Below are positions 1-64,000 of a stretch of DNA of 64,000 nucleotides, in pieces. The stretch covers positions 682,001-746,000 of the forward strand of contig NZ_CP129137.1 of the NCBI RefSeq assembly GCF_030406905.1. Reading direction: 5' to 3'. The notes beneath the pieces are model-generated. The model was not told the DNA's origin and did no database searches. It saw only the letters and a list, made by a program, of their open reading frames with translations. Position 1 is the first letter of the stretch. The number at the start of each line of letters is the position of its first letter. The position numbers and the translations under genes were made by a program. This DNA comes from Streptomyces sp. HUAS CB01. Lineage in GTDB: Bacteria > Actinomycetota > Actinomycetes > Streptomycetales > Streptomycetaceae.

Positions 1-2
1 AC

Positions 3-1079
3 GAGAAGGTCACCCTGGTCGAGCTGCCGGACTCCGCGGACGAGACCCGGGCCCAGCTGACCACGGGGCTGCGCTCGGGCGACGGCCGCTACGACATCCT
101 CAACATGGACGTGGCGTGGACCTCGGAGTTCGCCGCGGCGGGCTGGATAGCCCCGCTGGAGGCCGGCCGCTTCCCGCTCGACAGCTTCCTGCCGCCGGTG
201 CTCGACACGGCGACGTACGAAGGAAAGCTGTACGCCGTCCCGTACGTCACGAACGCCGGGATGCTCTACTACCGCAAGGACGTCCTCGACCGCGAGGGCG
301 AGACCCCGCCGCGCACCTGGGCGGAGCTGGAGCGCCAGGCACGGACGCTCGCCCCACGGCACGGCCTCGGCGGCTACGCCGGGCAGTTCCTGCCGTACGA
401 GGGCCTCACGGTGAACGCGACGGAGGCGGTGTACTCGGCCGGCGGCACGATCCTCGGCGACGACGGCCGGGTCACCGTGGACTCCCCGGCGGCGCGCTCC
501 GGTCTCGGGTTCCTCGCCCGCGGGGTGCGCGACGGCTGGATCCCCCGGGAGTCGCTGACCTTCAAGGAGGAGGAGTCCCGCCAGGCCTTCCAGGACGGCC
601 GGCTGCTCTTCCTGCGCAACTGGCCCTACGCGTACCCCGGGGCCTCCGGGAAGGACTCACGGGTGGCGGGGAAGTTCGGCGCCGTGCCGCTGCCCGGCCC
701 CGACGGGCCGGGGACCAGCGTGCTGGGCGGGTCGAACCTCGCGGTCAGTGCCCGCGCCCGGCACCCGGAGTCGGCGAGCGACCTCATCGCCTACCTCACC
801 AGCGCCCCCGTGCAGCGCAAGGTGCTCACGGAGGGCGCGCTGCCACCCGTGCGGGCTGAGCTCTACCAGGACCCCGGGCTGATCCGGCGGTTCCCCTATC
901 TGCCCACTCTGCGGGCCAGCGTCCTGTCCGCGGCCCCGCGGCCCAAGAGCGCACGGTACGAGCAGGTCAGCCTGGCCGTGCAGGCCGTCGTGCACGACGC
1001 GATGGCGCAGCACCAGAACCCCGGCGAGGCAGTGCGCCGGCTCTCCCGGGAGCTCTCGGCGGTCGCCCGCCGGGGCTGA
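3..1079 (+). CDS. Extracellular sugar-binding protein of an ABC importer (5' end missing)
   Basis: The frame is open from base 3 and ends in TGA at 1077-1079, so the start and signal peptide lie before the window; about 358 residues remain. The text is typical of family 1 solute-binding proteins for oligosaccharides: an early 'YDILNMDVAWTSEFA' segment, then 'YAVPYVTNAGMLYYRKD', which in this family forms the ligand cleft, and a late 'GGSNLAVSARARHPESA' segment. The general look is closest to trehalose/maltose-type binding proteins (ThuE/LpqY class), but the substrate cannot be read from sequence. It would sit outside the membrane and hand sugar to permeases presumably encoded upstream. A 227-bp gap with its own promoter separates it from the GH13 gene, so it probably ends a different operon. 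Confidence 0.85.
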   Translation, partial: EKVTLVELPDSADETRAQLTTGLRSGDGRYDILNMDVAWTSEFAAAGWIAPLEAGRFPLDSFLPPVLDTATYEGKLYAVPYVTNAGMLYYRKDVLDREGETPPRTWAELERQARTLAPRHGLGGYAGQFLPYEGLTVNATEAVYSAGGTILGDDGRVTVDSPAARSGLGFLARGVRDGWIPRESLTFKEEESRQAFQDGRLLFLRNWPYAYPGASGKDSRVAGKFGAVPLPGPDGPGTSVLGGSNLAVSARARHPESASDLIAYLTSAPVQRKVLTEGALPPVRAELYQDPGLIRRFPYLPTLRASVLSAAPRPKSARYEQVSLAVQAVVHDAMAQHQNPGEAVRRLSRELSAVARRG

Positions 1080-1113
1080 GCGCCCCGCCACCCTCCCCGC
1101 ATGACCATCCCGC

Positions 1114-1135
1114 TTACCTACCTGTTAGGTAACAG
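1114..1135. promoter_or_regulatory. Inverted repeat between two sugar-uptake operons
   Basis: TTACCTA, five bases, then TAGGTAA form a perfect 7-bp inverted repeat (1114-1132). An overlapping CTGTTA-GG-TAACAG (1122-1135) makes a second symmetric element. It lies 35 bp after the binding-protein stop and about 80 bp before the promoter-like TTGACA upstream of the GH13 gene. The AT-rich arms suit a protein operator better than a GC-rich actinobacterial terminator, but a weak terminator is possible. Confidence 0.35.
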
Positions 1136-1214
1136 GATCACATCGTCCTGAGCTCGAGCCGTGGGGACATTTCCGGGCATACAACCCAACTCCCTTGGCA
1201 TTCCTGCACAACCG

Positions 1215-1252
1215 TTGACACCTTCTCGTCACCCCTACTTAACATGCATGCA
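1215..1252 (+). promoter_or_regulatory. Candidate promoter and palindrome before the GH13 operon
   Basis: A perfect -35 hexamer TTGACA (1215-1220) is followed after 19 bases by TAACAT (1240-1245), a 4/6 match to TATAAT. The symmetric ATGCATGCAT (1243-1252) overlaps the presumed -10/start region and is placed like a repressor operator. The whole 1080-1306 gap holds only this and the inverted repeat at 1114. The function is inferred from position. Confidence 0.4.
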
Positions 1253-1306
1253 TAACCGCTGACCTCATGGTCGCGGGCACCCCTTCACGCAGAAACAGGT
1301 CAACGG

Positions 1307-2977
1307 GTGACGCTCACAGCCACGGCCGGCCACGGCCTCTCGCACCGCCCCTCGCGCCGCTGGTGGCGCGACGCGGTGATCTACCAGGTGTACGTCCGCA
1401 GCTTCCTGGACAGCACGGGAGACGGCATCGGCGATCTCGCCGGGGTCCGCACCGGACTGCCGTACCTCAAGAAGCTCGGCGTCGACGGAATATGGCTGAG
1501 CCCCTTCTACCCGTCGCCGCAGCACGACCACGGCTACGACGTCGCCGACTACTGCGACGTGGACCCGGTCTACGGCGACCTGGCGGAGTTCGAGCTGCTG
1601 GTCGCCGCCGCGCAGCGGCTCGACATGAAGGTGCTGCTGGACATCGTCCCCAACCACTGCTCCAGCGAGCACACGTGGTTCCGCGAGGCCCTCGCCGCCG
1701 GCCCGGGCAGTGCGGCCCGCGCCCGGTTCCACTTCGCGGAGGGCCGCGGACCCGGCGGCGACGTGCCGCCCAACAACTGGCACGCGATGTTCGGCGGTCC
1801 CGCCTGGAGCCGGGTGACCGAGGCGGACGGCAGCCCCGGCCAGTGGTACCTGCACATGTTCACGCCCGAGCAGCCCGATCTGAACTGGCGCAACCCCGAG
1901 ACCGGCGCCCACTTCGAGCAGGTCCTGCGCTTCTGGCTGGACCGGGGCGTCGACGGCTTCCGCATCGACGTCGCCGCCGGCCTCTTCAAGCACCCGGAGC
2001 TGCCCGACTCCCCCGACCCGGAGGCGGACGCCCGCACCCGCGACTCCGTGAACCCCCTCGCCTGGAACCAGCCCGAGGTGCACGACGTCTGGCGCCACTG
2101 GCGGTCGGTGTGCGAGGAGTACACGGTCCGCGACGGCCGCGACCGCCTGCTGGTGGGCGAGGTCTCCGTACCCACCGCACGTGAGCACGCCCGCTACGTA
2201 CGGCCGGACGAGCTGCACCAGGCGTTCTTCTTCGACCTGCTGAGCGCACCCTGGGACGCGGCCGCCTTCCGCAAGGTCGTCTCCGAGGCGATGCAGGACA
2301 TCGCGGGCACCGGCTCCACCGTCACCTGGGTGCTGAACAACCACGACCAGGTCCGCACCGTGACCCGGTACGGGGAGTCCGGCACCGAGGGCAGCGGGCT
2401 CGGCTCGGCCCGTGCCCGGGCGGCCGCGCTGCTGATGCTGGCGCTGCCCGGCGCCGCATACATCTACCAGGGCGAGGAGCTGGGGCTGCCGGAGGTCGTG
2501 GACCTTCCCGACGAGGTGCTCACCGACCCGATCTTCCGCCGTACCGGCAGCCGGGCGCGGATCCGCGACGGATGCCGCGTGCCGCTGCCGTGGTCCGGCC
2601 ACGCCTCGCCGTTCGGCTTCACCTCGGGTGCCGAGGGCGCCAAGCCGTGGCTGCCGCAGCCCGGCTGGTTCGCGGAGCACGCCACCGACCGCGCGCTCGC
2701 CGACACCCGCTCGTTCTGGCACCTCTACCGCGACGGGCTCCAGCTGCGCCGCGGCCTGCCGCAGCTCGGCGAGGGCGGCCTGCGCTGGCTCGACTCCCCG
2801 CCCGACGTGCTCGCCTTCGTCCGGGGCGACGGGCTGGTGTGCGCCGTCAACTTCGGCACGGCTCCCGTGCCCGCCCCCGTCTCCGGCGCGCCCCTGCTGT
2901 CCAGCGGCCCCTGCCCGACCGGTGCGCTGCCGGGATCCACCGCCGCCTGGTGGATCAGCGACGGCACCACCCCGTGA
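1307..2977 (+). CDS. GH13 alpha-glucosidase (oligo-1,4/1,6-glucosidase type)
   Basis: The 556-residue protein has no signal peptide, so it is cytoplasmic and should split imported alpha-glucosides to glucose. GH13 landmarks are clear: 'WWRDAVIYQVYVRSF' at the N-terminus, 'DIVPNHCSSEH' (region I), 'GVDGFRIDVA' with nucleophile D221, 'LLVGEVSVP' with acid/base E285, and 'VLNNHDQ' with the stabiliser D347. The length is normal for the alpha-glucosidase/trehalose-hydrolase subfamilies. The GTG start was chosen because family homology begins just after it; the ribosome site is weak. The binding protein and two permeases follow in the same direction (87, 6 and -4 bp), so this is the hydrolase of an agl-type uptake operon. 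The exact linkage preference (maltose, isomaltose, sucrose or trehalose) is not readable. Confidence 0.9.
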   Translation: MTLTATAGHGLSHRPSRRWWRDAVIYQVYVRSFLDSTGDGIGDLAGVRTGLPYLKKLGVDGIWLSPFYPSPQHDHGYDVADYCDVDPVYGDLAEFELLVAAAQRLDMKVLLDIVPNHCSSEHTWFREALAAGPGSAARARFHFAEGRGPGGDVPPNNWHAMFGGPAWSRVTEADGSPGQWYLHMFTPEQPDLNWRNPETGAHFEQVLRFWLDRGVDGFRIDVAAGLFKHPELPDSPDPEADARTRDSVNPLAWNQPEVHDVWRHWRSVCEEYTVRDGRDRLLVGEVSVPTAREHARYVRPDELHQAFFFDLLSAPWDAAAFRKVVSEAMQDIAGTGSTVTWVLNNHDQVRTVTRYGESGTEGSGLGSARARAAALLMLALPGAAYIYQGEELGLPEVVDLPDEVLTDPIFRRTGSRARIRDGCRVPLPWSGHASPFGFTSGAEGAKPWLPQPGWFAEHATDRALADTRSFWHLYRDGLQLRRGLPQLGEGGLRWLDSPPDVLAFVRGDGLVCAVNFGTAPVPAPVSGAPLLSSGPCPTGALPGSTAAWWISDGTTP

Positions 2978-3063
2978 ACCGCTCCCGTCCCGAGAACAGC
3001 ACCCCCGAGAACCGCGTCCCCCGACGCCCCGTCCGTTTCCCCGACCGGTAAGGAAGTTCTGCC

Positions 3064-4389
3064 ATGAACCCACGACGCACGATGCTCGCCGGATGCACCG
3101 CCCTGGCCCTCGCCCTCGGCGCGACCGCCTGCGGCGGCGGCCCCGTCACGCCGGCCGGCGGCGGCGACAAGTCCCTCGACGGCCAGACCATCACGGTCGC
3201 CGGAGTCTGGTCCGGTGCCGAGCAGAAGAACTTCCAGAAGGTGCTGGACGCCTTCGGCGAGAAGACCGGCGCCAAGACGCAGTTCGTCTCCACCGGCGAC
3301 AACGTCTCCACCGTCGTCGGCAGCAAGATCGAGGGCGGCAACGCCCCCGACGTCGTGATGGTCCCGCAGGTCGGTGTGCTCCAGCAGTTCGCGAAGAGCG
3401 GCTGGCTCACCCCGCTGTCGAAGACCACCGAGAAGTCCGTCGACGGCAACTTCGCGCCCGTGTGGAAGAACTACGGCAGCGTGGACGGCTCGCTGTACGG
3501 CCTGTACTTCAAGGCCGCCCACAAGTCGACCGTCTGGTACAGCCCGGACGCGCTGGAGCAGGCGGGCGTGAAGCCGCCGGCCACCTACGCGGACATGCTG
3601 AAGGCGGGGCAGGCCGTCTCCGACTCGGGACTGCCCGCCTTCGCCGTCGCCGGTGAGGACGGCTGGACGCTCACGGACTGGTTCGAGAACATCTACCTCT
3701 CCCAGGCCGGTCCCGAGAAGTACGACCAGCTCGCCGCCCACAAGCTCAAGTGGACCGACCCGAGCGTGGTGAACGCGCTGACCACCCTCGGCAAGCTGTT
3801 CTCCGACAAGGAACTGATCGCCGGCGGCCAGAAGGGCGCGCTGTCCACCGACTTCCCCGGCTCGGTCGAGAAGGTCTTCGGCCCCGAGCCCGAGGCCGGC
3901 ATGGTCTACGAGGGCGACTTCGTCGCCGGTGTCGCCAAGGACCAGTTCGGCAAGAAGATCGGCGAGGACGCCTCCTTCTTCCCCTTCCCCGCGGTCGACG
4001 GCGGCAAGGCTCCGGTCGTCAGCGGCGGCGACGCCGCGGTCGTGCTGAAGGACGGCAAGAACCAGAAGGCCGCGATGGCGTTCCTGGAGTACCTGGCGAC
4101 CCCGGAGGCGGCGGCGGTCTGGGCCGAGGCGGGCGGCTTCCTCTCCCCCAACAAGAAGCTCGACCTCGCCTCGTACGGCGACGACACGACCCGCGAGACG
4201 GCCAAGTCGCTGATCGACGCCGGTGATTCCGTCCGCTTCGACATGTCCGACCAGGCACCCGCGGCCTTCGGTGGCACCAAGGGCACGGGCGAGTGGAAGC
4301 TGCTGCAGGACTTCCTGCGCGACCCGTCCGACCCGAAGGCCACCGCGGCCCGTCTCGAGGACGCCGCGGCCAAGGCGTACAAGGGCTGA
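3064..4389 (+). CDS. Alpha-glucoside ABC importer, substrate-binding lipoprotein
   Basis: A 441-residue lipoprotein. A short positive N-terminus and hydrophobic stretch end in a lipobox (ATAC, Cys at about residue 21) followed by a Gly-rich linker, so it is anchored outside the membrane. The mature part reads as a family 1 extracellular binding protein: 'ITVAGVWSGAEQKNFQKV', 'VVMVPQVGVLQQFAKSG' and 'VVSGGDAAVVLKDGKN'. 'Y-LYFKAAHKSTVWY' and repeated Trp suggest sugar stacking. Of known systems it most resembles AglE of alpha-glucoside importers, which fits the GH13 gene upstream and the AglF/AglG-like permeases downstream. No ATPase gene is present, as expected if MsiK supplies energy. Confidence 0.85.
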   Translation: MNPRRTMLAGCTALALALGATACGGGPVTPAGGGDKSLDGQTITVAGVWSGAEQKNFQKVLDAFGEKTGAKTQFVSTGDNVSTVVGSKIEGGNAPDVVMVPQVGVLQQFAKSGWLTPLSKTTEKSVDGNFAPVWKNYGSVDGSLYGLYFKAAHKSTVWYSPDALEQAGVKPPATYADMLKAGQAVSDSGLPAFAVAGEDGWTLTDWFENIYLSQAGPEKYDQLAAHKLKWTDPSVVNALTTLGKLFSDKELIAGGQKGALSTDFPGSVEKVFGPEPEAGMVYEGDFVAGVAKDQFGKKIGEDASFFPFPAVDGGKAPVVSGGDAAVVLKDGKNQKAAMAFLEYLATPEAAAVWAEAGGFLSPNKKLDLASYGDDTTRETAKSLIDAGDSVRFDMSDQAPAAFGGTKGTGEWKLLQDFLRDPSDPKATAARLEDAAAKAYKG

Positions 4390-4395
4390 CGTCCG

Positions 4396-5766
4396 ATGAC
4401 CGCAGTCACCACACCAGCCGCCCCGTCCGCGGGGCGGCCCGGGCCCGAGAGGGCCGCGGCTCCGCGGCACCGCGCCCGGCGGCGCCGGCGGATCGTCGCC
4501 CTGGCCTTCGTGCTGCCGGCGCTGCTGCTGCTCGGCGCGCTCGTCGTCTATCCGGTGCTGTTCTCGGTGGGGCGCAGCTTCTTCGACGCCTCCGGCACCC
4601 GGTTCGTCGGCGCCGGCAACTACACCGAGATGTTCCGCGACCCGGCCACGCTCAAGGCCGTCCGCAACAGCGCCATCTGGGTCGTCGTCGCCCCGACCCT
4701 GCTCACCGGACTGGGGCTGATCCTGGCCGTCCTGGTGGAGAAGGTCCGCTGGGCCACCGCGTTCAAGCTGCTGCTGTTCATGCCGATGGCCGTCTCCTTC
4801 CTGGCCGCCGGCATCATCTTCCGCCTCGCCTACGAGGAGGACCCGGACAAGGGCGTGCTCAACGCGGCCGTCGTCGGAGTGCACGACGCCGTCAAGGGCT
4901 CGTCGTCGTACCCGACCGCACGCGCCAGGGACGGCCAGGGCCTGGCCAAGGGCCCCGACGGGTCCTACACCACGACCGGCCCGGCGTCCCCCGGGGACGT
5001 GCTCACGCTCGGACTCGTCGGGGTGAAGCCCGCCGAGCTCCCGAAGGAGGCACGCCCCGCCCACCCGGCGGCGGAGAGGAAGGCGGACGCCGGGGAACTG
5101 TCCGGCGTGGTCTACCTCGACTTCACCCCCGGCGGAGGCGGTGAGCAGGGCGAGGTCGACCGGACCGAGAGCGGGCTGCCGCAGATGAGCGTCGAGGCGG
5201 TCCGGGACGGCAGGACCGTCGCCTCCGCCACCACGGCGGCCGACGGCTCCTTCGCCTTCCGGGACCTGGAGGCCGGCTCCTACACCGTGCGGCTGCCCGC
5301 GAAGAACTTCGCACCGCCGTACGAGGGGATCTCCTGGCTCGGGCCCGCGCTGGTCACGCCGGCCATCATCGGGGCGTACCTGTGGATCTGGACGGGTTTC
5401 GCGATGGTCCTCATCGGCGCCGGCCTGTCCTCGCTGCCGCGTGACGCGCTGGAGGCGGCGCGGATGGACGGGGCCAACGAGTGGCAGGTGTTCCGCAGGA
5501 TCACCGTGCCGCTGCTGGCGCCGATCCTCACCGTGGTCTTCGTGACGCTGGTGATCAATGTGATGAAGGTCTTCGACCTCGTCTACATCATCGCGCCCGG
5601 GCCGGTGCAGGAGGACGCCACGGTACTGGCGACCCAGATGTGGCTGGTGTCCTTCGGCGGCGGCAACGACCAGGGGCTCGGCAGCGCGCTCGGCGTCCTG
5701 CTCCTGCTGCTGGTGATCCCCGCCATGGTCTTCAACGTCCGCCGCTTCCGCAGGAGTCAGTCATGA
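4396..5766 (+). CDS. AglF-like sugar ABC permease with large extracytoplasmic insert
   Basis: This 456-residue MalF-type permease is much longer than the usual 290-330. After TM1 (about residues 32-56) and two further helices to about residue 148, a hydrophilic stretch of some 160 residues (about 150-310) interrupts the membrane domain. Its last 60 residues, around 'VEAVRDGRTVASATTAADG' and 'FRDLEAGSYTVRLP', have the Cna-B / carboxypeptidase-regulatory look: a short beta-sandwich with the 'DGSFxFxxLxxGxYTV' signature. Helices then resume, and the EAA coupling loop 'EALEAARMDGANEWQVF'-type motif sits near residue 353. The gene overlaps the next by ATGA. The insert should face outside, probably near the binding protein, but its job is unknown. 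No frameshift is visible. Confidence 0.85.
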   Translation: MTAVTTPAAPSAGRPGPERAAAPRHRARRRRRIVALAFVLPALLLLGALVVYPVLFSVGRSFFDASGTRFVGAGNYTEMFRDPATLKAVRNSAIWVVVAPTLLTGLGLILAVLVEKVRWATAFKLLLFMPMAVSFLAAGIIFRLAYEEDPDKGVLNAAVVGVHDAVKGSSSYPTARARDGQGLAKGPDGSYTTTGPASPGDVLTLGLVGVKPAELPKEARPAHPAAERKADAGELSGVVYLDFTPGGGGEQGEVDRTESGLPQMSVEAVRDGRTVASATTAADGSFAFRDLEAGSYTVRLPAKNFAPPYEGISWLGPALVTPAIIGAYLWIWTGFAMVLIGAGLSSLPRDALEAARMDGANEWQVFRRITVPLLAPILTVVFVTLVINVMKVFDLVYIIAPGPVQEDATVLATQMWLVSFGGGNDQGLGSALGVLLLLLVIPAMVFNVRRFRRSQS

Positions 5767-6677
5767 GCGCCACCGTCACCGACCCCGCCGCCGTGAAGGA
5801 GCCGCCCGCCCCGGACAGGGCGGCGCGGGTGAGGTCCGGGGGCGGTCCGGGCCGCTGGCTCGGCAACGGCGTGGTCCAGGCGCTCCTGGTGGTGATCGGT
5901 CTGGTCTGGATCACCCCGCTCGCCGGTCTGCTGCTGTCGTCGCTGCGCTCTCCGCAGGACAACGCGAGCAGCGGCTGGTGGACCACGCTGACCAGCCCCG
6001 GGCAGCTGTCCCTCGACAACTACACGGAGCTGCTGGGCAACGCCGGGATCACCCAGGCGTTCTGGAACACCGTGCTGATCTCGGTGCCGGCGACCGCCCT
6101 GGTGATCGTTCTGGCGGCGCTCGCCGGGTACGCCTTCGCGTGGCTGGAGTTCCCGGGCCGGGACTGGATCTTCCTGCTCGTGGTGGCGCTCCTGGTGGTG
6201 CCGGTCCAGGTGGGTCTGCTGCCGGTCGCCAAACTCTTCGGCCAGCTGGGGCTGTTCGGCACGATTCCCGGTGTGGTGCTGTTCCACGTGGCCTACGGGC
6301 TGCCCTTCGCCGTCTTCCTGCTGCGGAACTACTTCGCGGACATACCCCGCGAGATGCTCGAGGCGGCACGGATGGACGGCGGCAGCGAGTGGCGCATCTT
6401 CACCCGGCTGGTGCTGCCGGTGGGACGTCCGGCGATCGCGAGTCTGGCCATCTTCCAGTTCCTGTGGGTCTGGAACGACATGCTCGTGGCGCTGCTCTTC
6501 GCGGACAGCTCGTCCCAGCCGCTCACGGTGGAACTCCAGTCGCAGGTGCGGCAGTTCGGCAGCAACATCGACGTGCTGGCACCGGGCGCCTTCCTGTCGC
6601 TGATCGTGCCGGTGGTCGTGTTCTTCGCCTTCCAGCGGCACTTCGTCCAGGGTGTGATGGCCGGCTCGGTCAAATGA
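5763..6677 (+). CDS. AglG/MalG-like sugar ABC permease
   Basis: A 304-residue inner-membrane permease of the MalG type with six predicted helices. The first is at about residues 40-62 and the last ends just before 'QRHFVQGVMAGSVK', the standard C-terminus of the family. The EAA loop reads 'EMLEAARMDGGSEWRIF', which docks on the ATPase. It starts inside the stop codon of the preceding permease (ATGA at 5763-5766), so the two are translationally coupled and form the pore as a heterodimer. It is the last gene of the GH13 operon; a strong hairpin follows 22 bp after its stop. Confidence 0.9.
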   Translation: MSATVTDPAAVKEPPAPDRAARVRSGGGPGRWLGNGVVQALLVVIGLVWITPLAGLLLSSLRSPQDNASSGWWTTLTSPGQLSLDNYTELLGNAGITQAFWNTVLISVPATALVIVLAALAGYAFAWLEFPGRDWIFLLVVALLVVPVQVGLLPVAKLFGQLGLFGTIPGVVLFHVAYGLPFAVFLLRNYFADIPREMLEAARMDGGSEWRIFTRLVLPVGRPAIASLAIFQFLWVWNDMLVALLFADSSSQPLTVELQSQVRQFGSNIDVLAPGAFLSLIVPVVVFFAFQRHFVQGVMAGSVK

Positions 6678-6699
6678 GCCGCGGTCCGGGCGAGCAGTC

Positions 6700-6750
6700 C
6701 GGGCGCGGCCGGTCCTCGTACGCATGACGTGCGGAGGCCGGCCGCGCCCG
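6700..6750 (+). terminator. Terminator of the alpha-glucoside operon
   Basis: CGGGCGCGGCCGG (6700-6712) and CCGGCCGCGCCCG (6738-6750) form a perfect 13-bp stem with a 25-base loop, beginning 22 bp after the permease stop. There is no T-run, as is common for actinobacterial terminators. Confidence 0.65.
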
Positions 6751-7026
6751 TGCGTGCCGTCCGCGGCGGGAACGGGGCCGTGACGGACGCGCGCCCGCCG
6801 CCCCCCGGGAAGCGGGCGAGGGGGAACCGGTCGCCCCGCTCGGGCTCCGGGGACGAATGCCCTCCGCCGCCGCACCCGAGCCCGCTCCCCTGGGCCGAAC
6901 GCGTGGACACCGGGACGCCGGGGACCCGCCGCTCGCACACGTGACCGCCCGGGGGGTCACGCCCCGACACACTCGTGCGGAGTAGGTACCGCGGTCAGGC
7001 ACCCCTTTCCGCGTTCCACTGGAGGC
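6751..7026. other. Intergenic stretch before gtrB-like gene
   Basis: No credible gene is present in this part of the 349-bp gap after the operon terminator. The only structure is GTGACC-8 bases-GGTCAC (6941-6960), a 20-bp dyad about 65 bp before the glycosyltransferase start and a possible operator. GGAGG lies directly before the ATG at 7027. Confidence 0.3.
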
Positions 7027-8016
7027 ATGCCACACCCCCAGCTGACGGTCGTCGTCCCGTGTTTCGACGAGAGCGAGGTGATCGACGCCTTCCACGCGGC
7101 GCTGGTCGCCGCTCTGCAGCCGACCGGGGAGCGCTTCGAGATCTGCTACGTGGACGACGGCAGCGACGACGGGACCGCCGAGCGGCTGCGGGCGCTCGCG
7201 GCGGCGTCCGCGTACGTGCGCTACACGTCCTTCAGCCGCAACTTCGGCAAGGAGGCCGCCCTCCTCGCCGGGATGCGGATGGCCCGGGGCGAGGCCGTGG
7301 TGCTGATGGACGCCGATCTGCAGCATCCCCCCGAGCTGGTCCCCCGCATGCTGGAGCTGTACCGGCACGGCTACGACCAGGTCGTCGCCCGGCGCGACCG
7401 CTCGGGCGAGGGCGCACTGCGGTCGGCGCTGAGCCGGGCGTACTACCGGCTGGTGCGGCACTTCATGGACGTGGAGATCGCGGACGGGGAGGGCGACTTC
7501 CGGCTGCTCTCGCGCCGCGCCGTCGAGGCCGTGCTGTCGCTTCCGGAAAGCAACCGTTTCTCCAAGGGGCTCTTCTCCTGGATCGGCTTCCCGACGGCCG
7601 GTTTCACCTATCGCAACGTCGAACGGGCCGCGGGCCGCTCCAAGTGGGGCGGCAGACGGCTGCTCGACTACGGGATCGACGGGCTGCTGTCCTTCAACAC
7701 CCGCCCGTTGCGCCTGGCGATCCACACCGGCCTCTGGCTCTTCCTGTCCGCCCTGGGTTACGCCGTGTGGATCGTCGTGAACGCGGTGGTCGACGGCGTC
7801 GAGACACCGGGGTACGCGACCCTCATCACCGCCATCGTGGGCCTCAGCGGCGTCCAGCTCGCGACGCTCGGCGTCATCGGTGAGTACGTCGGCCGGATCT
7901 ACCACGAGGCGAAACGACGGCCGCACTACGTCGTGGCCGAGACGGACGCCCCCGCGCACCCTCACCCGGAAGGCGTCCCCACGGCGGTCGCCTCCCGCTC
8001 CCGGCCCCGCCGGTGA
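7027..8016 (+). CDS. GtrB-like GT2 polyprenyl-phosphate glycosyltransferase
   Basis: A 329-residue family 2 glycosyltransferase. The N-terminal '[14 protein letters not shown]' and 'VDDGSDDGT' bind the nucleotide sugar; 'DADLQHPPE' (D95, D97) is the metal-binding motif of the dolichol-phosphate mannosyltransferase/GtrB branch; '[15 protein letters not shown]' is also typical. Two C-terminal membrane helices lie at about residues 235-260 and 268-292. The family moves one sugar from a nucleotide donor to undecaprenyl phosphate on the inner face of the membrane. The next gene is a GtrA-type small membrane protein overlapping by GTGA, the classic gtrA/gtrB pairing. The lipid-linked sugar is then flipped and used outside by a GT-C enzyme; the opposing gene at 8398-9900 is the candidate. 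Confidence 0.88.
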
Positions 8017-8423
8017 ACACCGCCGGCCTGCGGCAGTTCGCCGTCTTCGCCGTGATCGGAGTGGTCAACACCGGGGTGTACTACGGCGTGTACGCCCTGC
8101 TGCTGCTGTGGCTGCCGTACCTGGCCGCGCACGCCCTGGCGTACGGGGTGGGCGTCACGGGCTCGTTCCTGCTCAACTCGTACATCACCCTCCGCACCCG
8201 CCCGACGTGGCGCGGCTTCGTGCGCTACCCGCTGTCGGGAGCGGCCGGTCTCGTGGGCAGTGGTGTGCTGCTCCATCTGGCCGTGAGCCGGCTGGGCATG
8301 GGCGAGCACCTCGCCGCGATCGCCGCCGGGGTGCTCGTCACCCCGTTGTCGTTCCTGGTCGCGCGGTGGGCGATCACGTCCGGTGCCCGGCGTACGGTCA
8401 CGGAAGCCGCGTCGAGCGAGTGA
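8013..8423 (+). CDS. GtrA-like four-helix membrane protein
   Basis: 136 residues with four membrane helices and the GtrA start '[19 protein letters not shown]'; '[18 protein letters not shown]' is the conserved central segment (Asn and Tyr/Phe-Arg pattern). GtrA proteins are proposed to flip polyprenyl-linked monosaccharides made by GtrB. The GTG start overlaps the previous stop by 4 bp. The last 26 bp overlap the 3' end of the convergent membrane-protein gene. Confidence 0.88.
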
Positions 8424-9900
8424 TCCGCTCCAGCCGGTAGTACTCGGCGACGCACCGGGCGGGCCACGCGATACGGCCCCCGGCGCGGAACGGTTCGAGC
8501 ATCCCCGCGACCGGGGTCGGGGTGTACGGAGCGACCTCGGCACCGCGCGCGGCCGCGGCCCGCAGCGACGCGTCCTGACGGTCCCACTGCCCGGCCCGCA
8601 CCAGCATGTCCTGGCCGAGGTGGTGCAGCGGCACGGCCAGTCCCACGGCCGCCGCGGCGTACAGCACCGCCGCCGCGGCGGCGGCCGCCACGGGCCACGG
8701 CCGGGCGCCCCGCCGGCGCAGCGACCGGCCCAGGAGGGCGCCGAGGCCCGCGAGCACCAGCACGTACAGCAGCAGGTAGTCGTTCCAGGTCCGGGCCGCT
8801 GTCGCGACGCGCGGGCCGAAGACCGGGTAGGTGACGACGGTGCACAGGTAGCCGGAGACCAGGACGGCGAGCACCCCGGCGCAGGCGAGCGGCAGCGGCC
8901 GGCAGGGACGCAGCACGGCCGGGCCGTCGCCGGTGCGGGCGGGACGGACGAGCAGGCCGAGCAGGAATCCCGCGGCGAGGACTCCCCCGTACTCCCAGGT
9001 CGTCAGGACGGTCTCCGCGATCCGGGCGAAGCCGCGGGCCGAGGCGAGCAGGGAGTCCGGCGCGAGGATCGAGGTGGTTCCGGCGCCGAAGCGTTCGCGC
9101 CTGCGGAGGGAGCCGGGCGACGTCATCAGTACGGCCGTGCCGACGGCGACGCCGGCCGCGCCGGTCAGCGCCCAGGTCCGCAGGAAGGGCCAGGCCCGGT
9201 CGGTGACGAGCCGGCGTCCGAGCAGCAGGAGACCCCCGAGGACCACGAGCGCCACGACCGAGGTCTCCTCGGAGAGGGTGCCCGTGAAGACCCCGGCGGC
9301 CGCCACCACGGCCAGGGCCGCGACACGGCTCCGCCGCCCCCCGGCCGCCAGCGCCGGGAGGGCCGCGGCGCAGGCCAGCACCGGGGCCACGGTGTGCGAG
9401 ACGGACCCCGCAGGCCAGTAGAGGGTCTTGTAGGTGTTGGGGGTGGCCAGGAGGAAGACCGCGGTGACCATCGCGGCGACGAGCAGCGCGAGCCCGCGCG
9501 GTGCCGACTGGCGGGCCCGGCGCAGTACGAGGACCACGAGGGCCCACAGCACGGCCACGACGACGAGCGTGCTGACGGCCGCGTACCACTGGTGGCCCGC
9601 CACGGGGAACTGGGCGTAGAGGCCCACGAGGAGGCCGTTGCCGACGCGGCCGTTGTCGGTGACGTAGAACTTGCCGATCATTCCGCCGATGCCCTGGTCG
9701 CGAACCACGGGCAGGAAGCACCACTCGTCGGCACTGGGCCGGACGTGACGGCCCAGCCAGGCGGCGGCGGCCAGCAGCGCGAGCGGCAGCGCGGCGAGGA
9801 GCATGGCCCCCGCGGCGACGGGCGAGGGGAGGCGCCACCGGCCGCCCCTCCCCCGGCCCGGCTGCCCGGAGGAGTCATCCGGCTCCCGCGGAACGGTCAT
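8398..9900 (-). CDS. Polytopic membrane protein (DUF6056-like), candidate GT-C glycosyltransferase
   Basis: About 500 residues with roughly 10-11 hydrophobic helices. After TM1 comes a first extracytoplasmic loop with '[17 protein letters not shown]', an acidic motif placed like the catalytic Asp of GT-C enzymes, and '[16 protein letters not shown]' after the next helices. I recognise it as resembling the DUF6056 group of actinobacterial membrane proteins, whose function is not established. It is convergent with the gtrB/gtrA pair and overlaps gtrA by 26 bp, so by analogy with Gtr systems it could transfer the flipped sugar to a surface acceptor. Start: ATG at 9900; an in-frame ATG at 9921 is equally possible because neither has a good ribosome site. 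Confidence 0.6.
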
Positions 9901-9921
9901 ATGAGATGCACCGACGGCCAT

Positions 9922-10223
9922 GTCCCTGACTTGTTGCACGGGCGCCGGTCCGTCCAACCGCACCGCGGTCATCCGGCGCAGCAAGAAGCCCCGATCGGAT
10001 CCGGCACGGCGCCACGGTCGCGTGTCGCCTTGCCCCGGGCGGCCGTCGCGGTTCCGAGGGGCGGGCCTCGTCGGTTCCCTCGGCCACCGGAGGCCGGGGA
10101 GGCGCCCGTCGGCGCGATCCCGGCAGCCACACCGGCGCCCGGCGGTTCGAGGGACGGCCACACCGGCGCCCGGCGGTCCCGGCCCGCGCCCGCCGGGCAG
10201 GCGCCGGTCCGGCGGACGGCGTG
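9922..10223. other. Intergenic region with a 20-bp direct repeat
   Basis: No gene is supported here; the reading frame upstream of the membrane protein stays open but looks like GC-rich noise. It holds two exact copies of CCACACCGGCGCCCGGCGGT at 10127-10146 and 10158-10177, 31 bp apart. No terminator for the glutamate operon is obvious. Confidence 0.4.
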
Positions 10224-11138
10224 TCAGGGCCGCTCGGGGGGCTCCGGCTTGCGTCCCACGTGCTCGCCCGGCGTCGCCAGCTCCTCGACCGCGTCCGCGG
10301 CCACCACCGCTCCGGTGGACTTCCTGCCGCGCCGCAGCCGGCCCTCCAGCCGGGCCGCGAACGAGGTGAGCGCGAAGTTCAGCACTATGAAGATCACGGC
10401 GACGACGGTGAAGCTGGCGATGGTGTTCGCGCCGTAGTTGGCGCTCATCGGCCGCACCGACGCCAGGAGCTCGGAGAAGCCGAGCATCGCACCGCCCAGG
10501 GCGGTGTCCTTGACGATGACCACCATCTGGCTGACGATCGCCGGGAGCATCGCCGTCACCGACTGCGGCAGCAGCACGTACCGCATCGTCTGGCCCTTGC
10601 GCATGCCGATCGCCCGGGCGGCGTCCGACTGCCCCTGCGGCAGTGCCAGGATCCCGGCCCGGACGACCTCGGCCAGCACGGACGAGTTGTAGAGCACCAG
10701 GCCGGTCACCACGGCGTACAGCGGCCGGTTGTCGGGGCTGATGTCGGAGAACACGGCGTAGGCCGCGTTGGCGAACAGCATCAGGATCAGCACGGGGATG
10801 GCGCGGAAGAACTCCACCACCGTGCCCGCGGCGCCGCGTACCCAGCCGTGCTCCGACAGCCGGGCGATGCCGAGGACCGCACCGAGCGGCAGCGCGATGA
10901 CCAGCGAGAGGGCCGCGGCGATGAGGGTGTTCTCGAGCCCCGGCAGGAGGTAGGTCGTCCACACCCGGGAGTCGGTGAAGAACGGAGCCCACTTGGACCA
11001 GTCCAGCTGGCCCTTGGCGGCGAGGCCCGTGAGGACCCACCAGGCCAGGGCCGCGAGGACGACCAGGAAGCCCAGCGAGTACACGAGGTTGCGCCGCCTG
11101 GCCCGGGGTCCGGGCACGTCGTACAGGACCGCGCTCAT
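10224..11138 (-). CDS. gluD: Glutamate-type amino-acid ABC permease GluD
   Basis: A 304-residue HisM/GluD-class permease. A long cytoplasmic N-terminus precedes helices starting near residue 19; the conserved core 'VEFFRAIPVLILMLF' and the EAA-like loop 'QSDAARAIGMRKGQTMRYV' are present, followed by a charged C-terminal tail of about 40 residues. Its ATG overlaps the gluC stop (ATGA on the minus strand, 11135-11138), so the two permeases are coupled. It is the last gene of a four-gene operon read leftward: gluA (13555), gluB, gluC, gluD. The order and protein types match gluABCD of Corynebacterium and Streptomyces; substrate glutamate/glutamine is inferred from that match. Confidence 0.85.
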   Translation of the reverse strand: MSAVLYDVPGPRARRRNLVYSLGFLVVLAALAWWVLTGLAAKGQLDWSKWAPFFTDSRVWTTYLLPGLENTLIAAALSLVIALPLGAVLGIARLSEHGWVRGAAGTVVEFFRAIPVLILMLFANAAYAVFSDISPDNRPLYAVVTGLVLYNSSVLAEVVRAGILALPQGQSDAARAIGMRKGQTMRYVLLPQSVTAMLPAIVSQMVVIVKDTALGGAMLGFSELLASVRPMSANYGANTIASFTVVAVIFIVLNFALTSFAARLEGRLRRGRKSTGAVVAADAVEELATPGEHVGRKPEPPERP

Positions 11139-11800
11139 CGCTTCACCGCCACCTTCTTGCTCACCCAGCCGAGGAAGAGGCCGGTGGGGAGGGTGAGGAC
11201 GATGAAGCCGGCGGCGAAGACGGCCGAGATGAGGATGAGCTGCGCCTCGTTCTCGATCATCTCCCGCATCAGCAGTGCGGCCTCGGGGACGCCGATGGCG
11301 GCGGCCACCGTGGTGTTCTTCGTCAGTGCGATCAGCACGTTCGCGAGCGGGCCCACCACCGAGCGGAAGGCCTGGGGAAGGACGACGAGCGTGAGCACCT
11401 GGACGAAGCCCAGCCCCAGGGCGCGGGCCGCCTCCACCTGGCCCACGGGCACGGTGTTGATGCCGGACCGCAGTGCCTCGCAGACGAACGCGGACGTGTA
11501 GGCGGTCAGCCCGAGCACGGCGAGCCGGAAGTTGATCACGTCGAAGGTGTCGGCGCCGAGGCTCACGCCGAGGGTCTGGAACAGTCCGAGCGAGGTGAAG
11601 ACGATGATCACCGTGAGCGGGATGTTCCGGACCACGTTGACGTACCCGGTGCCGAATCCGCGCATCACGGGCACCGGGCTCACGCGCATGGCGGCCAGCA
11701 CGGTGCCCCAGACCAGCGACCCGATCGCGGACCAGACCGTGAGCTGGATGGTCGTCCAGAACGCCCCCAGCACGTCGTAACCCTGAAGGAAGTCGAACAC
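11135..11800 (-). CDS. gluC: Glutamate-type amino-acid ABC permease GluC
   Basis: 221 residues, about five helices, the short partner of GluD. Family signatures are 'GYVNVVRNIPLTVIIVF' and the coupling loop 'VGQVEAARALGLGFVQV'; 'ALTKNTTVAAAIGVPE' is typical near the end of the domain. It is inserted in the membrane with GluD to form the channel. It starts 75 bp after the gluB stop; that spacer is GC-rich and contains short dyads (CCGGTCACCGG), which could damp readthrough from the binding-protein gene, as often seen in such operons, but I cannot show this. Confidence 0.85.
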   Translation of the reverse strand: MFDFLQGYDVLGAFWTTIQLTVWSAIGSLVWGTVLAAMRVSPVPVMRGFGTGYVNVVRNIPLTVIIVFTSLGLFQTLGVSLGADTFDVINFRLAVLGLTAYTSAFVCEALRSGINTVPVGQVEAARALGLGFVQVLTLVVLPQAFRSVVGPLANVLIALTKNTTVAAAIGVPEAALLMREMIENEAQLILISAVFAAGFIVLTLPTGLFLGWVSKKVAVKR

Positions 11801-11875
11801 GATGGCGCCCCTGTGACGTCGTCTCGGTGGTCTCGGTGGCCGGCCCGGCGGCCCCGGTGACCGGCCGCGGCGGCC

Positions 11876-12709
11876 TCAGCCGGTGAAGACGCCGATCCTC
11901 GGCGGGGGTTCGCTCCGGTAGCCGGCCGGCCCGAAGTTGGCCTCCACGGCCTTCTTCCAGGAGCCGTCCTGGACCATCTTCTGCAGCGCGGCGTTGATCT
12001 TGTTCTTGAGTTCGGTGTCGCCCTTCTTCACACCGATCCCGTAGAACTCGTCGCTCAGCTTGAAGCCGCCCAGCCGGAACTTGCCCTTGAACTGGTCCTG
12101 CGCGGCGTATCCGGCGAGGATCGCGTCGTCGGTCGTCAGTGCGTCGATCGTCCTGTTCTCCAGGCCGGTCAGGCATTCGGAGTAGCCGCCGTACTCCTGC
12201 AGCTGCGCCTGCGGCGCGATCTTCGTCTTGACGTTCTGCGCCGAGGTGGAGCCGGTGACCGAGCAGAGCTTCTTGTTGTTCAGGTCGGACGGCTCGGCGA
12301 TGGACCTGTCGTCGGCGCGGACGAGCACGTCCTGGTGGGCGAGGAAGTACGGCCCGGCGAAGTCGACCTTCTTGCGGCGCTCGTCGTTGATGGAGTACGA
12401 GGCCGCGATGAAGTCGACGTCGCCGCGCTGGAGCAGCGTCTCGCGGTCGGCGCTCTTGGCCTCCTTGAACACGATGTCTTCGGGGGCGTAGCCGAGCTGC
12501 CGGGCCACGTAGCGGGCCACGTCGACGTCGAACCCCTCGTACTTGCCGTCCGGCGTCTTCAGGCCGACGCCGGGCTGGTCGAACTTGATTCCGACGGTGA
12601 TCTTCTTCCCGTCGTCCGAACCGCCGCCGCCTTCCGACCCGCAAGCCGTGGCGGCGAGTGCGAGTGCGAGCACCGCGGCGGCCGCGGCGGAGACCTTGCG
12701 AGGCTTCAT
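11876..12709 (-). CDS. gluB: Glutamate-type binding lipoprotein GluB
   Basis: A 277-residue lipoprotein: 'MKPRKVSAAAAAV' leads to a lipobox (ATAC, Cys about residue 23) and a Gly/Ser/Asp linker. The mature domain is the periplasmic-binding type 3 fold: 'PGVGLKTPDGKYEGFDVDVA', 'DVDFIAASYSINDERRKKVDF', the Arg in that block being the usual carboxylate ligand, and 'TIDALTTDDAILAGYA'. The ATG at 12709 is preferred because AGGGA lies 8 bases before it; longer in-frame starts would place the ribosome site inside the gene. Located between gluA and gluC, it captures the amino acid outside the cell. Confidence 0.88.
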   Translation of the reverse strand: MKPRKVSAAAAAVLALALAATACGSEGGGGSDDGKKITVGIKFDQPGVGLKTPDGKYEGFDVDVARYVARQLGYAPEDIVFKEAKSADRETLLQRGDVDFIAASYSINDERRKKVDFAGPYFLAHQDVLVRADDRSIAEPSDLNNKKLCSVTGSTSAQNVKTKIAPQAQLQEYGGYSECLTGLENRTIDALTTDDAILAGYAAQDQFKGKFRLGGFKLSDEFYGIGVKKGDTELKNKINAALQKMVQDGSWKKAVEANFGPAGYRSEPPPRIGVFTG

Positions 12710-12784
12710 GGTGATCATCCCTGGGGATCGCTGGGAGGTGCGTGGTCCCGGTGCGGCGCACGGGTGCGGCACTGCGACGGGGCC

Positions 12785-13555
12785 TCAGTGGTGGAGGATC
12801 TTCGAGAGGAAGTCCTTGGCACGGTCGGTGCGGGGGTTGGTGAAGAACTCGTCGGGTGTGGTCTCCTCCACGATCCTGCCGTCGGCCATGAACACCACGC
12901 GGTTGGCGGCCGAACGGGCGAATCCCATCTCGTGCGTGACGACCACCATGGTCATCCCGTCCCTGGCGAGCTGCCGCATGACCTCCAGCACCTCGTTGAT
13001 CATTTCCGGGTCGAGGGCCGAGGTGGGCTCGTCGAACAGCATGATCTTCGGGTCCATGGCGAGCGCCCTGGCGATCGCCACCCGCTGCTGCTGGCCGCCG
13101 GAGAGCTGGGCGGGGTACTTGTCGGCCTGGGTCCCCACCCCCACCCGCTCGAGGAGGGTGCGCGCCCGGTCCTCGGCGGCCTTCCTGTCCTTCCCCCGGA
13201 CCTTGATCTGGCCGAGGGTCACGTTCTGCAGCACGGTCTTGTGCGCGAAGAGGTTGAAGGACTGGAACACCATGCCGACGTCGGCGCGCAGCCGGGCCAG
13301 TTCACGGCCTTCGGCGGGCAGCGGCCTGCCGTCGATGGCGATCTCGCCGGAGTCGATGGTCTCCAGGCGGTTGATGGCGCGGCAGAGCGTGGACTTGCCG
13401 CCGCCGGAAGGGCCGATCACGACGACCACCTCACCGCGGTCGACGGTCAGGTCGATGTCCCGGAGGACGTGCAGCGGGCCGAAGTGCTTGTCGACGTGGC
13501 GCAGCTCGACCAGCGCACGGCTGTTCATGCCCGGGGTGAAGGGTTCGTCGCTCAC
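12785..13555 (-). CDS. gluA: Amino-acid ABC ATPase GluA
   Basis: A complete ABC ATPase: Walker A 'GPSGGGKST', Q-loop '[11 protein letters not shown]', signature '[16 protein letters not shown]', Walker B '[14 protein letters not shown]' and switch His in '[10 protein letters not shown]'. It belongs to the polar amino-acid (GlnQ/HisP/GluA) class and energises GluC-GluD. The start is uncertain: GTG at 13555 has GGAG five bases upstream and gives 256 residues, the usual length; ATG at 13579 would add eight residues. It is the first gene of the operon, so the promoter must lie in the 13556-13903 gap. Confidence 0.88.
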
Positions 13556-13903
13556 GGCCGCTCCGCTCGTCGGCTTCATCGTCCGTCCACTCCGGCCGGG
13601 CCGCACTCCGGGGAACGGCGTGCCGGCGCGCGCCGGTCCGCCGCTTCCCGGGCACGGGTGAACGGTGCCCCGACGCGGAACAGGCCATTGCCGTGATCCC
13701 GCTGGGTGACGTCGCGCACACGGTGAGCGACCGGATGCGGAGCGTCCGGGCACCGGCAATGTCCGGCGCATATGCGCCCAGGCGGACGCGGGGCGCGAAC
13801 CGCCGGGAGTTCCCCGCGCCCACGGCGGTTTCGCGCCGGGCGGCGCCGCCCGGCGCGGAGCGGGGCAGACGCGGGCGGCGGCGCTCTTCTAGCCTCCCGG
13901 CCC
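13556..13903. promoter_or_regulatory. Divergent control region with a perfect palindrome
   Basis: This 348-bp gap separates gluABCD (leftward) from the secreted-protein gene (rightward). GGCGCATATGCGCC (13765-13778) is a perfect 14-bp palindrome, about 210 bp from gluA and 125 bp from the other start, and is the only strong structure. No small gene is convincing here. Confidence 0.35.
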
Positions 13904-14431
13904 ATGCGCATCACACACCTGAGACGCCTCGCTCCGTCAGCCGCTCTCGCCACGGCCCTCGTCGGCCTCGGCACGGTCCAGCCCGCCGCGGCCGACACCC
14001 CGGACCTGGCCTTCACCGTCGACCAGCCGGTGACCACCCCCGGCTCGACCGTGTCGCTGACGATGACCCTGACCAACAACCAGTCGACGGACATCTGGTT
14101 CGTGTACCAGTCGGTCCAGCCGACCTGGACGACGACCCAGCGCAAGGACCTCAAGTACAGCTTCGTCTCGTGCACCGCCCAGGGCGCCGCGTGCTCCGGC
14201 ACCGGTTCGACCGCACTCGGCGTCAACTACGAGATCCCGCTGGCCCCCGGGACCTCCCGGACCGTCACGCTGACCTACCAGGTCGCGGCCGACTCGGGCT
14301 GCAACGGCACCATCGGCTTCTACTCGTACCTGTACTACGAGTACGAGAACGGGCAGCGCACGAAGGACGGCGTCCACAACACCCCGGAGACCCGGGTGGC
14401 CTGCGCGCCCGCGGAGCCCGCCGCCTCCTGA
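13904..14431 (+). CDS. Small secreted protein, beta-sandwich type, function unknown
   Basis: 175 residues with a Sec signal peptide: 'MRITHLRRLAPSAALATAL' and a cleavage site after 'QPAAA' (about residue 30). The mature part is rich in Thr, Tyr and Trp and reads like one immunoglobulin/DUF11-like domain: 'TPGSTVSLTMTLTNNQSTD' near the start, then paired Cys residues ('FVSCTAQGAACSG', 'ADSGCNG', final 'VACAP') that could form disulfides outside. No catalytic motif is seen. It stands alone, with a hairpin terminator downstream at 14480. Confidence 0.65.
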   Translation: MRITHLRRLAPSAALATALVGLGTVQPAAADTPDLAFTVDQPVTTPGSTVSLTMTLTNNQSTDIWFVYQSVQPTWTTTQRKDLKYSFVSCTAQGAACSGTGSTALGVNYEIPLAPGTSRTVTLTYQVAADSGCNGTIGFYSYLYYEYENGQRTKDGVHNTPETRVACAPAEPAAS

Positions 14432-14479
14432 CGCCCCTGCACCCCGGCGCCCCGCCGGACCTCCCCGGAACACCGCAGT

Positions 14480-14508
14480 GGCCGCCGGACGCACTCGCGC
14501 CGGCGGCC
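14480..14508 (+). terminator. Hairpin after the small secreted-protein gene
   Basis: GGCCGCCGG (14480-14488) pairs exactly with CCGGCGGCC (14500-14508) across an 11-base loop, 49 bp after the stop. There is no T-run. Confidence 0.5.
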
Positions 14509-14848
14509 GCCGCCGTCCGTGCGGCACGCCCATGCGCGACGGCACCCGCACGGTACGGACAGGCCCCTGGCCGAAAACGCTCATCCCCCACGGCCGGCGT
14601 CTTGCCCGTCCCCCCGGCGCCTGCAAGCGTTTACCCTCCGTGCCCGCCCGGCTCCCTGGCGTACGGGCCGGCCCCGCCCAGCGCCGACTTGCGTACGACA
14701 CCTGCGCTTTTCCGTCAATTTTCACCGTAGGCGCACAGAACCCACACGCAGCCTCCACTATGTCTCGGGACAGGGCACAACGGCACGGCGTTCCGGGGGG
14801 AGCCGCCGCGCCGTTGTGCCGGGGGGTCAGGGGGAGGGACACCACCGC
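14509..14848 (+). promoter_or_regulatory. Leader and promoter region of the exopolysaccharide cluster
   Basis: The 417-bp gap 14432-14848 holds the preceding hairpin and then the only available space for the cluster promoter. A less GC-rich island around 14685-14770 (with CGCTTTTCCGTCAATTTTCA) is the likely promoter area, but I see no clear -35/-10 pair. GGGGGAGGG at 14830-14838 is the ribosome site for the gene at 14849. Confidence 0.35.
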
Positions 14849-17014
14849 ATGAAGCGGATCCGCGTCCGGCGGACCATACGGACGACCGCGCTCGGTGCAG
14901 GAGCGCTCATCATCTCGCTGGGCGGCCTGCCGGCGTCACCGGTGCAGGCGGCGGCCGCCGAACCGGCCCCGAGGATCGACCTGCGGGTGCTGGTGGTCTC
15001 CGACGGGGGCCCGGCGACGGCCGCGATCGCCGCGGAACTCGACAGCGCGGGCACCCCGTACACCGTGGTCGACCTCGCGGAGACGGGCCGCCCCGTCATC
15101 GACGCGGCCTTCCTCGCGGACGAGGTCGACGGCCGGCCGCGGGCCAGGTTCCAGGCCGTCGTGCTGCCCAACGACCAACCGTTCCCCGCCGGTTCGCAGG
15201 AGATGGCGGCCCTGGCGGCGTACGAGCGGGCCTACGCGATCCCGCAGGTGGACGCGTACACCTACGCCCAGCCGCAGGCCGGGCTGGAGTACCCGGTCAA
15301 CGGCGGGTACGCCGGGCCCGTGGACGGGATCACCGCACAGGTGACGCCCGCCGGGAAGGCCGGTCCGTTCGGCTATCTCGACGGCGCCTTCGACTTCGAG
15401 GACAACGACCCCTCGGTCGACGAGAGCTGGGGCTTCCTCTCCCGGCCGCGGGCCGGCGCCGACTTCACCACCTACGTCGACGCTCCCGTCCCCGGGGGAA
15501 CCTCCCGCGGCTCGCTCGTCGGGGAGTACCGGCACGACGGCCGCCGCGAACTGGTGGTCACCTTCGTGGCCAACCGGCACCAGCAGCAGTTCAGGCTGCT
15601 CGCCCGGGGGATCGTCGACTGGATGACCCAGGGCACGCGCCTGGGCACCTCGCGCAACTGGTTCTCGGTCCACGTCGACGACGTCTTCGCCGCCGACGAC
15701 CGCTGGGACACCGAGCTCGACTGCACACCGGGGGACGTCGACTGCCCGCCGGGGCAGGGCACACCGGACCCGATCCGGATGACGCCTGACGACGTCGGAC
15801 GGGCGGTCGAGTGGTCGCGGTCCCGCAACTTCACGCTCGACCTCGCCTTCAACGGCGGCGGCAGCGTCGAGCACCGCGAGGAGCACGGCGGGACCGACCC
15901 CCTGGCGGACCGGCTGACCCGGGACCGCGGCGCGTTCCGCTGGATCAACCACACGTACGACCACCCGTACCTGGGCTGCGAACAGGACGTGAGCGTCGTC
16001 CCCTGGAAGTGCTCCACCGACCCGGACGGCAGCGTCCGCTACATCGGCCGGGACGAGATATCCCGGCAGATCGCCGACAACCGCCGATGGGCGGAGCGGG
16101 CCGGGCTTCCGCTGGAGAACGGCGAGTTGGTCACCGGGGAGCACTCCGGGCTCGCACTCCTGCCGCAGCAGCCCGAGGACAATCCGCACCTCGCCCCGGC
16201 CCTCGCGGACAACGGCGTCACCTGGCTCGCCTCGGACAACTCCCGTGACCCGGTGCAGCGGCGGATCGGTCCCGCGCTCACCGTCTCCCGCCACCCGATG
16301 AACGTGTTCTACAACGTGGGCCGGGCCGCGGAGCAGGTCGACGAGTACAACTGGATCTACACCAGCAGGGCCCAGGGCGGCAGCGGCATCTGCGAGGACT
16401 CGGCCACGACCACCTGTCTCGACGCGCCGCTCGACCCCGCCACGGGCTACACGGACCACATCGTGCCGCTGGAGGCACGGATCGCCATGGGCCACGTCCT
16501 GGCCAACGACCCGCGCCCGCACTTCATCCACCAGTCGAACCTGGCCGAGGACCGCATCGCCTACCCGGTCCTGGACCGCGTCCTCGACCAGTACGCGGCG
16601 CTCCACGCGGACAACACCCCGCTGGTGAGCCCCAGGATGCAGGACGTCGGCGCGGAACTGCGCGAACGGGCCGCCTGGGACCGAGCGGTGAAGTCCGGTC
16701 AGGCCACCGCGTACCGGATCGGCGACACCGTCACCGTCACGGCCCCGGCCGGCACGGCCGTCCGCGCCACCATGCCGCCGGGGACCACCCGGGTGCTCCC
16801 CGACGGGCCGGCCGCCTTCGGCGAGCCGTACGCGGGCACCGTCTCCGGCAGCCTGCCGCCCGGCCCCGGCCAGGACGGCGTGACCCTCTCGCTGCCGTCG
16901 GCCCCCGCGGCGGGAAGCCCGGCCGCCGGTCCCGCACGGACCACGGTCCCGGCTCCCGACGGCCCCGTGCCCCCGGGTGTCGCACGCCCCGTGGTCCCCG
17001 GTGCCGAGCGCTGA
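14849..17014 (+). CDS. Secreted PelA-like polysaccharide deacetylase
   Basis: 721 residues with a Sec/Tat-like signal ('RRTIRTTALGAGALIISLGG', cleavage near 'VQAAA', residue 34). A Rossmann-like domain follows (about 40-260: 'RIDLRVLVVSDGGPATAAIA', 'FQAVVLPNDQPFPAGSQEM'), then a NodB-type deacetylase domain. 'FSVHVDDVF' gives the paired Asp (D277, D278) and 'INHTYDHPY' the zinc-binding His pair (H368, H372). This domain order is that of the middle and C-terminal parts of PelA, which de-N-acetylates Pel polysaccharide, but the N-terminal glycosidase module of PelA is absent. The tail after about residue 600 is Pro/Ala-rich. It is the first gene of a cluster continuing to 24303; the missing hydrolase role could be filled by the two glycosidases at its end. 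Confidence 0.7.
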   Translation: MKRIRVRRTIRTTALGAGALIISLGGLPASPVQAAAAEPAPRIDLRVLVVSDGGPATAAIAAELDSAGTPYTVVDLAETGRPVIDAAFLADEVDGRPRARFQAVVLPNDQPFPAGSQEMAALAAYERAYAIPQVDAYTYAQPQAGLEYPVNGGYAGPVDGITAQVTPAGKAGPFGYLDGAFDFEDNDPSVDESWGFLSRPRAGADFTTYVDAPVPGGTSRGSLVGEYRHDGRRELVVTFVANRHQQQFRLLARGIVDWMTQGTRLGTSRNWFSVHVDDVFAADDRWDTELDCTPGDVDCPPGQGTPDPIRMTPDDVGRAVEWSRSRNFTLDLAFNGGGSVEHREEHGGTDPLADRLTRDRGAFRWINHTYDHPYLGCEQDVSVVPWKCSTDPDGSVRYIGRDEISRQIADNRRWAERAGLPLENGELVTGEHSGLALLPQQPEDNPHLAPALADNGVTWLASDNSRDPVQRRIGPALTVSRHPMNVFYNVGRAAEQVDEYNWIYTSRAQGGSGICEDSATTTCLDAPLDPATGYTDHIVPLEARIAMGHVLANDPRPHFIHQSNLAEDRIAYPVLDRVLDQYAALHADNTPLVSPRMQDVGAELRERAAWDRAVKSGQATAYRIGDTVTVTAPAGTAVRATMPPGTTRVLPDGPAAFGEPYAGTVSGSLPPGPGQDGVTLSLPSAPAAGSPAAGPARTTVPAPDGPVPPGVARPVVPGAER

Positions 17015-17153
17015 CCCGACCCCACCGGCCGCACCAGCTCACCGCGAGGAAGCGGGTTCCGGACACCGCACGCCGTGCACGACGGCGCGCGCCGTTCCCG
17101 CCGGGGACGCCCCGGAACCCGCCAGCCCCGCCCTCCTGCCGTGGAGCCCATCC

Positions 17154-18665
17154 ATGCACGTATCGCCTCGTGCGCCGCGTCGAGACGCGGCACGCGTCAC
17201 CCTGCTCACCGAAGGCACCTACCCGCACAGTCACGGCGGGGTGAGTGTCTGGTGCGACCAGCTCGTCGGCGGCATGCCCGACATCGACTTCGACATCATC
17301 GCGGTGACCGGCACCGGACGGGAGTCCGTGGTGTGGGAACTGCCCCCGCACGTGGCCGAGCCGGTCACCGTGCCCATGTGGGGCCCCGCACCCCCGGGTT
17401 CCCCGCCGCGCGGGCGGCGTGAACGCCGGCTGATGGCCGCGTACGAACGGTTCCTCACGGCACTGGTGGACCCGGCCGCCGAGGACGGGTTCGCCCCGGC
17501 CCTGTACGAACTGGCGCACGCCGCCCGGGACGGGGTGCTCGGGCCGGCCCTGCGCGGGGACAAGGCCCTGCGCGTCCTGACCGCCGTGTGGAACCGCCCC
17601 GGTCTGACCGTGCGGGAGGCGCGGCCCAGCCTCCACGACGCCGTCACCGCGACGGCGCTCCTGGAGCACGCCCTGCGGCCGCTCGCGGCCCGGCCGCCGG
17701 AGCGCGGAGTCGCGCACGCGGTGAGCGGCGGGGTGGCGGTGCTGCCGGGGCTCGCCGCCCTCGAACTCCACGGGGTGCCCCTGCTGCTGACCGAGCACGG
17801 GGTCTACCTGCGCGAACGCTATCTCGGTTACCGGACGGCCCCGTACCGCTGGCCGGTCAAGGCGGTGCTGCTGGGCTTCTTCCGGCTGCTGGCCGAGGAG
17901 ACCTACCGCCGCGCGGCCCTCGTCACACCGGGCAACCGCTACAACCGGCTGTGGGAGGAGCAGGGCGGCGCCGATCCCCGGCTCATCCGCACCGTCTACA
18001 ACGGCGTGGACCCGTCCGCGTTCCCCCCGGCCGGCCCCGAACCGGAGGGACCCACGCTGAGCTGGGCGGGGCGCGTCGACCCCATCAAGGACCTGGAGAC
18101 CCTGATCCGGGCGTTCGCGGAGGTCCGCGGAGCCCTCCCCGACGCGACCCTGCGGCTGTTCGGCGGCACCCCGCGCGGCGGGGAGGCGTACCGGGAGCGG
18201 TGCGAGGCGCTCGCGGCGTCGCTCGGCCACGGCGACGCCGTCACCTTCGAGGGCCGGGTCGACGACATCAGGGACGCGTACGCCGCGGGCAACGTCGTGA
18301 TGCTGTCCAGCATCAGCGAGGGGTTCCCCTTCACCCTGATCGAGGCCATGTCGTGCGGCAGGGCCACCGTGTCCACCGACGTCGGCGGCGTCCGGGAGGC
18401 GGTCGGCGACGCCGGGCTGGTCGTCCCGCCCCGTGACCCCGGGGCCATGGCCGCGGCGGCGCTGCGGCTGCTGGCCGATCCGCCGCGCCGGGCGGCGATG
18501 GGCGAGGCTGCGCGGCTGCGGGTGATCGAGCAGTTCACGCTCCGTCAGACCATCGACACCTTCCGGGCCATCTACCTGGAGCTGTCCGTCAGCGGGGTAC
18601 GGCTCGCCGATCCCTGGGGCACGCCCCTCAGCGACGAGGCGCCCCTGGGGAGCGTGGCCGGATGA
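17154..18665 (+). CDS. PelF-like GT4 glycosyltransferase
   Basis: 503 residues, the usual PelF length (about 505). The N-terminal half opens with 'VTLLTEGTYPHSHGGVSVW', which in this family marks the DUF3492 domain of PelF, and includes 'HAVSGGVAVLPGLAALELHG' and 'LLLTEHGVYLRERY'. The C-terminal GT-B donor domain has 'SWAGRVDPIKDLETLIRAF' and the E-x7-E motif 'EGFPFTLIE' (E389, E397), then 'GGVREAVGDAGLVVPPRDP'. PelF uses UDP-GalNAc/UDP-GlcNAc-type donors to polymerise Pel in the cytoplasm. GGAG seven bases upstream supports the ATG at 17154. It overlaps the next gene by ATGA, so the two proteins probably act together at the membrane. Confidence 0.82.
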   Translation: MHVSPRAPRRDAARVTLLTEGTYPHSHGGVSVWCDQLVGGMPDIDFDIIAVTGTGRESVVWELPPHVAEPVTVPMWGPAPPGSPPRGRRERRLMAAYERFLTALVDPAAEDGFAPALYELAHAARDGVLGPALRGDKALRVLTAVWNRPGLTVREARPSLHDAVTATALLEHALRPLAARPPERGVAHAVSGGVAVLPGLAALELHGVPLLLTEHGVYLRERYLGYRTAPYRWPVKAVLLGFFRLLAEETYRRAALVTPGNRYNRLWEEQGGADPRLIRTVYNGVDPSAFPPAGPEPEGPTLSWAGRVDPIKDLETLIRAFAEVRGALPDATLRLFGGTPRGGEAYRERCEALAASLGHGDAVTFEGRVDDIRDAYAAGNVVMLSSISEGFPFTLIEAMSCGRATVSTDVGGVREAVGDAGLVVPPRDPGAMAAAALRLLADPPRRAAMGEAARLRVIEQFTLRQTIDTFRAIYLELSVSGVRLADPWGTPLSDEAPLGSVAG

Positions 18666-20047
18666 GCGGGCCGATGGCTCTCGAACCCGACGGCGGACAG
18701 GGCGACACGCTGGCGTTGCGGCTCGCCGCCGCCGATGCCACGCTCTCGCTGCGCCTGCCCCGGCGCAGACGGGTGCCGGACGACCCGGTCGACCTCCTGG
18801 CCGCCGAGCTCGCCGACCGGATCGGGCCCGCGGTGCACGCGTACGAGGTGGCGGCCCTGCTGGAGTCCGAGGGCCTGACGGGCGAGCAGATCCAGGAACG
18901 CTACGGGCGCCCCGATCTGTTCTCGCTCGCCGCCGATCTGTACGGGCGGGTGCCGCGCAGCTTCCCCGAGCCCCCGCACGGGCCGGATCCCTGGGCACCC
19001 GACCATGTCCGGTGCGCTCTGCGCGGGGCGTTGTTCGCCCTGCCGGGGCTGGCGTACGTGCTCACCGGCGGGCTGTGGCACACGCCCCGGGGGGTGTACG
19101 CCCTGGTCGCCGCCGGCCTGCTGTCGTGGGCGTGGGGCCAGGCGCTCAGCCATCGCGCGTATCTGCGGCTGGCGGCCGGGGCGCGCGAGGCGGGCCGGAC
19201 GCTGCTCGTGGGCGCTCCCGCGGGAGCGCTGTTCGCCACGGCGGCCGCGCTCGTCGTCGCGGGGCCGGGGCCCGCGGCTCTGTTCGGCGCCGGGCAGTCG
19301 CTGTACCTCGCGTCGGCGGGGGTGCTCCTGGTGCGCGGCAGGGAACGACTGCTGCTCGTCACGCTCGTGCCGTTGGCCGCCGGTGCGGCGGCGCTGCCGT
19401 GGTGGGACCCGGGTCCACTGCCCCGGATCGTGCTGGCGGCGTCGACGGTGGCGCTTGCGGTCGCCGTCGCGGGCCGGGAGATCGGGGGGATGCTCCGTGC
19501 GGCGCCGGCACCCGGCGGCACCCGGCCGCCGGTGCGGGCCTCGCTGCCGTACGGGCTGTTCGGGCTGGCCGCGGGCGCGCTGGTGATGTCGGTGGGGCAG
19601 CGTCAGCCCTGGGCCGTGGTCGTGCTGACCGTCAGCATGGGGCCCGCCGAATGGCTGCTCTACCGCTACCGGGGGCTGTCGGTTGCGGCCCTGCGGGCGT
19701 CGGCGGACGAGGCCGGGTTCCGGCTGCGGTCCGCCCGGACGCTGGCGCTGTGTCTGGGGGGCTATCTGCTGCCGCTGTTCCCCGCGGCCCTGCTCACGGG
19801 CGCCGAACCGGCGCCCCTGCTCGCCCTCGCCGCGCTGCTGTGGACCGCGCTGCTGCTCCAGGCGTTCGGCCTCGCCTGGCTCCCGGCCGGGGTCACGCTC
19901 ACCGCGGCGGCCGGGGTGGCCGCCGCCGCGACGCTGCCCGGTGGTCCACCGGGCACCGCTCCGCTGCTGATCTGCTGCGGCGTCGCCGCAGGGGTGCTCG
20001 TCACCGCCATCCTGTGGTGTCTGGGCCGGCCCACCGCGCACTCCTGA
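18662..20047 (+). CDS. Polytopic membrane protein, candidate PelG-like export partner
   Basis: 461 residues. The first 110 are soluble and mostly helical ('YEVAALLESEGLTGEQIQER', 'DLFSLAADLYGRVPRSFPEP'), followed by about 10-12 hydrophobic helices to the C-terminus with few loops. Size and topology match PelG (about 450 residues, 12 helices), and the ATGA overlap with the pelF-like gene mirrors pelF-pelG order, but I see no firm sequence signature of PelG and the soluble N-terminal part is unlike it. The best inference is the membrane conduit or scaffold for the polymer made by the gene before it. A hairpin follows 30 bp after the stop. Confidence 0.55.
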   Translation: MSGPMALEPDGGQGDTLALRLAAADATLSLRLPRRRRVPDDPVDLLAAELADRIGPAVHAYEVAALLESEGLTGEQIQERYGRPDLFSLAADLYGRVPRSFPEPPHGPDPWAPDHVRCALRGALFALPGLAYVLTGGLWHTPRGVYALVAAGLLSWAWGQALSHRAYLRLAAGAREAGRTLLVGAPAGALFATAAALVVAGPGPAALFGAGQSLYLASAGVLLVRGRERLLLVTLVPLAAGAAALPWWDPGPLPRIVLAASTVALAVAVAGREIGGMLRAAPAPGGTRPPVRASLPYGLFGLAAGALVMSVGQRQPWAVVVLTVSMGPAEWLLYRYRGLSVAALRASADEAGFRLRSARTLALCLGGYLLPLFPAALLTGAEPAPLLALAALLWTALLLQAFGLAWLPAGVTLTAAAGVAAAATLPGGPPGTAPLLICCGVAAGVLVTAILWCLGRPTAHS

Positions 20048-20076
20048 CCCGCCGTCCGCACCCGTCGCGGCAACCG

Positions 20077-20093
20077 CCCCGCGGCACGCGGGG
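20077..20093 (+). terminator. Short hairpin inside the exopolysaccharide cluster
   Basis: CCCCGCG (20077-20083), loop GCA, CGCGGGG (20087-20093): a perfect 7-bp stem in the 128-bp gap between the membrane-protein gene and the dehydratase gene. It may attenuate transcription or split the cluster into two units. Confidence 0.4.
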
Positions 20094-20175
20094 TTCCGGC
20101 CCGTCGTCCGGACCGCCCGTCCACCGTTCGCACACCACCGCTCCCCGCGGTGAACCGTCCCGAAAGGAACGACAG

Positions 20176-21177
20176 TTGACATCCGCACCGCTCGCCGCCG
20201 TCACCGGAGCCGAGGGCTTCATCGGCTCCCATCTGACCGAGGCCCTCGTCGCGTCGGGACACCGGGTCCGCGCGATGGTCCAGTACAACTCCTTCTCCTC
20301 GTACGGCTGGCTGGAGACCCTGCCGAAGGACGTCCTCGACCGGGTCGAGATCGTGCTCGGCGACGTCCGCGACCCCGGTTCCGTACGCGGACTCGCCGAA
20401 GGAGCCGACGCCGTCTACCACTTGGCGGCACTGATCGCGATCCCCTACTCCTACCGCGCCCCGCACAGCTACGTGGACACCAACGTCACGGGCACGCTCA
20501 ACGTGCTGGAGGCGGTGCGGGCCCTCGGGACCCCGCGGCTGGTCCACACCTCCACCAGCGAGACGTACGGTTCCGCACGGACCGTGCCGATCACCGAGGA
20601 CCATCCCGTCAACACCCAGTCGCCGTACGCGGCCTCCAAGGCCGGCGGGGACCGGCTGGCCGACAGCTACCACGCGAGCTTCGGCACGCCCGTGGTCACC
20701 CTGCGGCCCTTCAACACCTTCGGCCCCCGGCAGTCGATGCGGGCGGTCATCCCGACCGTCATCGGGCAGGTCGCCGCCGGGGAGCGCACGATCACCCTGG
20801 GCGACCTCCGGCCCACGCGCGACTTCACGTACGTCACGGACACGGCCGCGGCGTTCCTGGCCGTCGGCACGGCACCGGCCGAGGCCGTCGTGGGGCGGAC
20901 CCTCAACGCCGGTACCGGCGGCGAGATCTCCGTCGGGGACCTGGTGCGGCTCATCGGCAAGGTGATGGACACCGACCTCGACGTCCGGGAGGACGAGCAG
21001 CGCATCCGGCCCGCGAAATCCGAGGTGATGCGGCTGGTCGCGGACGCGACCCGGCTGCGGGAGGCGACCGGCTGGGCTCCGGCCCTCGACCTGGAGCAGG
21101 GACTGGCACGGACGGTGGAGTTCTTCAGGGACCCCGCCAATCTCGCCCGCTACAAGACCGACATCTACAACATCTGA
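20176..21177 (+). CDS. LegB-like NAD-dependent sugar-nucleotide dehydratase/epimerase
   Basis: 333 residues, extended short-chain dehydrogenase. NAD motif 'TGAEGFIGSH' (G11, G14, G17); catalytic Ser/Thr in 'HTSTSETYGSA' and Y151-x3-K155 in 'SPYAASKAGG'. The segment 'VRAMVQYNSFSSYGWLE' and 'ALIAIPYSYRAPHSYVDTN' recall LegB, a UDP-GlcNAc 4,6-dehydratase, more than GalE; a hexose 4-epimerase remains possible. The start is TTG at 20176: AAAGGAA lies seven bases before it and no ATG/GTG is suitably placed. It should supply a modified amino-sugar nucleotide for the glycosyltransferase upstream. Confidence 0.8.
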   Translation: MTSAPLAAVTGAEGFIGSHLTEALVASGHRVRAMVQYNSFSSYGWLETLPKDVLDRVEIVLGDVRDPGSVRGLAEGADAVYHLAALIAIPYSYRAPHSYVDTNVTGTLNVLEAVRALGTPRLVHTSTSETYGSARTVPITEDHPVNTQSPYAASKAGGDRLADSYHASFGTPVVTLRPFNTFGPRQSMRAVIPTVIGQVAAGERTITLGDLRPTRDFTYVTDTAAAFLAVGTAPAEAVVGRTLNAGTGGEISVGDLVRLIGKVMDTDLDVREDEQRIRPAKSEVMRLVADATRLREATGWAPALDLEQGLARTVEFFRDPANLARYKTDIYNI

Positions 21178-21217
21178 CCCGGCGGACCACCCACCGCCGT
21201 ACTCACAGGGGGCTACC

Positions 21218-21931
21218 GTGCACGCAGTGATTCTCGCCGGAGGCAAGGGCATCCGGCTGCGCCCGTACACCACCGCGCTGCCCAAGCCGCTCGTCCCGAT
21301 CGGCGACCGGCACGCGATCCTGGAGATCGTGCTGCGTCAGCTGGCGGCCTGCGGCTTCACGAGCTGCACCATCGCCGTCGGCCATCTCGGCCACATCATC
21401 CGCGCCTATGTCGGCAGCGGTTCACGATGGGGCCTGAGCATCGACTACGCGACCGAGGAGAACCCGCTGGGCACCATGGGCCCGCTGCTGACGATGCGGG
21501 ACCGGCTGCCCGAGTCGTTCCTGGTCATGAACGGGGACATCCTCACCGACCTCGACTTCGCCGACGTACTGGGCCGGCACCGCGCGAGCGGGTCGGCGCT
21601 GACGATCGCCACCTACGCCCGTAAGGTGCACATCGACTTCGGGGTGCTGACCACGGACGCCGGGAAGGTGGTCGGCTTCGCCGAGAAGCCGTCCATGGAC
21701 TACCGCGTCTCGATGGGCGTGTACGGGCTGTCCCGCGACACGCTCGACGGATACACCGCCGGGCTGCCGCTCGGCTTCGACGAACTCGTGCTCGATCTGC
21801 TGAGGACCGGGAAACCGCCGCATGCCTACGAGTTCGACGGCTACTGGCTCGACATCGGCCGGCCGGACGACTACGACCGGGCCAACGCCGAGTTCACCAC
21901 CCACCAGTCACTGCTGCTCAAGGGAGCCTGA
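21218..21931 (+). CDS. Sugar-1-phosphate nucleotidyltransferase
   Basis: 237 residues, the short RmlA/GlmU-like nucleotidyltransferase fold. 'AVILAGGKGIRLRPYT' is the NTP-binding loop, 'LPKPLVPIGDR' carries the conserved Lys, and 'VMNGDILTDLDF' is the metal-binding Asp motif. 'GFAEKPSMDYRVSMGVY' and 'GYWLDIGRPDDYDRAN' are the usual later motifs. It has no C-terminal beta-helix, so it is a plain pyrophosphorylase making an NDP-sugar. The GTG start has AGGGGG upstream (21207-21212). Only 7 bp separate it from the next gene. In Leg-type pathways a similar enzyme activates the amino sugar; which nucleotide is used here is unknown. Confidence 0.85.
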   Translation: MHAVILAGGKGIRLRPYTTALPKPLVPIGDRHAILEIVLRQLAACGFTSCTIAVGHLGHIIRAYVGSGSRWGLSIDYATEENPLGTMGPLLTMRDRLPESFLVMNGDILTDLDFADVLGRHRASGSALTIATYARKVHIDFGVLTTDAGKVVGFAEKPSMDYRVSMGVYGLSRDTLDGYTAGLPLGFDELVLDLLRTGKPPHAYEFDGYWLDIGRPDDYDRANAEFTTHQSLLLKGA

Positions 21932-21938
21932 ACACCCC

Positions 21939-22853
21939 ATGCGCATCCTCGTCCTGGGCCACACCGGGTACCTGGGCCGCCATGTCGCCGAACAGCTCAG
22001 CGCGCTGGGGGGCGTGCGGCTGTTCGGCGGCGGCCGGTCCCCGGACGCCGACCTCCGCGTGGACCTCGCCACGGCGGACACGGGGCGGCTGGCCGAGAAC
22101 CTCGCGGACCTCTCCCCCGACGCCGTGGTCAACTGCGCGGGGTCGCTCGGCGCCGATCCGGTGACCGATGCCGAGGTCAACGTGCGCGGTCCCGCCGTGC
22201 TCTGCGCGGCACTGCGCAAGGCCGCGCCGACGGCCCGGCTGGTGCACCTCGGTTCGGCGGCCGAGTACGGGGCGGGCGAGCCCGGTGTGCCGGTCGCGGA
22301 GGACGGACCGACGCGGCCGGTGGCCTCGTACGGCGCCACCAAACTGGCCGGCACGGTGGCCGTCGCCTCGTCGGGCCTGGACGCGGTCGTGCTGCGCGTG
22401 GGCAACCCGGTCGGTCCGGGCGCCGCGCCGATGAGCCTGCCGGGCGGCACCGCCCTGCGGCTGCGCCGGGCGGGCGGGGACCGTGACGCGGTCGTGCGCT
22501 TCGGCGACCTGTCCGCCCATCGCGACTTCGTCGACGTACGGGACCTGGCACGGGCCGTCGTGCTGGCCGCTACCGCCTCCGGGCCGCTGCCGCGCATCCT
22601 CAACATCGGCGGCGGCAGGGCCGTTCCCATCCGGGAGCTGGTGCAGGGGCTGGTGGCCGTGGCCGGGTTCCGCGGCCGTGTCGACGAGGCCGGCATCGGG
22701 TCGGCGCGCTCCGCGGGCGTGGCCTGGCAGTGCTCGGACATCACGGCGGCGCGGGAGGCCCTCGGCTGGGAGCCGCGGTTCACCCTCACGGGCTCCCTCA
22801 CCGCGCTGTGGGCGTCGCTCGGCGCCCCCGGGGAAGCGGACCCGGTGGCATGA
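21939..22853 (+). CDS. NAD-dependent epimerase/reductase (SDR)
   Basis: 304 residues. NAD motif 'GHTGYLGRH' (G7, G10, G13), 'LVHLGSAAEYGAG' for the active-site Ser, and Y131-x3-K135 in 'SYGATKLAG'. 'HRDFVDVRDLARAVVLA' and 'ILNIGGGRAVPIRELVQG' are typical of nucleotide-sugar epimerases and 4-ketoreductases. Together with the dehydratase at 20176 it could complete a 4-keto-6-deoxy amino-sugar route, the dehydratase making the keto intermediate and this enzyme reducing or epimerising it. It overlaps the next gene by ATGA. Confidence 0.8.
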   Translation: MRILVLGHTGYLGRHVAEQLSALGGVRLFGGGRSPDADLRVDLATADTGRLAENLADLSPDAVVNCAGSLGADPVTDAEVNVRGPAVLCAALRKAAPTARLVHLGSAAEYGAGEPGVPVAEDGPTRPVASYGATKLAGTVAVASSGLDAVVLRVGNPVGPGAAPMSLPGGTALRLRRAGGDRDAVVRFGDLSAHRDFVDVRDLARAVVLAATASGPLPRILNIGGGRAVPIRELVQGLVAVAGFRGRVDEAGIGSARSAGVAWQCSDITAAREALGWEPRFTLTGSLTALWASLGAPGEADPVA

Positions 22854-23512
22854 CACTGCTGGTCCCCCTCTACGTGCACCCCGTGGAGGACCCGGAGGCC
22901 TGGCGGTTGGTCACGGCCGCCGGGGACCTGGTCTACGGGGTGGTGCTGAACCCGGCCGACGGCCCGGGTGCGGCGCCCGATCCCGCGTTCGTCTCCGCCG
23001 CCCGCGACCTGCGGTCGGCGGGCACGCGCGTCCTCGGCTACGTCGACCTGGACTACGGGATGCGGCCGGACTCGGCGGTGACGGCCGATCTGGACCGCCA
23101 TCGTGCGTGGTACGACGCCGACGGCTGCTTCTTCGACCAGGTGCCGGCCGACCGCTCGGCCCTGCCCGGCTGCCGCCGGCTCGTCCGCGCCGCGCGGCAG
23201 CGGGGCGCCGGTACGGTCGTCCTCAACCACGGGGTGCACCCGGCGCCGGGGTACGCGCGGATCGCCGAACTGCTGGTGACGTTCGAGGGCCCCTGGCCGG
23301 TCTACCTCTCCTCGTTCACCCGGCCTCGGTGGACGGCCCGCCATCCGGCCGAGCGGTTCTGCCATCTGGTCTACGAGGTGCCGACGGCGCTGGCGGGCGT
23401 CGCGGCCCGGGCGGCCGGGGAGCGCGGAGCCGCGGTGTCGTGCGCGGTCACGGACTCCCTGCCCAATCCCTGGGGCGCGCCGCCGCCCGCGCTGTACGGG
23501 GGGACCCGGTGA
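22850..23512 (+). CDS. Spherulin-4 family (GH135-like) protein
   Basis: 220 residues matching the spherulation-specific family 4 pattern: 'LLVPLYVHPVEDPEAW' at the very start, 'VYGVVLNPADGPG', 'RVLGYVDLDYG', 'DADGCFFDQVP' with acidic catalytic-type residues, and 'VLNHGVHPAPGYA'. The eukaryotic member Sph3 (GH135) cleaves alpha-1,4-galactosaminogalactan. No signal peptide is seen, so unless exported otherwise it would act inside the cell, which is odd for a polymer hydrolase. It is coupled by ATGA and GTGA overlaps to the genes on both sides, so it is clearly part of the cluster. Confidence 0.72.
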   Translation: MTLLVPLYVHPVEDPEAWRLVTAAGDLVYGVVLNPADGPGAAPDPAFVSAARDLRSAGTRVLGYVDLDYGMRPDSAVTADLDRHRAWYDADGCFFDQVPADRSALPGCRRLVRAARQRGAGTVVLNHGVHPAPGYARIAELLVTFEGPWPVYLSSFTRPRWTARHPAERFCHLVYEVPTALAGVAARAAGERGAAVSCAVTDSLPNPWGAPPPALYGGTR

Positions 23513-24303
23513 GCCGCCGGCGCGTCCCGCGGCTGTGTCTGCTGTTCGCCGTGCTGCTGGTGGCGGGCTGCTCCGGCGGTTCCCCGCCGGGTCCGGACGG
23601 GGCGCGCTGGCAGCCTCGGCCCGGCACGGCGTGGCAGTGGCAGCTCGACGGCCGGGCCGACCCCTCGGCGGCGGACGTGCCCGTGTACGACATCGACGGC
23701 TTCGAGAACAGCGCGGACGACGTCGCGCGGCTGCACCGGGACGGGCGCAGGGTCATCTGCTACATCAACGCCGGCGCCTGGGAGCGTTTCCGTCCCGACC
23801 AGGCGGACTTCCCGGCGTCCGTACGCGGCCGGCCGAACGGCTGGGACGGTGAGCGGTGGCTCGACATCCGCCGGCTGGACGTGCTGCGCCCCCTCATGGA
23901 GCGGCGCTTCGACATGTGCCGGGAGAAGGGCTTCGACGCGGTCGAACCGGATCTGCTGGACGCGTATCTCAACGACACCGGCTTCCCTCTGACCGCCGCC
24001 GACCAGCTCGCCTACAACCGCATGATCGCCCGTGTCGCCCACGACCGCGGCCTGTCCGTCGGGCTGAAGAACGATCTGCCGCAGGTTGCTGCCCTGGTGG
24101 GGGACTTCGACTTCGCGGTCAACGAGGAGTGCGCCCAGTACGGCGAGTGCGGGAAGCTCGCCCCGTTCATCGCGGCCGGGAAGGCCGTCTTCCATGTGGA
24201 GTACGCACTGGCCAACGGCGACTTCTGCGGCGAGTCGCGGCGCCTGGGACTGTCCTCCATGCGCAAGCGGCTGGAGCTCGACGCGTGGCGCCGGCCGTGC
24301 TGA
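23509..24303 (+). CDS. GH114-like endo-alpha-1,4-polygalactosaminidase lipoprotein
   Basis: 264 residues. The N-terminus 'MSRRRVPRLCLLFAVLLVAG' ends in lipobox VAGC (Cys21), so the enzyme is tethered outside the membrane. The body is a clear GH114/TM1410-type barrel: 'WQWQLDG', 'VPVYDIDGFENSADDV', 'VICYINAGAWERFRPD', 'DAVEPDLLDAYLND' with the likely catalytic acids, and 'GLSVGLKNDLPQVAAL'. Characterised GH114 enzymes hydrolyse alpha-1,4-linked galactosamine polymers. The GTG start overlaps the previous stop by GTGA. It is the last gene of the cluster, with a hairpin after it. Its presence is the best clue to the chemistry of the polymer. Confidence 0.82.
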   Translation: MSRRRVPRLCLLFAVLLVAGCSGGSPPGPDGARWQPRPGTAWQWQLDGRADPSAADVPVYDIDGFENSADDVARLHRDGRRVICYINAGAWERFRPDQADFPASVRGRPNGWDGERWLDIRRLDVLRPLMERRFDMCREKGFDAVEPDLLDAYLNDTGFPLTAADQLAYNRMIARVAHDRGLSVGLKNDLPQVAALVGDFDFAVNEECAQYGECGKLAPFIAAGKAVFHVEYALANGDFCGESRRLGLSSMRKRLELDAWRRPC

Positions 24304-24333
24304 GCGGGGCGGCCGGGTGGCGTCCGGAGTGCG

Positions 24334-24353
24334 GCCGGGCCGGGCGGCCCGGC
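24334..24353. terminator. Terminator between the exopolysaccharide cluster and polX
   Basis: GCCGGGCC (24334-24341), loop GGGC, GGCCCGGC (24346-24353): a perfect 8-bp stem in the 92-bp gap between two convergent genes, so it can serve both directions. Confidence 0.55.
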
Positions 24354-24395
24354 AATGCGGGCGGCCGAAGGAGGCCGAAGCCGGCCGAGGGGCGG

Positions 24396-26117
24396 TCAGA
24401 CCGAGGGGCGCAGGAAGCGCTTCAGCTTCGCCAGGGGCCAGGTGTTGATGACGTCGTCCTTGGTGAGCCAGCCGCGCTGCGCGGTCGCCACCCCGTAGCG
24501 CATGTACGGCAGATGTGTGGTGGAGTGCGCGTCCGAGTCGACGGCGAAGCGCACGCCGTGGCGCCTGGCGCGCAGGATGTCCTCGTCGCCGAGGTCGAGG
24601 CGCTCGGGATGGGCGTTGATCTCGAGGGCCGTGCCGGTGCGGGCGCATGCGGCGAAGACGGCGTCGAAGTCGGCGTCGATCGGAGGCCGTTTGCCGATCT
24701 TGCGGGTGGTGGGGTGCCCGATGACGGAGACGTAGGGGTTCTCGCAGGCGCGGACGAGGCGGCGGGTGAGTGCCTCCCGGCTCTGGTGGAAGTGGGAGTG
24801 GATCGAGGCCACGCAGATGTCGAAGCCCGCGAGGAAGTCGTCCGGCCAGTCCACGTCGCCGTCCGGGCCGATGTTGAGCTCGGTGCCGTGCAGCAGTCTC
24901 ATGCCCTTGTGGCTGCGGTCGAGTTCGCGGACCCGTTCCCGCTGGGCGAGCATCTTCTCCTTCGTCATGCGCTGCATGGCGAGGTCCGGGGCGTGGTCGG
25001 TCACCGCGTAGTAGGCGTATCCGCGCGCCGCCGCCGCGGCGACCATCTCCTCGAGCGGGGCCAGGCCGTCGGTGAGATCGGTGTGGGTGTGGAGATCACC
25101 GCGGATGTCGTCCTCGGCGACCGGCTCGGGGAGTTCGCCGCGGAGGGCGGCCGCGATCTCGCCCCGGTCCTCGCGCAGGGTCGGGGGGATCCAGGGCAGC
25201 CCGAGGCGTTCGTAGATCTCCTCCTCGGTGGAGGAGACGATCCGCTCGCCGCTCTCGACGTCGAAGAGGCCGTACTCGGACAGCTTGAGCCCCTGGCGCA
25301 CCGCGATCTCGCGGGTGCGGATGTTGTGGGCCTTGGCGCCGGTGAAGTACTGCAGTCCCGCGCCCCAGGACTCGGGCGGCAGCACGCGCAGATCGACCTG
25401 GAGCCCCTTGGTCGTGCGGACGGAGGTCTTCTTGGCACCGTGGGCCATGACCTCGGCGGTGTACGGGAGTGCCGCGAGCGCGTCCATGAAGGGGGCCGAG
25501 GTGTCCGCGGCGACGAGGATGTCGATGTCGCCGATGGTCTCCCGCATCCGTCGCAGCGATCCGGCCCAGGTGCACTTCTCGCAGCCCTCGATGCCCGACA
25601 GTTCGGCCACGATCTGCTCGGCCGCGTCCATGGCGGCGTTGAGGAGGATCCGGGTGCCGGCCTTCTGCATGAGGGCGATGCCGTGGAGGATGTTCGCCTC
25701 GGTCTTCTCCCCGAAGCCCTTGAGGTCGCGCAGCCGCTCCCCGTGGATCGCGTCGAGGAGCTGGTCGACGGAGGAGATGCCCAGTTCCTCGTGGAGGACC
25801 AGTGCCTTCTTCGGCCCGAGCATGGGGATGGCGATGAGCTCCCGCACGCCGGCGGGGATGGACTGCCGCCGTTCCTCCACGGCGGTGATCTGCCCGGACG
25901 CCAGATACTCCACGATCTTGTCGGCGATGGACCTGCCGACGTGGGGGATCTCGCGCAGCCCCTTGGGGTCGAGGGTGGCCACGTCGGCGGGGTAGCCGCC
26001 GATCGCGCGGGCGGCCTTCTCGTACGAGCGGGCCCTGAAGGCGTCGCCGCCGGTGATGGCGATGAGGTCGGCGTACTCCTGGAGGATCGCCTCGATCTCT
26101 TCGTTCGCCCTGGCCAT
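24396..26117 (-). CDS. polX: DNA polymerase/3'-5' exonuclease PolX
   Basis: 573 residues, full length for bacterial PolX. Order: an 8-kDa-like HhH region ('RSYEKAARAIGGYPADV', 'IPHVGRSIADKIVEYL', 'GFGEKTEANIL'), then the nucleotidyltransferase palm with 'AGSLRRMRETIGDIDILV' (GS and DxD motifs), a thumb with 'GAKAHNIRTREIA', and a C-terminal PHP domain ('DLHTHTDLTDG' at about residue 340, 'YAVTDHAP', 'CVASIHSHF', 'EINAHPERLD', 'FAVDSDAHS') with all metal-binding His/Asp blocks. It fills gaps during base-excision repair and trims 3' ends. GGAG lies just before the ATG at 26117. A 26-bp tandem repeat begins 25 bp upstream of the start, exactly where the promoter should be. Confidence 0.93.
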   Translation of the reverse strand: MARANEEIEAILQEYADLIAITGGDAFRARSYEKAARAIGGYPADVATLDPKGLREIPHVGRSIADKIVEYLASGQITAVEERRQSIPAGVRELIAIPMLGPKKALVLHEELGISSVDQLLDAIHGERLRDLKGFGEKTEANILHGIALMQKAGTRILLNAAMDAAEQIVAELSGIEGCEKCTWAGSLRRMRETIGDIDILVAADTSAPFMDALAALPYTAEVMAHGAKKTSVRTTKGLQVDLRVLPPESWGAGLQYFTGAKAHNIRTREIAVRQGLKLSEYGLFDVESGERIVSSTEEEIYERLGLPWIPPTLREDRGEIAAALRGELPEPVAEDDIRGDLHTHTDLTDGLAPLEEMVAAAAARGYAYYAVTDHAPDLAMQRMTKEKMLAQRERVRELDRSHKGMRLLHGTELNIGPDGDVDWPDDFLAGFDICVASIHSHFHQSREALTRRLVRACENPYVSVIGHPTTRKIGKRPPIDADFDAVFAACARTGTALEINAHPERLDLGDEDILRARRHGVRFAVDSDAHSTTHLPYMRYGVATAQRGWLTKDDVINTWPLAKLKRFLRPSV

Positions 26118-26142
26118 GGCTCCAGCGTCACACGCCGGAAGG

Positions 26143-26332
26143 ACGGGCGCCGCGCGGAACCCGGCCTCACGGGCGCCGCGCGGAACCCGGCCTCACGGGC
26201 GCCGCGCGGAACCCGGCCTCACGGGCGCCGCGCGGAACCCGGCCTCACGGGCGCCGCGCGGAACCCGGCCTCACGGGCGCCGCGCGGAACCCGGCCTCAC
26301 GGGCGCCGCGCGGGACCCGGCCTCACGGGCGC
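26143..26332. repeat. Tandem repeat, 26-bp unit, seven copies
   Basis: Seven head-to-tail units of exactly 26 bp (starts at 26143, 26169, 26195, 26221, 26247, 26273, 26299) and an 8-base partial copy. Six are identical; only the seventh differs (one A to G). Each begins ACGGGCGCCGCGCGGAAC and ends CCGGCCTC. The array fills the 220-bp gap between the polX start (26117) and the stop of the next minus-strand gene (26338). Because 26 is not a multiple of 3, it is unlikely to code. Confidence 0.95.
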
Positions 26333-26337
26333 ACGGG

Positions 26338-27678
26338 TCAGGGTGTGCCCGGAGTGCCACCGCCGGCCGCCGGCTCCCGGGCCGCCGGCTCCGGGGCGGT
26401 CCCGTCGGCGTCCTGGGCCAGGAACTCGACGACGGCGAGCGCGAGGAGCAGGGCGAGGGCGAGCCCGACGACGACCCAGGCGGTGGGGTACGACCAGAGG
26501 ACGTACACCAGTACGACGGCGGCGACCAGCACCCAGGTGATCCACGTCCGGTAGCGGCGCACCCAGGGGCCGACGGGCCCGGTGCGCAGGCCCGCGCGGT
26601 TCGCCGTGGCGCGCGTGGCCGCGATGCCGGACGTCCACAGCTGCCGTACGAGACCGGCGTACCGGCCCGGCCCGGTGAGCCAGGCGGCGAGGGCGACGAC
26701 GACGCCGAGCATCACGATGTTGCGGATCGTGGTGCGCAGGAAGCGGACGAGGGCGTCGAAGACGGACGTCGCGGCGGGCTGGGACACCCCCTTGGGCAGG
26801 GAGTCCAGATAGATCAGCCGGAAGACCGTCAGCCCGGCGCCGAGCAGCGCGGTCGCGACCGCGACCCCGAGTGCGGCCGCCACCAGGGCCCTTCTGCGGT
26901 GGGCGGAGAGCAGCACGCCCGCGGCGATCAGCACGACGGCCACGACCGGCAGCCAGGTGCCCGCGAGCTGCAGCAGCCGGAACCCGGTCTTGACGCGGCC
27001 CACGTCCTCGGACTGGAGGACGGTGAAGTCGGTGTGGATCTCGGGGATCTTCTCGGCGACGGTGAGCCCCTCGTCCACCAGTCGCTGCTTGACCTGTTCG
27101 ATGACGGGCGCGAGGTCGATCTTGACCGCGTTGTCGGTGAGCTCGATGGCGCCGCCGCCGCTGCCGGTGAGGGCCTTGTCGACGGCGGCGTGGATCCTGC
27201 GGTTCGCGTCGGTCCAGATCCGCTGGAAGGCGTCGGAGGCGACGATGTCCTGGGTGCGGGCCTGGACGAAGCTGCGGACGGCGTTCTCCAGGGCCCCGCC
27301 GAGGCGGCCGATCAGGGCGTCCAGCCGGGGCCGGTCGGCCGGGGCGACATCCTCCAGCAGCGCGGGGAGGTCGATGTGCTCCATCACCACGTTCGTGACC
27401 CGGGTCGCGACGGCGGCCTGCACATCGGGGTCGGAGGCGAGCGGAGCGACGGTGGCGACATAGCGGTCGGTGTCCCCGACCTCGCTCTTGGCCCAGGTGG
27501 CGACCGCGCTGAGCGGGGCGAGCACACAGCCGATCACGATCAGCACCGCGGCGAGGGCGGAGCGCATACGGTGCCGAGGCGGCCTCGGCGGGAGCTGTTC
27601 CCGGGCCTCCAGGGCGGCGATCCGCGCCTGCAATCGCTCCAGGTCGCGTCCCTCGGAGCCGTTGGTTCCGTCCGGCAT
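26338..27678 (-). CDS. Conserved-type multi-pass membrane protein, function unknown
   Basis: 446 residues. A short coiled-coil-like N-terminus ('DLERLQARIAALEAREQLP') precedes TM1 (about residues 38-60, 'SALAAVLIVIGCVLAPLSAV'). A hydrophilic, helix-rich domain of about 160 residues follows (60-220, with 'VGDTDRYVATVAPLASDPDV'), probably outside the cell. Then come two close helices (about 225-275), another near 305-325 and two more at about 365-415, and a Pro/Ala-rich tail. No enzyme motif is seen. Similar proteins are common in actinomycetes and I know of no assigned role. The ATG at 27678 has GGAGG seven bases upstream. The repeat array lies just past its stop. Confidence 0.7.
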   Translation of the reverse strand: MPDGTNGSEGRDLERLQARIAALEAREQLPPRPPRHRMRSALAAVLIVIGCVLAPLSAVATWAKSEVGDTDRYVATVAPLASDPDVQAAVATRVTNVVMEHIDLPALLEDVAPADRPRLDALIGRLGGALENAVRSFVQARTQDIVASDAFQRIWTDANRRIHAAVDKALTGSGGGAIELTDNAVKIDLAPVIEQVKQRLVDEGLTVAEKIPEIHTDFTVLQSEDVGRVKTGFRLLQLAGTWLPVVAVVLIAAGVLLSAHRRRALVAAALGVAVATALLGAGLTVFRLIYLDSLPKGVSQPAATSVFDALVRFLRTTIRNIVMLGVVVALAAWLTGPGRYAGLVRQLWTSGIAATRATANRAGLRTGPVGPWVRRYRTWITWVLVAAVVLVYVLWSYPTAWVVVGLALALLLALAVVEFLAQDADGTAPEPAAREPAAGGGTPGTP

Positions 27679-27824
27679 GCGCACTCCTCCGCTGTCGGGC
27701 AGGCTGACAACAGCAGAACCCGGGGGCGTGGGGTGCGCGAGCCGGGAAGGCCGCTCGGGTGAGGTCCGGGCGGGACGGTCCGCGGGGGGTACGGCCGTGG
27801 CGGGTCGGGCCCGGGGCGCGGTCA

Positions 27825-27925
27825 GGAGCGGGTTCCCCGGAGGCGCTCGGGAGCCGGCCCCGGGGGTGCACTGCTCAGGAGCCGGCCCGGAGGTGCGCCG
27901 TTCAGGAGCCGGTTCCGGCGGGGCG
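27825..27925. repeat. Degenerate 27-28-bp direct repeats
   Basis: Copies begin with GGAGCCGG at 27850, 27878 and 27905 (28 and 27 bp apart), with a weaker copy near 27830. They run into the stop codon of the isochorismatase-like gene (27902-27904), whose TCAGGAGCCGG context is what is repeated. This looks like local duplication of the gene's 3' end. The rest of the 27679-27901 gap shows nothing else. Confidence 0.5.
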
Positions 27926-28537
27926 CAGGGCCCCGGTGAACTCGTCGGCGGTGACGATGGCGTGGGCGTAGGTGGGCGCGTTGATCTCGAACGTCGCCGT
28001 CATCTCCTCGGGTCCGAAGGCGGCGACGGCGTCGCGGACGAGGGTGACGTGGTAGCCGAGTTCCTGGGCGAAGCGCGCGGTGGTGTCGATGCAGGTGTTG
28101 GCGCGCATGCCGATGAGCACGACCTTCGCGATGCGGTGCTGCTTCAGCAGGAGGTCGAGGTCGGTGTGGGCGAATCCGCTCGCGGACCAGTGCTCCTGCA
28201 CCTTCAGTTCGCCGTCGAGGGGCTGGAAGTCGGGGTGGAACTCGCCGCCCCAGGAGCCCGCCTCGAAGATCCGGGCGCTGCGCGTCGCGGCCTGGGAGGG
28301 GGACGGGAAGGCCCAGCCGTCGTAGTCGCCGGGAGCGGTCCTCCGGTGCGGGACGAACATCGTCCGGATCCCGTGGGCACGGCCGGCGGCGAGCACCTGC
28401 CGCATGTGGTCCAGCAGGCCGACCTGCTCCGCGACGGCCTTCGCCCGGGGCCACAGCTTCCCGCCCTCGGACAGAAAGTCGTTGTAAGGGTCAACGACAA
28501 GGAGTGCGGTGCTGCCGCCGGCGTAGCCGTCGTCCAT
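27902..28537 (-). CDS. Isochorismatase-like cysteine hydrolase
   Basis: 211 residues, the isochorismatase superfamily fold. 'STALLVVDPYNDF' supplies the catalytic Asp (D16), K112 lies in 'GELKVQEHWSASGFA', and C149 in 'GMRANTCIDTTARF' is the nucleophile, with the cis-peptide region just before it. The family hydrolyses amides or vinyl ethers (nicotinamidases, N-carbamoyl hydrolases, isochorismatases); the substrate is not readable and no pathway genes adjoin. GGAG seven bases before the ATG at 28537 fixes the start. Its 5' end is 132 bp from the divergently read phosphatase gene. Confidence 0.85.
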   Translation of the reverse strand: MDDGYAGGSTALLVVDPYNDFLSEGGKLWPRAKAVAEQVGLLDHMRQVLAAGRAHGIRTMFVPHRRTAPGDYDGWAFPSPSQAATRSARIFEAGSWGGEFHPDFQPLDGELKVQEHWSASGFAHTDLDLLLKQHRIAKVVLIGMRANTCIDTTARFAQELGYHVTLVRDAVAAFGPEEMTATFEINAPTYAHAIVTADEFTGALRPAGTGS

Positions 28538-28669
28538 GGTGAACTCCCCTGTGCGGTCCCCGGTTCCGACCGTAGGCCGGAACCGGGAGGGGTGCACCAG
28601 GAAGCCCTTCGCCGGTGCCGCGGAGCTGCGCCGACTTGCCCCCGGCACGTCGAAGGCCATCGTGGAACT

Positions 28670-30742
28670 GTGGACGGAGACGACAAGCGGCGGGACTCGG
28701 CCATTCTCGATGCCCTGTTCACGCAGGCACCGCACGGCCTGTTCCTGTGCGACAGCGAGCTGCGGGTCGTCCGGTTCAACAGCGCCGCGCCCGGGGTGCG
28801 CGGCATTCCTCCCGAGGAGGTTCTGGGCAAGACCATCGCCGAACTCACCGAGGGCTTCACGGGCGACCCGGTCGCCACCCTGGCGGAGGACGCGTTGCGC
28901 ACGGGTGCGGTGGTCCGCGACCGCCTGATCAGGGGCAGGCCCCTGTCCAATGCCGACCGGGAGATGACCGTCTCGCTGTCGATCTTCCGGCTGGAGGGGA
29001 CCGACGGGGAGATACTCGGCCTGGCCGCCATCGTGGACGACGTCACCGAACGCGAGGCCGCCCTCGGCCGGCTGGACCTGCTCCACGAGGCCCGGCAGTC
29101 CATCGGCACCAGCCTCGACGCGTACCGCACGGCGGAGGAGCTCGTGGACGTCCTCGTCCCCCGGCTCGCCGACGCGGCTGCGGTGGACCTGCTCGACGAC
29201 GCGCTGCGCGGACGCCCGCTGCGGCCCGGCCCCGTACCCGCGGACACTCCGCTGCGCCGGGCCGCGTTCCGGTCCGTCCTCGGTCGTGACGAGGGACCCC
29301 GCAAGGGCGAACTCAACACCTTCGGCGCCCACACCCCGTACTCCCAGGTCCTGAACGACCTCACTCCGCGGCTCATCACCGGCGTCGACGCGAACGACGC
29401 CTGGCTGGGCGCGGACCCCGAACGCGGCGACCCCATCGTGTCCGCGGGTGTCCACTCCCTCGAGGTGGTACCGCTGTTGCTGCGGGAGACGGTGCTGGGG
29501 GTGGCCGCCCTCTACCGCTTCCAGCGGCCCGAGCTGTTCGACGACGCGGATCTCGCCCTGTCGACGGAACTGGTCACCAAGGCCGCCCTGCACCTCAACA
29601 ACGCCTGCAGTTTCGCCCGCGAGCGCACCGTCGCGACGGCGCTGCAGCAGGGGCTGATGCCGGGCCGGCCGCCCGAGCTGACCGCGGTGGACACGGCTTA
29701 CGCCTATCTTCCCGAGGGCGCGGGAGGGGACTGGTACGACGTCATTCCGCTGTCCGGCGCAAGGGTGGCCCTGGTGGTCGGCGATGTCGCCGGGCACGGC
29801 ATCGAGGCCGCCGCCACCATGGGCCAGTTGCGGACGGCCCTGCGCACGCTCGCGCTGCAGGACCTGGAGCCCGGTGAGCTGCTCGACCGGCTCGACGAGA
29901 CGGCCGCCTTCCTCGCCCGGACGCGGTCGCCCGTGGGCCACGGCGACGAGGCGTCCCCGGACCACCTCGCCACCTGTGTGTGCGTCGTCTACGACCCGGT
30001 GTCCCGGCTGTGCACCGCAGCCCGGGCCGGGCATCCGCTGCCCATGGTGCTGGGACCCGACGGGTCCGCGACGGAGTTCGACGTACCGGACGGTCCCCCG
30101 CTGGGGACGGCGGGCGGCGGCTACGCGTCCGCCACCGTCACCCTCCCGGAGTCGACCCTGCTGGCGCTCTACACGAACGGCCTGGTGAGCATCCCCGGCC
30201 GGGACGCGGGGAGCTCCCGAGCCCGGCTCCACCAGATCCTGGCCCAGCCGGAGGAGTCCCTCGACCGGCTCTGCGACTCCGCGGTGTACGAGCTCCTGCC
30301 GCGCCGCCCCCGGGACGACGCGGTGCTGCTGCTCGCCCGTACCCGCGCCCTGCCTGCGGACCGGGTCACCAGCTGGACCCTCCCCCGGGACGACTCGGTC
30401 GTGGCCACGGCCCGCCGGCTGATCGAGCACCAGCTCCAGGCGTGGGAGATGCCGGACGCGGTCTTCACCACCGAACTGATCGTCAGCGAGCTGGTGACCA
30501 ACGCGATCCGCTACGGGCAGGGCCCGATCGAGCTGCGGGTCATCCTCGACCGCACCCTGATCTGCGAGGTCTCGGACGCCAGCAGCACCTCGCCGCACAT
30601 GCGCCATGCCACCGCAACGGACGAAGGAGGCCGTGGACTGTACATCGTCATGCAGCTCAGCGACCGATGGGGCACCAGGACCACGGGTGACGGCAAGACC
30701 ATCTGGTCGGAACAGGCGGTCCGGGGCGGCGCGGCCCGGTAG
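28670..30742 (+). CDS. PAS-GAF-PP2C(SpoIIE)-HATPase regulator
   Basis: About 690 residues with four modules. A PAS domain (about 10-125: 'ALFTQAPHGLFLCDSELRVV', 'AAIVDDVTEREAALGR'); a GAF domain (about 130-320); a SpoIIE/PP2C phosphatase (about 330-560: 'GGDWYDVIPLSGARVAL', 'VVGDVAGHGIEAAATMG', 'RPRDDAVLLL'); and a C-terminal RsbW-like ATPase ('ELIVSELVTNAIRY', 'CEVSDASSTSPHMR', 'DEGGRGLYIV'). Such proteins control sigma factors by dephosphorylating anti-anti-sigma factors and phosphorylating them through the ATPase domain. The phosphatase motif normally read as TDG is TNG here (N503), replacing a metal-ligand Asp. The GTG start at 28670 is the best fit, but its ribosome site is weak. Confidence 0.87.
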   Translation: MDGDDKRRDSAILDALFTQAPHGLFLCDSELRVVRFNSAAPGVRGIPPEEVLGKTIAELTEGFTGDPVATLAEDALRTGAVVRDRLIRGRPLSNADREMTVSLSIFRLEGTDGEILGLAAIVDDVTEREAALGRLDLLHEARQSIGTSLDAYRTAEELVDVLVPRLADAAAVDLLDDALRGRPLRPGPVPADTPLRRAAFRSVLGRDEGPRKGELNTFGAHTPYSQVLNDLTPRLITGVDANDAWLGADPERGDPIVSAGVHSLEVVPLLLRETVLGVAALYRFQRPELFDDADLALSTELVTKAALHLNNACSFARERTVATALQQGLMPGRPPELTAVDTAYAYLPEGAGGDWYDVIPLSGARVALVVGDVAGHGIEAAATMGQLRTALRTLALQDLEPGELLDRLDETAAFLARTRSPVGHGDEASPDHLATCVCVVYDPVSRLCTAARAGHPLPMVLGPDGSATEFDVPDGPPLGTAGGGYASATVTLPESTLLALYTNGLVSIPGRDAGSSRARLHQILAQPEESLDRLCDSAVYELLPRRPRDDAVLLLARTRALPADRVTSWTLPRDDSVVATARRLIEHQLQAWEMPDAVFTTELIVSELVTNAIRYGQGPIELRVILDRTLICEVSDASSTSPHMRHATATDEGGRGLYIVMQLSDRWGTRTTGDGKTIWSEQAVRGGAAR

Positions 30743-30872
30743 GGTCCACGCACACCAGAGCGCCGGGGGCGTGCGCCGCCCTCCGTCCTGACTCGCCCGG
30801 AGGGTCCCGGACGCGACAGCATGGAGGAGGACGGCCCTCGGCGGCTGCCCGCGCGAGGAGGCGGAACAGACG

Positions 30873-33320
30873 GTGACCAGGCAGCGCTTTGCGTTCTGCG
30901 GGGCTGAGATGGCCGCTGTCTACGTCCTCGCCGGCGGGGGCCGCGAACTCCATCTGGCCGAGCTGACCGGCGATCGCAGGATGCTGTACGGCCTGCCGGC
31001 GATCATCGCTGTGGAGGGCCACTCCCCCGCCGCCGAGGCCTTCCGCGCCGGCGGCCCGCTCTGGCTGAACCCGAAGGAACTCGCGGCGTACGTCGAGCTC
31101 GACCCCCACCACTTCCCCGGCCGCCGCGGGGAGGGGGCGGAGACCACGGCCCGGATCTCGCTCGGCGCGCTGCCGCTCGGGCGCGGCGCCAACGAGCTGG
31201 GCTGTCTGATCGTGGCGGGCGACGTCACCGACGGTTTCAGCCCCGACCGCCGGGCGCTGCTGGAGCTCTACGCCGACCAGGTCGCGGCCGGTCTGGAGTC
31301 GGCCGCCGCCCGCGTACCGGGCCGTGCCCCGCCGCAGACGCACCTGGCCCAGGCCGCCCTGGTACCGCTGCAGGGCGGAGCGTTCATCCTGGAGCTGAGC
31401 ACCGGGCGGATGGAGGCGCACGCGTACGTCCTGGAGCTCCTCGGCATTCCCCCGGAGGAGTTCGACGGGCGGGTGGAGACCCTGCTGGCCTGCGCGGTTC
31501 CGGACGACATCCCGGCACTGATGGAGATCGTCGAACCGGGGCGGATGTCCGCGGCCACCGAGCAACTGGCGTTCCGGATCCGCCGCCCCGGCGGGGAGCT
31601 GCGCTGGCTGGGGCTGCGCTGCCGGGTCGAGGTGGACGCCGACGGCACACCGGAGCGGGTGCTGGGCGTGGTGGCCGACGCCGCCTACCTGCGGCCCAGC
31701 GCCGACGAGGTCTCGGTGGTGCAGCGGCTGTCGGCCAAGCTGGCGGGGGCGAGCACGATCCGGGAGGTCAGCCGGCTGGTGGTGGCCTCGCTCCGCGGTC
31801 CGCTGGAGGCGAGCCGGGTCGCCGTGGCCGAGCGGGAGGGCGACCGGCTGGTGGTCACCATCCTGGATCCGCCGGAGCCCGATGCCTGGCCCGCGGTCTG
31901 GCGCTCCGAATGGCGCTCCGAGTGGCCGGACCTGTCGATCCACGACATGCCCACGCTCGAGGGCGCGCTGCGCGAGGGGCATGTGAGCCTCTGGCCGGCC
32001 GGCGCGCACCTCGAACCGGCGCTGGCGGAGATCGGGCCCGGCGGCCTCGCCGTGCTGCCGCTCCGGGCGGACGGGCGGATGGTGGGGGTGTGTCTGGTGG
32101 GGTGGGACGAGGAGCACCGGTTCGACCCGGAGGAGCGGTCGCTGCTGACCGCCGCCGCGGCCCTGGTGGGTCAGGCCCTGATGCGGGCGCACGCCCTGGA
32201 CGCCGGGCACGAGCTCGCCACGATGCTCCAGCGGAGCCTGCTGCCGAGGAAGCTTCCCGAGCTGCCCGGTGGTGAGGCCGTCGCCCGCTATCTCCCGGCC
32301 ACGGCGGGGCTGGAGGTCGGCGGCGACTGGTACGACGTGATCCCGCTCGGTGACGGCCATGTGGCGCTGGTCATCGGGGACGTGCAGGGGCACAGCGCGG
32401 GAGCCGCGACGATCATGGGCCAGATGCGCACGGCCGTCAGGGCGTACGCGGTGGAGGGACACCCACCGGACGTGGTGGTCGCCCGCGCGAACCGGCTGCT
32501 CGTCGGCATGGAGACGGATCTGTTCGCCACCTGCCTCTACGTGGACCTCGACATGGAGGAGGGCATCGCCCGGCTGGTACGGGCGGGCCACCTGCATCCG
32601 GTGATCCGCCACCCCGACGGCAGCGCCGAGGAGCTGCTGGTCGAGGGCGGGCCGCCGCTGGGCGTCCTCGCCGACGAGGAGTACCCGATGACGGAGGCGG
32701 GGCTGGTGCCCGGCACGATCCTGATGCTGCTGACGGACGGCCTGGTCGAGTCGGCGGCCCTCACGCTGGAGGAGGGCATGCGCCGGGTGTGCGACACCCT
32801 CGCCGCGGCCGACCCCGCCGACGCCGGCCGGATGGCCGACGAACTGGTCGTGGGGGTGAACCGGCGCGACGACGACGTGGCCTTGCTGCTCCTGCGTTAC
32901 GACGGCACCCAGGTGCGGCCGATGCGGACCCACTGGACGGTGTGGCGGCTGCCCAACGCCGTGATGCACGCCCGGCGTTTCACCGCACGGACCCTGCGCT
33001 CGTGGGGTGCGGAGGAGGAGTTGGACGGCGCTCTGCTCGTCGTGTCCGAACTGGTCACCAATGCCGTCGCGCACACGCAGGGCGAGGTGCGGCTCGACCT
33101 CACGCTGTCCGCCGACCGCTTGCGGATCGCGGTGAACGACGCCTCCCCCCGCAGCCCCGTCAAGCCGGCCGACCAGGGCTGGGAGGCGACGGGAGGCCGC
33201 GGGCTGCTGATCGTCGAGGCCACGACGGCGTCGTGGGGCGCGGTGCCGCTCAGCGGCGGCAAGCAGGTGTGGGCGGAGATCCCCCTGGCGCCGCGCGAGC
33301 GGCTGGCCCGGGCACGCTGA
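30873..33320 (+). CDS. GAF-PAS-GAF-PP2C(SpoIIE)-HATPase regulator
   Basis: 815 residues. An N-terminal GAF-like sensor (about 10-150), a PAS domain (about 165-270: 'AFILELSTGRMEAHAYVLEL', 'FRIRRPGGELRWLGLRC'), a second GAF (about 285-440), the SpoIIE/PP2C phosphatase (about 455-680: 'VGGDWYDVIPLGDGHVA', 'VIGDVQGHSAGAATIMG', intact 'LLTDGLVES', 'RRDDDVALLLL') and an ATPase domain ('LVVSELVTNAVAH', 'IAVNDASPRSP', 'TGGRGLLIV'). All key phosphatase and N/G1/G2-box residues are present. It follows the previous phosphatase gene by 130 bp in the same direction. Likely a stress or developmental sigma-factor regulator; the partners are not in the window. Confidence 0.87.
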   Translation: MTRQRFAFCGAEMAAVYVLAGGGRELHLAELTGDRRMLYGLPAIIAVEGHSPAAEAFRAGGPLWLNPKELAAYVELDPHHFPGRRGEGAETTARISLGALPLGRGANELGCLIVAGDVTDGFSPDRRALLELYADQVAAGLESAAARVPGRAPPQTHLAQAALVPLQGGAFILELSTGRMEAHAYVLELLGIPPEEFDGRVETLLACAVPDDIPALMEIVEPGRMSAATEQLAFRIRRPGGELRWLGLRCRVEVDADGTPERVLGVVADAAYLRPSADEVSVVQRLSAKLAGASTIREVSRLVVASLRGPLEASRVAVAEREGDRLVVTILDPPEPDAWPAVWRSEWRSEWPDLSIHDMPTLEGALREGHVSLWPAGAHLEPALAEIGPGGLAVLPLRADGRMVGVCLVGWDEEHRFDPEERSLLTAAAALVGQALMRAHALDAGHELATMLQRSLLPRKLPELPGGEAVARYLPATAGLEVGGDWYDVIPLGDGHVALVIGDVQGHSAGAATIMGQMRTAVRAYAVEGHPPDVVVARANRLLVGMETDLFATCLYVDLDMEEGIARLVRAGHLHPVIRHPDGSAEELLVEGGPPLGVLADEEYPMTEAGLVPGTILMLLTDGLVESAALTLEEGMRRVCDTLAAADPADAGRMADELVVGVNRRDDDVALLLLRYDGTQVRPMRTHWTVWRLPNAVMHARRFTARTLRSWGAEEELDGALLVVSELVTNAVAHTQGEVRLDLTLSADRLRIAVNDASPRSPVKPADQGWEATGGRGLLIVEATTASWGAVPLSGGKQVWAEIPLAPRERLARAR

Positions 33321-33407
33321 GCCCGGTCTCCGGGGCCCGGGCACGGCGGACCGACGGCGACAGGACGGCCCGCGGCGGCGCCGCGGGGGGACGGGTCGAC
33401 GCCCGCG

Positions 33408-34352
33408 CTACGGGGACGGGTCGACGCCCGCGGCGTCGGTCGTGCCCCACTGCTCCCGGATCCGCTCGGCCTGCCGGGTCAGCGCGTCCAGCAGCTCCCG
33501 GGTGCTGCGCGCGGCGGTGGTGCGCAGCACGGCCACGCTGATCTCCCGCGCGAGGGGCGGTCCGGTCAGCTTGCGCACGGCCACGTCGGGGCGCGGGGTG
33601 CCGAGGGCGAGCCGCGGCACGAGCGCGACTCCCGCGCCCGCGGCGACGAAGCCCTGGACGACCGCGTAGTCGTCGGTCCGCAGACCGTGCACCGGCTCGA
33701 ACGAGTGCTGGGCGCAGGCCCACGACAGCACGCGGTCGCAGGGGTCGCGCGGGTCGGCCGAGCCGATCCAGTCGTCGTCCCTCAGTTCCTCCAGCGGCAC
33801 ATGGGTCAGTCCGGCGCACCGGTGGTCCTCGGGCATGACCAGGAGCAGCGGATCGGTGAGCAGGGGATGCAGCTCGAAGTCGTCGTCCAGGTCGAGCCGG
33901 TCGCCCGGCTGGGAGAAGACGAGAGCGGCGTGCAGTTCCCTCGCCACGAGCCCCCTCAGCAGGGCCGGCAGCTCGCCCTCGACGAGCGACACCTGCACTC
34001 CCTCGCCGCGCACGGCCTTCACGGCCGGCGGCAGCAGCAGCGCGCCCGCCGTCGGGAAGGTGCCGATGTGCAGGGTGTGCGCCCCCCGCTCGGACAGGTC
34101 CCGTACCTCCCGCTCTGCCAGCCGCAGCCGTTCGAGTACGGCCTCCGCGTGGGGAAGCAGCGCGGCCCCCAGCTCGGTGAGCGCGGCGCCGCGCGGGCCG
34201 CGCTGCACCAGGCGGGCGCCGAAGTGCGCCTCCAGCACGCCGAGATGGTGGGTGACGGTGGGCTGCGTGTAGTGCAGCGACCGGGCCGCGGCGGCGAGGG
34301 AGCCCTCCTGCGCGATGGCCTTCAGCACGGTCAGCTGGCGGAGCTCGAGCAT
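33408..34352 (-). CDS. LysR-family transcriptional regulator
   Basis: 314 residues. The winged helix-turn-helix is at the N-terminus: 'LELRQLTVLKAIAQEGSLAA' and 'SLHYTQPTVTHHLGVLEAHF', followed by the linker helix and an effector domain ('HIGTFPTAGALLLPPAVKAV', 'FVAAGAGVALVPRLAL'). It is divergent from a PLP-decarboxylase-family gene with only 73 bp between the starts, the classic arrangement for a LysR regulator controlling its neighbour and itself. An ATAGA-CAT-TCTAT dyad touches its start codon. The effector is unknown; the divergent gene suggests an amino acid or polyamine signal. Confidence 0.88.
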   Translation of the reverse strand: MLELRQLTVLKAIAQEGSLAAAARSLHYTQPTVTHHLGVLEAHFGARLVQRGPRGAALTELGAALLPHAEAVLERLRLAEREVRDLSERGAHTLHIGTFPTAGALLLPPAVKAVRGEGVQVSLVEGELPALLRGLVARELHAALVFSQPGDRLDLDDDFELHPLLTDPLLLVMPEDHRCAGLTHVPLEELRDDDWIGSADPRDPCDRVLSWACAQHSFEPVHGLRTDDYAVVQGFVAAGAGVALVPRLALGTPRPDVAVRKLTGPPLAREISVAVLRTTAARSTRELLDALTRQAERIREQWGTTDAAGVDPSP

Positions 34353-34397
34353 ATAGACATTCTATGGAGGGTTCGAGGTAACTCATGCATTCCTCGA
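34353..34397. promoter_or_regulatory. LysR-type operator candidates in the divergent promoter
   Basis: ATAGACATTCTAT (34353-34365) is a 13-bp dyad directly before the LysR start codon, with short AT-rich arms of the kind LysR regulators bind. A second dyad, TCGAGG-13 bases-CCTCGA (34373-34378 with 34392-34397), lies toward the decarboxylase gene. Two sites in a 73-bp divergent region fit LysR recognition and activation sites. Confidence 0.5.
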
Positions 34398-34425
34398 TAT
34401 CCCCCCGCGTGCGACGCTCACCGGC

Positions 34426-35988
34426 GTGAACAGCACAACCACCGCAGCCCCCGTCGAGCCGGCACCCGGCCGGAGGCCCGCCCCCGGCAGCACCCCGTAC
34501 GCGGACGCCCTCCGCGCCCAGGCCGGCCGCGACTGGGTGCGGCTGAACGTCCCCGGACACGCCGCCGACCCCGACAGCTTCCCCCCGCTCGCCTCCCTCA
34601 TCGGCCCGGCCGCGCTGCGCATGGACTTCCCGCCGCTGCTGGACGGCATCGACCTCGGGGTGTCCTCCCCGCTCGAGGAGGCGCTGGCGCTGGCCGCCGA
34701 GGCGTGGGGGGCCCGCCGCACCTGGTTCCTCACCAACGGCGCCTCGCAGGGCAACCAGATCGCGTCGCTGGTCGCCCCCGCCCTCGGACGGGTGCTGGTC
34801 GTGCAGCGCAGCGTGCACTCGAGCGTCATCGACGGCCTCGTCCTCTCGGGGCTGGACTGCGCCTTCGTGCAGCCGTCGGTCGACGCGGAGCAGGGCATCG
34901 CCCACGGTGTCACCGCGGCGGACCTGGCACGGGCGCTCGCGGAGCACCCGGACGCGGCGGCCGCCTACGTCGTGTCCCCCAGCTACTTCGGCGCGGTCGC
35001 CGACGTGCGCGCCCTGGCGGAGGTCTCCCATGCCGCGGGCGTGCCGCTGATCGTGGACGAGGCGTGGGGCTCGCACTTCGGCTTCCACCCGGCGCTCCCC
35101 GGCAGCGCCCTGTCGCAGGGCGCGGACCTGGTCACGTCCAGCACCCACAAGCTGGCCGGCAGCCTCACCCAGTCCGCGATGCTGCACCTGGGGCACGGCC
35201 CCTTCGCGGACCGGCTGGAACCACTGGTCGACCGGGCGTTCCGGCTGGTCCAGTCGACGAGCGCGAGCGCCCTGCTCATGGCGTCCCTCGACGTGGCGCG
35301 GGCGTCGCTGGTGGCAGGCCGCGACGCCGTCGGGGCGTCGGTGGAGGCGGCGGACGCGGTCCGCCGGACGATCCGCGGGCTGGGCCGGTACGGGATCGTC
35401 AGCGACTCCTTCGGGCGGTTCCCCGACATCGTGGCGGCCGATCCGCTGCGCATCGCCGTCGACACCCGCAGCGGGGGCATAGCCGGTCACGAGGCCCGCC
35501 GGCTGCTCCACCGCGATCACGAGATCATGGTCGAGGTGGCCACGGACTCCGCGATCGTCGCGGTCGTCGGCGCGGGCGCCGCACCCGACACGGACCGCTT
35601 CGTCGAGGCCCTGCACCGTCTGCCCGCGTCCCCGGCCGATTCCGCCCCGGACGAGCGGTCCCGTCCGCGCCTGCCGTCCCCGGGCCCCGCGCGGCTCACC
35701 GCCCGTGAGGCGTTCCTGAGCCGATCGCGCACCGTACCGGCCGCGGACGCCGTGGGCATGATCTCCGCCGACACCCTCGCCGCGTACCCGCCCGGCATCC
35801 CCAACGTGCTGCCGGGTGAGGTCGTCACCACCGAGGTGGTCGACTTCCTGCAGCGCACGGCCGCCGCTCCCAGCGGTCATGTGCGCGGCGCGCTCGATCC
35901 CGCCGTCTCCGTGCTCCGTGTCGTCGACGCGGGCGGCGCCCCGCCCGGCACGGCGGTCACCAGGGCAGCGGCTGTTCGGTCCAGATGA
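34426..35988 (+). CDS. Orn/Lys/Arg decarboxylase-family PLP enzyme
   Basis: 520 residues of fold-type I PLP enzyme. 'DWVRLNVPGHAADPDSFPPL' opens the major domain, 'FLTNGASQGNQIASLVAP' binds the phosphate, 'PLIVDEAWGSHFGFHP' carries the PLP-pairing Asp, and 'TSSTHKLAGSLTQSAML' contains the Schiff-base Lys. The C-terminal domain has 'PGIPNVLPGEVVTTEVVDFL'. Size fits the short (non-wing-domain) group that includes biosynthetic lysine/arginine decarboxylases and some antibiotic enzymes. It makes a diamine or agmatine in the cytoplasm. The GTG at 34426 is chosen by homology; no strong ribosome site is seen. Its last 32 bp overlap the convergent phosphatase gene. Confidence 0.85.
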   Translation: MNSTTTAAPVEPAPGRRPAPGSTPYADALRAQAGRDWVRLNVPGHAADPDSFPPLASLIGPAALRMDFPPLLDGIDLGVSSPLEEALALAAEAWGARRTWFLTNGASQGNQIASLVAPALGRVLVVQRSVHSSVIDGLVLSGLDCAFVQPSVDAEQGIAHGVTAADLARALAEHPDAAAAYVVSPSYFGAVADVRALAEVSHAAGVPLIVDEAWGSHFGFHPALPGSALSQGADLVTSSTHKLAGSLTQSAMLHLGHGPFADRLEPLVDRAFRLVQSTSASALLMASLDVARASLVAGRDAVGASVEAADAVRRTIRGLGRYGIVSDSFGRFPDIVAADPLRIAVDTRSGGIAGHEARRLLHRDHEIMVEVATDSAIVAVVGAGAAPDTDRFVEALHRLPASPADSAPDERSRPRLPSPGPARLTAREAFLSRSRTVPAADAVGMISADTLAAYPPGIPNVLPGEVVTTEVVDFLQRTAAAPSGHVRGALDPAVSVLRVVDAGGAPPGTAVTRAAAVRSR

Positions 35989-38623
35989 CCTTGCCGCTGC
36001 CCGTGTAGCGCGTGCCCCAGCGCTCGGCGAACTGGGAGACGAGGAACAGTCCGCGGCCGCCCTCGTCGGTGGTCGTGGCCCGGCGCAGATGCGGGGCGGT
36101 GCTGCTGCCGTCGGAGACCTCGCAGATCAGGGAGCGGTCGCGGATCAGCCGCACCGCGATCGGCTCGCCCGCGTGCCGGATGGCGTTGGTGACCAGCTCG
36201 CTGAGGATCAGCTCGGTGGTGAACGCCTCCTCCGCCAGCCCCCACTCGTCCATGGTCCGGGCGGCCTCCGCGCGGATCCGGGCCACCTCGGACGGGTCGG
36301 CGGGCACGTCCCAGCTGACGGCGCGGTTGCCGTCCAGCACCCGGGTACGGGCGACGACCAGGGCCACGTCGTCACGGGGGCGCTCCGGCAGCAGGGCCTC
36401 CAGCACCGCACGGCAGGTCTCCTCGGGCGGCCCGCCGGCGTGGGCGAGCGTGCCGCGGAGCAGCTCCAGTCCCTCGTCGATGTCACGGTGCCGGTCCTCG
36501 ACCAGGCCGTCCGTGTAGAGCACCAGGCTGCTGCCCTCGGAGAGGTGCAGTTCGCTGGACTCGAAGGGGAGCCCGCCCAGCCCCAGGGGCGGTCCCGCCG
36601 GCACCCCGGGGAACTCGACCTCGCCGTCGGGATGGACGATGACCGGCTCCAGATGTCCGGCGCGGGCCACGGTGCACACCCGTGACGTGGGGTCGTAGAT
36701 CGCGTACAGACAGGTGGCGCCGGTCAGCGCCGTGACCGCCCCGTCGGTGTCCTCGTCCTGGTCGATGCGCGAGACCAGCTCGTCCATGTGCCACAACAGT
36801 TCGTCGGGCGGGAGGTCGAGGCTCGCGAAGTTGTGGACGGCGGTGCGCAGCCGGCCCATGGTCGCCGCGGCGTGGAGACCGTGGCCGACGACGTCCCCGA
36901 CGACGAGGGCGACCCGGGCGCCGGGGAGCGGGATCACGTCGAACCAGTCCCCGCCGACCCCGCCGAGGCCGGCCTGGGCGGGCAGGTAGTGGTAGGCCAC
37001 GTCGAGGGCGGTCTGCTCGGGCAGGCCCCGCGGCAGCAGGCTGCGCTGCAGCGCGACCGCCATCGAGTGCTCGCGGGTGTACCGGCGGGCGTTGTCGATG
37101 TTCACGGCGGCGCGGGCGACCAGTTCCTCCGCCAGCGACACGTCGTCGTCGTCGAAGGGTTCCGGCTTCTGGGAGCGCCAGAACGTGGCGACGCCCATCG
37201 TCACACCGCGGGCCCGCAGCGGGGCGGCGATCATGGAGTGGATGCCGTAGCCGACCAGCCTGCGGGCGCGGGCGGGTTCCTGTTCCTGCCAGCCGGAGAA
37301 CGCGGCGAGGTCGGCCTCCAGGACGGTCTTCCCCCTGGCGTACGCGACCGCCTGGGGGGTGGTGCTGACGAAGTGGATCAGCCGGCCCGACGGGTAGAGC
37401 GGGGTGTCGTGCCGGACGCCCGTGAAGGCGATGCGGCGCATGTCGGTGCCGGTGTCCACGGGCTCCTCCCCGCTGAGCACGGGATCGGGGAGGTCGACGG
37501 TGACGAAGTCGGCGAACCGGGGCACGGCGAAGTCGGCGAGTTCCTGCGAGGTCCGGACCACGTCGAGGGTGGTGCCGATCCGCATCCCGGCGTCGTAGAC
37601 GAGTCGGAGACGGCCCTGCGCGGTGTCGGCGCGGCCGCTGAGGGCCCGGAGCTCGGTGGTGTCCCGCAGGGTGGCGACGGTGCCGCAGGGCCCCGAGCCG
37701 TCCGCCGGGGGGCCCATCGCGCGCTGGTTCACGGCGACCAGCTGGTGCCCGATGACGTGCACCTCGTCGCTGGCGGGCCGGCCGGACGCCAGCAGCCGGG
37801 CGATCCCGGGATCCATCCCGATGTCGCGGACGGGCCGGCCCTGGGCGTCCGGGGGCAGCGCGAGGAGCCGTCGTGCCTCGTCGTTCACGAGCACCAGCCG
37901 GCGGTCCTCGTCGACGATCAGCACGCCCTCCCGCACGGCGTGCAGGACGGCGTCGTGGTGCTCGTACATCCGGGTCATCTCGGCGGGCCCCAGGCCATGG
38001 GTCTGGTGGCGCAGGCGCCGGCTGATCAGCGCGGCCCCGGAGGTCGCGACGATCAGGGCGAACGCGGCCGCGCCGAGCAGGACGGGAAGCTGGTCCTGGG
38101 CCGCCCCGCCGGCCCGCTCGACCGTGATGCCGGCGGCCACGAGGCCGATCACCTCGCCGTTCGCGTCGGTCACGGGCGCGACGCTGCGGATCGAGGGTCC
38201 GAGGGTGCCGGTGACGGTCTCGGTCACGGTGCCGCCGGCCGCCGCCGGCGCGATGGTACCGATGTACTTCTTCCCGATCTCGTCCGGATTGGGGTGCGTG
38301 TACCGGGTGCCGTCCGGGGCCATCACCACGAGGAAGTCCACGCCGGAGCTCTTCCTGGCGGCTTCGGCCTTGCGCTGCAGCACCGCGCTCGGGTCGGGGC
38401 CGCGCAGGGCTTCCCTGGTTCCCGGTGCGGTCGCGTACGTCTGGGCGACGGCGACCGACCGGTTGCGCGCCTCCCGCTCGCCGTCCGACCGGGCCTGCAC
38501 GAGCACTGCGGCGACGGCGGCGGCGACGAGCAGCAAAGCCACCGTCACCTGCAGGACGAACACCTGACTGGCGACGGTGCGCGCGCTCATCACCGAGCGG
38601 AGGCGGCCGAAAAGTCCGGCCAT
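35957..38623 (-). CDS. Membrane sensor phosphatase: sCache-PAS-GAF-PP2C(SpoIIE)-HATPase
   Basis: 888 residues. TM1 (about 20-43, 'VFVLQVTVALLLVAAAVAAV') and TM2 (about 175-200) flank an extracytoplasmic single-Cache sensor ('RKSSGVDFLVVMAPDGTRYT', 'GEVIGLVAAGITVE'). Inside follow PAS (about 220-330: 'AVREGVLIVDEDRRLVLVND'), GAF (about 340-500), the SpoIIE/PP2C phosphatase (about 515-745: 'GGVGGDWFDVIPLPGARVAL', 'VVGDVVGHGLHAAATMG', 'LYTDGLVED', 'RPRDDVALVVA') and an ATPase domain ('ELILSELVTNAIRH', 'CEVSDGSSTAP', 'DEGGRGLFLV'). The layout is that of DcuS/CitA-like sensors joined to an RsbU/RsbW output. It should sense a small carboxylate-type ligand outside and act on an anti-anti-sigma factor. 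Confidence 0.88.
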   Translation of the reverse strand: MAGLFGRLRSVMSARTVASQVFVLQVTVALLLVAAAVAAVLVQARSDGEREARNRSVAVAQTYATAPGTREALRGPDPSAVLQRKAEAARKSSGVDFLVVMAPDGTRYTHPNPDEIGKKYIGTIAPAAAGGTVTETVTGTLGPSIRSVAPVTDANGEVIGLVAAGITVERAGGAAQDQLPVLLGAAAFALIVATSGAALISRRLRHQTHGLGPAEMTRMYEHHDAVLHAVREGVLIVDEDRRLVLVNDEARRLLALPPDAQGRPVRDIGMDPGIARLLASGRPASDEVHVIGHQLVAVNQRAMGPPADGSGPCGTVATLRDTTELRALSGRADTAQGRLRLVYDAGMRIGTTLDVVRTSQELADFAVPRFADFVTVDLPDPVLSGEEPVDTGTDMRRIAFTGVRHDTPLYPSGRLIHFVSTTPQAVAYARGKTVLEADLAAFSGWQEQEPARARRLVGYGIHSMIAAPLRARGVTMGVATFWRSQKPEPFDDDDVSLAEELVARAAVNIDNARRYTREHSMAVALQRSLLPRGLPEQTALDVAYHYLPAQAGLGGVGGDWFDVIPLPGARVALVVGDVVGHGLHAAATMGRLRTAVHNFASLDLPPDELLWHMDELVSRIDQDEDTDGAVTALTGATCLYAIYDPTSRVCTVARAGHLEPVIVHPDGEVEFPGVPAGPPLGLGGLPFESSELHLSEGSSLVLYTDGLVEDRHRDIDEGLELLRGTLAHAGGPPEETCRAVLEALLPERPRDDVALVVARTRVLDGNRAVSWDVPADPSEVARIRAEAARTMDEWGLAEEAFTTELILSELVTNAIRHAGEPIAVRLIRDRSLICEVSDGSSTAPHLRRATTTDEGGRGLFLVSQFAERWGTRYTGSGKVIWTEQPLPW

Positions 38624-38756
38624 GTTCCTATCTAACACCGGGCGGCTACGGCGGGCGACCGCGTCGGCCACCGAGAGGGACCGACGCGGGACGCACGGTG
38701 CCGGCGGTGCCGGGGGACGGGCGTGCGGGGACGCATGGGGTGCCGCGGCGGAGGTG

Positions 38757-39276
38757 GGGGGCGCCCACTGCCAGACCCGGACGTAGTCGACGCACACCGT
38801 GGAGTCGGAGTCGAGCGGCGCGTTCGCGAGGCCGCCGTCCGCGAGCCGCAGGCACTCGTGGGACGGGATGGGGAACTCCCTGACCTGGCTGATGAGCTTC
38901 GGGTCGGTGATGGTGCGCACCACGGTGCCGTCTCGGTGTCGACGCGACCGTCCGCGTACTGGGCGGCGGCGAGCCGGGCGAGGTCGATGGCGAGGCTTCC
39001 GCCGCTGGCGGGGATGAGCGGACGTTCCCGGGCCGGTACCACCAGCGGATCCCGTCCGCGCGGGACGCCTCGGTGCGGTCCTGGTCGCGGACGGTCCACC
39101 TGGGCGGTGTCCAGCGCGGAGCCGGTGAACTCGTCGCTGAACACCAGGGCCTGGGCCGCCGGTGCTCCGGCGCCGAGCGGCTGGACACCCCGGCGGGGGC
39201 GGCGGGGTCGACCGGGGACGCCGGTTCGGCGGGGGCGGGCGCGGCCGCCGTGACGGCGCGGGCGGCGAGCGCGGAC
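38757..39276 (-). pseudogene. Remnant of a secreted GH16 glucanase (frameshifts, internal deletion)
   Basis: Pieces of one GH16 protein occur in order but in changing frames. Reading leftward: a signal-peptide-like 'SALAARAVTAAAPAPAEP', then 'QALVFSDEFTGSALD' (39153-39109), then one base later in register 'TVRDQDRTEASRADGIRWWY', then 'GGSLAIDLARLAAAQYADGR', then, again in another frame, 'TITDPKLISQVREFPIPSHE' and the terminal 'VCVDYVRVWQW' near 38770. At least four frame changes are needed. The central 100 or more residues with the E-[ILV]-D-x-x-E catalytic motif are missing, and no stop follows the last block. It is not functional. It lies between two terminators' worth of unrelated genes, beside a polysaccharide-degradation locus. 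Confidence 0.8.
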
Positions 39277-39284
39277 CGCGACGC

Positions 39285-39312
39285 GGGGTGGCCGCCCCAC
39301 GGCGGCCACCCC
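39285..39312 (-). terminator. Strong hairpin ending the N-glycan operon
   Basis: GGGGTGGCCGCC (39285-39296), loop CCAC, GGCGGCCACCCC (39301-39312): a perfect 12-bp stem. It lies about 125 bp beyond the GH38 stop codon, in the direction of transcription. Confidence 0.65.
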
Positions 39313-39435
39313 CGTCACCCTCCCGCCAGGCCCACCGGCCCCGGCGCGCGCCGGTCCACGCCGGTCCCCTCTCGGGTCCCCGGTCCCGTCGGAGGTCGCC
39401 GGCCCTCGGTCCCGTCACGGACCGCCGCTCCCCTT

Positions 39436-42400
39436 TCAGGCCCTGGTCAGCCGCAGCGTCACGAGCTCGAACGGACGCAGGGCGAGGGACACCGTGTCGC
39501 CGGTGCGCTCCACCGTCCGCCCCTCGGCCGACGGGCGCTCGAGCAGGTCCGTCGCCACCGCTCCGGCCAGCGGGAAGCCTGCCGTCAGCGTCGCGCGGGC
39601 ACGTCCGCCCCGGGACTCGTGGAACCGGACGACGACATCGCCGCTGCCGTCGTCCGCGAGCTTGACCGCGGTGACCACCACCGCGTCGTCGTCCACCACG
39701 ACCAGCGGGGCGACGGCGGCGTCCGCGCCCGTCACCCTCCGCTCCGGCAGGTTCACGCGGTACCCCTCGCGCACCGCGTCGCCGATCGTCGCGCCCGGTG
39801 CGAGCGCGTGCCGGAAGCGGTGGACGCCCTGGTCGGTCTCCGGATCGGGGAAGCGCGGGGCGCGCAGCAGGGACGCCCTGAACGTGGTCGTCGTCCCGGA
39901 GTCGGCGGCACGGACGGTACGGGTCACGTCGTGGCCGTACGTCGAGTCGTTCACCAGCGCCACGCCCCAGTCCGGTTCGCCGATGTGGACGAAGCGGTGG
40001 TTGCAGGCCTCGAACTTCGCCGCCTCCCAGCTGGTGTTGGTGTGCGTCGCCCGGTGGAAGTGACCGAACTGGGTCTCGGACGCGTAGCGCTCGGCGTGCA
40101 CGTCGAGCGGGAAGGCCAGCTTGAGGAACTTCTCCGTCTCGTGCCAGTCGACCTCGGTGTCGATGTCGAGCCGCTTGGCGCCGGGTGCGAGCGACAGCAC
40201 CTGGGTCACCCTGGACGCGCCGAAGGAGCGCACGACCCGTACGGCGGCCGCTCCGGGCCCCGCGGCTGTCTCCGGCCCCACGAGGTCGGCCGGCTCCACA
40301 CGGTCGGCCGCCACCAGATCCGTCACGGTGTTCCGGTAGAACTCGTCGACGTCCCACGCGTCCCACATGTTCGGGAAGTCCGGGTGCAGTTGCAGCAGGT
40401 TCGCGGCGCGTCCGGGCGCGACCGACTCGCGCTCGGCGCCGATGTCGTAGGCGGAGACCACCAGGCCCCGCTCGTCGATCTCCACCCGCAGCAGCCCGTT
40501 GTCGAGGACGTACCCGCCGCCCTCACGCGGCTCCCGGTGCGCCGCGCCGCCGCCCGTCGGCCGCGCGGCGCCGCCCGCCGCGACCCCGTGCCGGGCGTGC
40601 GGGGCCGAGTTGAAGACCAGTTCGGCGGTGCCCTCGCCGGCGAGGGCGCGCTGGGCGGCTGCGACGAGGGCGTTCAGTTCGTCGGCGACCGCCGCGTACG
40701 TCCTCTCGGCCTCGCGGTGCACCCAGGCGATCGAGGACCCCGGCAGGATGTCGTGGAACTGGTGCAGCAGCACCGTCTTCCAGATCCGGTCGAGCTGCTC
40801 GTAGGGGTACGGGAACCCGGTCCGCACCGCTGCCGTCGCGGCCCACAGTTCGGCCTCGCGCAGCAGGTGCTCGGAGCGCCGGTTGCCCTGTTTGGTCCTC
40901 GCCTGGCTGGTCAGCGTGGCCCGGTGCAGTTCGAGGTACAGCTCGCCCACCCACACCGGCGGATTCGCGTACTCGGCCTCGGCCTTGGTGAAGAACTCCT
41001 CGGGAGACTCCCAGACGACGGTCGCGGCGCCTTCGAGGTCCCGCATCCGGGCGGCCTTGGCGACCATCTCCCGGGTGGTCCCGCCGCCGCCGTCGCCCCA
41101 GCCGGTGGGCGCGAGCGAGTGCCGGGCGACGCCCTTGTCCTTGAAGTTCCTCGCCGCGTGGGCGATCTCGCTGCCCTTCATGGAGCAGTTGTAGGTGTCC
41201 ACCGGAGGGAAGTGCGTGAAGATCCGCGTCCCGTCGATGCCCTCCCACTGGAAGGTGTGGTGCGGGAACTTGTTCGTCTGCGACCACGAGATCTTCTGGG
41301 TGAGCAGCCACTTGGAGCCTGCCGCCTTGATGATCTGCGGCAGCCCCGCGGCGAACCCGAAGGTGTCGGGGAGCCAGGCCTCGTCGTTCTCGATGCCGAA
41401 CTCGTCCAGGAAGAACCGCTTGCCGTGCACGAACTGACGGGCCATCGCCTCCGATCCGGGCATGTTGGTGTCGGACTCCACCCACATGCCGCCCGCCGGC
41501 ACGAACCGGCCGCCGGCGACGGCCTTCTTCACCGTGGCCCACACCTCCGGGCGGTGCTCCTTGACCCAGGCCCACTGCTGCGCCTGGGACATCGCGAAGA
41601 CGAAGTCGGGCTCGTCCTCCAGCAGCGCCGTCATGTTGGACGTGGTCCGGGCGACCTTGCGCACGGTCTCCCGCAGCGGCCACAGCCAGGCGGAGTCGAT
41701 GTGGGCGTGGCCGACGGCGCTGATGCGGTGCGCGGATGGCTGGGCCGGGGTGGCCAGCACCTGCTCCAGGCGGGCCCGGGCGGCGCCCGCCGTGCCGGGG
41801 ACGTCCTGCAGGTCGACCGCGTCCAGGGCCCGGTCCACCGCGCGCAGGATCTCCCAGCGCCGGGCGGAGTCGGCCGGGAGCTCCTGCATCAGCTCGCCCA
41901 GCACCTCGAGGTCCATCACCAACTGCCAGACGGTCTCCTCGAAGACGGCCAGGTCCATCCGCCTCAGCAGGTACTGCGGTTCCGTGCCCGCGGTGTCCTT
42001 GTCGCCCAGCGCGGTGGGGAGGAACGGGTGGTAGTCCAGGATCACCGGATTGGACGCCGCCTCGATGTGGAGCCGTACCTGCTCGCCGCCCTCGACGGGC
42101 GCCCCGATCCGGACCCACTGGTTGCGCGGGTTCAGTCCCTTCACGGGGGTGCCGTCGGGCCGGTGGACGAGGCCTTCGCACTGGAAGCCGGGCATGTTCT
42201 CGTCGAAGCCGAGGTCGAGGATCGCCTCGACCGTCCGTCCCGCCCACTCGGCCGGGACGGTTCCGGTCACCCGGAACCAGCTCGTCCCCCACGGTGCACC
42301 CCACCTCGCACCGACCTCGATCGGGGACGGTTCCGCGGCCAGCCCTTCGGCTACCGGTACGGGCTCACCGGGAGCGTTCCAGACGGCCACGTCCAGCGGT

Positions 42401-42486
42401 ACGGACGCGGAGTACACGGCGGGTCGGATGCGCTCGTCGAGGACGCGCTTCAGTCGGGCCTCGACCAGGCTGCGGTCGTCATGCAT
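39436..42486 (-). CDS. GH38 alpha-mannosidase
   Basis: 1016 residues, no signal peptide, so intracellular. The N-terminal beta domain ('WGTSWFRVTGTVPAEWAGRT') precedes the GH38 catalytic barrel: 'GHAHIDSAWLWP' gives zinc ligands H262 and D264, 'WLPDTFGFAAGLPQII' carries the nucleophile D374, and 'LHQFHDILPGSSI' the late His-Asp motif. A long C-terminal beta-sandwich ends in 'LALRPFELVTLRL'. Length matches the bacterial/class II cytosolic type that trims alpha-mannose from N-glycan fragments. It is the last gene of an operon with a GH85 endoglycosidase and GH5 beta-mannosidase, so the substrate is very likely imported high-mannose oligosaccharide. Confidence 0.92.
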   Translation of the reverse strand: MHDDRSLVEARLKRVLDERIRPAVYSASVPLDVAVWNAPGEPVPVAEGLAAEPSPIEVGARWGAPWGTSWFRVTGTVPAEWAGRTVEAILDLGFDENMPGFQCEGLVHRPDGTPVKGLNPRNQWVRIGAPVEGGEQVRLHIEAASNPVILDYHPFLPTALGDKDTAGTEPQYLLRRMDLAVFEETVWQLVMDLEVLGELMQELPADSARRWEILRAVDRALDAVDLQDVPGTAGAARARLEQVLATPAQPSAHRISAVGHAHIDSAWLWPLRETVRKVARTTSNMTALLEDEPDFVFAMSQAQQWAWVKEHRPEVWATVKKAVAGGRFVPAGGMWVESDTNMPGSEAMARQFVHGKRFFLDEFGIENDEAWLPDTFGFAAGLPQIIKAAGSKWLLTQKISWSQTNKFPHHTFQWEGIDGTRIFTHFPPVDTYNCSMKGSEIAHAARNFKDKGVARHSLAPTGWGDGGGGTTREMVAKAARMRDLEGAATVVWESPEEFFTKAEAEYANPPVWVGELYLELHRATLTSQARTKQGNRRSEHLLREAELWAATAAVRTGFPYPYEQLDRIWKTVLLHQFHDILPGSSIAWVHREAERTYAAVADELNALVAAAQRALAGEGTAELVFNSAPHARHGVAAGGAARPTGGGAAHREPREGGGYVLDNGLLRVEIDERGLVVSAYDIGAERESVAPGRAANLLQLHPDFPNMWDAWDVDEFYRNTVTDLVAADRVEPADLVGPETAAGPGAAAVRVVRSFGASRVTQVLSLAPGAKRLDIDTEVDWHETEKFLKLAFPLDVHAERYASETQFGHFHRATHTNTSWEAAKFEACNHRFVHIGEPDWGVALVNDSTYGHDVTRTVRAADSGTTTTFRASLLRAPRFPDPETDQGVHRFRHALAPGATIGDAVREGYRVNLPERRVTGADAAVAPLVVVDDDAVVVTAVKLADDGSGDVVVRFHESRGGRARATLTAGFPLAGAVATDLLERPSAEGRTVERTGDTVSLALRPFELVTLRLTRA

Positions 42487-42528
42487 GAGGGTCTGCTCCG
42501 TAGGGGGTTCGGGATACGGGGGCGGGTG

Positions 42529-44637
42529 TCACCAGGGATGGACGACGGAGGCGGACGAGGAGGTCGTGTAGAGCTCACCGACGGCACGGACCTCGATGCG
42601 GACGGCCCGTTCGCCCGGCTCCGGGTGCAGCCCGGAGACATGGAACGCGGTCTGGCAGGTGCCGCCGAGGAAGCGCCGGCCGCCGCCGGGGAGCACGCGG
42701 TGCAGCTCGTAGTGGCGCACGGAACCGGGAGCCGGGGTCCAGCGCAGCCTCAGCCCGGTGCCCTCGCCGTCGGTGGCGCTGCCGGTGACCCTGAGCCGCG
42801 TGGGGGCCGCGGGCCGAACGGTCGCGCGCCGTACCGCGAGTCCGCCGAGCCGGTAGGCCACGGCACCGTCGCCGGTCAGCCGGACGCCGAGGCCGCGGAG
42901 GGAGCCGGAGAAGCCGTTCAGCCGCAGGGTCGCGGTCGACCAGCCGCTGCCCCCGCGCAGGGTTCCGGCGGGTACGTAGCGGTACGGGACCGGGTCGCCC
43001 GGACGCTCCGGCTCCCGTGTGGCGACGGCGAGTTCGACGGTCACGGGGCCGGCGTCGGCCCGGTGGGCGAGTTCGACGACGGTGCCGGGGCCGAGCGGCA
43101 GCCGGGTCGCGTGGAGCTCCACCGTCACGGGTGCGTCGAGCGTGCCGGCGACCAGGACGCTGCTGCCGCCGCGCCAGGCGTCGGCGAAGTCGAAGGAGAC
43201 GGTGGGGCGGCGGCCCTCGGTGCGGACGACCCAGCGGCGGCCCGGCAGCAGGTCCTGCAGCCCCAGGTGGTTCCACTCGGCGTCGGAGGTGACCGTGCCG
43301 TTCTCGTACCAGCGCAGTCCGTGGCCGGTGTTGAAGGTCGTGGCGAAGGGCAGCGCGGTGACGGTGGAACGGTCGGCGACGGCGGTCGCCGGGGCGCGCC
43401 AGCCGCTGCCGCCGTCCGGGACGGACGGGTCCAGCGAGGGGCCCGTCCAGAAGCGGTCGTCGGCCGCGTGGAACTGGCCCGGCGTACGGTCCGCGGGTAG
43501 ATGGTTGCGCGTCCACTCGGGCCGGTAGAAGCCGTAGGAGACGACGTGGTCCCGGTCGCGCGGGATGATCGCGTCCCAGTCGACGACCTTGTTCCAGCCG
43601 CTCGCCTCCACGTCGACACCCGCCCACAACTCGTGCCGGTCGCGCCCTATTCGCCCGGCGCGGATGCCGGAGGACGCGAGGCAGGCCGGTGTCCAGCGGA
43701 AGTCGACGAACATCGAGTCGGCGGTCCGGAAGAAGTCCTCGTTGAGCTCGTTGAGGGCGCCCTGCCAGCCCACGGTGCCGTTGACGGTCATCGCGTCGTA
43801 CCAGGTGATGCGCAGCCCCGCGGACTCGCCCCGGGCCCGGAGGTCCCGCACGAAGGCGAGCATCTCGGCGCCGAGGGCCGCGTCGCCGCCCTCCGTCTCC
43901 GCGTTGACGAACCAGCCGTCGAAGCCGTGGGCGGTGGCGACCTCGACCAGCTTGGCGGCGAGCGGGAAGCGGCCGAACGCGTCGCGCTGCACCAGGTCGC
44001 GCGTCCACCGGAGGTCGCCGCCCCAGTGCACGGGCGGCAGGAAGACCGTGCCGAGGACGGGGACGCCGTTGCGGTGGGCGGCGTCCACGACCGGGGCGTT
44101 CGGGGCGAGGATCAGCCCCTCCCCCGCCGAGCCGCCCCAGAAGACGAGCTCGTCGAGGTACGCCCAGTGCGTCAGGGCGTAGTAGTCGGCGGTGGGCGCG
44201 CCCTGCGAGGGGTTGCCCGAGGTGTGGTCGAAGGAGACGAGCGACTGGATGCGGGCCTGCCCGGTGCGTGCCGTGCGACTGGGCGGTACGGGGGTGAAAC
44301 GCCGGGCGAGCGGTACGGCCGCGGTGTTGAAGGGCAGGTCCGGGTCGTCCTCGGCCCGCCAGGTGCTGAGGCTGCGCCAGGTGATGCCCTCGCCGGGGGA
44401 CCCGGCGGGCAGCGAGTCGGGGAACCAGTACGAGGCGTACGGCCGGAGGTCCGGGGTCCGTCCGGCGGGTGTGCCGCGGCCGGGAGCCGTGGCGGCGCCG
44501 GACGGTGCGGCGGCGGACGATGCGGCGGCGGACGGCGGCGCCGGGGCGAGGAGGGCGGCCGCCGCTCCGGCCGCTCCGGCGAGGACGACGCTGCGACGGT
44601 TGGGGACGAGACGGGTGGGGACGACGGGCTGGGGCAT
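42529..44637 (-). CDS. Secreted GH85 endo-beta-N-acetylglucosaminidase
   Basis: 702 residues. The N-terminus 'VPNRRSVVLAGAAGAAAALL' is a twin-arginine-type signal followed by an Ala/Ser/Pro linker to about residue 65, so the enzyme is exported. The GH85 barrel shows 'YASYWFPDSLPAGSPGEGI', 'DELVFWGGSAGEGLILAPN', 'DGWFVNAETEGGD' with the N-x-E catalytic pair (N245, E247), and 'ITWYDAMTVNGTVGWQ'. Beta-sandwich domains fill residues 420-702. GH85 enzymes cut the chitobiose core of N-glycans, freeing the oligosaccharide and leaving one GlcNAc on the protein. GGAG six bases before the ATG at 44637 supports the start. Confidence 0.9.
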   Translation of the reverse strand: MPQPVVPTRLVPNRRSVVLAGAAGAAAALLAPAPPSAAASSAAAPSGAATAPGRGTPAGRTPDLRPYASYWFPDSLPAGSPGEGITWRSLSTWRAEDDPDLPFNTAAVPLARRFTPVPPSRTARTGQARIQSLVSFDHTSGNPSQGAPTADYYALTHWAYLDELVFWGGSAGEGLILAPNAPVVDAAHRNGVPVLGTVFLPPVHWGGDLRWTRDLVQRDAFGRFPLAAKLVEVATAHGFDGWFVNAETEGGDAALGAEMLAFVRDLRARGESAGLRITWYDAMTVNGTVGWQGALNELNEDFFRTADSMFVDFRWTPACLASSGIRAGRIGRDRHELWAGVDVEASGWNKVVDWDAIIPRDRDHVVSYGFYRPEWTRNHLPADRTPGQFHAADDRFWTGPSLDPSVPDGGSGWRAPATAVADRSTVTALPFATTFNTGHGLRWYENGTVTSDAEWNHLGLQDLLPGRRWVVRTEGRRPTVSFDFADAWRGGSSVLVAGTLDAPVTVELHATRLPLGPGTVVELAHRADAGPVTVELAVATREPERPGDPVPYRYVPAGTLRGGSGWSTATLRLNGFSGSLRGLGVRLTGDGAVAYRLGGLAVRRATVRPAAPTRLRVTGSATDGEGTGLRLRWTPAPGSVRHYELHRVLPGGGRRFLGGTCQTAFHVSGLHPEPGERAVRIEVRAVGELYTTSSSASVVHPW

Positions 44638-44872
44638 GGCGGGCTCCGTGTCTGTGGAGGACGAAGGACGGTGCGGCCGGAGAGCGCGCTCTCCTCGGCG
44701 GGTCAGGGGACCCGGCCGGGCAGGGAGGAGGATCGGTCCCGGACCCGTGCGGCACCGGGTGACCGGTCGCCGGGGACGGCTGGGCACGGCAACGGCACCG
44801 GCCGCCGCCCCGGGGGCGACGAGGACGGGGACGGCGCGAGCGGGCTCCGGCGGGCGGGGGTCTCCGGGGTCG
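44638..44872 (-). other. 235-bp spacer within the N-glycan operon
   Basis: The gap between the GH5 stop and the GH85 start contains no gene or strong hairpin that I can support. Open frames through it are low-complexity Gly/Arg/Pro. It could hold an extra promoter for the GH85/GH38 pair. Confidence 0.3.
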
Positions 44873-46123
44873 TCATCGGACCTCGTCCGGGGTGACGACC
44901 TCGGTGATGCCCCTGGAGGTCAGATGGCCGGCGTCGTCCGCCCGGCTCGCGAGCACCGCGGCGGGCCTGGCCCCGTCGGCGGTGAGCCGGGCGAAGGCCT
45001 CGAAGACCGCGCCGCCCGGCGCGCAGACCGAACGGCGCGGGGCCGTGTCGTCGTCGCCGGCGTCGACGACGAGCGCCGTGGTCCGGGGGACGGGCCGGTG
45101 CGGGCGCTCGTGCTGCTCGCGGACGATGCGGGCGATGGTCCGCCCCGCCGGCTTGACCGTCCGGTCGCTGGTCATCAGGCCCAGGCTGTACTCGAGTTCG
45201 GGGAAGTCGGCCAGGGAGCGCGACACGTCGTGCGAGCACCACCAGGTGACGCCCCACAGGTCCTCGCAGTCGAGGGCGTTGAGGACCGTCGCCTCGGTGA
45301 AGGTGTCCGCGTGCTCGGCGGGGACGAGCGGTGCGGGGGCACCGACCTCCTGCAGCCACACCGGGCGGTGCGGCTCGTCGGCCCATGCCTTGGACAGCTC
45401 GACGAGGTAGGCGGCGTGGTGCTCGGTCGCCGTGCCCGTGCGGCCGTGCCGCTGGGCCGTGCCGTTGAAGACCCAGGAGTGCACGGCGGTGACGGCGCCC
45501 AGCCGGGCCGAGTGCGCGGGCGTGAACGGCTGGTCGTCCTGGTACCAGGCGGCGTCGTACTCGGCGTGCAGGTGCAGCTTGCCCGGCGCGCCTTTCTCGC
45601 AGGCGGCCAGCAGCAGGCTCAGCCAGCGCTCGGCCTGCGCCGGGGTGATGCGGTCGGGGTCCGGGTGCGGTCCGGCGGAGAACTGGTTGACCTCGTTGCC
45701 GATGGTCATGCCGATGAAGTTGGGCCGGTCGGCGAGGGCTTCGGCGAGCGTGCGCAGGTACTCGGCCTGGCCTGTCACGACGTCCGGGTCGGTGAAGATG
45801 CTGCGGCGGTGCCAGGTCTGCGTCCAGGACGGCAGGAAGTCGAAGCTCGACAGGTGTCCCTGCAGTCCGTCGACGTTGACGTCCAGACCGCGTTCGGCGG
45901 CCGCGTCGGCGAGCAGGACGAGCTGCTCCACGGCCCGCGGGCGGATCAGGGTGCGGTTGGGCTGGAAGACCGGCCAGAGCGGGAAGACCCGGATGTGGTC
46001 GAGACCCAGTGCCGCGACGGAGTCCAGGTCGGCCCGTACGGCGTCGGGGTCGAAGTCGAGCCAGTGGTGGAACCACCCCTGGCTCGGGGTGTAGTTGGCG
46101 CCGAAGCGCACGCGTGAGGTCAT
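44873..46123 (-). CDS. GH5 (subfamily 18-like) beta-mannosidase
   Basis: 416 residues, no signal peptide. 'VRFGANYTPSQGWFHHWLDF' opens a (beta/alpha)8 barrel; 'IGMTIGNEVNQF' holds the acid/base E144 and 'PVWLQEVGAPAPLVP' the nucleophile E259, both at clan GH-A positions; 'LHAEYDAAWYQDDQPF' and 'VTWWCSHDVSRSL' resemble the GH5_18 group. Known GH5_18 enzymes split Man-beta-1,4-GlcNAc, the core left after alpha-mannosidase trimming of GH85 products. The neighbours (GH38, GH85, sugar importer) make that role likely; the subfamily assignment is from memory of motifs, not from a search. Confidence 0.83.
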   Translation of the reverse strand: MTSRVRFGANYTPSQGWFHHWLDFDPDAVRADLDSVAALGLDHIRVFPLWPVFQPNRTLIRPRAVEQLVLLADAAAERGLDVNVDGLQGHLSSFDFLPSWTQTWHRRSIFTDPDVVTGQAEYLRTLAEALADRPNFIGMTIGNEVNQFSAGPHPDPDRITPAQAERWLSLLLAACEKGAPGKLHLHAEYDAAWYQDDQPFTPAHSARLGAVTAVHSWVFNGTAQRHGRTGTATEHHAAYLVELSKAWADEPHRPVWLQEVGAPAPLVPAEHADTFTEATVLNALDCEDLWGVTWWCSHDVSRSLADFPELEYSLGLMTSDRTVKPAGRTIARIVREQHERPHRPVPRTTALVVDAGDDDTAPRRSVCAPGGAVFEAFARLTADGARPAAVLASRADDAGHLTSRGITEVVTPDEVR

Positions 46124-46192
46124 GTGCGTCAGAGGTTCCCTCGGAGGATACGGGGACGGACGGCCCTGCGGACCTGCTTTCGTGACGATGCG

Positions 46193-47101
46193 TCAGCCCT
46201 TGACGGCGCCCTCGCCCACGCCCCGGAAGAAGTAGCGTTGGAGGCAGGCGAACAGGACGATCAGCGGCAGCACGGCGATGATCGTGCCCGCCGCGACGAG
46301 GCGCTCGTCGTTCGCGAAGGTGCCGTGCAGATAGTTCAGCCCGATGGTCAGGGTGAAGTTCTGCGGATCGCTGAGCACGATCAGCGGCCACAGGAAGTCG
46401 TCCCAGGCGCCCATGAAGGCGAAGATGGCGACGACCGCCAGGGTGCCCTTCACCGCGGGCAACGCGATCCGCACGAACCTCTGCCAGACGTTGGCGCCGT
46501 CGACGAACGCGGCCTCCTCCACCTCGTACGGCAGGTTGAGGAAGGCGTTGCGCATCAGCAGCACGTTCAGTGCCGAGACGGACAACGGCAGCACCACGCC
46601 TACGAGCGTGTTGTTGAGCCCGAGCTCCCGCATGGTCGTGAACTGGGCGATGACGATGCCCTCCACGGGGACGAGCATCGCGAGCACGAAGGCGACCGTG
46701 GCGGCCCTGCGGCCCCGGTAGCGCAGCCGGGCGAGGGCGTAGCCGGCGAGAGCCGCGCCCGCGCAGTTGGTGACGACGTTGGCCACCGCGACGGTGAGCG
46801 AGTTGAGCGCGTAGTCCCACACCGGGATGGTCTCGGCGACACGGCTGTAGTTGGCGAACGTGGGCTGCTCGGGAAGGAAGCTCGGCGGGGAGCTGAAGAT
46901 GTCCTCGTGCGGCCCCTTGAGCGAGGTGGACAGCTGCCACAGGAACGGTCCGACGGTCAGCGCGAGGACGGCCAGCAGCAGCACGTACCGCAGCGCGATC
47001 TCCCAGACGGGCATCCTGCGGCCGCCGTCCCCTGCGCTCCGCCGGCTCCCCCGCGTGCCGCGGGCCTTCAGCGGTTCCACCTGTTCCTCCCGCCGGTTCA
47101 T
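46193..47101 (-). CDS. N-glycan oligosaccharide ABC permease (MalG type)
   Basis: 302 residues with a 33-residue basic N-terminus and six helices. 'FLWQLSTSLKGPHEDIFSSP' follows TM1, the coupling loop is 'YEVEEAAFVDGANVWQRFVR', and the protein ends 'QRYFFRGVGEGAVKG', the standard MalG-type tail. Its ATG overlaps the stop of the other permease (ATGA, 47098-47101 on the minus strand). It forms the inner-membrane channel with that partner; MsiK or another shared ATPase must energise it, as none is encoded here. Confidence 0.88.
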   Translation of the reverse strand: MNRREEQVEPLKARGTRGSRRSAGDGGRRMPVWEIALRYVLLLAVLALTVGPFLWQLSTSLKGPHEDIFSSPPSFLPEQPTFANYSRVAETIPVWDYALNSLTVAVANVVTNCAGAALAGYALARLRYRGRRAATVAFVLAMLVPVEGIVIAQFTTMRELGLNNTLVGVVLPLSVSALNVLLMRNAFLNLPYEVEEAAFVDGANVWQRFVRIALPAVKGTLAVVAIFAFMGAWDDFLWPLIVLSDPQNFTLTIGLNYLHGTFANDERLVAAGTIIAVLPLIVLFACLQRYFFRGVGEGAVKG

Positions 47102-48075
47102 GCCTCCTCCTTGCGGTCGGCGCGCAGCACCAGCAGCATCAGCGCGACCGTCACGACGAAGACGACCACCGAGATCGCCGAGGCGTAGCCGACCCGGCCG
47201 CTCAGTCCGGTGCCGGTGCGCTGGACGAGCATGACGAGGGTGGTGTCCTCGCCCGCGGGGCCCCCGTCCGGGCCCGCCATCAGATAGACCTCGGAGAAGA
47301 CCTTGAACGCCGCGACCGAGGAGAGCGCACCCACCAGCACCATGGTGGAGCGGACGGCGGGCAGGGTGACGGTGAGGAAGCGGCGTACGGCGCCCGCGCC
47401 GTCCACGGACGCCGCCTCGTGGAGCTCGCGCGGGACGTTCGCCAGCGCGGCCAGATAAATGATCATGTAGTAGCCGAGGCCCTTCCAGACCGTGACCGTC
47501 ATGGCGCTCAGCAGGAGCAGCCACTGGTCGCTGAGAAAGCCGACCCGGCCGACCCCGACCGCCTCCAGCACCGCGTTCACCAGCCCGCGCTCGTCCAGCA
47601 GCCACACCCAGATCAGCCCGACCACCACGATGGAGGCGACGACGGGGGTGTAGAAGGCGGAGCGGAAGAAGGTGATGCCCGGGACCTGCTTCTGCACGAG
47701 CAGCGCCAGCATCAGCGGCAGGACCACCAGCGCGGGCACGACTCCGAGCACGTACAGCGTGCTGTTGCGCAGCCCGGTCCAGAACATCTCGTCGCCGAGC
47801 ATCTCCCGGTAGTTGTCCGGCCCCACGAACCGGCCGGGGATCAGCGTCCTGCGGTCCGTGAAGGAGTTGGCCACCGTGGAGAGGAACGGGTAGAGGCTGA
47901 AGGCGCCGGCGACCAGCAGCCCGGGGGCCGCGAACAGCCAGGGGCTGGTGGGCAGATGCCGTCTGATCCGATTGCGTCCGTCCCGTGGCCGGCCGCCGGG
48001 AGAGGGGCTCTTCGGGGCGCGCCCCTCCGCCGTGCTGCCGGAGGGCGCCGCCGGGGAAGTGGTGGGGGTCGTCAT
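47098..48075 (-). CDS. N-glycan oligosaccharide ABC permease (MalF type)
   Basis: 325 residues. A flexible, Ser/Pro/Arg-rich tail of about 40 residues leads to TM1 ('SPWLFAAPGLLVAGAFSLYP'), followed by the usual 'FTDRRTLIPGRFVGPDNYRE' loop and five more helices. The coupling loop is 'ELHEAASVDGAGAVRRFLT'. The start at ATG 48075 is chosen because the family begins there; upstream in-frame codons lack a ribosome site. It lies 29 bp after the binding-protein gene and overlaps the second permease, giving the usual binding protein-MalF-MalG order. Confidence 0.88.
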   Translation of the reverse strand: MTTPTTSPAAPSGSTAEGRAPKSPSPGGRPRDGRNRIRRHLPTSPWLFAAPGLLVAGAFSLYPFLSTVANSFTDRRTLIPGRFVGPDNYREMLGDEMFWTGLRNSTLYVLGVVPALVVLPLMLALLVQKQVPGITFFRSAFYTPVVASIVVVGLIWVWLLDERGLVNAVLEAVGVGRVGFLSDQWLLLLSAMTVTVWKGLGYYMIIYLAALANVPRELHEAASVDGAGAVRRFLTVTLPAVRSTMVLVGALSSVAAFKVFSEVYLMAGPDGGPAGEDTTLVMLVQRTGTGLSGRVGYASAISVVVFVVTVALMLLVLRADRKEEA

Positions 48076-48104
48076 GGCCGTGTCCGGTTCCCGCTCGTCC
48101 GGTC

Positions 48105-49406
48105 TCAGCTCTGCTTCAGCAGCCGGTCGCATGCCTTGACAGCGTTGTCAAGTGCTTCCTTCGGGCTCTCCTTGCCCTGGAGCGCCCTCGCGACGGCGTT
48201 GCGCAGCTCGGTCTTCATCTGGTCGCTCATCAGCACCGGGGTGTAGTTGACCGCGGTCTTCAGGGACTTGGCGGCGGCGATCCGCACCCGCGTCCCGTCG
48301 GTACCGTCCTCCTCGGTGAAGTACGGGTCGTCGAGGGAGCCCGCAGTGCTCGGGAAGATGGCGACCTGCTTCGCGAACTCCATCTGGTGCCGGGCGTCGG
48401 TGACGAAGTGGGCGAAGGCGACGGCGGCGGGGGTCCGCTCGGTCCGGGCGTTCACCATCACGCCCATCACGTACATGTTGTCCTTGCCGGTGCTGCTGAT
48501 CTGCTCGGTGATGCCGATGTTCTGGTACAGCGTCGGGGCGTCCTTCTTGAACTTCTCCAGGTCCAGCGCGGAGCCCGGGTTCATCGCCACGGCCTGGGTG
48601 AGGAACTTCTTGCCGGCCGACTCGGGCGTGGCGGTGAGCGCCTGCGGGTCGAGCGCCTTCGCGTCGTACAGCTCCTTGTACTTGGTGAGGAGTTCGACGC
48701 CCTTGGCGTCGTTGAAGGTGAAGGCCGTACCCTCGTCGTTCATCAACTGCACGCCGTAGCGGCCGAAGTCCTCGATGGTGGGGATGTTGGCCAGCGTGGC
48801 GATCTTCCCGTCGCTCTTCTCGGCTATCCGCAGCGACTGCGCGAAGAGTTCGTCGTACGTCGTGGGGGGCTTCTCCGCGTCGAGCCCGGCCTCCTCGAAG
48901 AGGCGCTTGTTGTAGAACAATGGGCCGGTGTTGAGGTACCAGGGGAAGGCGTACGTGCCCTCCATCCCCGGGATGCCGTGGCCGGCCCAGGCGCCCGGCA
49001 GGTACTCCTTCCTGTACTCCGCGGCCGCCTTGTCGAGGTCGAGCGCCAGACCGGCCTTGGCGAGCGGGGCGAGAAGGTCCGGGGAGACGTTCACGACGTC
49101 GGGGAGGGTGCCGCCGGCGGCGTCGGCACTGAGCTTGTCGGCGTAGCCCTCCGCGGGCTGGTCGATCCACTTCACCTCGGTGCCGGGGTACTTCTTCTCG
49201 AACTCGGCGATGAGGCCGGTGAAGTAGGGCTTGAAGTTGGCCTGCAGGTTCCAGGTCTGGAACGTGATGCTGCCTTCTACCTTGCCGGAGGCGTCCGCCG
49301 CGCCTCCGGCGCCGGACCCTCCTCCGCAGGCGCTCAGCGGCAGGACGACGGCGAGGGCGGCGGCAGCGGCGACTGCTCTGCGGGCGGTACGGCGGGGGAT
49401 ACGCAC
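48105..49406 (-). CDS. N-glycan oligosaccharide-binding lipoprotein
   Basis: 433 residues. 'RIPRRTARRAVAAAAALAVV' leads to lipobox LSAC (Cys about residue 26) and a Gly/Ala linker, so it is a lipid-anchored binding protein. Family 1 motifs are 'SITFQTWNLQANFKPYFTGL', 'GTLPDVVNVSPDLLAPLAKA', 'YAFPWYLNTGPLFYNKRLFE' and 'FLTQAVAMNPGSALDLEKF'. The aromatic-rich cleft segment suits sugar binding. The GTG at 49406 has AAAGGAG ten bases upstream. It is the first gene of the operon and should be the most expressed; substrate is inferred from the GH85, GH38 and GH5 genes downstream. Confidence 0.87.
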   Translation of the reverse strand: MRIPRRTARRAVAAAAALAVVLPLSACGGGSGAGGAADASGKVEGSITFQTWNLQANFKPYFTGLIAEFEKKYPGTEVKWIDQPAEGYADKLSADAAGGTLPDVVNVSPDLLAPLAKAGLALDLDKAAAEYRKEYLPGAWAGHGIPGMEGTYAFPWYLNTGPLFYNKRLFEEAGLDAEKPPTTYDELFAQSLRIAEKSDGKIATLANIPTIEDFGRYGVQLMNDEGTAFTFNDAKGVELLTKYKELYDAKALDPQALTATPESAGKKFLTQAVAMNPGSALDLEKFKKDAPTLYQNIGITEQISSTGKDNMYVMGVMVNARTERTPAAVAFAHFVTDARHQMEFAKQVAIFPSTAGSLDDPYFTEEDGTDGTRVRIAAAKSLKTAVNYTPVLMSDQMKTELRNAVARALQGKESPKEALDNAVKACDRLLKQS

Positions 49407-49590
49407 GGTGGATCGGCTCCTTTGCTCGGCCCGGCGTGGTGGCGGCGTCCGGCGCACGAGGTGCCGCGGACGCTGGGAGCAGACCCTGCATCGCGTTCCG
49501 GGGAAAAGTCAATGGATTGACCCGAGGAAATCCAATTTCTCTGACATCAGTGCAGGTCAGAAGCATGTGCGCCAAGTCTTGCGTGATCTG

Positions 49591-49634
49591 CTAATGCGCT
49601 TTAGAGTGCAACTGCTCAAGCGCATTAGTGCACT
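49591..49634. promoter_or_regulatory. LacI-type operator candidate of the N-glycan locus
   Basis: CTAATGCGCTT (49591-49601) and AAGCGCATTAG (49618-49628) are perfect 11-bp inverted arms 16 bases apart; an AGTGCACT palindrome (49627-49634) abuts the right arm. They sit in the 258-bp divergent gap between the binding-protein gene and lacI, 30 bp before the lacI start, in an AT-richer island that should contain both promoters. Most likely bound by the adjacent LacI protein. Confidence 0.6.
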
Positions 49635-49664
49635 GAGGTGACCGAGGCCGGGAAAGGGGCACGG

Positions 49665-50756
49665 GTGGGAGCGAATCCCCCGTCCAAGGACGCGTCGCAG
49701 CGCAGGCGGGCCCCGGCACGCCGGCCGACGATGAAGGACATCGCCCGCCGGGCGGGCGTCTCGGAGAGCGCCGTGTCCTTCGCGCTCAACGACCGGCCCG
49801 GGGTCTCGGAGGCCACCCGCGACCGGGTGCGCCGGGTCGCCGAACAGCTCGGCTGGCGGCCGAGCACGGCCGCCCGCGCCCTGTCCGGGGAGGGCGCGGC
49901 GACGGTGGGCCTGGTGGTCGCACGACCCGCGGGGACGCTCGGTGTCGACTCGTTCTTCCTCCAGCTGATCTCCGGTGTCCAGGAGGTGCTGTCGGAGCGC
50001 CATCTCGGTCTGCTCTTCCAGGTGGTGGAGGACGTGGACGCCGAGTGCGCGGTGTACCGCCGCTGGTGGGCCGAGCACCGGGTGGACGGCGTGCTCGTCG
50101 TCGACCCGCGCACCGACGACCCCCGGCCGGCCCTGCTCGACGAACTCGGCCTGCCGGGCGTGGTGATCGGCGGTGCCCCCGAGGAGGGCGGCCCGGGACT
50201 GTCCACCGTGTGGGCGGACGACGCCGGGGCGATGGCGTCCGTCGTCGGTCGGCTCCATGCGCTCGGGCACCGGCGGATCGTGCACATCGCCGGCCTGCCC
50301 GGCCTCGCGCACACCGAGCGGCGTATCCGCTCACTGCGGGCGGAGGCCGCGCGGCTGGGGCTGACCGAGGTCCGCTCCGTCACCACCGACTACTCGGACG
50401 CGGAGGGCGCGGCGGTCACCCGCGGCGTGCTCTCGGGCGACGCCCCGCCGACCGCCCTGGTCTACGACAACGACGTGATGGCCGTGGCCGGGGTGGCCGC
50501 GGCCACGGGTCTCGGCTGCGCGGTGCCCGAGGACGTCTCGATCGTCGCCTGGGAGGACTCGGCCCTGTGCCGCCTGGTCGATCCCTGGCTCGCGGCCCTC
50601 TCGCGGGACACGGTCTCCTTCGGCCGAAGCGCGGCGGGCGAACTCACCGCGCTCCTCGACGGCGGGACCGCGCGTACCGTCCGCGTCCCGGTTCCCCGGC
50701 TGATCGAGCGGGCGAGCATCGGGCCGGTCCGGACGGCGGCGGCCGGCGGGCCGTGA
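49665..50756 (+). CDS. LacI-family repressor of the N-glycan locus
   Basis: 363 residues. The DNA-binding domain reads 'TMKDIARRAGVSESAVSFAL' followed by 'NDRPGVSEATRDRVRRVAEQ' and the hinge 'RPSTAARALSGE'. The ligand domain is a ribose-binding-protein fold ('ATVGLVVARPAGTLGVDSFF', 'RIVHIAGLPGLAHTERR', 'ALVYDNDVMAVAGVAAATGL', 'DVSIVAWEDSALCRLVDPWL'). The GTG at 49665 has AAAGGGG five bases upstream and is preferred over GTG 49638, which has no ribosome site and lies within the operator cluster. It is divergent from the importer/glycosidase operon, so it probably represses that operon and itself until a mannose-containing sugar binds. Confidence 0.88.
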   Translation: MGANPPSKDASQRRRAPARRPTMKDIARRAGVSESAVSFALNDRPGVSEATRDRVRRVAEQLGWRPSTAARALSGEGAATVGLVVARPAGTLGVDSFFLQLISGVQEVLSERHLGLLFQVVEDVDAECAVYRRWWAEHRVDGVLVVDPRTDDPRPALLDELGLPGVVIGGAPEEGGPGLSTVWADDAGAMASVVGRLHALGHRRIVHIAGLPGLAHTERRIRSLRAEAARLGLTEVRSVTTDYSDAEGAAVTRGVLSGDAPPTALVYDNDVMAVAGVAAATGLGCAVPEDVSIVAWEDSALCRLVDPWLAALSRDTVSFGRSAAGELTALLDGGTARTVRVPVPRLIERASIGPVRTAAAGGP

Positions 50757-50780
50757 CGGGACGCCGCCGGCCGGGAGGCG

Positions 50781-51344
50781 TCAGGAATCGGACGCCGCCG
50801 CGCCGCGGGGCCGGCGGTGCCACCAGTGGCGGCGGCGCGGGTGAACGGCGCGGCCGAGCCGGCGGCCGATGAGGAGATAACCCAGCACGGCGCCCGTGGT
50901 GTTCAGGATGACGTCGTCGATGTCGAAGGCGCGGCCCGTGACCAGAGCGCCCTGGACCAGTTCCACGAGCACCATGACCAGGGCCGTCGCCAGCAGCACC
51001 CGTACCAGTCCGCGGGCCTTCGGCACCAGGACCGGGAGCAGCACGCCGAACGGCACGCCCAGCAGCACGTTGCCGCCGAGCTGTTTGACGGTGTCGCGGA
51101 ACGCCGGCTGGGACAGGTAGTCGCGGATGGACGCACCCGGCTGGACGTTGCTGTGGGTCAGCGGTTCGGAGGCCGCCGACGGCTCCAGGGTGAGCCGGGC
51201 GAGGACCACGCTGAACGCGACGGTCGCCGCGAACGCCGCCACCACGGCGAGCGCCCGCAGGAAAGGTGCCATCGGTTCCGCTCCCGGTGCCGGCCGTGCG
51301 CCGGACTCCTTCACCGCCGTGTCGTTGCCGCCGCTGCGCCTCAT
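50781..51344 (-). CDS. VanZ-like membrane protein
   Basis: 187 residues. After a 25-residue polar start come TM1 (about 28-50, 'RALAVVAAFAATVAFSVVLA') and a loop with 'VQPGASIRDYLSQPAF'. The VanZ core follows: 'VKQLGGNVLLGVPFGVLLPV', a helix with 'VMVLVELVQ', and 'GRAFDIDDVILNTTGAVLGY', the hallmark acidic motif. The C-terminus is very basic. VanZ-family proteins are linked with glycopeptide tolerance in some bacteria, but most have no known role and no van genes are nearby. GGGGAG before the ATG supports the start. It converges on lacI with 24 bp between stops. Confidence 0.83.
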   Translation of the reverse strand: MRRSGGNDTAVKESGARPAPGAEPMAPFLRALAVVAAFAATVAFSVVLARLTLEPSAASEPLTHSNVQPGASIRDYLSQPAFRDTVKQLGGNVLLGVPFGVLLPVLVPKARGLVRVLLATALVMVLVELVQGALVTGRAFDIDDVILNTTGAVLGYLLIGRRLGRAVHPRRRHWWHRRPRGAAASDS

Positions 51345-51582
51345 GGTCGCCTCTCCCCAGCCGTGTGGGCCCGTCAGTGCCCGCACCGGCTACCCGGGGT
51401 ACGGGGGCTTCATTCCCCTCGGCCGGCCGCCCCGTCGCCCGTTTGCCGCAGGCCCTGCCGGGCGGGCGGTGGAAGGTGCGCCGGACGCAGCCCGGACGCC
51501 TGGGGTGACACCCGGCTCGTGCCCCCGGCCTGGGCTCGTCCGCTGCCCCGGCCCGCTCGCCCCGCCCGTGGACAATGGGCGC

Positions 51583-52089
51583 ATGAGGCTGTTGCTGACA
51601 TCGGACACCCATGTACCCAAACGGGCCCGGGAACTGCCCGGTGAGCTGCTCGAACGCATCGAGCGCGCCGATGTCGTCCTCCATGCGGGCGACTGGGTGG
51701 ACACCGCGACGCTGGACCTGCTGGAGGCCCGGTCGCGCCGGCTCGTCGCGGTGTACGGCAACAACGACGGCGCCGCGCTGCGGGACCGGCTGCCGGAGGT
51801 GGCGCACGCGGAACTGGGCGGGCTGCGCTTCGGCGTCGTGCACGAGACGGGCCCCGCGCAGGGCCGCGAACGGCGGTGCGCGGAGCGGTTCCCCGAGCTG
51901 GACGTCCTGGTGTTCGGCCACAGCCACGTCCCCTGGGACACCACCGCCGAGGGCGGGCTGCGGCTGCTGAACCCCGGTTCGCCCACGGACCGGCGCCGGC
52001 AGCCGTACTGCACGTACATGACCGCCGTGGCGGCGCACGGGCAGCTGACCGAGGTCGCGCTGCACCGGCTGCCGCCACGGCGGCCGTGA
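51583..52089 (+). CDS. Small YfcE/MJ0936-type metallophosphoesterase
   Basis: 168 residues, complete calcineurin-like fold: 'LLTSDTHVPKRA' (D-x-H), 'VVLHAGDWVD' (GD), 'VAVYGNNDGA' (GNND), 'FGVVHETGP' (late His) and 'LVFGHSHVPW' (GHSH), then 'LLNPGSPTDRRRQP', the closing motif of the YfcE group. All metal ligands are present. Members cleave phosphodiesters in vitro; the natural substrate is unknown. It stands alone; the 238-bp region before it contains no feature I can name, and the next gene converges 16 bp after its stop. Confidence 0.88.
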   Translation: MRLLLTSDTHVPKRARELPGELLERIERADVVLHAGDWVDTATLDLLEARSRRLVAVYGNNDGAALRDRLPEVAHAELGGLRFGVVHETGPAQGRERRCAERFPELDVLVFGHSHVPWDTTAEGGLRLLNPGSPTDRRRQPYCTYMTAVAAHGQLTEVALHRLPPRRP

Positions 52090-52105
52090 GGGTGTCCGTG
52101 CCGGG

Positions 52106-53743
52106 TCAGGCGCGGTGGAGCAGGGCCTTCATGGCGTCGAGCAGGACCGTCTCCGGGTCGCGGACCGCACCGGGCGCGCGCCAGGCCACGAACCCGTCGG
52201 GGCGCACCACCACGGCGCCCTCGTCCGTCGTGCCGTGCAGCTCCGCCCAGTCCCCCGACTCGGGGACGAACTCCGCGTGCGGCTCCGTGCCGATCCGGTA
52301 GGCGTCCAGGGTGATGGACAGCTTCTCGGCGACCCGTGCGGCCGCCGTGTGCCACGGTGTGCCGCCGGAGCCCGTGAGCAGGACGAAGTTGCGCTCGTAC
52401 AGGTCCAGCGTGGACGTCCTCCGCTCGCTGTCGTGCGGGTGCAGCCACATGTGCGGGGCGCGGGTGCCGGGGTCCCCGGAGAGATCCATCCGATCGGGTA
52501 CGACGGCCATGTCCGGATCCGCGCCGACGACGGCGCCGCGCGGGTAGCGGTAGCCCATGGCGACCGTGAGCATGCCGCGCTGTCGTCCGCCGACCATTTC
52601 GGGGCCCGGGGTGTAGCCCGGATGGCTGTGCTCCGCCGACCGTGCCGACGCGCGCTCGCTGGTGGCCTCCGCGACCGGCCGGCGCTCGGCCTCGTAGCTG
52701 CCCAGCAGGCCGGGCCCCGCGGACCCGTTCAGCACGAGGGAGAGCTTCCAGGCCAGGTTGTGGGCGTCCTGGATGCCGGTGTTGGAGCCGAACGCGCCCG
52801 TGGGCGACATCTCGTGCGCGGAGTCGCCCGCGAGGAAGACCCGGCCCTGGCCGTACCGCTCCGCGACGCGTTCGGCCGCGTGCCAGGGGGCCTTTCCGGT
52901 GATCTCCACGTCGATGTCCGGGGCGCCGACGGCGCGGCGGATGTGGGCGGCGCAGCGCTCGTCGGTGAAGTCCTCCAGCGTCTCGCCCGTGTCGGGCTGC
53001 CAGGGGGCGTGGAACACCCAGTTCTCGCTGTTGTCCACCGGCAGCAGGGCGCCGTCCGCTTCCTCGGCGGTGAGGTAGCAGACGATGAAGCGCCGGTCGC
53101 CGACGACGTCGGCGAGTCCGCGCGAGCGGAAGGTGATGCTGACGTTGTGGAACAGGTCCCCGTGCCCCGTCTGGCCGATGCCGAGTTGCCGGCGGATGGG
53201 GCTGCGGGGCCCGTCGGCGGCGATCAGGTAGTCGGCGCGCACGGTCCTGCGCCGCCCCGACTCGCGCTCCTGCACGACGGCGGTGACGCCGTCCCCGTCC
53301 TGTTCGAACGAGACCATCTCGGTGGAGTAGCGCAGGTCGCCGCCGAGCTTGCGGGCGCAGTCCAGCAGCACCGGCTCCAGGTCGTTCTGGCTGCACACGC
53401 ACCACCCGGACGGGCTGAGCCGGGCGATGCCGTTCCCGGGGTCGATCTCCTTGAGCAGCCACTCGCCGGCGTCGCCGTGGAGCGACGGGGTCTGGAAGAT
53501 GCCGTGGTTGTCGGCGAGGAGCGACGCGGCCTCGTGGATCAGCGGTTCGGCCCCCGCCACCCGGAACAGCTCCATGGTGCGGACGTTGTTGCCCCGCCCG
53601 CGCGGATGCCTCGACGTGCCCGCGTGTCTCTCCACCAGCATGTGCCCGACGCCGAGCCTGCCGAGGAACAGCGAGGAGGACAGCCCCACCAGGGAGCCGC
53701 CCACGATGAGTACCGGTACGCGCTCGTCGATGTGTTCTTCCAT
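52106..53743 (-). CDS. whiE-ORFVIII: WhiE ORFVIII-like FAD hydroxylase
   Basis: 545 residues of the aromatic hydroxylase (PheA/TetX-like) family. FAD motifs: 'VPVLIVGGSLVGLSSSLFLG' (GxGxxG variant, G15-G20), 'AADGPRSPIRRQLGI' (DG motif) and 'VFLAGDSAHEMSPTGAFGSN' (GD motif), followed by 'GIQDAHNLAWKLSLVL'. A C-terminal thioredoxin-like domain runs from about residue 390. It should hydroxylate the aromatic spore-pigment polyketide. It is divergent from the polyketide operon, exactly as whiE ORFVIII is from ORFI-VII in S. coelicolor. GGAG six bases before ATG 53743 supports the start. Confidence 0.9.
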   Translation of the reverse strand: MEEHIDERVPVLIVGGSLVGLSSSLFLGRLGVGHMLVERHAGTSRHPRGRGNNVRTMELFRVAGAEPLIHEAASLLADNHGIFQTPSLHGDAGEWLLKEIDPGNGIARLSPSGWCVCSQNDLEPVLLDCARKLGGDLRYSTEMVSFEQDGDGVTAVVQERESGRRRTVRADYLIAADGPRSPIRRQLGIGQTGHGDLFHNVSITFRSRGLADVVGDRRFIVCYLTAEEADGALLPVDNSENWVFHAPWQPDTGETLEDFTDERCAAHIRRAVGAPDIDVEITGKAPWHAAERVAERYGQGRVFLAGDSAHEMSPTGAFGSNTGIQDAHNLAWKLSLVLNGSAGPGLLGSYEAERRPVAEATSERASARSAEHSHPGYTPGPEMVGGRQRGMLTVAMGYRYPRGAVVGADPDMAVVPDRMDLSGDPGTRAPHMWLHPHDSERRTSTLDLYERNFVLLTGSGGTPWHTAAARVAEKLSITLDAYRIGTEPHAEFVPESGDWAELHGTTDEGAVVVRPDGFVAWRAPGAVRDPETVLLDAMKALLHRA

Positions 53744-53946
53744 CAGTAGCTCCAGCTCCAGCCGCCGGTAGGGGGAATGTGGTTTCCATGCCCTGGCGGG
53801 AGGGGCTCGATCGCCCGGTTCACCCACCTGGTTCACACATCTCGCGCCACCCGTGGTACCGGCACAGGATCGAAGCCTGAAACCCCCGAGCCGGCTTCGT
53901 GCACCGCACGCGGCGGCCCCACCGTCTCGAAGGAGATGCGTGCATC
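53744..53946. promoter_or_regulatory. Divergent promoter region of the whiE locus
   Basis: 203 bp separate the hydroxylase gene from the polyketide operon. In S. coelicolor two developmentally timed promoters act here. The sequence shows GGTTCAC twice (53817-53823, 53830-53836) and GGAG at 53932-53935 for the rightward gene, but no confident -35/-10 pair that I can name. Confidence 0.45.
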
Positions 53947-55068
53947 ATGACAACGCTTTCCGAACGTATATCCCAGTCGGCCTTTGACGGCTCCAGGCTG
54001 CGTGTCGTACTGCTGCTGGACCTTCATGACGGCGCTCAGCAGAACTTCCTGAAGGCGTACGAGCACATGCGCAACCAGGTCGCCTCGGTGCCGGGCCACA
54101 TCAGCGACCAGCTGTGCCAGTCGATCGAGAATCCCTCGCAGTGGCTGATCACCAGCGAGTGGGAGAGCGCCCCGCCCTTCCTCGCGTGGGTGAACAGCGA
54201 GGAGCACGTCGAGACCGTGCGGCCGCTCCACAACTGCGTCCGGGACACCCGGTCCCTGCGCTTCAGCGTGCTGCGCGAGACGGGCAAGCTGCACACCTCC
54301 TCGGCCGCCGACGCGACGCAGGGCGGGCTGCAGCCGTTCCCCCGGGTGGGTGACAACGTGGTGCGCCACGCCCTCACCTTCACCGTGAAGCCGGGCAGCG
54401 AGGCGGTCGTGGCGGACATCCTCGCGGGTTACCAGTCGCCGCAGTCGAAGGTCGACGAGCACACCCGGCTGCGCCGGACCTCGCTGTTCATGCACGGCAA
54501 CCGTGTCGTGCGGGCCGTCGAGGTGGAGGGCGACCTGATGGCGGCGCTGCGCCACGTGGCCCGGCAGCCCGAGGTGCGGGCCGTCGAGGAGGCCATCAAC
54601 CCCTATCTGGAGCAGGACCGGGACCTCAACGACCCGGACTCCGCACGGGTCTTCTTCACCCGGGCCGCGCTCCCCGCGGTGCACCACCTGGCGTCCGCGG
54701 GCACCGACGACGAGGCCGTCAAGCGGCACGCGCTGTACTACCCGGCCAAGCCCGGCTGCGGCATGGCGCTGGCGCGGCTGCTCGCCGGACAGGACGAGGC
54801 GGCGGCGAGCGACCCTGCGACCCCGATCGACAGCAGCACGATCTTCCAGCGGGACGACATCGTCGTACGCCTGGTCGACGTGCGCGGTTCCGGTGACGCG
54901 GCGCCGCTGCAGGTGATCGGGGCCCACGGTCCTCGCAAGGCGGCCATGCTGTCCCGCCTGCTGGACAGCGAGGCGCTGGGCATCGACGCCCCGGCCACGG
55001 AGGAGGACATGTCCAAGCTCCTGTCGTCCGCGGACATGCGGCCGATCACCGACCGCCACGCCCCCTGA
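53947..55068 (+). CDS. whiE-ORFI: WhiE ORFI-like SchA/CurD-domain protein
   Basis: 373 residues, soluble. The protein is built of about three ferredoxin-like (ABM/dimeric barrel) units: '[20 protein letters not shown]', '[20 protein letters not shown]' and '[20 protein letters not shown]'. The C-terminal part matches the SchA/CurD-like domain found only in spore-pigment clusters; its biochemical role is not established, possibly cyclisation or monooxygenation of the polyketide chain. It is the first gene of the rightward operon. The ATG at 53947 is the first in-frame start of the family-like sequence; its GGAG lies 11 bases away. Confidence 0.85.
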
Positions 55069-55148
55069 CCCGTGCGACCGGCCGCCCAGGCACCCGCACA
55101 CCCCGAACCGCCGGCGCCCCATCGCGCGGCCACGTGGAGGAACCCGTC

Positions 55149-55589
55149 ATGACCACACCCCATCGCATCGTCGACCTGAGCGAGACCCAGCACAACACCA
55201 AACGCGGCGGCGATCTGCGCGCCATGCTCACCCCCACCGCGGTGGGCGCCACGAGCGGCTTCATGGGCCTGGCGACCGTCGAGCCCGGTGACCGCATCGG
55301 CGAGCACTACCACCCGTACTCCGAGGAGTTCGTGTACGTGGTGTGCGGCGAGATGGAAGTCGACCTCGACGACGAGACGCTGCCGATCCGGCCCGACCAG
55401 GGACTGTTCATCCCGCCCTACGTGCGCCACCGGTTCCGCAACGTCGGCAGCACGCAGGCCCGTATGGTCTTCCACCTCGGGCCGCTGGCCCCGCGGCCGG
55501 AGCTGGGCCACGTCGACACCGAGGAGACGCCGGGGGCGGAGGCCGCGGCGGCCCACCGGCCGCCGGAACGCACCGGGACGGCTTCATGA
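55149..55589 (+). CDS. whiE-ORFII: WhiE ORFII-like cupin
   Basis: 146 residues, one cupin domain: '[20 protein letters not shown]' is motif 1 with the two His and Glu metal ligands, and '[17 protein letters not shown]' is motif 2. Cupins of this type occur in all spore-pigment loci and in some aromatic polyketide clusters, where they are thought to help cyclise or oxidise the polyketide. GGAGG at 55136-55140, eight bases before ATG, fixes the start. It overlaps the ketosynthase gene by ATGA. Confidence 0.88.
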
Positions 55590-56854
55590 CCCGGCGCGTC
55601 GCGGTCACCGGTGTCGGCATAGTCGCGCCGGGGGGTGTCGGGATACCGGCGTTCTGGGACCTCCTGGCCAACGGCCGTACGGCGACGCGCGGCATCACCC
55701 TCTTCGACCCGACCGGTTTCCGGTCGCGGATCGCCGCCGAGTGCGACTTCGACCCCGAGGAGCACGGGCTGGGTCCGGAGGAGGTGCAGCGGGCGGACCG
55801 GTACGTCCAGTTCGCGATGGTCGCCGCCCGGGAGGCGCTCCGGGACGCCGGTCTCGACCCGGAGAAGGAGGACCCCTGGCGGATCGGGGTGTCGCTCGGC
55901 ACCGCCGTGGGCGGCACCACTCGTCTGGAGCACGACTACGTCAAGGTCAGCAGTTCGGGCCGGCGCTGGGACGTGGATCCGAGCGAGGCGGAGCCGCATC
56001 TGCACCGGGCGTTCTCGCCCAGCGCACTCGCCTCCGAGGTCGCCGAGCAGACGGGTGCCCACGGCCCGGTCCAGACGGTGTCCACGGGCTGCACCTCCGG
56101 TCTGGACGCGATCGGGTACGCCTTCCACGCGATAGAGGAGGGCAGGGTCGACGTCTGCATAGCCGGCGCGTCGGACTCGCCCATCTCCCCCATCACCGTG
56201 GCGTGCTTCGACGCGATCAAGGCCACGTCACCCAACAACGACGATCCGGCCCATGCCTCACGCCCCTTCGACGCGCGCCGTGACGGGTTCGTCATGGGCG
56301 AGGGCGGAGCCGTGCTCGTCCTGGAGGAACTCGAACACGCGCGTGCCCGCGGTGCCACGGTGTACTGCGAGATCGGCGGCTACGCCACGTTCGGCAACGC
56401 GTACCACATGACGGGTCTGACCCGTGAGGGACTGGAGATGGCGCGGGCCATCGACAGCGCCCTGGACCACGCGCGGCTCGACGGGTCGGACATCGACTAC
56501 GTCAACGCGCACGGTTCCGGTACGCAGCAGAACGACCGGCACGAGACGGCCGCCGTGAAGCAGTCGCTCGGTTCCCACGCGTACAAGGTCCCGATGAGTT
56601 CCATCAAGTCCATGGTGGGTCACTCGCTCGGGGCGATCGGGGCGATCGAGGTCGTCGCCTGTGTGCTGGCACTCGCCCACCAGGTGGTGCCGCCGACGGC
56701 GAACTACGAGACCCCCGACCCCGAGTGCGACCTCGACTATGTGCCACGCACGGCGCGCGCCCTCAAGCTGCGCAACGTGCTCTCGGTCGGCAGCGGATTC
56801 GGCGGATTCCAGTCCGCCGTGGTCCTGACCCGGCCAGGAGGGAGGACACCATGA
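55586..56854 (+). CDS. whiE-ORFIII: Type II PKS ketosynthase alpha (WhiE ORFIII)
   Basis: 422 residues, full-length KS-alpha. The active-site Cys is C169 in '[15 protein letters not shown]', the catalytic His residues lie in '[14 protein letters not shown]' and '[13 protein letters not shown]', and '[17 protein letters not shown]' is the usual glycine-rich motif. With the next gene it forms the heterodimer that condenses malonyl units into the poly-beta-keto chain. The start overlaps the cupin stop (ATGA) and its stop overlaps the CLF start (ATGA), so the three are translationally coupled. Confidence 0.95.
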
Positions 56855-58098
56855 GTCCTCGGCAGGACCGGCGACCGGTCGTCACCGGAATCGGTGTCGT
56901 CGCCCCCAACGGGGTCGGTACCGATGCCTTCTGGAAGTCCACACGGGAGGGCATCAGCGTCCTCGACCACATCACGCGGGAAGGCTGCGACCACATGCCG
57001 GTCCGGGTCGCGGGAGAGGTCCGCGGCTTCGACCCCGAATCCCTGGTCGAGGAGCGCTACCTCGTCCAGACCGACCGGTTCACGCACTTCGCGATGGCCG
57101 CCGCCGACATGGCGCTGGCCGACGCGCGGATAACGTCGGGCGACTACAGCGACTCGCCGTTCGCCGTGGGTGTGGTCACGGCGGCCGGTTCCGGTGGCGG
57201 CGAGTTCGGCCAGCGGGAGCTGCAGCGGCTGTGGGGACAGGGCTCGCGCTATGTGGGCCCGTACCAGTCCATCGCCTGGTTCTACGCGGCGAGCACCGGT
57301 CAGATCTCCATCCGCGGCGGGTTCAAGGGCCCCTGCGGTGTGGTGGCCAGCGACGAGGCGGGCGGTCTCGACGCCCTCGCGCACGCGGCCCGGGCCATCG
57401 GCCGGGGCACGGACGCGGTCGTCATCGGGGCGGCGGAGGCGCCGCTCGCGCCGTACTCGCTGGTCTGCCAGCTCGGGTACCGGGAACTCAGCACGAGCGA
57501 GGACCCGGAACGCGCCTACCGGCCCTTCACCGCGAGCGCGAACGGTTTCGTGCCCGCGGAGGGCGGGGCCATGCTCGTCGTCGAGGAGGAGTCGGCCGCC
57601 CGCCGCCGAGGCGCCGCGGTCCGCGCCGTGGTGGCCGGTCACGCGGCGACGTTCACCGGGGCCTCCCGGTGGGAGGAGTCGCGCGAGGGGCTGGCCCAGG
57701 CGATCCGGGGAGCCCTGGCGGAGGCCCGGTGCGCGCCCGAGGAGATCGACGTCGTCTTCGCGGACGCGCTCGGCATCCCGGACGCGGACCGCGCCGAGGC
57801 CCTGGCGCTCGCCGACGCGCTGGGGACGCACGGCCGGCGGGTGCCGGTCACGGCGCCCAAGTCCGGTACGGGCCGGGCGTACTGCGGAGCGCCCGTGCTG
57901 GACACGGCCGCCGCCGTGCTCGCTCTGCAGGACGGCGTCGTCCCGCCCACGCCCAATGTCTTCGACGTGTGCCACGAGCTCGAGGTGGTCACCGGCAGGC
58001 CCCGCCCTGCCGAGCTGCGCACGGCCCTCGTGCTCAGCCGGGGACTCATGGGCTCGAACGCGGCGCTCGTGCTGCGGCACGGCGCCCCCACCCGGTGA
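56851..58098 (+). CDS. whiE-ORFIV: Type II PKS chain-length factor (WhiE ORFIV)
   Basis: 415 residues, KS-beta/CLF. The thiolase-type fold is conserved ('[20 protein letters not shown]', '[16 protein letters not shown]'), but the active-site Cys of KS-alpha is replaced: the aligned position, E169 in '[14 protein letters not shown]', is Glu, where most chain-length factors have Gln. It partners KS-alpha and sets chain length; spore-pigment systems make long (C24-type) chains. Coupled to KS-alpha by ATGA. The Glu is the only odd point and may be normal for the whiE branch. Confidence 0.93.
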
Positions 58099-58121
58099 AC
58101 AACCGTGAGAAGGAGGACCTC

Positions 58122-58872
<751 letters not shown>

Positions 58873-58897
58873 CCGCCCACCGAAGGGATCCCCCTCG

Positions 58898-59230
58898 ATG
58901 CACCACGCCCTCATCGTCGCCCGTATGGCACCGGACTCGGCCCACGACATCGCCAGGGTGTTCGAGGCCTCCGACCGGGGCGAACTGCCCGACCTGGTCG
59001 GCGTGACCCGGCGCAGCCTCTTCCAGTTCGGCGATGTCTACCTCCATCTGATCGAAGCCGACCGGCCGCCGGGGCCGGCGGTGGCCAAGGTGGCGGGCCA
59101 CCCCGAGTTCCGTGACATCAGCGACAAGCTCTCCGCCTACGTCAGCGCGTACGACCCGGAGACCTGGCGCAGCCCGAAGGACGCCATGGCCCACGAGTTC
59201 TACCGCTGGGAGCGTGCCGCGAAGGGATGA
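58898..59230 (+). CDS. whiE-ORFVII: TcmI-like polyketide cyclase (WhiE ORFVII)
   Basis: 110 residues, ferredoxin-like dimeric barrel of the TcmI cyclase family: 'HHALIVARMAPDSAHDIARV', 'GVTRRSLFQFGDVYLHLIE', 'GHPEFRDISDKLSAYVSAYD' and terminal 'AMAHEFYRWE'. It closes later rings of the spore-pigment polyketide. It is the last gene of the operon; a 14-bp-stem terminator begins 13 bp after its stop. Confidence 0.93.
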   Translation: MHHALIVARMAPDSAHDIARVFEASDRGELPDLVGVTRRSLFQFGDVYLHLIEADRPPGPAVAKVAGHPEFRDISDKLSAYVSAYDPETWRSPKDAMAHEFYRWERAAKG

Positions 59231-59242
59231 GGCACGACGAAT

Positions 59243-59274
59243 CGCCGGCTCCGCGTACGGACGCGGAGCCGGCG
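59243..59274. terminator. Bidirectional terminator after the whiE operon
   Basis: CGCCGGCTCCGCGT (59243-59256), loop ACGG, ACGCGGAGCCGGCG (59261-59274): a perfect 14-bp stem with a 4-base loop, in the 64-bp gap between two convergent genes. The strongest hairpin seen in the window. Confidence 0.85.
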
Positions 59275-59294
59275 AGGGGGAGGGAGCCCGGGGG

Positions 59295-60365
59295 TCAGCC
59301 GCCGGGTGTGACGCTCTCGAACGCGTGGAGGTACGCGTTCACCGGACGGACGTCGCCGACGACGAGGCCGGCGTCCGCCATCCTGCCGGTCATGCTCTCC
59401 TGGGTGTGCTTCGCACCGCCCACGTTCAGGAGCAGCAGCAGATCCATCGACGTGGTGAACTTCATCGACGGGGTGTCGTCGACGAGGTTCTCGATGACCA
59501 CCACCCGGGCCCCGGGACGGGCGGCCGAGACGACGTTGCGGAGGGTCCTGCGCGTGCTGTCGTCGTCCCATTCCAGGATGTTCTTGATGATGTAGACGTC
59601 GGCCTCGACCGGGATGGCCTCCCGGCAGTCGCCGGGGACGATGGTGACCCGGTCGGCGAGGGACCCGCCGTCCCGCAGCCGGGGATCGGCGTTGGCGACG
59701 ACACGCGGCAGGTCCAGCAGCGTTCCCCGCAGGCCGGGGTTCTTCTCCAGCAGGCTCGCCAGCACATGGCCCTGACCGCCGCCGATGTCCGCGACGGTGG
59801 ACGCTCCCGTGAGGTCGAGCAGTTCCGCCACGTCCAGCGCCGACTGCATGCTGGACGTGGTCATGGCCTGGTTGAAGACGTGCGCGGACTCGTGCGCGTC
59901 CTCGTGGAGGTAGTCGAAGAAGCCCTTGCCGTACAGGCCGTCGAAGACGCTCCTGCCCGTGCGGACCGCCTCGTCGAGGCGCGGCCAGGCGTCCCAGGTC
60001 CACGGCTCGGTGCACCACAGGGAGATGTACTTGAGGCTGTGGGGGTCGTCCTCCCGCAGCAGGCGCGACATCTCGGTGTGGGCGAACGTGCCGTCCGCCC
60101 TCTCGGTGAAGATGCCGTAGCAGGTCAGGGCGCGCAGCATGCGCCGCAGGGCCCGGGGGTCGGCCTTGACGGCCGACGCCAGGTCCTCGGCGGTTGCCGG
60201 GGTCTCCCCCAGCGCGTCCGCGACGCCGAGCCGTGCGGCGGCCCGTACGGAGCCGGCCAGGGCGGCGCCGAAGACGAGCTCCCGCAGCCGCATGGACGGC
60301 GGGGTGGCGGTGTGGACGGTGGTCCCCGCGGTGTCCGTGGCCGCGCCGGTCGTACCGGTCGTCAT
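59295..60365 (-). CDS. SAM-dependent O-methyltransferase
   Basis: 356 residues of the TcmN/DnrK-like O-methyltransferase family. The N-terminal helical dimerisation domain ('LRELVFGAALAGSVRAAARL', 'RALRRMLRALTCYGIFTE') is followed by a Rossmann SAM domain: 'TVADIGGGQGHVLASLLEKN' binds SAM, 'GTLLDLPRVVANADP' and 'ADVYIIKNILEWDDDS' are later motifs (an Asn occupies the place often held by the catalytic His). It converges on the whiE operon and may methylate the pigment or another phenol. The ATG at 60365 overlaps the stop of the upstream beta-helix gene (ATGA on the minus strand), so the two are one operon. Confidence 0.85.
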   Translation of the reverse strand: MTTGTTGAATDTAGTTVHTATPPSMRLRELVFGAALAGSVRAAARLGVADALGETPATAEDLASAVKADPRALRRMLRALTCYGIFTERADGTFAHTEMSRLLREDDPHSLKYISLWCTEPWTWDAWPRLDEAVRTGRSVFDGLYGKGFFDYLHEDAHESAHVFNQAMTTSSMQSALDVAELLDLTGASTVADIGGGQGHVLASLLEKNPGLRGTLLDLPRVVANADPRLRDGGSLADRVTIVPGDCREAIPVEADVYIIKNILEWDDDSTRRTLRNVVSAARPGARVVVIENLVDDTPSMKFTTSMDLLLLLNVGGAKHTQESMTGRMADAGLVVGDVRPVNAYLHAFESVTPGG

Positions 60366-61423
60366 GCGCACTTCCCCGCCTTCTCGGACAGGCGGCAGTA
60401 GTTGCCGGAGAAGGTGTTGCCGGTACCGGTGTCCCGGTTGGCGAGGTCCGCCGGACGGTTGCCCACCAGCATGTTGGACTTGATGACGTTGCCGCTGTTG
60501 GGGGCGCCCACGATGCTCTTGAAGAGCACGATCCCGCCGGAGAACGGCGAGGTGCCGACGTTGCTCCAGACGGCGTTCGACGCGACCGTCGCGCCCTCGA
60601 CGCCGGTGAGGACGATGCCGGCGCCCTGGATCCTCGGGAGCCGCGCGGTCTTGGCGCAGGACTTGTTGTTGTGGTGCACGCGGTTGCCGCGCACGGTCAG
60701 GTCGCCCGTCCGGGGGACGCCCTCGTCCCCGACGACGAACATGCCGGCGCAGTTGCCGGTGACGACGTTGTTGTTCACGTACAGGTTCCGCAGGCGCCGG
60801 ACGGTGATGCCGATGCGGTTCCCGGCCAGCAGGTTGTCCATGACCACGGTGCGCCGCGTGTTGATGGCTCCGGCCTCGGTGTCGATGGTGTTCGACACGA
60901 AGATGCCCGACTCCGCGTTGTCACGGGCCGCGTTGCCGCGGATCTCGGACCGCAGGGAGCGCTCCTGGGCGATGCCCCAGTTGCCGTTCCCCACCGCGGT
61001 GACCTCACGGACGCTCAGCTTGTTGGTGCGCGAGGCCCAGATGCCGTTCTTCTTGAACTGCGACACCGTCAGGGAGTGGATCCGCACGTTCGTGGCGGGC
61101 TTGGCATCGGTGCCGATGACGCAGATCCCGTTGCCGCCCAGACCGCACACGTGCGTGGCCTTGGCCGTGGACGGGAGGAGGACGGTCCGGTCACCCGCGC
61201 CGCGCAGCGTCAGGTCGGACTTCCTGATGAGGACGCTCTCCCGGTAGACGCCGGGGGCGATGTCGATGGTGTCGCCGGGGCGGGCCCGGTCGACCGCGAG
61301 CTGGATCGACTCACCGGGGACCACGTCGTAGGTGGTGCGGGCACCTGCCGGCGCCGCCACGCCCAGCCCCGAGGTCACCATCAGAGCGACACAGCCGAGG
61401 TACATGAATTGTCGTTTCGTCAT
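60362..61423 (-). CDS. Secreted right-handed beta-helix protein
   Basis: 353 residues. A signal peptide ('MTKRQFMYLGCVALMVTSGL', cleavage after 'APAGA' near residue 28) precedes 'YDVVPGESIQLAVDRARPGD' and 'IDIAPGVYRESVLIRKSDLT', the usual entry to a parallel beta-helix. About nine coils follow with Asn-rich turns ('NGIWASRT', 'NNVVTGNCAGMFVVG', 'SNMLVGNRPADLANR'). Such proteins bind or cleave polysaccharides; no pectate-lyase Asp/Arg set is evident, so catalysis is unproven. The gene is the first of a two-gene operon with the methyltransferase, an unexpected pairing for a secreted protein. A perfect 11-bp inverted repeat lies just before its start. Confidence 0.8.
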   Translation of the reverse strand: MTKRQFMYLGCVALMVTSGLGVAAPAGARTTYDVVPGESIQLAVDRARPGDTIDIAPGVYRESVLIRKSDLTLRGAGDRTVLLPSTAKATHVCGLGGNGICVIGTDAKPATNVRIHSLTVSQFKKNGIWASRTNKLSVREVTAVGNGNWGIAQERSLRSEIRGNAARDNAESGIFVSNTIDTEAGAINTRRTVVMDNLLAGNRIGITVRRLRNLYVNNNVVTGNCAGMFVVGDEGVPRTGDLTVRGNRVHHNNKSCAKTARLPRIQGAGIVLTGVEGATVASNAVWSNVGTSPFSGGIVLFKSIVGAPNSGNVIKSNMLVGNRPADLANRDTGTGNTFSGNYCRLSEKAGKCA

Positions 61424-61432
61424 GAGCTCAAA

Positions 61433-61464
61433 TTATGTGGCGAATAGGACAAGTCGCCACATAA
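61433..61464 (-). promoter_or_regulatory. Operator-like inverted repeat before the beta-helix gene
   Basis: TTATGTGGCGA (61433-61443) and TCGCCACATAA (61454-61464) are perfect 11-bp inverted arms 10 bases apart, starting 10 bp upstream of the start codon. Read on the minus strand the inner arm contains CATAAT, a 5/6 match to a -10 hexamer, so a bound protein would block the promoter and the message could be nearly leaderless. Confidence 0.6.
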
Positions 61465-61510
61465 CTCACCCATCAGGAGCGTGTCGTGGAGGCCTGCCCG
61501 GCGGACCGGT

Positions 61511-62371
61511 TCAGCAGGGCACGTCACCCTCGAGCCGGCGCAGCCGCTCGGCGTCACTCGTCCGGGGGCAGGTGCCGCACGCCTCGGCCGGGCGGATCGT
61601 GTAGTAGAGGCAGCAGCCGGCGCGGGTGCGGGTCGGGTACGACCGGCCCTCGCGGCCCGCGAGCCGGCGGAAGTCGGCGCCGCCGGGGAACGGCGGGACG
61701 GGCTCCGGCAGCAGCTGGGTCGCGGCCCGCACGCCGCGCTCCTCCTCCCCCAGCATCCGGCCGAGGTACCAGACGCCGGACACCAGGTCGTCGCCCGCCA
61801 TGCCCCACAGCGCACGGGGCCCCCGGCGCACCCGCGGGGCGATCGCGGTCAGCAGCGGACGCACGTGGTCGGCGTAGCCGGCGCGCAGCTCCGCCCGCAG
61901 GGCCTCCTCGTGCGGGAGCACCCGTACACCCGGCAGCCCGGCGGCCGGATCGCCGGGAAGACACGCGAAGCCGCCGGGAACGACGGAGAAGGCACCTGTG
62001 GTGAGGCTGACACGGACGTCCTGGGGCCGGAGCCGCGGGACGCGGCGCTCCAGGCACCACGGTCCGCTCATCAGCAGACCCACGGACCAGAGGTAGTCGT
62101 GGAGCGCGCGGGAGGCCGCGACGTCGGGACGCGGGGTGCGGCCGTGGTCGTGCTCCACCCGCAGGACCTCGGCACCGAGGAGGGCGTCAAGGAACTCGGG
62201 GCGGCCGGCCAGCTCCGCGCCGTCGGCCCAGCCCTGCGGGGTCGACGAACCGGGCTCCGCAACGTCCGCCTCGAGGGCGGGGCAGAGCTCCGCGAGCCGG
62301 CGGAACGCCGATCCGGCGACGGCGGAACAGCTCACGGCGGAGGCATGAGGGTACACCGGAGCCAGGGTCAC
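61511..62371 (-). CDS. FhuF-like [2Fe-2S] ferric-siderophore reductase
   Basis: 286 residues. The C-terminus has the FhuF iron-sulfur signature 'AGCCLYYTIRPAEACGTCPR', the C-C-x10-C-x2-C arrangement that holds an unusual [2Fe-2S] centre. The middle ('LRAGYADHVRPLLTAIAPRV', 'ALWGMAGDDLVSGVWYLGRM') matches the FhuF/IucC-associated ferric reductase domain. The GTG at 62371 is chosen because AGGAG lies five bases upstream. It probably releases iron from imported ferric siderophore in the cytoplasm. An iron box lies 37 bp before its start, and it is divergent from siderophore biosynthesis genes. Confidence 0.87.
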   Translation of the reverse strand: MTLAPVYPHASAVSCSAVAGSAFRRLAELCPALEADVAEPGSSTPQGWADGAELAGRPEFLDALLGAEVLRVEHDHGRTPRPDVAASRALHDYLWSVGLLMSGPWCLERRVPRLRPQDVRVSLTTGAFSVVPGGFACLPGDPAAGLPGVRVLPHEEALRAELRAGYADHVRPLLTAIAPRVRRGPRALWGMAGDDLVSGVWYLGRMLGEEERGVRAATQLLPEPVPPFPGGADFRRLAGREGRSYPTRTRAGCCLYYTIRPAEACGTCPRTSDAERLRRLEGDVPC

Positions 62372-62407
62372 GAACGCTCCTCGACACAGCGGCTGACACG
62401 GATGAGG

Positions 62408-62426
62408 TAAGGCGAGGCTCACCTTA
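62408..62426 (-). promoter_or_regulatory. Iron box (DmdR/DtxR-type) before the fhuF-like gene
   Basis: TAAGGCGAGGCTCACCTTA is a close match to the actinobacterial iron-box palindrome (TTAGGTTAGGCTCACCTAA type). It lies 37 bp upstream of the fhuF-like start, a repressing position under iron sufficiency. Confidence 0.75.
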
Positions 62427-62482
62427 ACCACAGAAGTGATCTCCCGCGCCAACCGGGGTCGTGTCGAGGCGAATTGACAGAG

Positions 62483-62501
62483 TTAGGTGTGCCTAACCTA
62501 G
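62483..62501 (+). promoter_or_regulatory. Iron box (DmdR/DtxR-type) before the siderophore operon
   Basis: TTAGGTGTGCCTAACCTAG matches the iron-box consensus well. It lies 62 bp before the ATP-grasp start and probably overlaps its promoter (TTGACA at 62474-62479 could be the -35). Confidence 0.8.
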
Positions 62502-62562
62502 GCTCTGGCCCCGTGATCCGGAACTCTCGGATCACCGGATCCGAGCGCGGAGTGGCCCCCTC

Positions 62563-63750
62563 ATGCGGTTGTACCTGCTTGCCCTGAACCCGACCGACTC
62601 GGTCACCGAGGGATTCCTCCCGGCCGCCCGCCGGCTCGGACTGGACGTCACCCTGCTCACCGACCGGCCCGCCGACCACCGTGCCGCGCACCGGGACGTC
62701 GAGGTGCTGGAGTGCGACGTGCGCGACTTCCGCGCCGTGGTCTCCCGTGTGTCCGCCCACGCCTCACCGGACGCGGTCTTCACCAACAGCGACCACCTCC
62801 AGACCCAGGCCGCGCTCGCCGCGGACTACTTCGGGCTGCCGGCCAAGGACTGGCGGGCCGCGCTGCGCACGAAGGACAAGGCCGAGATGCGCCGCCGGCT
62901 GGCCGCCTCGGGCCTGGACACCGTGCGGTCGCTGGAGCTGCCCGCCGCGCAGGACCCGGCCGCCGCGGCCGGGGACTTCCCCTACCCGTGTGTCGTCAAG
63001 CCGCGCGAGGGCGTGGCCAGCGAGGACGTCGTCCTGGCCGGGGACGCGCGGGAACTGGTGCGGCACTGCGAGGAGATCCGGGCACGGCGCCCGGGGGCCG
63101 CGCTGGTGGTCGAGGAGTACCTGCCCGGAGAGCTGTTCACCCTCGAGACCCTCGGCGACGGCCGGGTACGCCATGTGCTGGGCGGGTTCCGCACCGAACT
63201 GTCCCCTCCCCCGTACTTCATCGAGGAGCGGCTGACCTACGTCGCCCGGCATCCGCGGGACATCGAGGAGCAGGTGCTCGCGCAACTCGACGTGCTCGGC
63301 GTCGGGTTCGGCGCCTGCCACACGGAGTTCGTGGTGCACGAAGGCCGCGCGCGGATCATCGAGGTCAACTACCGTGCCATCGGGGACCAGTGCGATCTGC
63401 TGCTCGCCGGGCTGCTGGACATACCGCTGTTCGAGCACGTCCTGCGCACGCATCTCGGCGAACCGCTGCCGTCGGAGCTGGGGGCGCGGGACGACGGAGC
63501 CGCCAGGCTCGACTACCCGTGCGCCGACCGGGCCGGGACGCTGACGGCGGCCCCCGGAGCGACGGAAGTGGAGGCGGGCGGGGTGACACTGACGTACCGG
63601 CCGCTGCGCGGCCTCGGCGAACACCACCCGGTGTACGGGACCAACCGCGACTTCCTCGGCGTGGTGCGGGCCACGGGGACCGACCGGTCGGCCGTGGACC
63701 GCGCCGTGACCGGGTTCCTGGCCGCCCAGCGCTGGGAGATCACACCGTGA
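62563..63750 (+). CDS. ATP-grasp enzyme of siderophore biosynthesis
   Basis: 395 residues, ATP-grasp fold. A pre-ATP-grasp domain ('LYLLALNPTDSVTEGFLPAA', 'DAVFTNSDHLQTQAALAADY') is followed by 'YPCVVKPREGVASEDVVLA' (ATP-binding Lys and flexible loop), 'ALVVEEYLPGELFTLETLG' (hinge Glu) and 'FVVHEGRARIIEVNYRAIGD' (magnesium-binding Glu/Asn). It ligates a carboxylate to an amine via acyl phosphate. The next gene, overlapping by GTGA, is an IucA/IucC-type synthetase, so it likely assembles or tailors an NRPS-independent siderophore. An iron box precedes it. Confidence 0.83.
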   Translation: MRLYLLALNPTDSVTEGFLPAARRLGLDVTLLTDRPADHRAAHRDVEVLECDVRDFRAVVSRVSAHASPDAVFTNSDHLQTQAALAADYFGLPAKDWRAALRTKDKAEMRRRLAASGLDTVRSLELPAAQDPAAAAGDFPYPCVVKPREGVASEDVVLAGDARELVRHCEEIRARRPGAALVVEEYLPGELFTLETLGDGRVRHVLGGFRTELSPPPYFIEERLTYVARHPRDIEEQVLAQLDVLGVGFGACHTEFVVHEGRARIIEVNYRAIGDQCDLLLAGLLDIPLFEHVLRTHLGEPLPSELGARDDGAARLDYPCADRAGTLTAAPGATEVEAGGVTLTYRPLRGLGEHHPVYGTNRDFLGVVRATGTDRSAVDRAVTGFLAAQRWEITP

Positions 63751-64000
63751 CGGTCCCCGCGGCGGGCGCCTCCGGTGCGGCCGGCCCGGCGACCGCGCGA
63801 GCCGGACTGCTGCTGCGGGTGCTCAGCGCCCTGCTGCGCGAGGACGTCGTCGGGCTGCGCAGCCGCGGCCGCCCGGTCGAGCGTGCCGACGGGACCTGGC
63901 TGCGGCTGGACGCCCCCGGGCCGGACGCGCTGCTGCTGCCGGTGCGCGAGGACGGCTTCCAGTGTGCGTGGGAGGCCAGGGAACCGCTGCTGCGCCGGGA
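63747..64000 (+). CDS. IucA/IucC-type siderophore synthetase (3' end missing)
   Basis: Only the first 84 or so residues are in the window. The GTG overlaps the ATP-grasp stop (GTGA, 63747-63750). The text 'GLLLRVLSALLREDVVGLRS' followed by 'WLRLDAPGPDALLLPVRED' is the usual beginning of NIS synthetases, before the ATP-binding part. These enzymes join citrate-like acids to amines or hydroxylamines. The identification rests on a short N-terminus plus context (ATP-grasp partner, iron boxes, FhuF-like neighbour). Confidence 0.7.
   Translation, partial: MTVPAAGASGAAGPATARAGLLLRVLSALLREDVVGLRSRGRPVERADGTWLRLDAPGPDALLLPVREDGFQCAWEAREPLLRR

Follow-up and report, generated by a model that had tools for sequence, protein, structure and literature searches.

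A conserved Streptomyces operon for a putative Pel/galactosaminogalactan-like exopolysaccharide with a candidate 6-deoxy-sugar module

The question raised by this locus is which polymer, if any, is made by a Streptomyces operon whose genes recall both the bacterial Pel and the fungal galactosaminogalactan systems. The window, a stretch of 64,000 nucleotides from Streptomyces sp. HUAS CB01 (contig NZ_CP129137.1), contains eight ORFs, all on the forward strand, that span exactly 14849-24303, from the first start to the last stop (Table 1). The eight same-strand genes reported in the first-pass annotation were confirmed by the ORF calls and their strand, by synteny and by a third-position G+C content of 0.92-0.94 in all eight ORFs, which is high, as in Streptomyces genes. 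They follow the order A-F-M-D-N-R-S-G, with 4-base overlaps at F/M, R/S and S/G and gaps of 139 (A-F), 128 (M-D), 40 (D-N) and 7 bases (N-R); a promoter scan found nothing. A scan with the deacetylase A yielded 212 relatives, the best 80 of which, all titled Streptomyces, were examined. Since A-F-M-D-N-R was complete, with order and orientation kept, in 71 of these best 80, the operon is not a chance array. As for the remaining nine, one (L072) presents A-F-M-D and then the end of the sequence, and eight stop before the expected position of D. Next to the operon, on the opposite strand, is an ABC transporter that includes a family 3 binding protein.

Table 1. Genes of the operon, with positions in the window.
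Gene	Positions	Strand	Assignment	Basis or remark
A	14849..17014	+	Agd3-like polysaccharide deacetylase, 721 aa	Signal peptide by eye; HVDD 275-278, HxxxH 368-372, H561
F	17154..18665	+	PelF-type GT4 polymerase with DUF3492 N-terminus	Family matches; start codon chosen manually
M	18662..20047	+	Multi-spanning membrane protein, 461 aa, MOP-superfamily fold plus N-terminal helical domain; proposed exporter	Structure model
D	20176..21177	+	LegB-type NDP-hexose(NAc) 4,6-dehydratase (SDR), TTG start	TIGR04180 score; T-S-E, YxxxK
N	21218..21931	+	Sugar-1-phosphate nucleotidyltransferase, GDP-mannose pyrophosphorylase-like	Family matches, far under every cut-off
R	21939..22853	+	SDR, probable NDP-4-keto-6-deoxyhexose reductase	Best PDB match 2pk3
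S	22850..23512	+	Spherulin4/GH135-type hydrolase, begins at catalytic barrel	PF12138; Sph3 5c5g
G	23509..24303	+	GH114 endo-galactosaminidase-like protein, lipobox by eye	PF03537; Ega3 6oj1

The proposal that F is a PelF-like polymerase with a DUF3492 N-terminus proved correct: F scored 163.9 bits against PelF (NF038011, curated cut-off 100) and 199 bits against DUF3492 (cut-off 23.3), and the next-best GT4 model gave 108.5 bits for a cut-off of 400, so that F does not group with ordinary GT4 enzymes. The two glycosidases had likewise been rightly assigned to the GH135 and GH114 types. S reached 106.4 bits against Spherulin4 (PF12138, cut-off 30.2) and matched Sph3 in the PDB with E 5.6e-12; FEG was found in 66/66 aligned rows and FxD, by pattern, in 59/66, thus providing the Asp/Glu pair of GH135. 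No signal peptide was seen in the S protein of the window. G reached 283.7 bits against GH114 (PF03537, cut-off 27) and matched Ega3 with E 8.4e-54, with the VNE acids present in 59 of 60 rows; because G resembles Ega3, which is active on galactosamine polymers, it does not imply a 6-deoxy substrate. The idea that S might differ according to the presence of D, betraying another substrate, was discarded: in the three D-less Streptomyces clusters with S (L106-L108), FxD is followed by Q; in the whole set of 66 S rows, which come almost entirely from D-bearing loci, 42 have R at this place and 17 have Q, with no clear difference.

The label of PelA-like deacetylase given to A had to be abandoned, as A matched no PelA-type family in Pfam and NCBIfam searches and its resemblance is to Agd3. 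Against the Pfam Agd3_CE model, A itself scored 12.7 bits, under the cut-off of 27.6, and some homologues about 70% identical to A carry the Agd3_CE domain in precomputed annotation. Two alignments (A1 and A2) were built from 23 and 31 of 120 listed proteins, hand-picked for spread, plus the window's own; HVDD, HxxxH and H561 were invariant across 24 aligned rows, and CBM87 was absent from the families listed for 24 A rows. By eye, these residues correspond to D377/D378, H510/H514 and H668 of Agd3, as named in PMC7229062. By these motifs, the catalytic base, metal triad and acid of Agd3/CE18 (CM1, CM2 and CM4) are matched in A, the CM3 arginine has no placed counterpart, and the conserved Agd3 M666 would correspond to F559. 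A PDB sequence search with A, single and as a profile, retrieved no relative. The top Foldseek match of its structure model, a poor one with a pLDDT of 56.9, was Agd3 (6nwz), tied with NDST1, which weakly suggests an Agd3 fold.

M, described earlier as a PelG-sized membrane protein, has the position that true PelG occupies in two distant actinobacteria, and its model adopts a MATE/Wzx/MurJ (MOP) fold, although no Foldseek match reaches E 0.001 (best, 1.7e-3). Descent from PelG is not supported: family searches with M gave no Pfam or NCBIfam match, PelG (PF16933) was found at E<=1 in 0/32 and 0/9 M homologues, hhalign against three PelG proteins returned a probability of 0.1 on the percent scale, with shallow profiles, and a PelG search of the whole genome found no match, with its two controls detected. 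The label was therefore rejected at the sequence level, and M is proposed, on the basis of its model, as an exporter in PelG's role. The lack of PelB, PelC, PelD and PelE noted at first was also reproduced, since family searches matched none of these among the eight operon genes; a genome-wide PelD search gave no match either, but neither did its controls.

The three remaining genes concern the sugar itself. D scored 453.7 bits against LegB (TIGR04180), just under the cut-off of 475, compared with 171.1 for RmlB and 144.7 for GalE, and its T-S-E and YxxxK were found in 72/72 loci. The T-S-E aligns with T-D-E in the dehydratase 1r66 and with S-A-A in 6wjb, and the T-x-E triad is what we take to be the SDR 4,6-dehydratase active site in D. 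A GalE-type epimerase is thus disfavoured, with the caveat that sequence is a poor guide to the specificity of SDR enzymes. Among A, F, M, D, N and R, D was the best conserved in 65 of 71 loci, at 85-96% identity. A paralogue of D elsewhere in the genome is uninformative about D's substrate because, by eye, no recognisable sugar pathway lies beside it. The scores of N fall far under the cut-off of every family. For R, the best PDB match was the GDP-6-deoxy-D-lyxo-4-hexulose reductase 2pk3 (E 7e-22), followed by the slightly weaker 6wjb (E 2.3e-21), and the best NCBIfam match was GalE, at 65.1 bits, far under the cut-off of 262.3. Taken together, N-D-R look like a 6-deoxy-sugar route. Since these enzymes point to a 6-deoxy sugar, the alpha-1,4-linked GalN/GalNAc-type polymer first put forward is not secure, even if a Pel/galactosaminogalactan-like system is supported.

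The fungal galactosaminogalactan cluster, like the present operon, combines relatives of Agd3, Sph3 and Ega3 with a polymerase, in a polymerase/transporter arrangement that differs from the two separate genes found here, and in Aspergillus it includes a UDP-glucose 4-epimerase. So does the Neurospora cluster, according to the relevant part of PMC11356417, whereas here a 4,6-dehydratase route seems to be present. The legionaminic acid pathway offers another likeness, as D is closest to the family of LegB, which makes NDP-4-keto-6-deoxy-GlcNAc (PMC6137143, in the part concerned); however, D is not followed here by a gene for an aminotransferase or by one of NeuB type, and R is a reductase-like SDR. 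The Gram-positive Pel locus pelDEADAFG, as outlined by Whitfield et al. 2020 (PMC7112168), shares with this operon PelF and the separation of deacetylase and hydrolase into different genes, but here the operon lacks a PelD/PelE match, has the MOP-fold M for PelG and an Agd3-like instead of a PelA-type deacetylase. The kind of operon is already known, because Bamford et al. 2020 (PMC7229062) noted actinobacterial agd3 operons for a putative exopolysaccharide; in the section concerned, these likewise combine an Agd3 homologue, a cytoplasmic glycosyltransferase, a multi-spanning membrane protein, GH114 and sometimes spherulin-4. The text of that section does not give the glycosyltransferase the name PelF, nor does it describe the fold of M-type proteins, a 4,6-dehydratase module or paralogous clusters, some of which its figure or supplements may show.

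New here is, besides a module that looks like a 6-deoxy-sugar route instead of a GalNAc epimerase route, the presence in the same genome of a second, paralogous cluster consisting of A-F-M-G only, without D-N-R. New, too, is that D goes with one PelF subtype: in a survey of 24 genomes (12 of 15 with D at >=82% and 12 of 46 without D), F at >=72% identity was found in 12/12 genomes with D and in 0/12 without it. A further new observation comes from a distant actinobacterium (G041), in which a true PelG (PF16933, 475 bits) lies between PelF and an Agd3_CE+CBM87 protein. A second one (G011) presents the same row by position, and M sits, in gene order, where true PelG sits in both. For the F tree, 88 rows were thinned by number to 36, with L103 excluded by the length filter and a warning of long branches; the 'none' label of L011, L041 and L078 inside its D group is an artefact, as these contigs end before D.

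These observations can be integrated, with moderate confidence, in a model in which the operon directs the synthesis of an amino-sugar exopolysaccharide that is synthase-dependent and in part deacetylated; this Pel/galactosaminogalactan variant probably contains a 6-deoxy-hexosamine. Briefly, the starting compound would be a hexose(NAc)-1-phosphate. N would couple it to a nucleotide, probably giving a GDP sugar; D would turn this into its 4-keto-6-deoxy derivative, which R would reduce. The resulting NDP-6-deoxy-hexosamine could be, for instance, N-acetyl-quinovosamine or -fucosamine. The cytosolic, PelF-type F would polymerise this sugar, alone or mixed with GalNAc, and M would move the chain across the membrane. 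Secreted A would then strip acetyl groups, yielding a cationic, adhesive chain; G, presumably a lipoprotein on the outer face, would trim deacetylated stretches, and S would trim or clear polymer inside. The polymer may serve hyphal adhesion or pellet formation, as first suggested. A Pel/galactosaminogalactan-like system, as originally proposed, retains the backing of PelF, GH135/GH114 and the Agd3-like A. More tentatively, two paralogous machines of this type may operate side by side in Streptomyces, that of the window making a new partly deacetylated 6-deoxy-hexosamine chain (poly-quinovosamine or -fucosamine) from a GDP-linked sugar, with a PelF-type polymerase and a MOP-fold exporter outside the Pfam and NCBIfam models. 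If the model above is right, Pel-type synthases would extend beyond GalNAc/GlcNAc, the two clusters would be a natural experiment on what determines the polymer, and a bacterial GH114 would be seen in its native operon. The operon would also supply candidate genes for galactosamine-type material and for the S. griseus endo-galactosaminidase activity of 1975, which has no assigned sequence (as cited in passages of PMC7229062 and PMC12054363), as well as targets against hyphal aggregation, a fermentation problem in which the polymer might have a part.

A less likely alternative is an ordinary alpha-1,4-GalN/GalNAc chain, with N, D and R serving a minor second sugar, a side chain or a primer, or with D as a 4-epimerase supplying UDP-GalNAc. 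A, F, S and G are each similar to galactosamine-polymer enzymes, the paralogous cluster dispenses with D-N-R, and PMC7229062 cites both endo-galactosaminidase activity and small amounts of galactosamine polymer in Streptomyces. Against this speak the invariant T-S-E of D and its preference for LegB over GalE, as well as its place as the best conserved gene and its tie to this PelF subtype in 24/24 genomes.

It seems improbable that the product is a wall glycan, spore-coat polymer or glycolipid outside Pel/galactosaminogalactan and that the resemblance reflects general amino-sugar enzymes. PelF does belong to the broad GT4 superfamily, M is not PelG by sequence and A is weakly matched, but PelF, an Agd3-like deacetylase, GH135 and GH114 meet in one conserved operon. 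Moreover, another member of the phylum (G041) joins pelF and pelG to an Agd3-type deacetylase gene in one operon. Finally, the degradation or scavenging of foreign fungal galactosaminogalactan, which two hydrolases, a deacetylase and the adjoining ABC transporter might suggest, is very improbable, as such a function would call for neither a polymerase nor an exporter-fold protein nor nucleotide-sugar genes, and the transporter lies on the other strand.

The operon is real and conserved. It is made of eight genes encoding, in order, an Agd3-like deacetylase (A), a PelF-type GT4 polymerase (F), a MOP-fold membrane protein (M), a LegB-type 4,6-dehydratase (D), a sugar-1-phosphate nucleotidyltransferase (N), a reductase-like SDR (R), a Spherulin4/GH135-type hydrolase (S) and a GH114 protein (G), all with a third-position G+C of 0.92-0.94. 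Four-base overlaps join F to M, R to S and S to G, so that joint translation of these pairs is probable. The first-pass annotation, which had proposed a Pel/galactosaminogalactan-like exopolysaccharide cluster, spotted this operon correctly, and its labels for the deacetylase (PelA-like) and the exporter (PelG-sized) are corrected here. On the left flank, the opposite strand carries three genes of an ABC-transporter type, for a permease, a family 3 binding protein and an ATPase, and a PolX-like gene lies directly downstream; neither looks to belong to the operon's system.

Operons of this kind had already been noted. Excerpts of PMC7229062 describe bacterial operons in which Agd3 homologues are accompanied by GH114, a cytoplasmic glycosyltransferase and a multi-spanning membrane protein, and in some Actinobacteria by spherulin-4 too; the discussion of that paper refers to an endo-galactosaminidase from S. 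griseus and to galactosamine as occurring in the walls of Streptomyces. A Gram-positive pelDEADAFG is described in part of PMC7112168. Among the matches listed of openly licensed papers, no experimental study of the operon in Streptomyces was evident by title or abstract start. According to an excerpt of PMC5972031, Streptomyces hyphal aggregation requires PNAG made by MatAB, and thus a further adhesive polymer would have a precedent. What is new is a testable prediction on the operon's sugar.

Coordinates of the operon, related clusters and neighbouring or paralogous genes
Feature	Location	Strand
Operon A-F-M-D-N-R-S-G	window 14849-24303	+
Glycosyltransferase family 2 gene, then GtrA-like membrane protein gene	window 7027-8423	+
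PolX-like DNA polymerase/PHP gene	window 24396-26117	-
A-F-M-G cluster, window's own genome	C1 about 2,044.7-2,050.9 kb; L100:6731-12861	-
A-F-M-N-R cluster, distant genome G204	L102:8235-18075	
Pel-like operon, G041	L103:3493-12639	
D paralogue (53% identical), G432	L113, near 9623	
MurG-like glycosyltransferase gene close by (by eye)	L113:10615-11796	
Third-kind F relative	G428:C20:354070-355551	
Third-kind F relative	G401:C6:685176-686675	
Third-kind F relative	G398:C10:178962-180536	

The best 80 of 212 relatives of A all come from Streptomyces, and 71 of these 80 loci keep the order A-F-M-D-N-R; of the other nine, one stops after D and eight stop short of its place. In this best-80 set, S is absent from three loci with G, and 14 with S have no G match in the fetched sequence, some through a contig end. 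Median identities to the window are 69% (A), 84% (F), 63% (M), 90% (D), 84% (N), 68% (R), 62% (S) and 75% (G), and among the first six genes D ranks top in 65/71 loci. In a sample of the phylum, 12/396 genomes gave a match to A (six of the 12 listed belong to Streptomyces), and 15/61 Streptomyces genomes have D at 82% identity or more.

F passes the curated NCBI PelF cut-off (163.9 bits vs 100) and that of DUF3492 (199 vs 23.3), while S and G exceed those of Spherulin4 and GH114, their closest solved structures being Sph3 (E 5.6e-12) and Ega3 (E 8.4e-54). The acid pair of these two enzymes, named in an excerpt of PMC12054363, appears to be retained in the aligned rows, with positions mapped by eye: VNE in 59/60 G rows, FEG in 66/66 S rows and FxD, by pattern match, in 59/66. 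On visual inspection, A carries a signal peptide and G a lipobox; the window's S starts right at the barrel and overlaps R, and therefore no signal peptide is seen in this protein.

D scores 453.7 bits with LegB (cut-off 475), 171.1 with RmlB and 144.7 with GalE. Aligned to dehydratase 1r66, it presents T-S-E vs T-D-E; 6wjb, annotated as epimerase/dehydratase and which we take to be an epimerase, has S-A-A. T-S-E and YxxxK occur in 72/72 loci. The structure nearest to R is the GDP-6-deoxy-4-hexulose reductase 2pk3 (E 7e-22), nearly equalled by 6wjb (2.3e-21); its best NCBIfam match, GalE (65.1 bits), falls well under the cut-off of 262.3, and GSAAEYG is found in 70/72 R rows. N resembles GDP-mannose pyrophosphorylases (E 7e-29), well under every family cut-off. 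The simplest reading is that D-N-R would form a self-contained 6-deoxy-sugar route. We favour an amino sugar as its product because LegB acts on GlcNAc, its product being described in part of PMC6137143 as NDP-4-keto-6-deoxy-GlcNAc, and A requires N-acetyl groups.

D is linked to one subtype of F. Among 24 of the 61 Streptomyces genomes queried (12/15 with D, leaving out the window's own, G411 and G432, and 12/46 without), F at 72% or more was present in 12/12 with D, starting 3-4 kb from D's start, and in 0/12 without. The latter had F at 64-66% in five, at 51% in one and none at E<=1e-100 in six; four of the 12 carry a 52-55% paralogue of D. Another such paralogue lies in G432, and some Streptomyces have F relatives of a third kind, with 49-51% identity to F (see table).

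The paralogous A-F-M-G cluster in the window's own genome stands without a match to D, N, R or S in the 18 kb fetched, and its F, too, passes the PelF cut-off (160.6 bits). Related genomes (L106-L108) carry A-F-M-S or A-F-M-S-G clusters. The F tree groups these with the own-genome cluster (98/97, starred) and, contig-end artefacts aside, places the Streptomyces rows that bear D in a separate group (93/91, not starred). In G204, a nucleotide-sugar dehydrogenase and another SDR follow R in D's place, so the sugar module looks as if it were exchangeable. The G041 operon, scanned by family, contains a GAF-GGDEF gene, a HEAT/TPR ORF, PelF, a true PelG and an Agd3_CE+CBM87 deacetylase, with a Spherulin4 gene on the opposite strand; a similar operon in G011 (L111), where matches were seen just to F, PelG, A and S, is with it a bridge from Pel to galactosaminogalactan systems.
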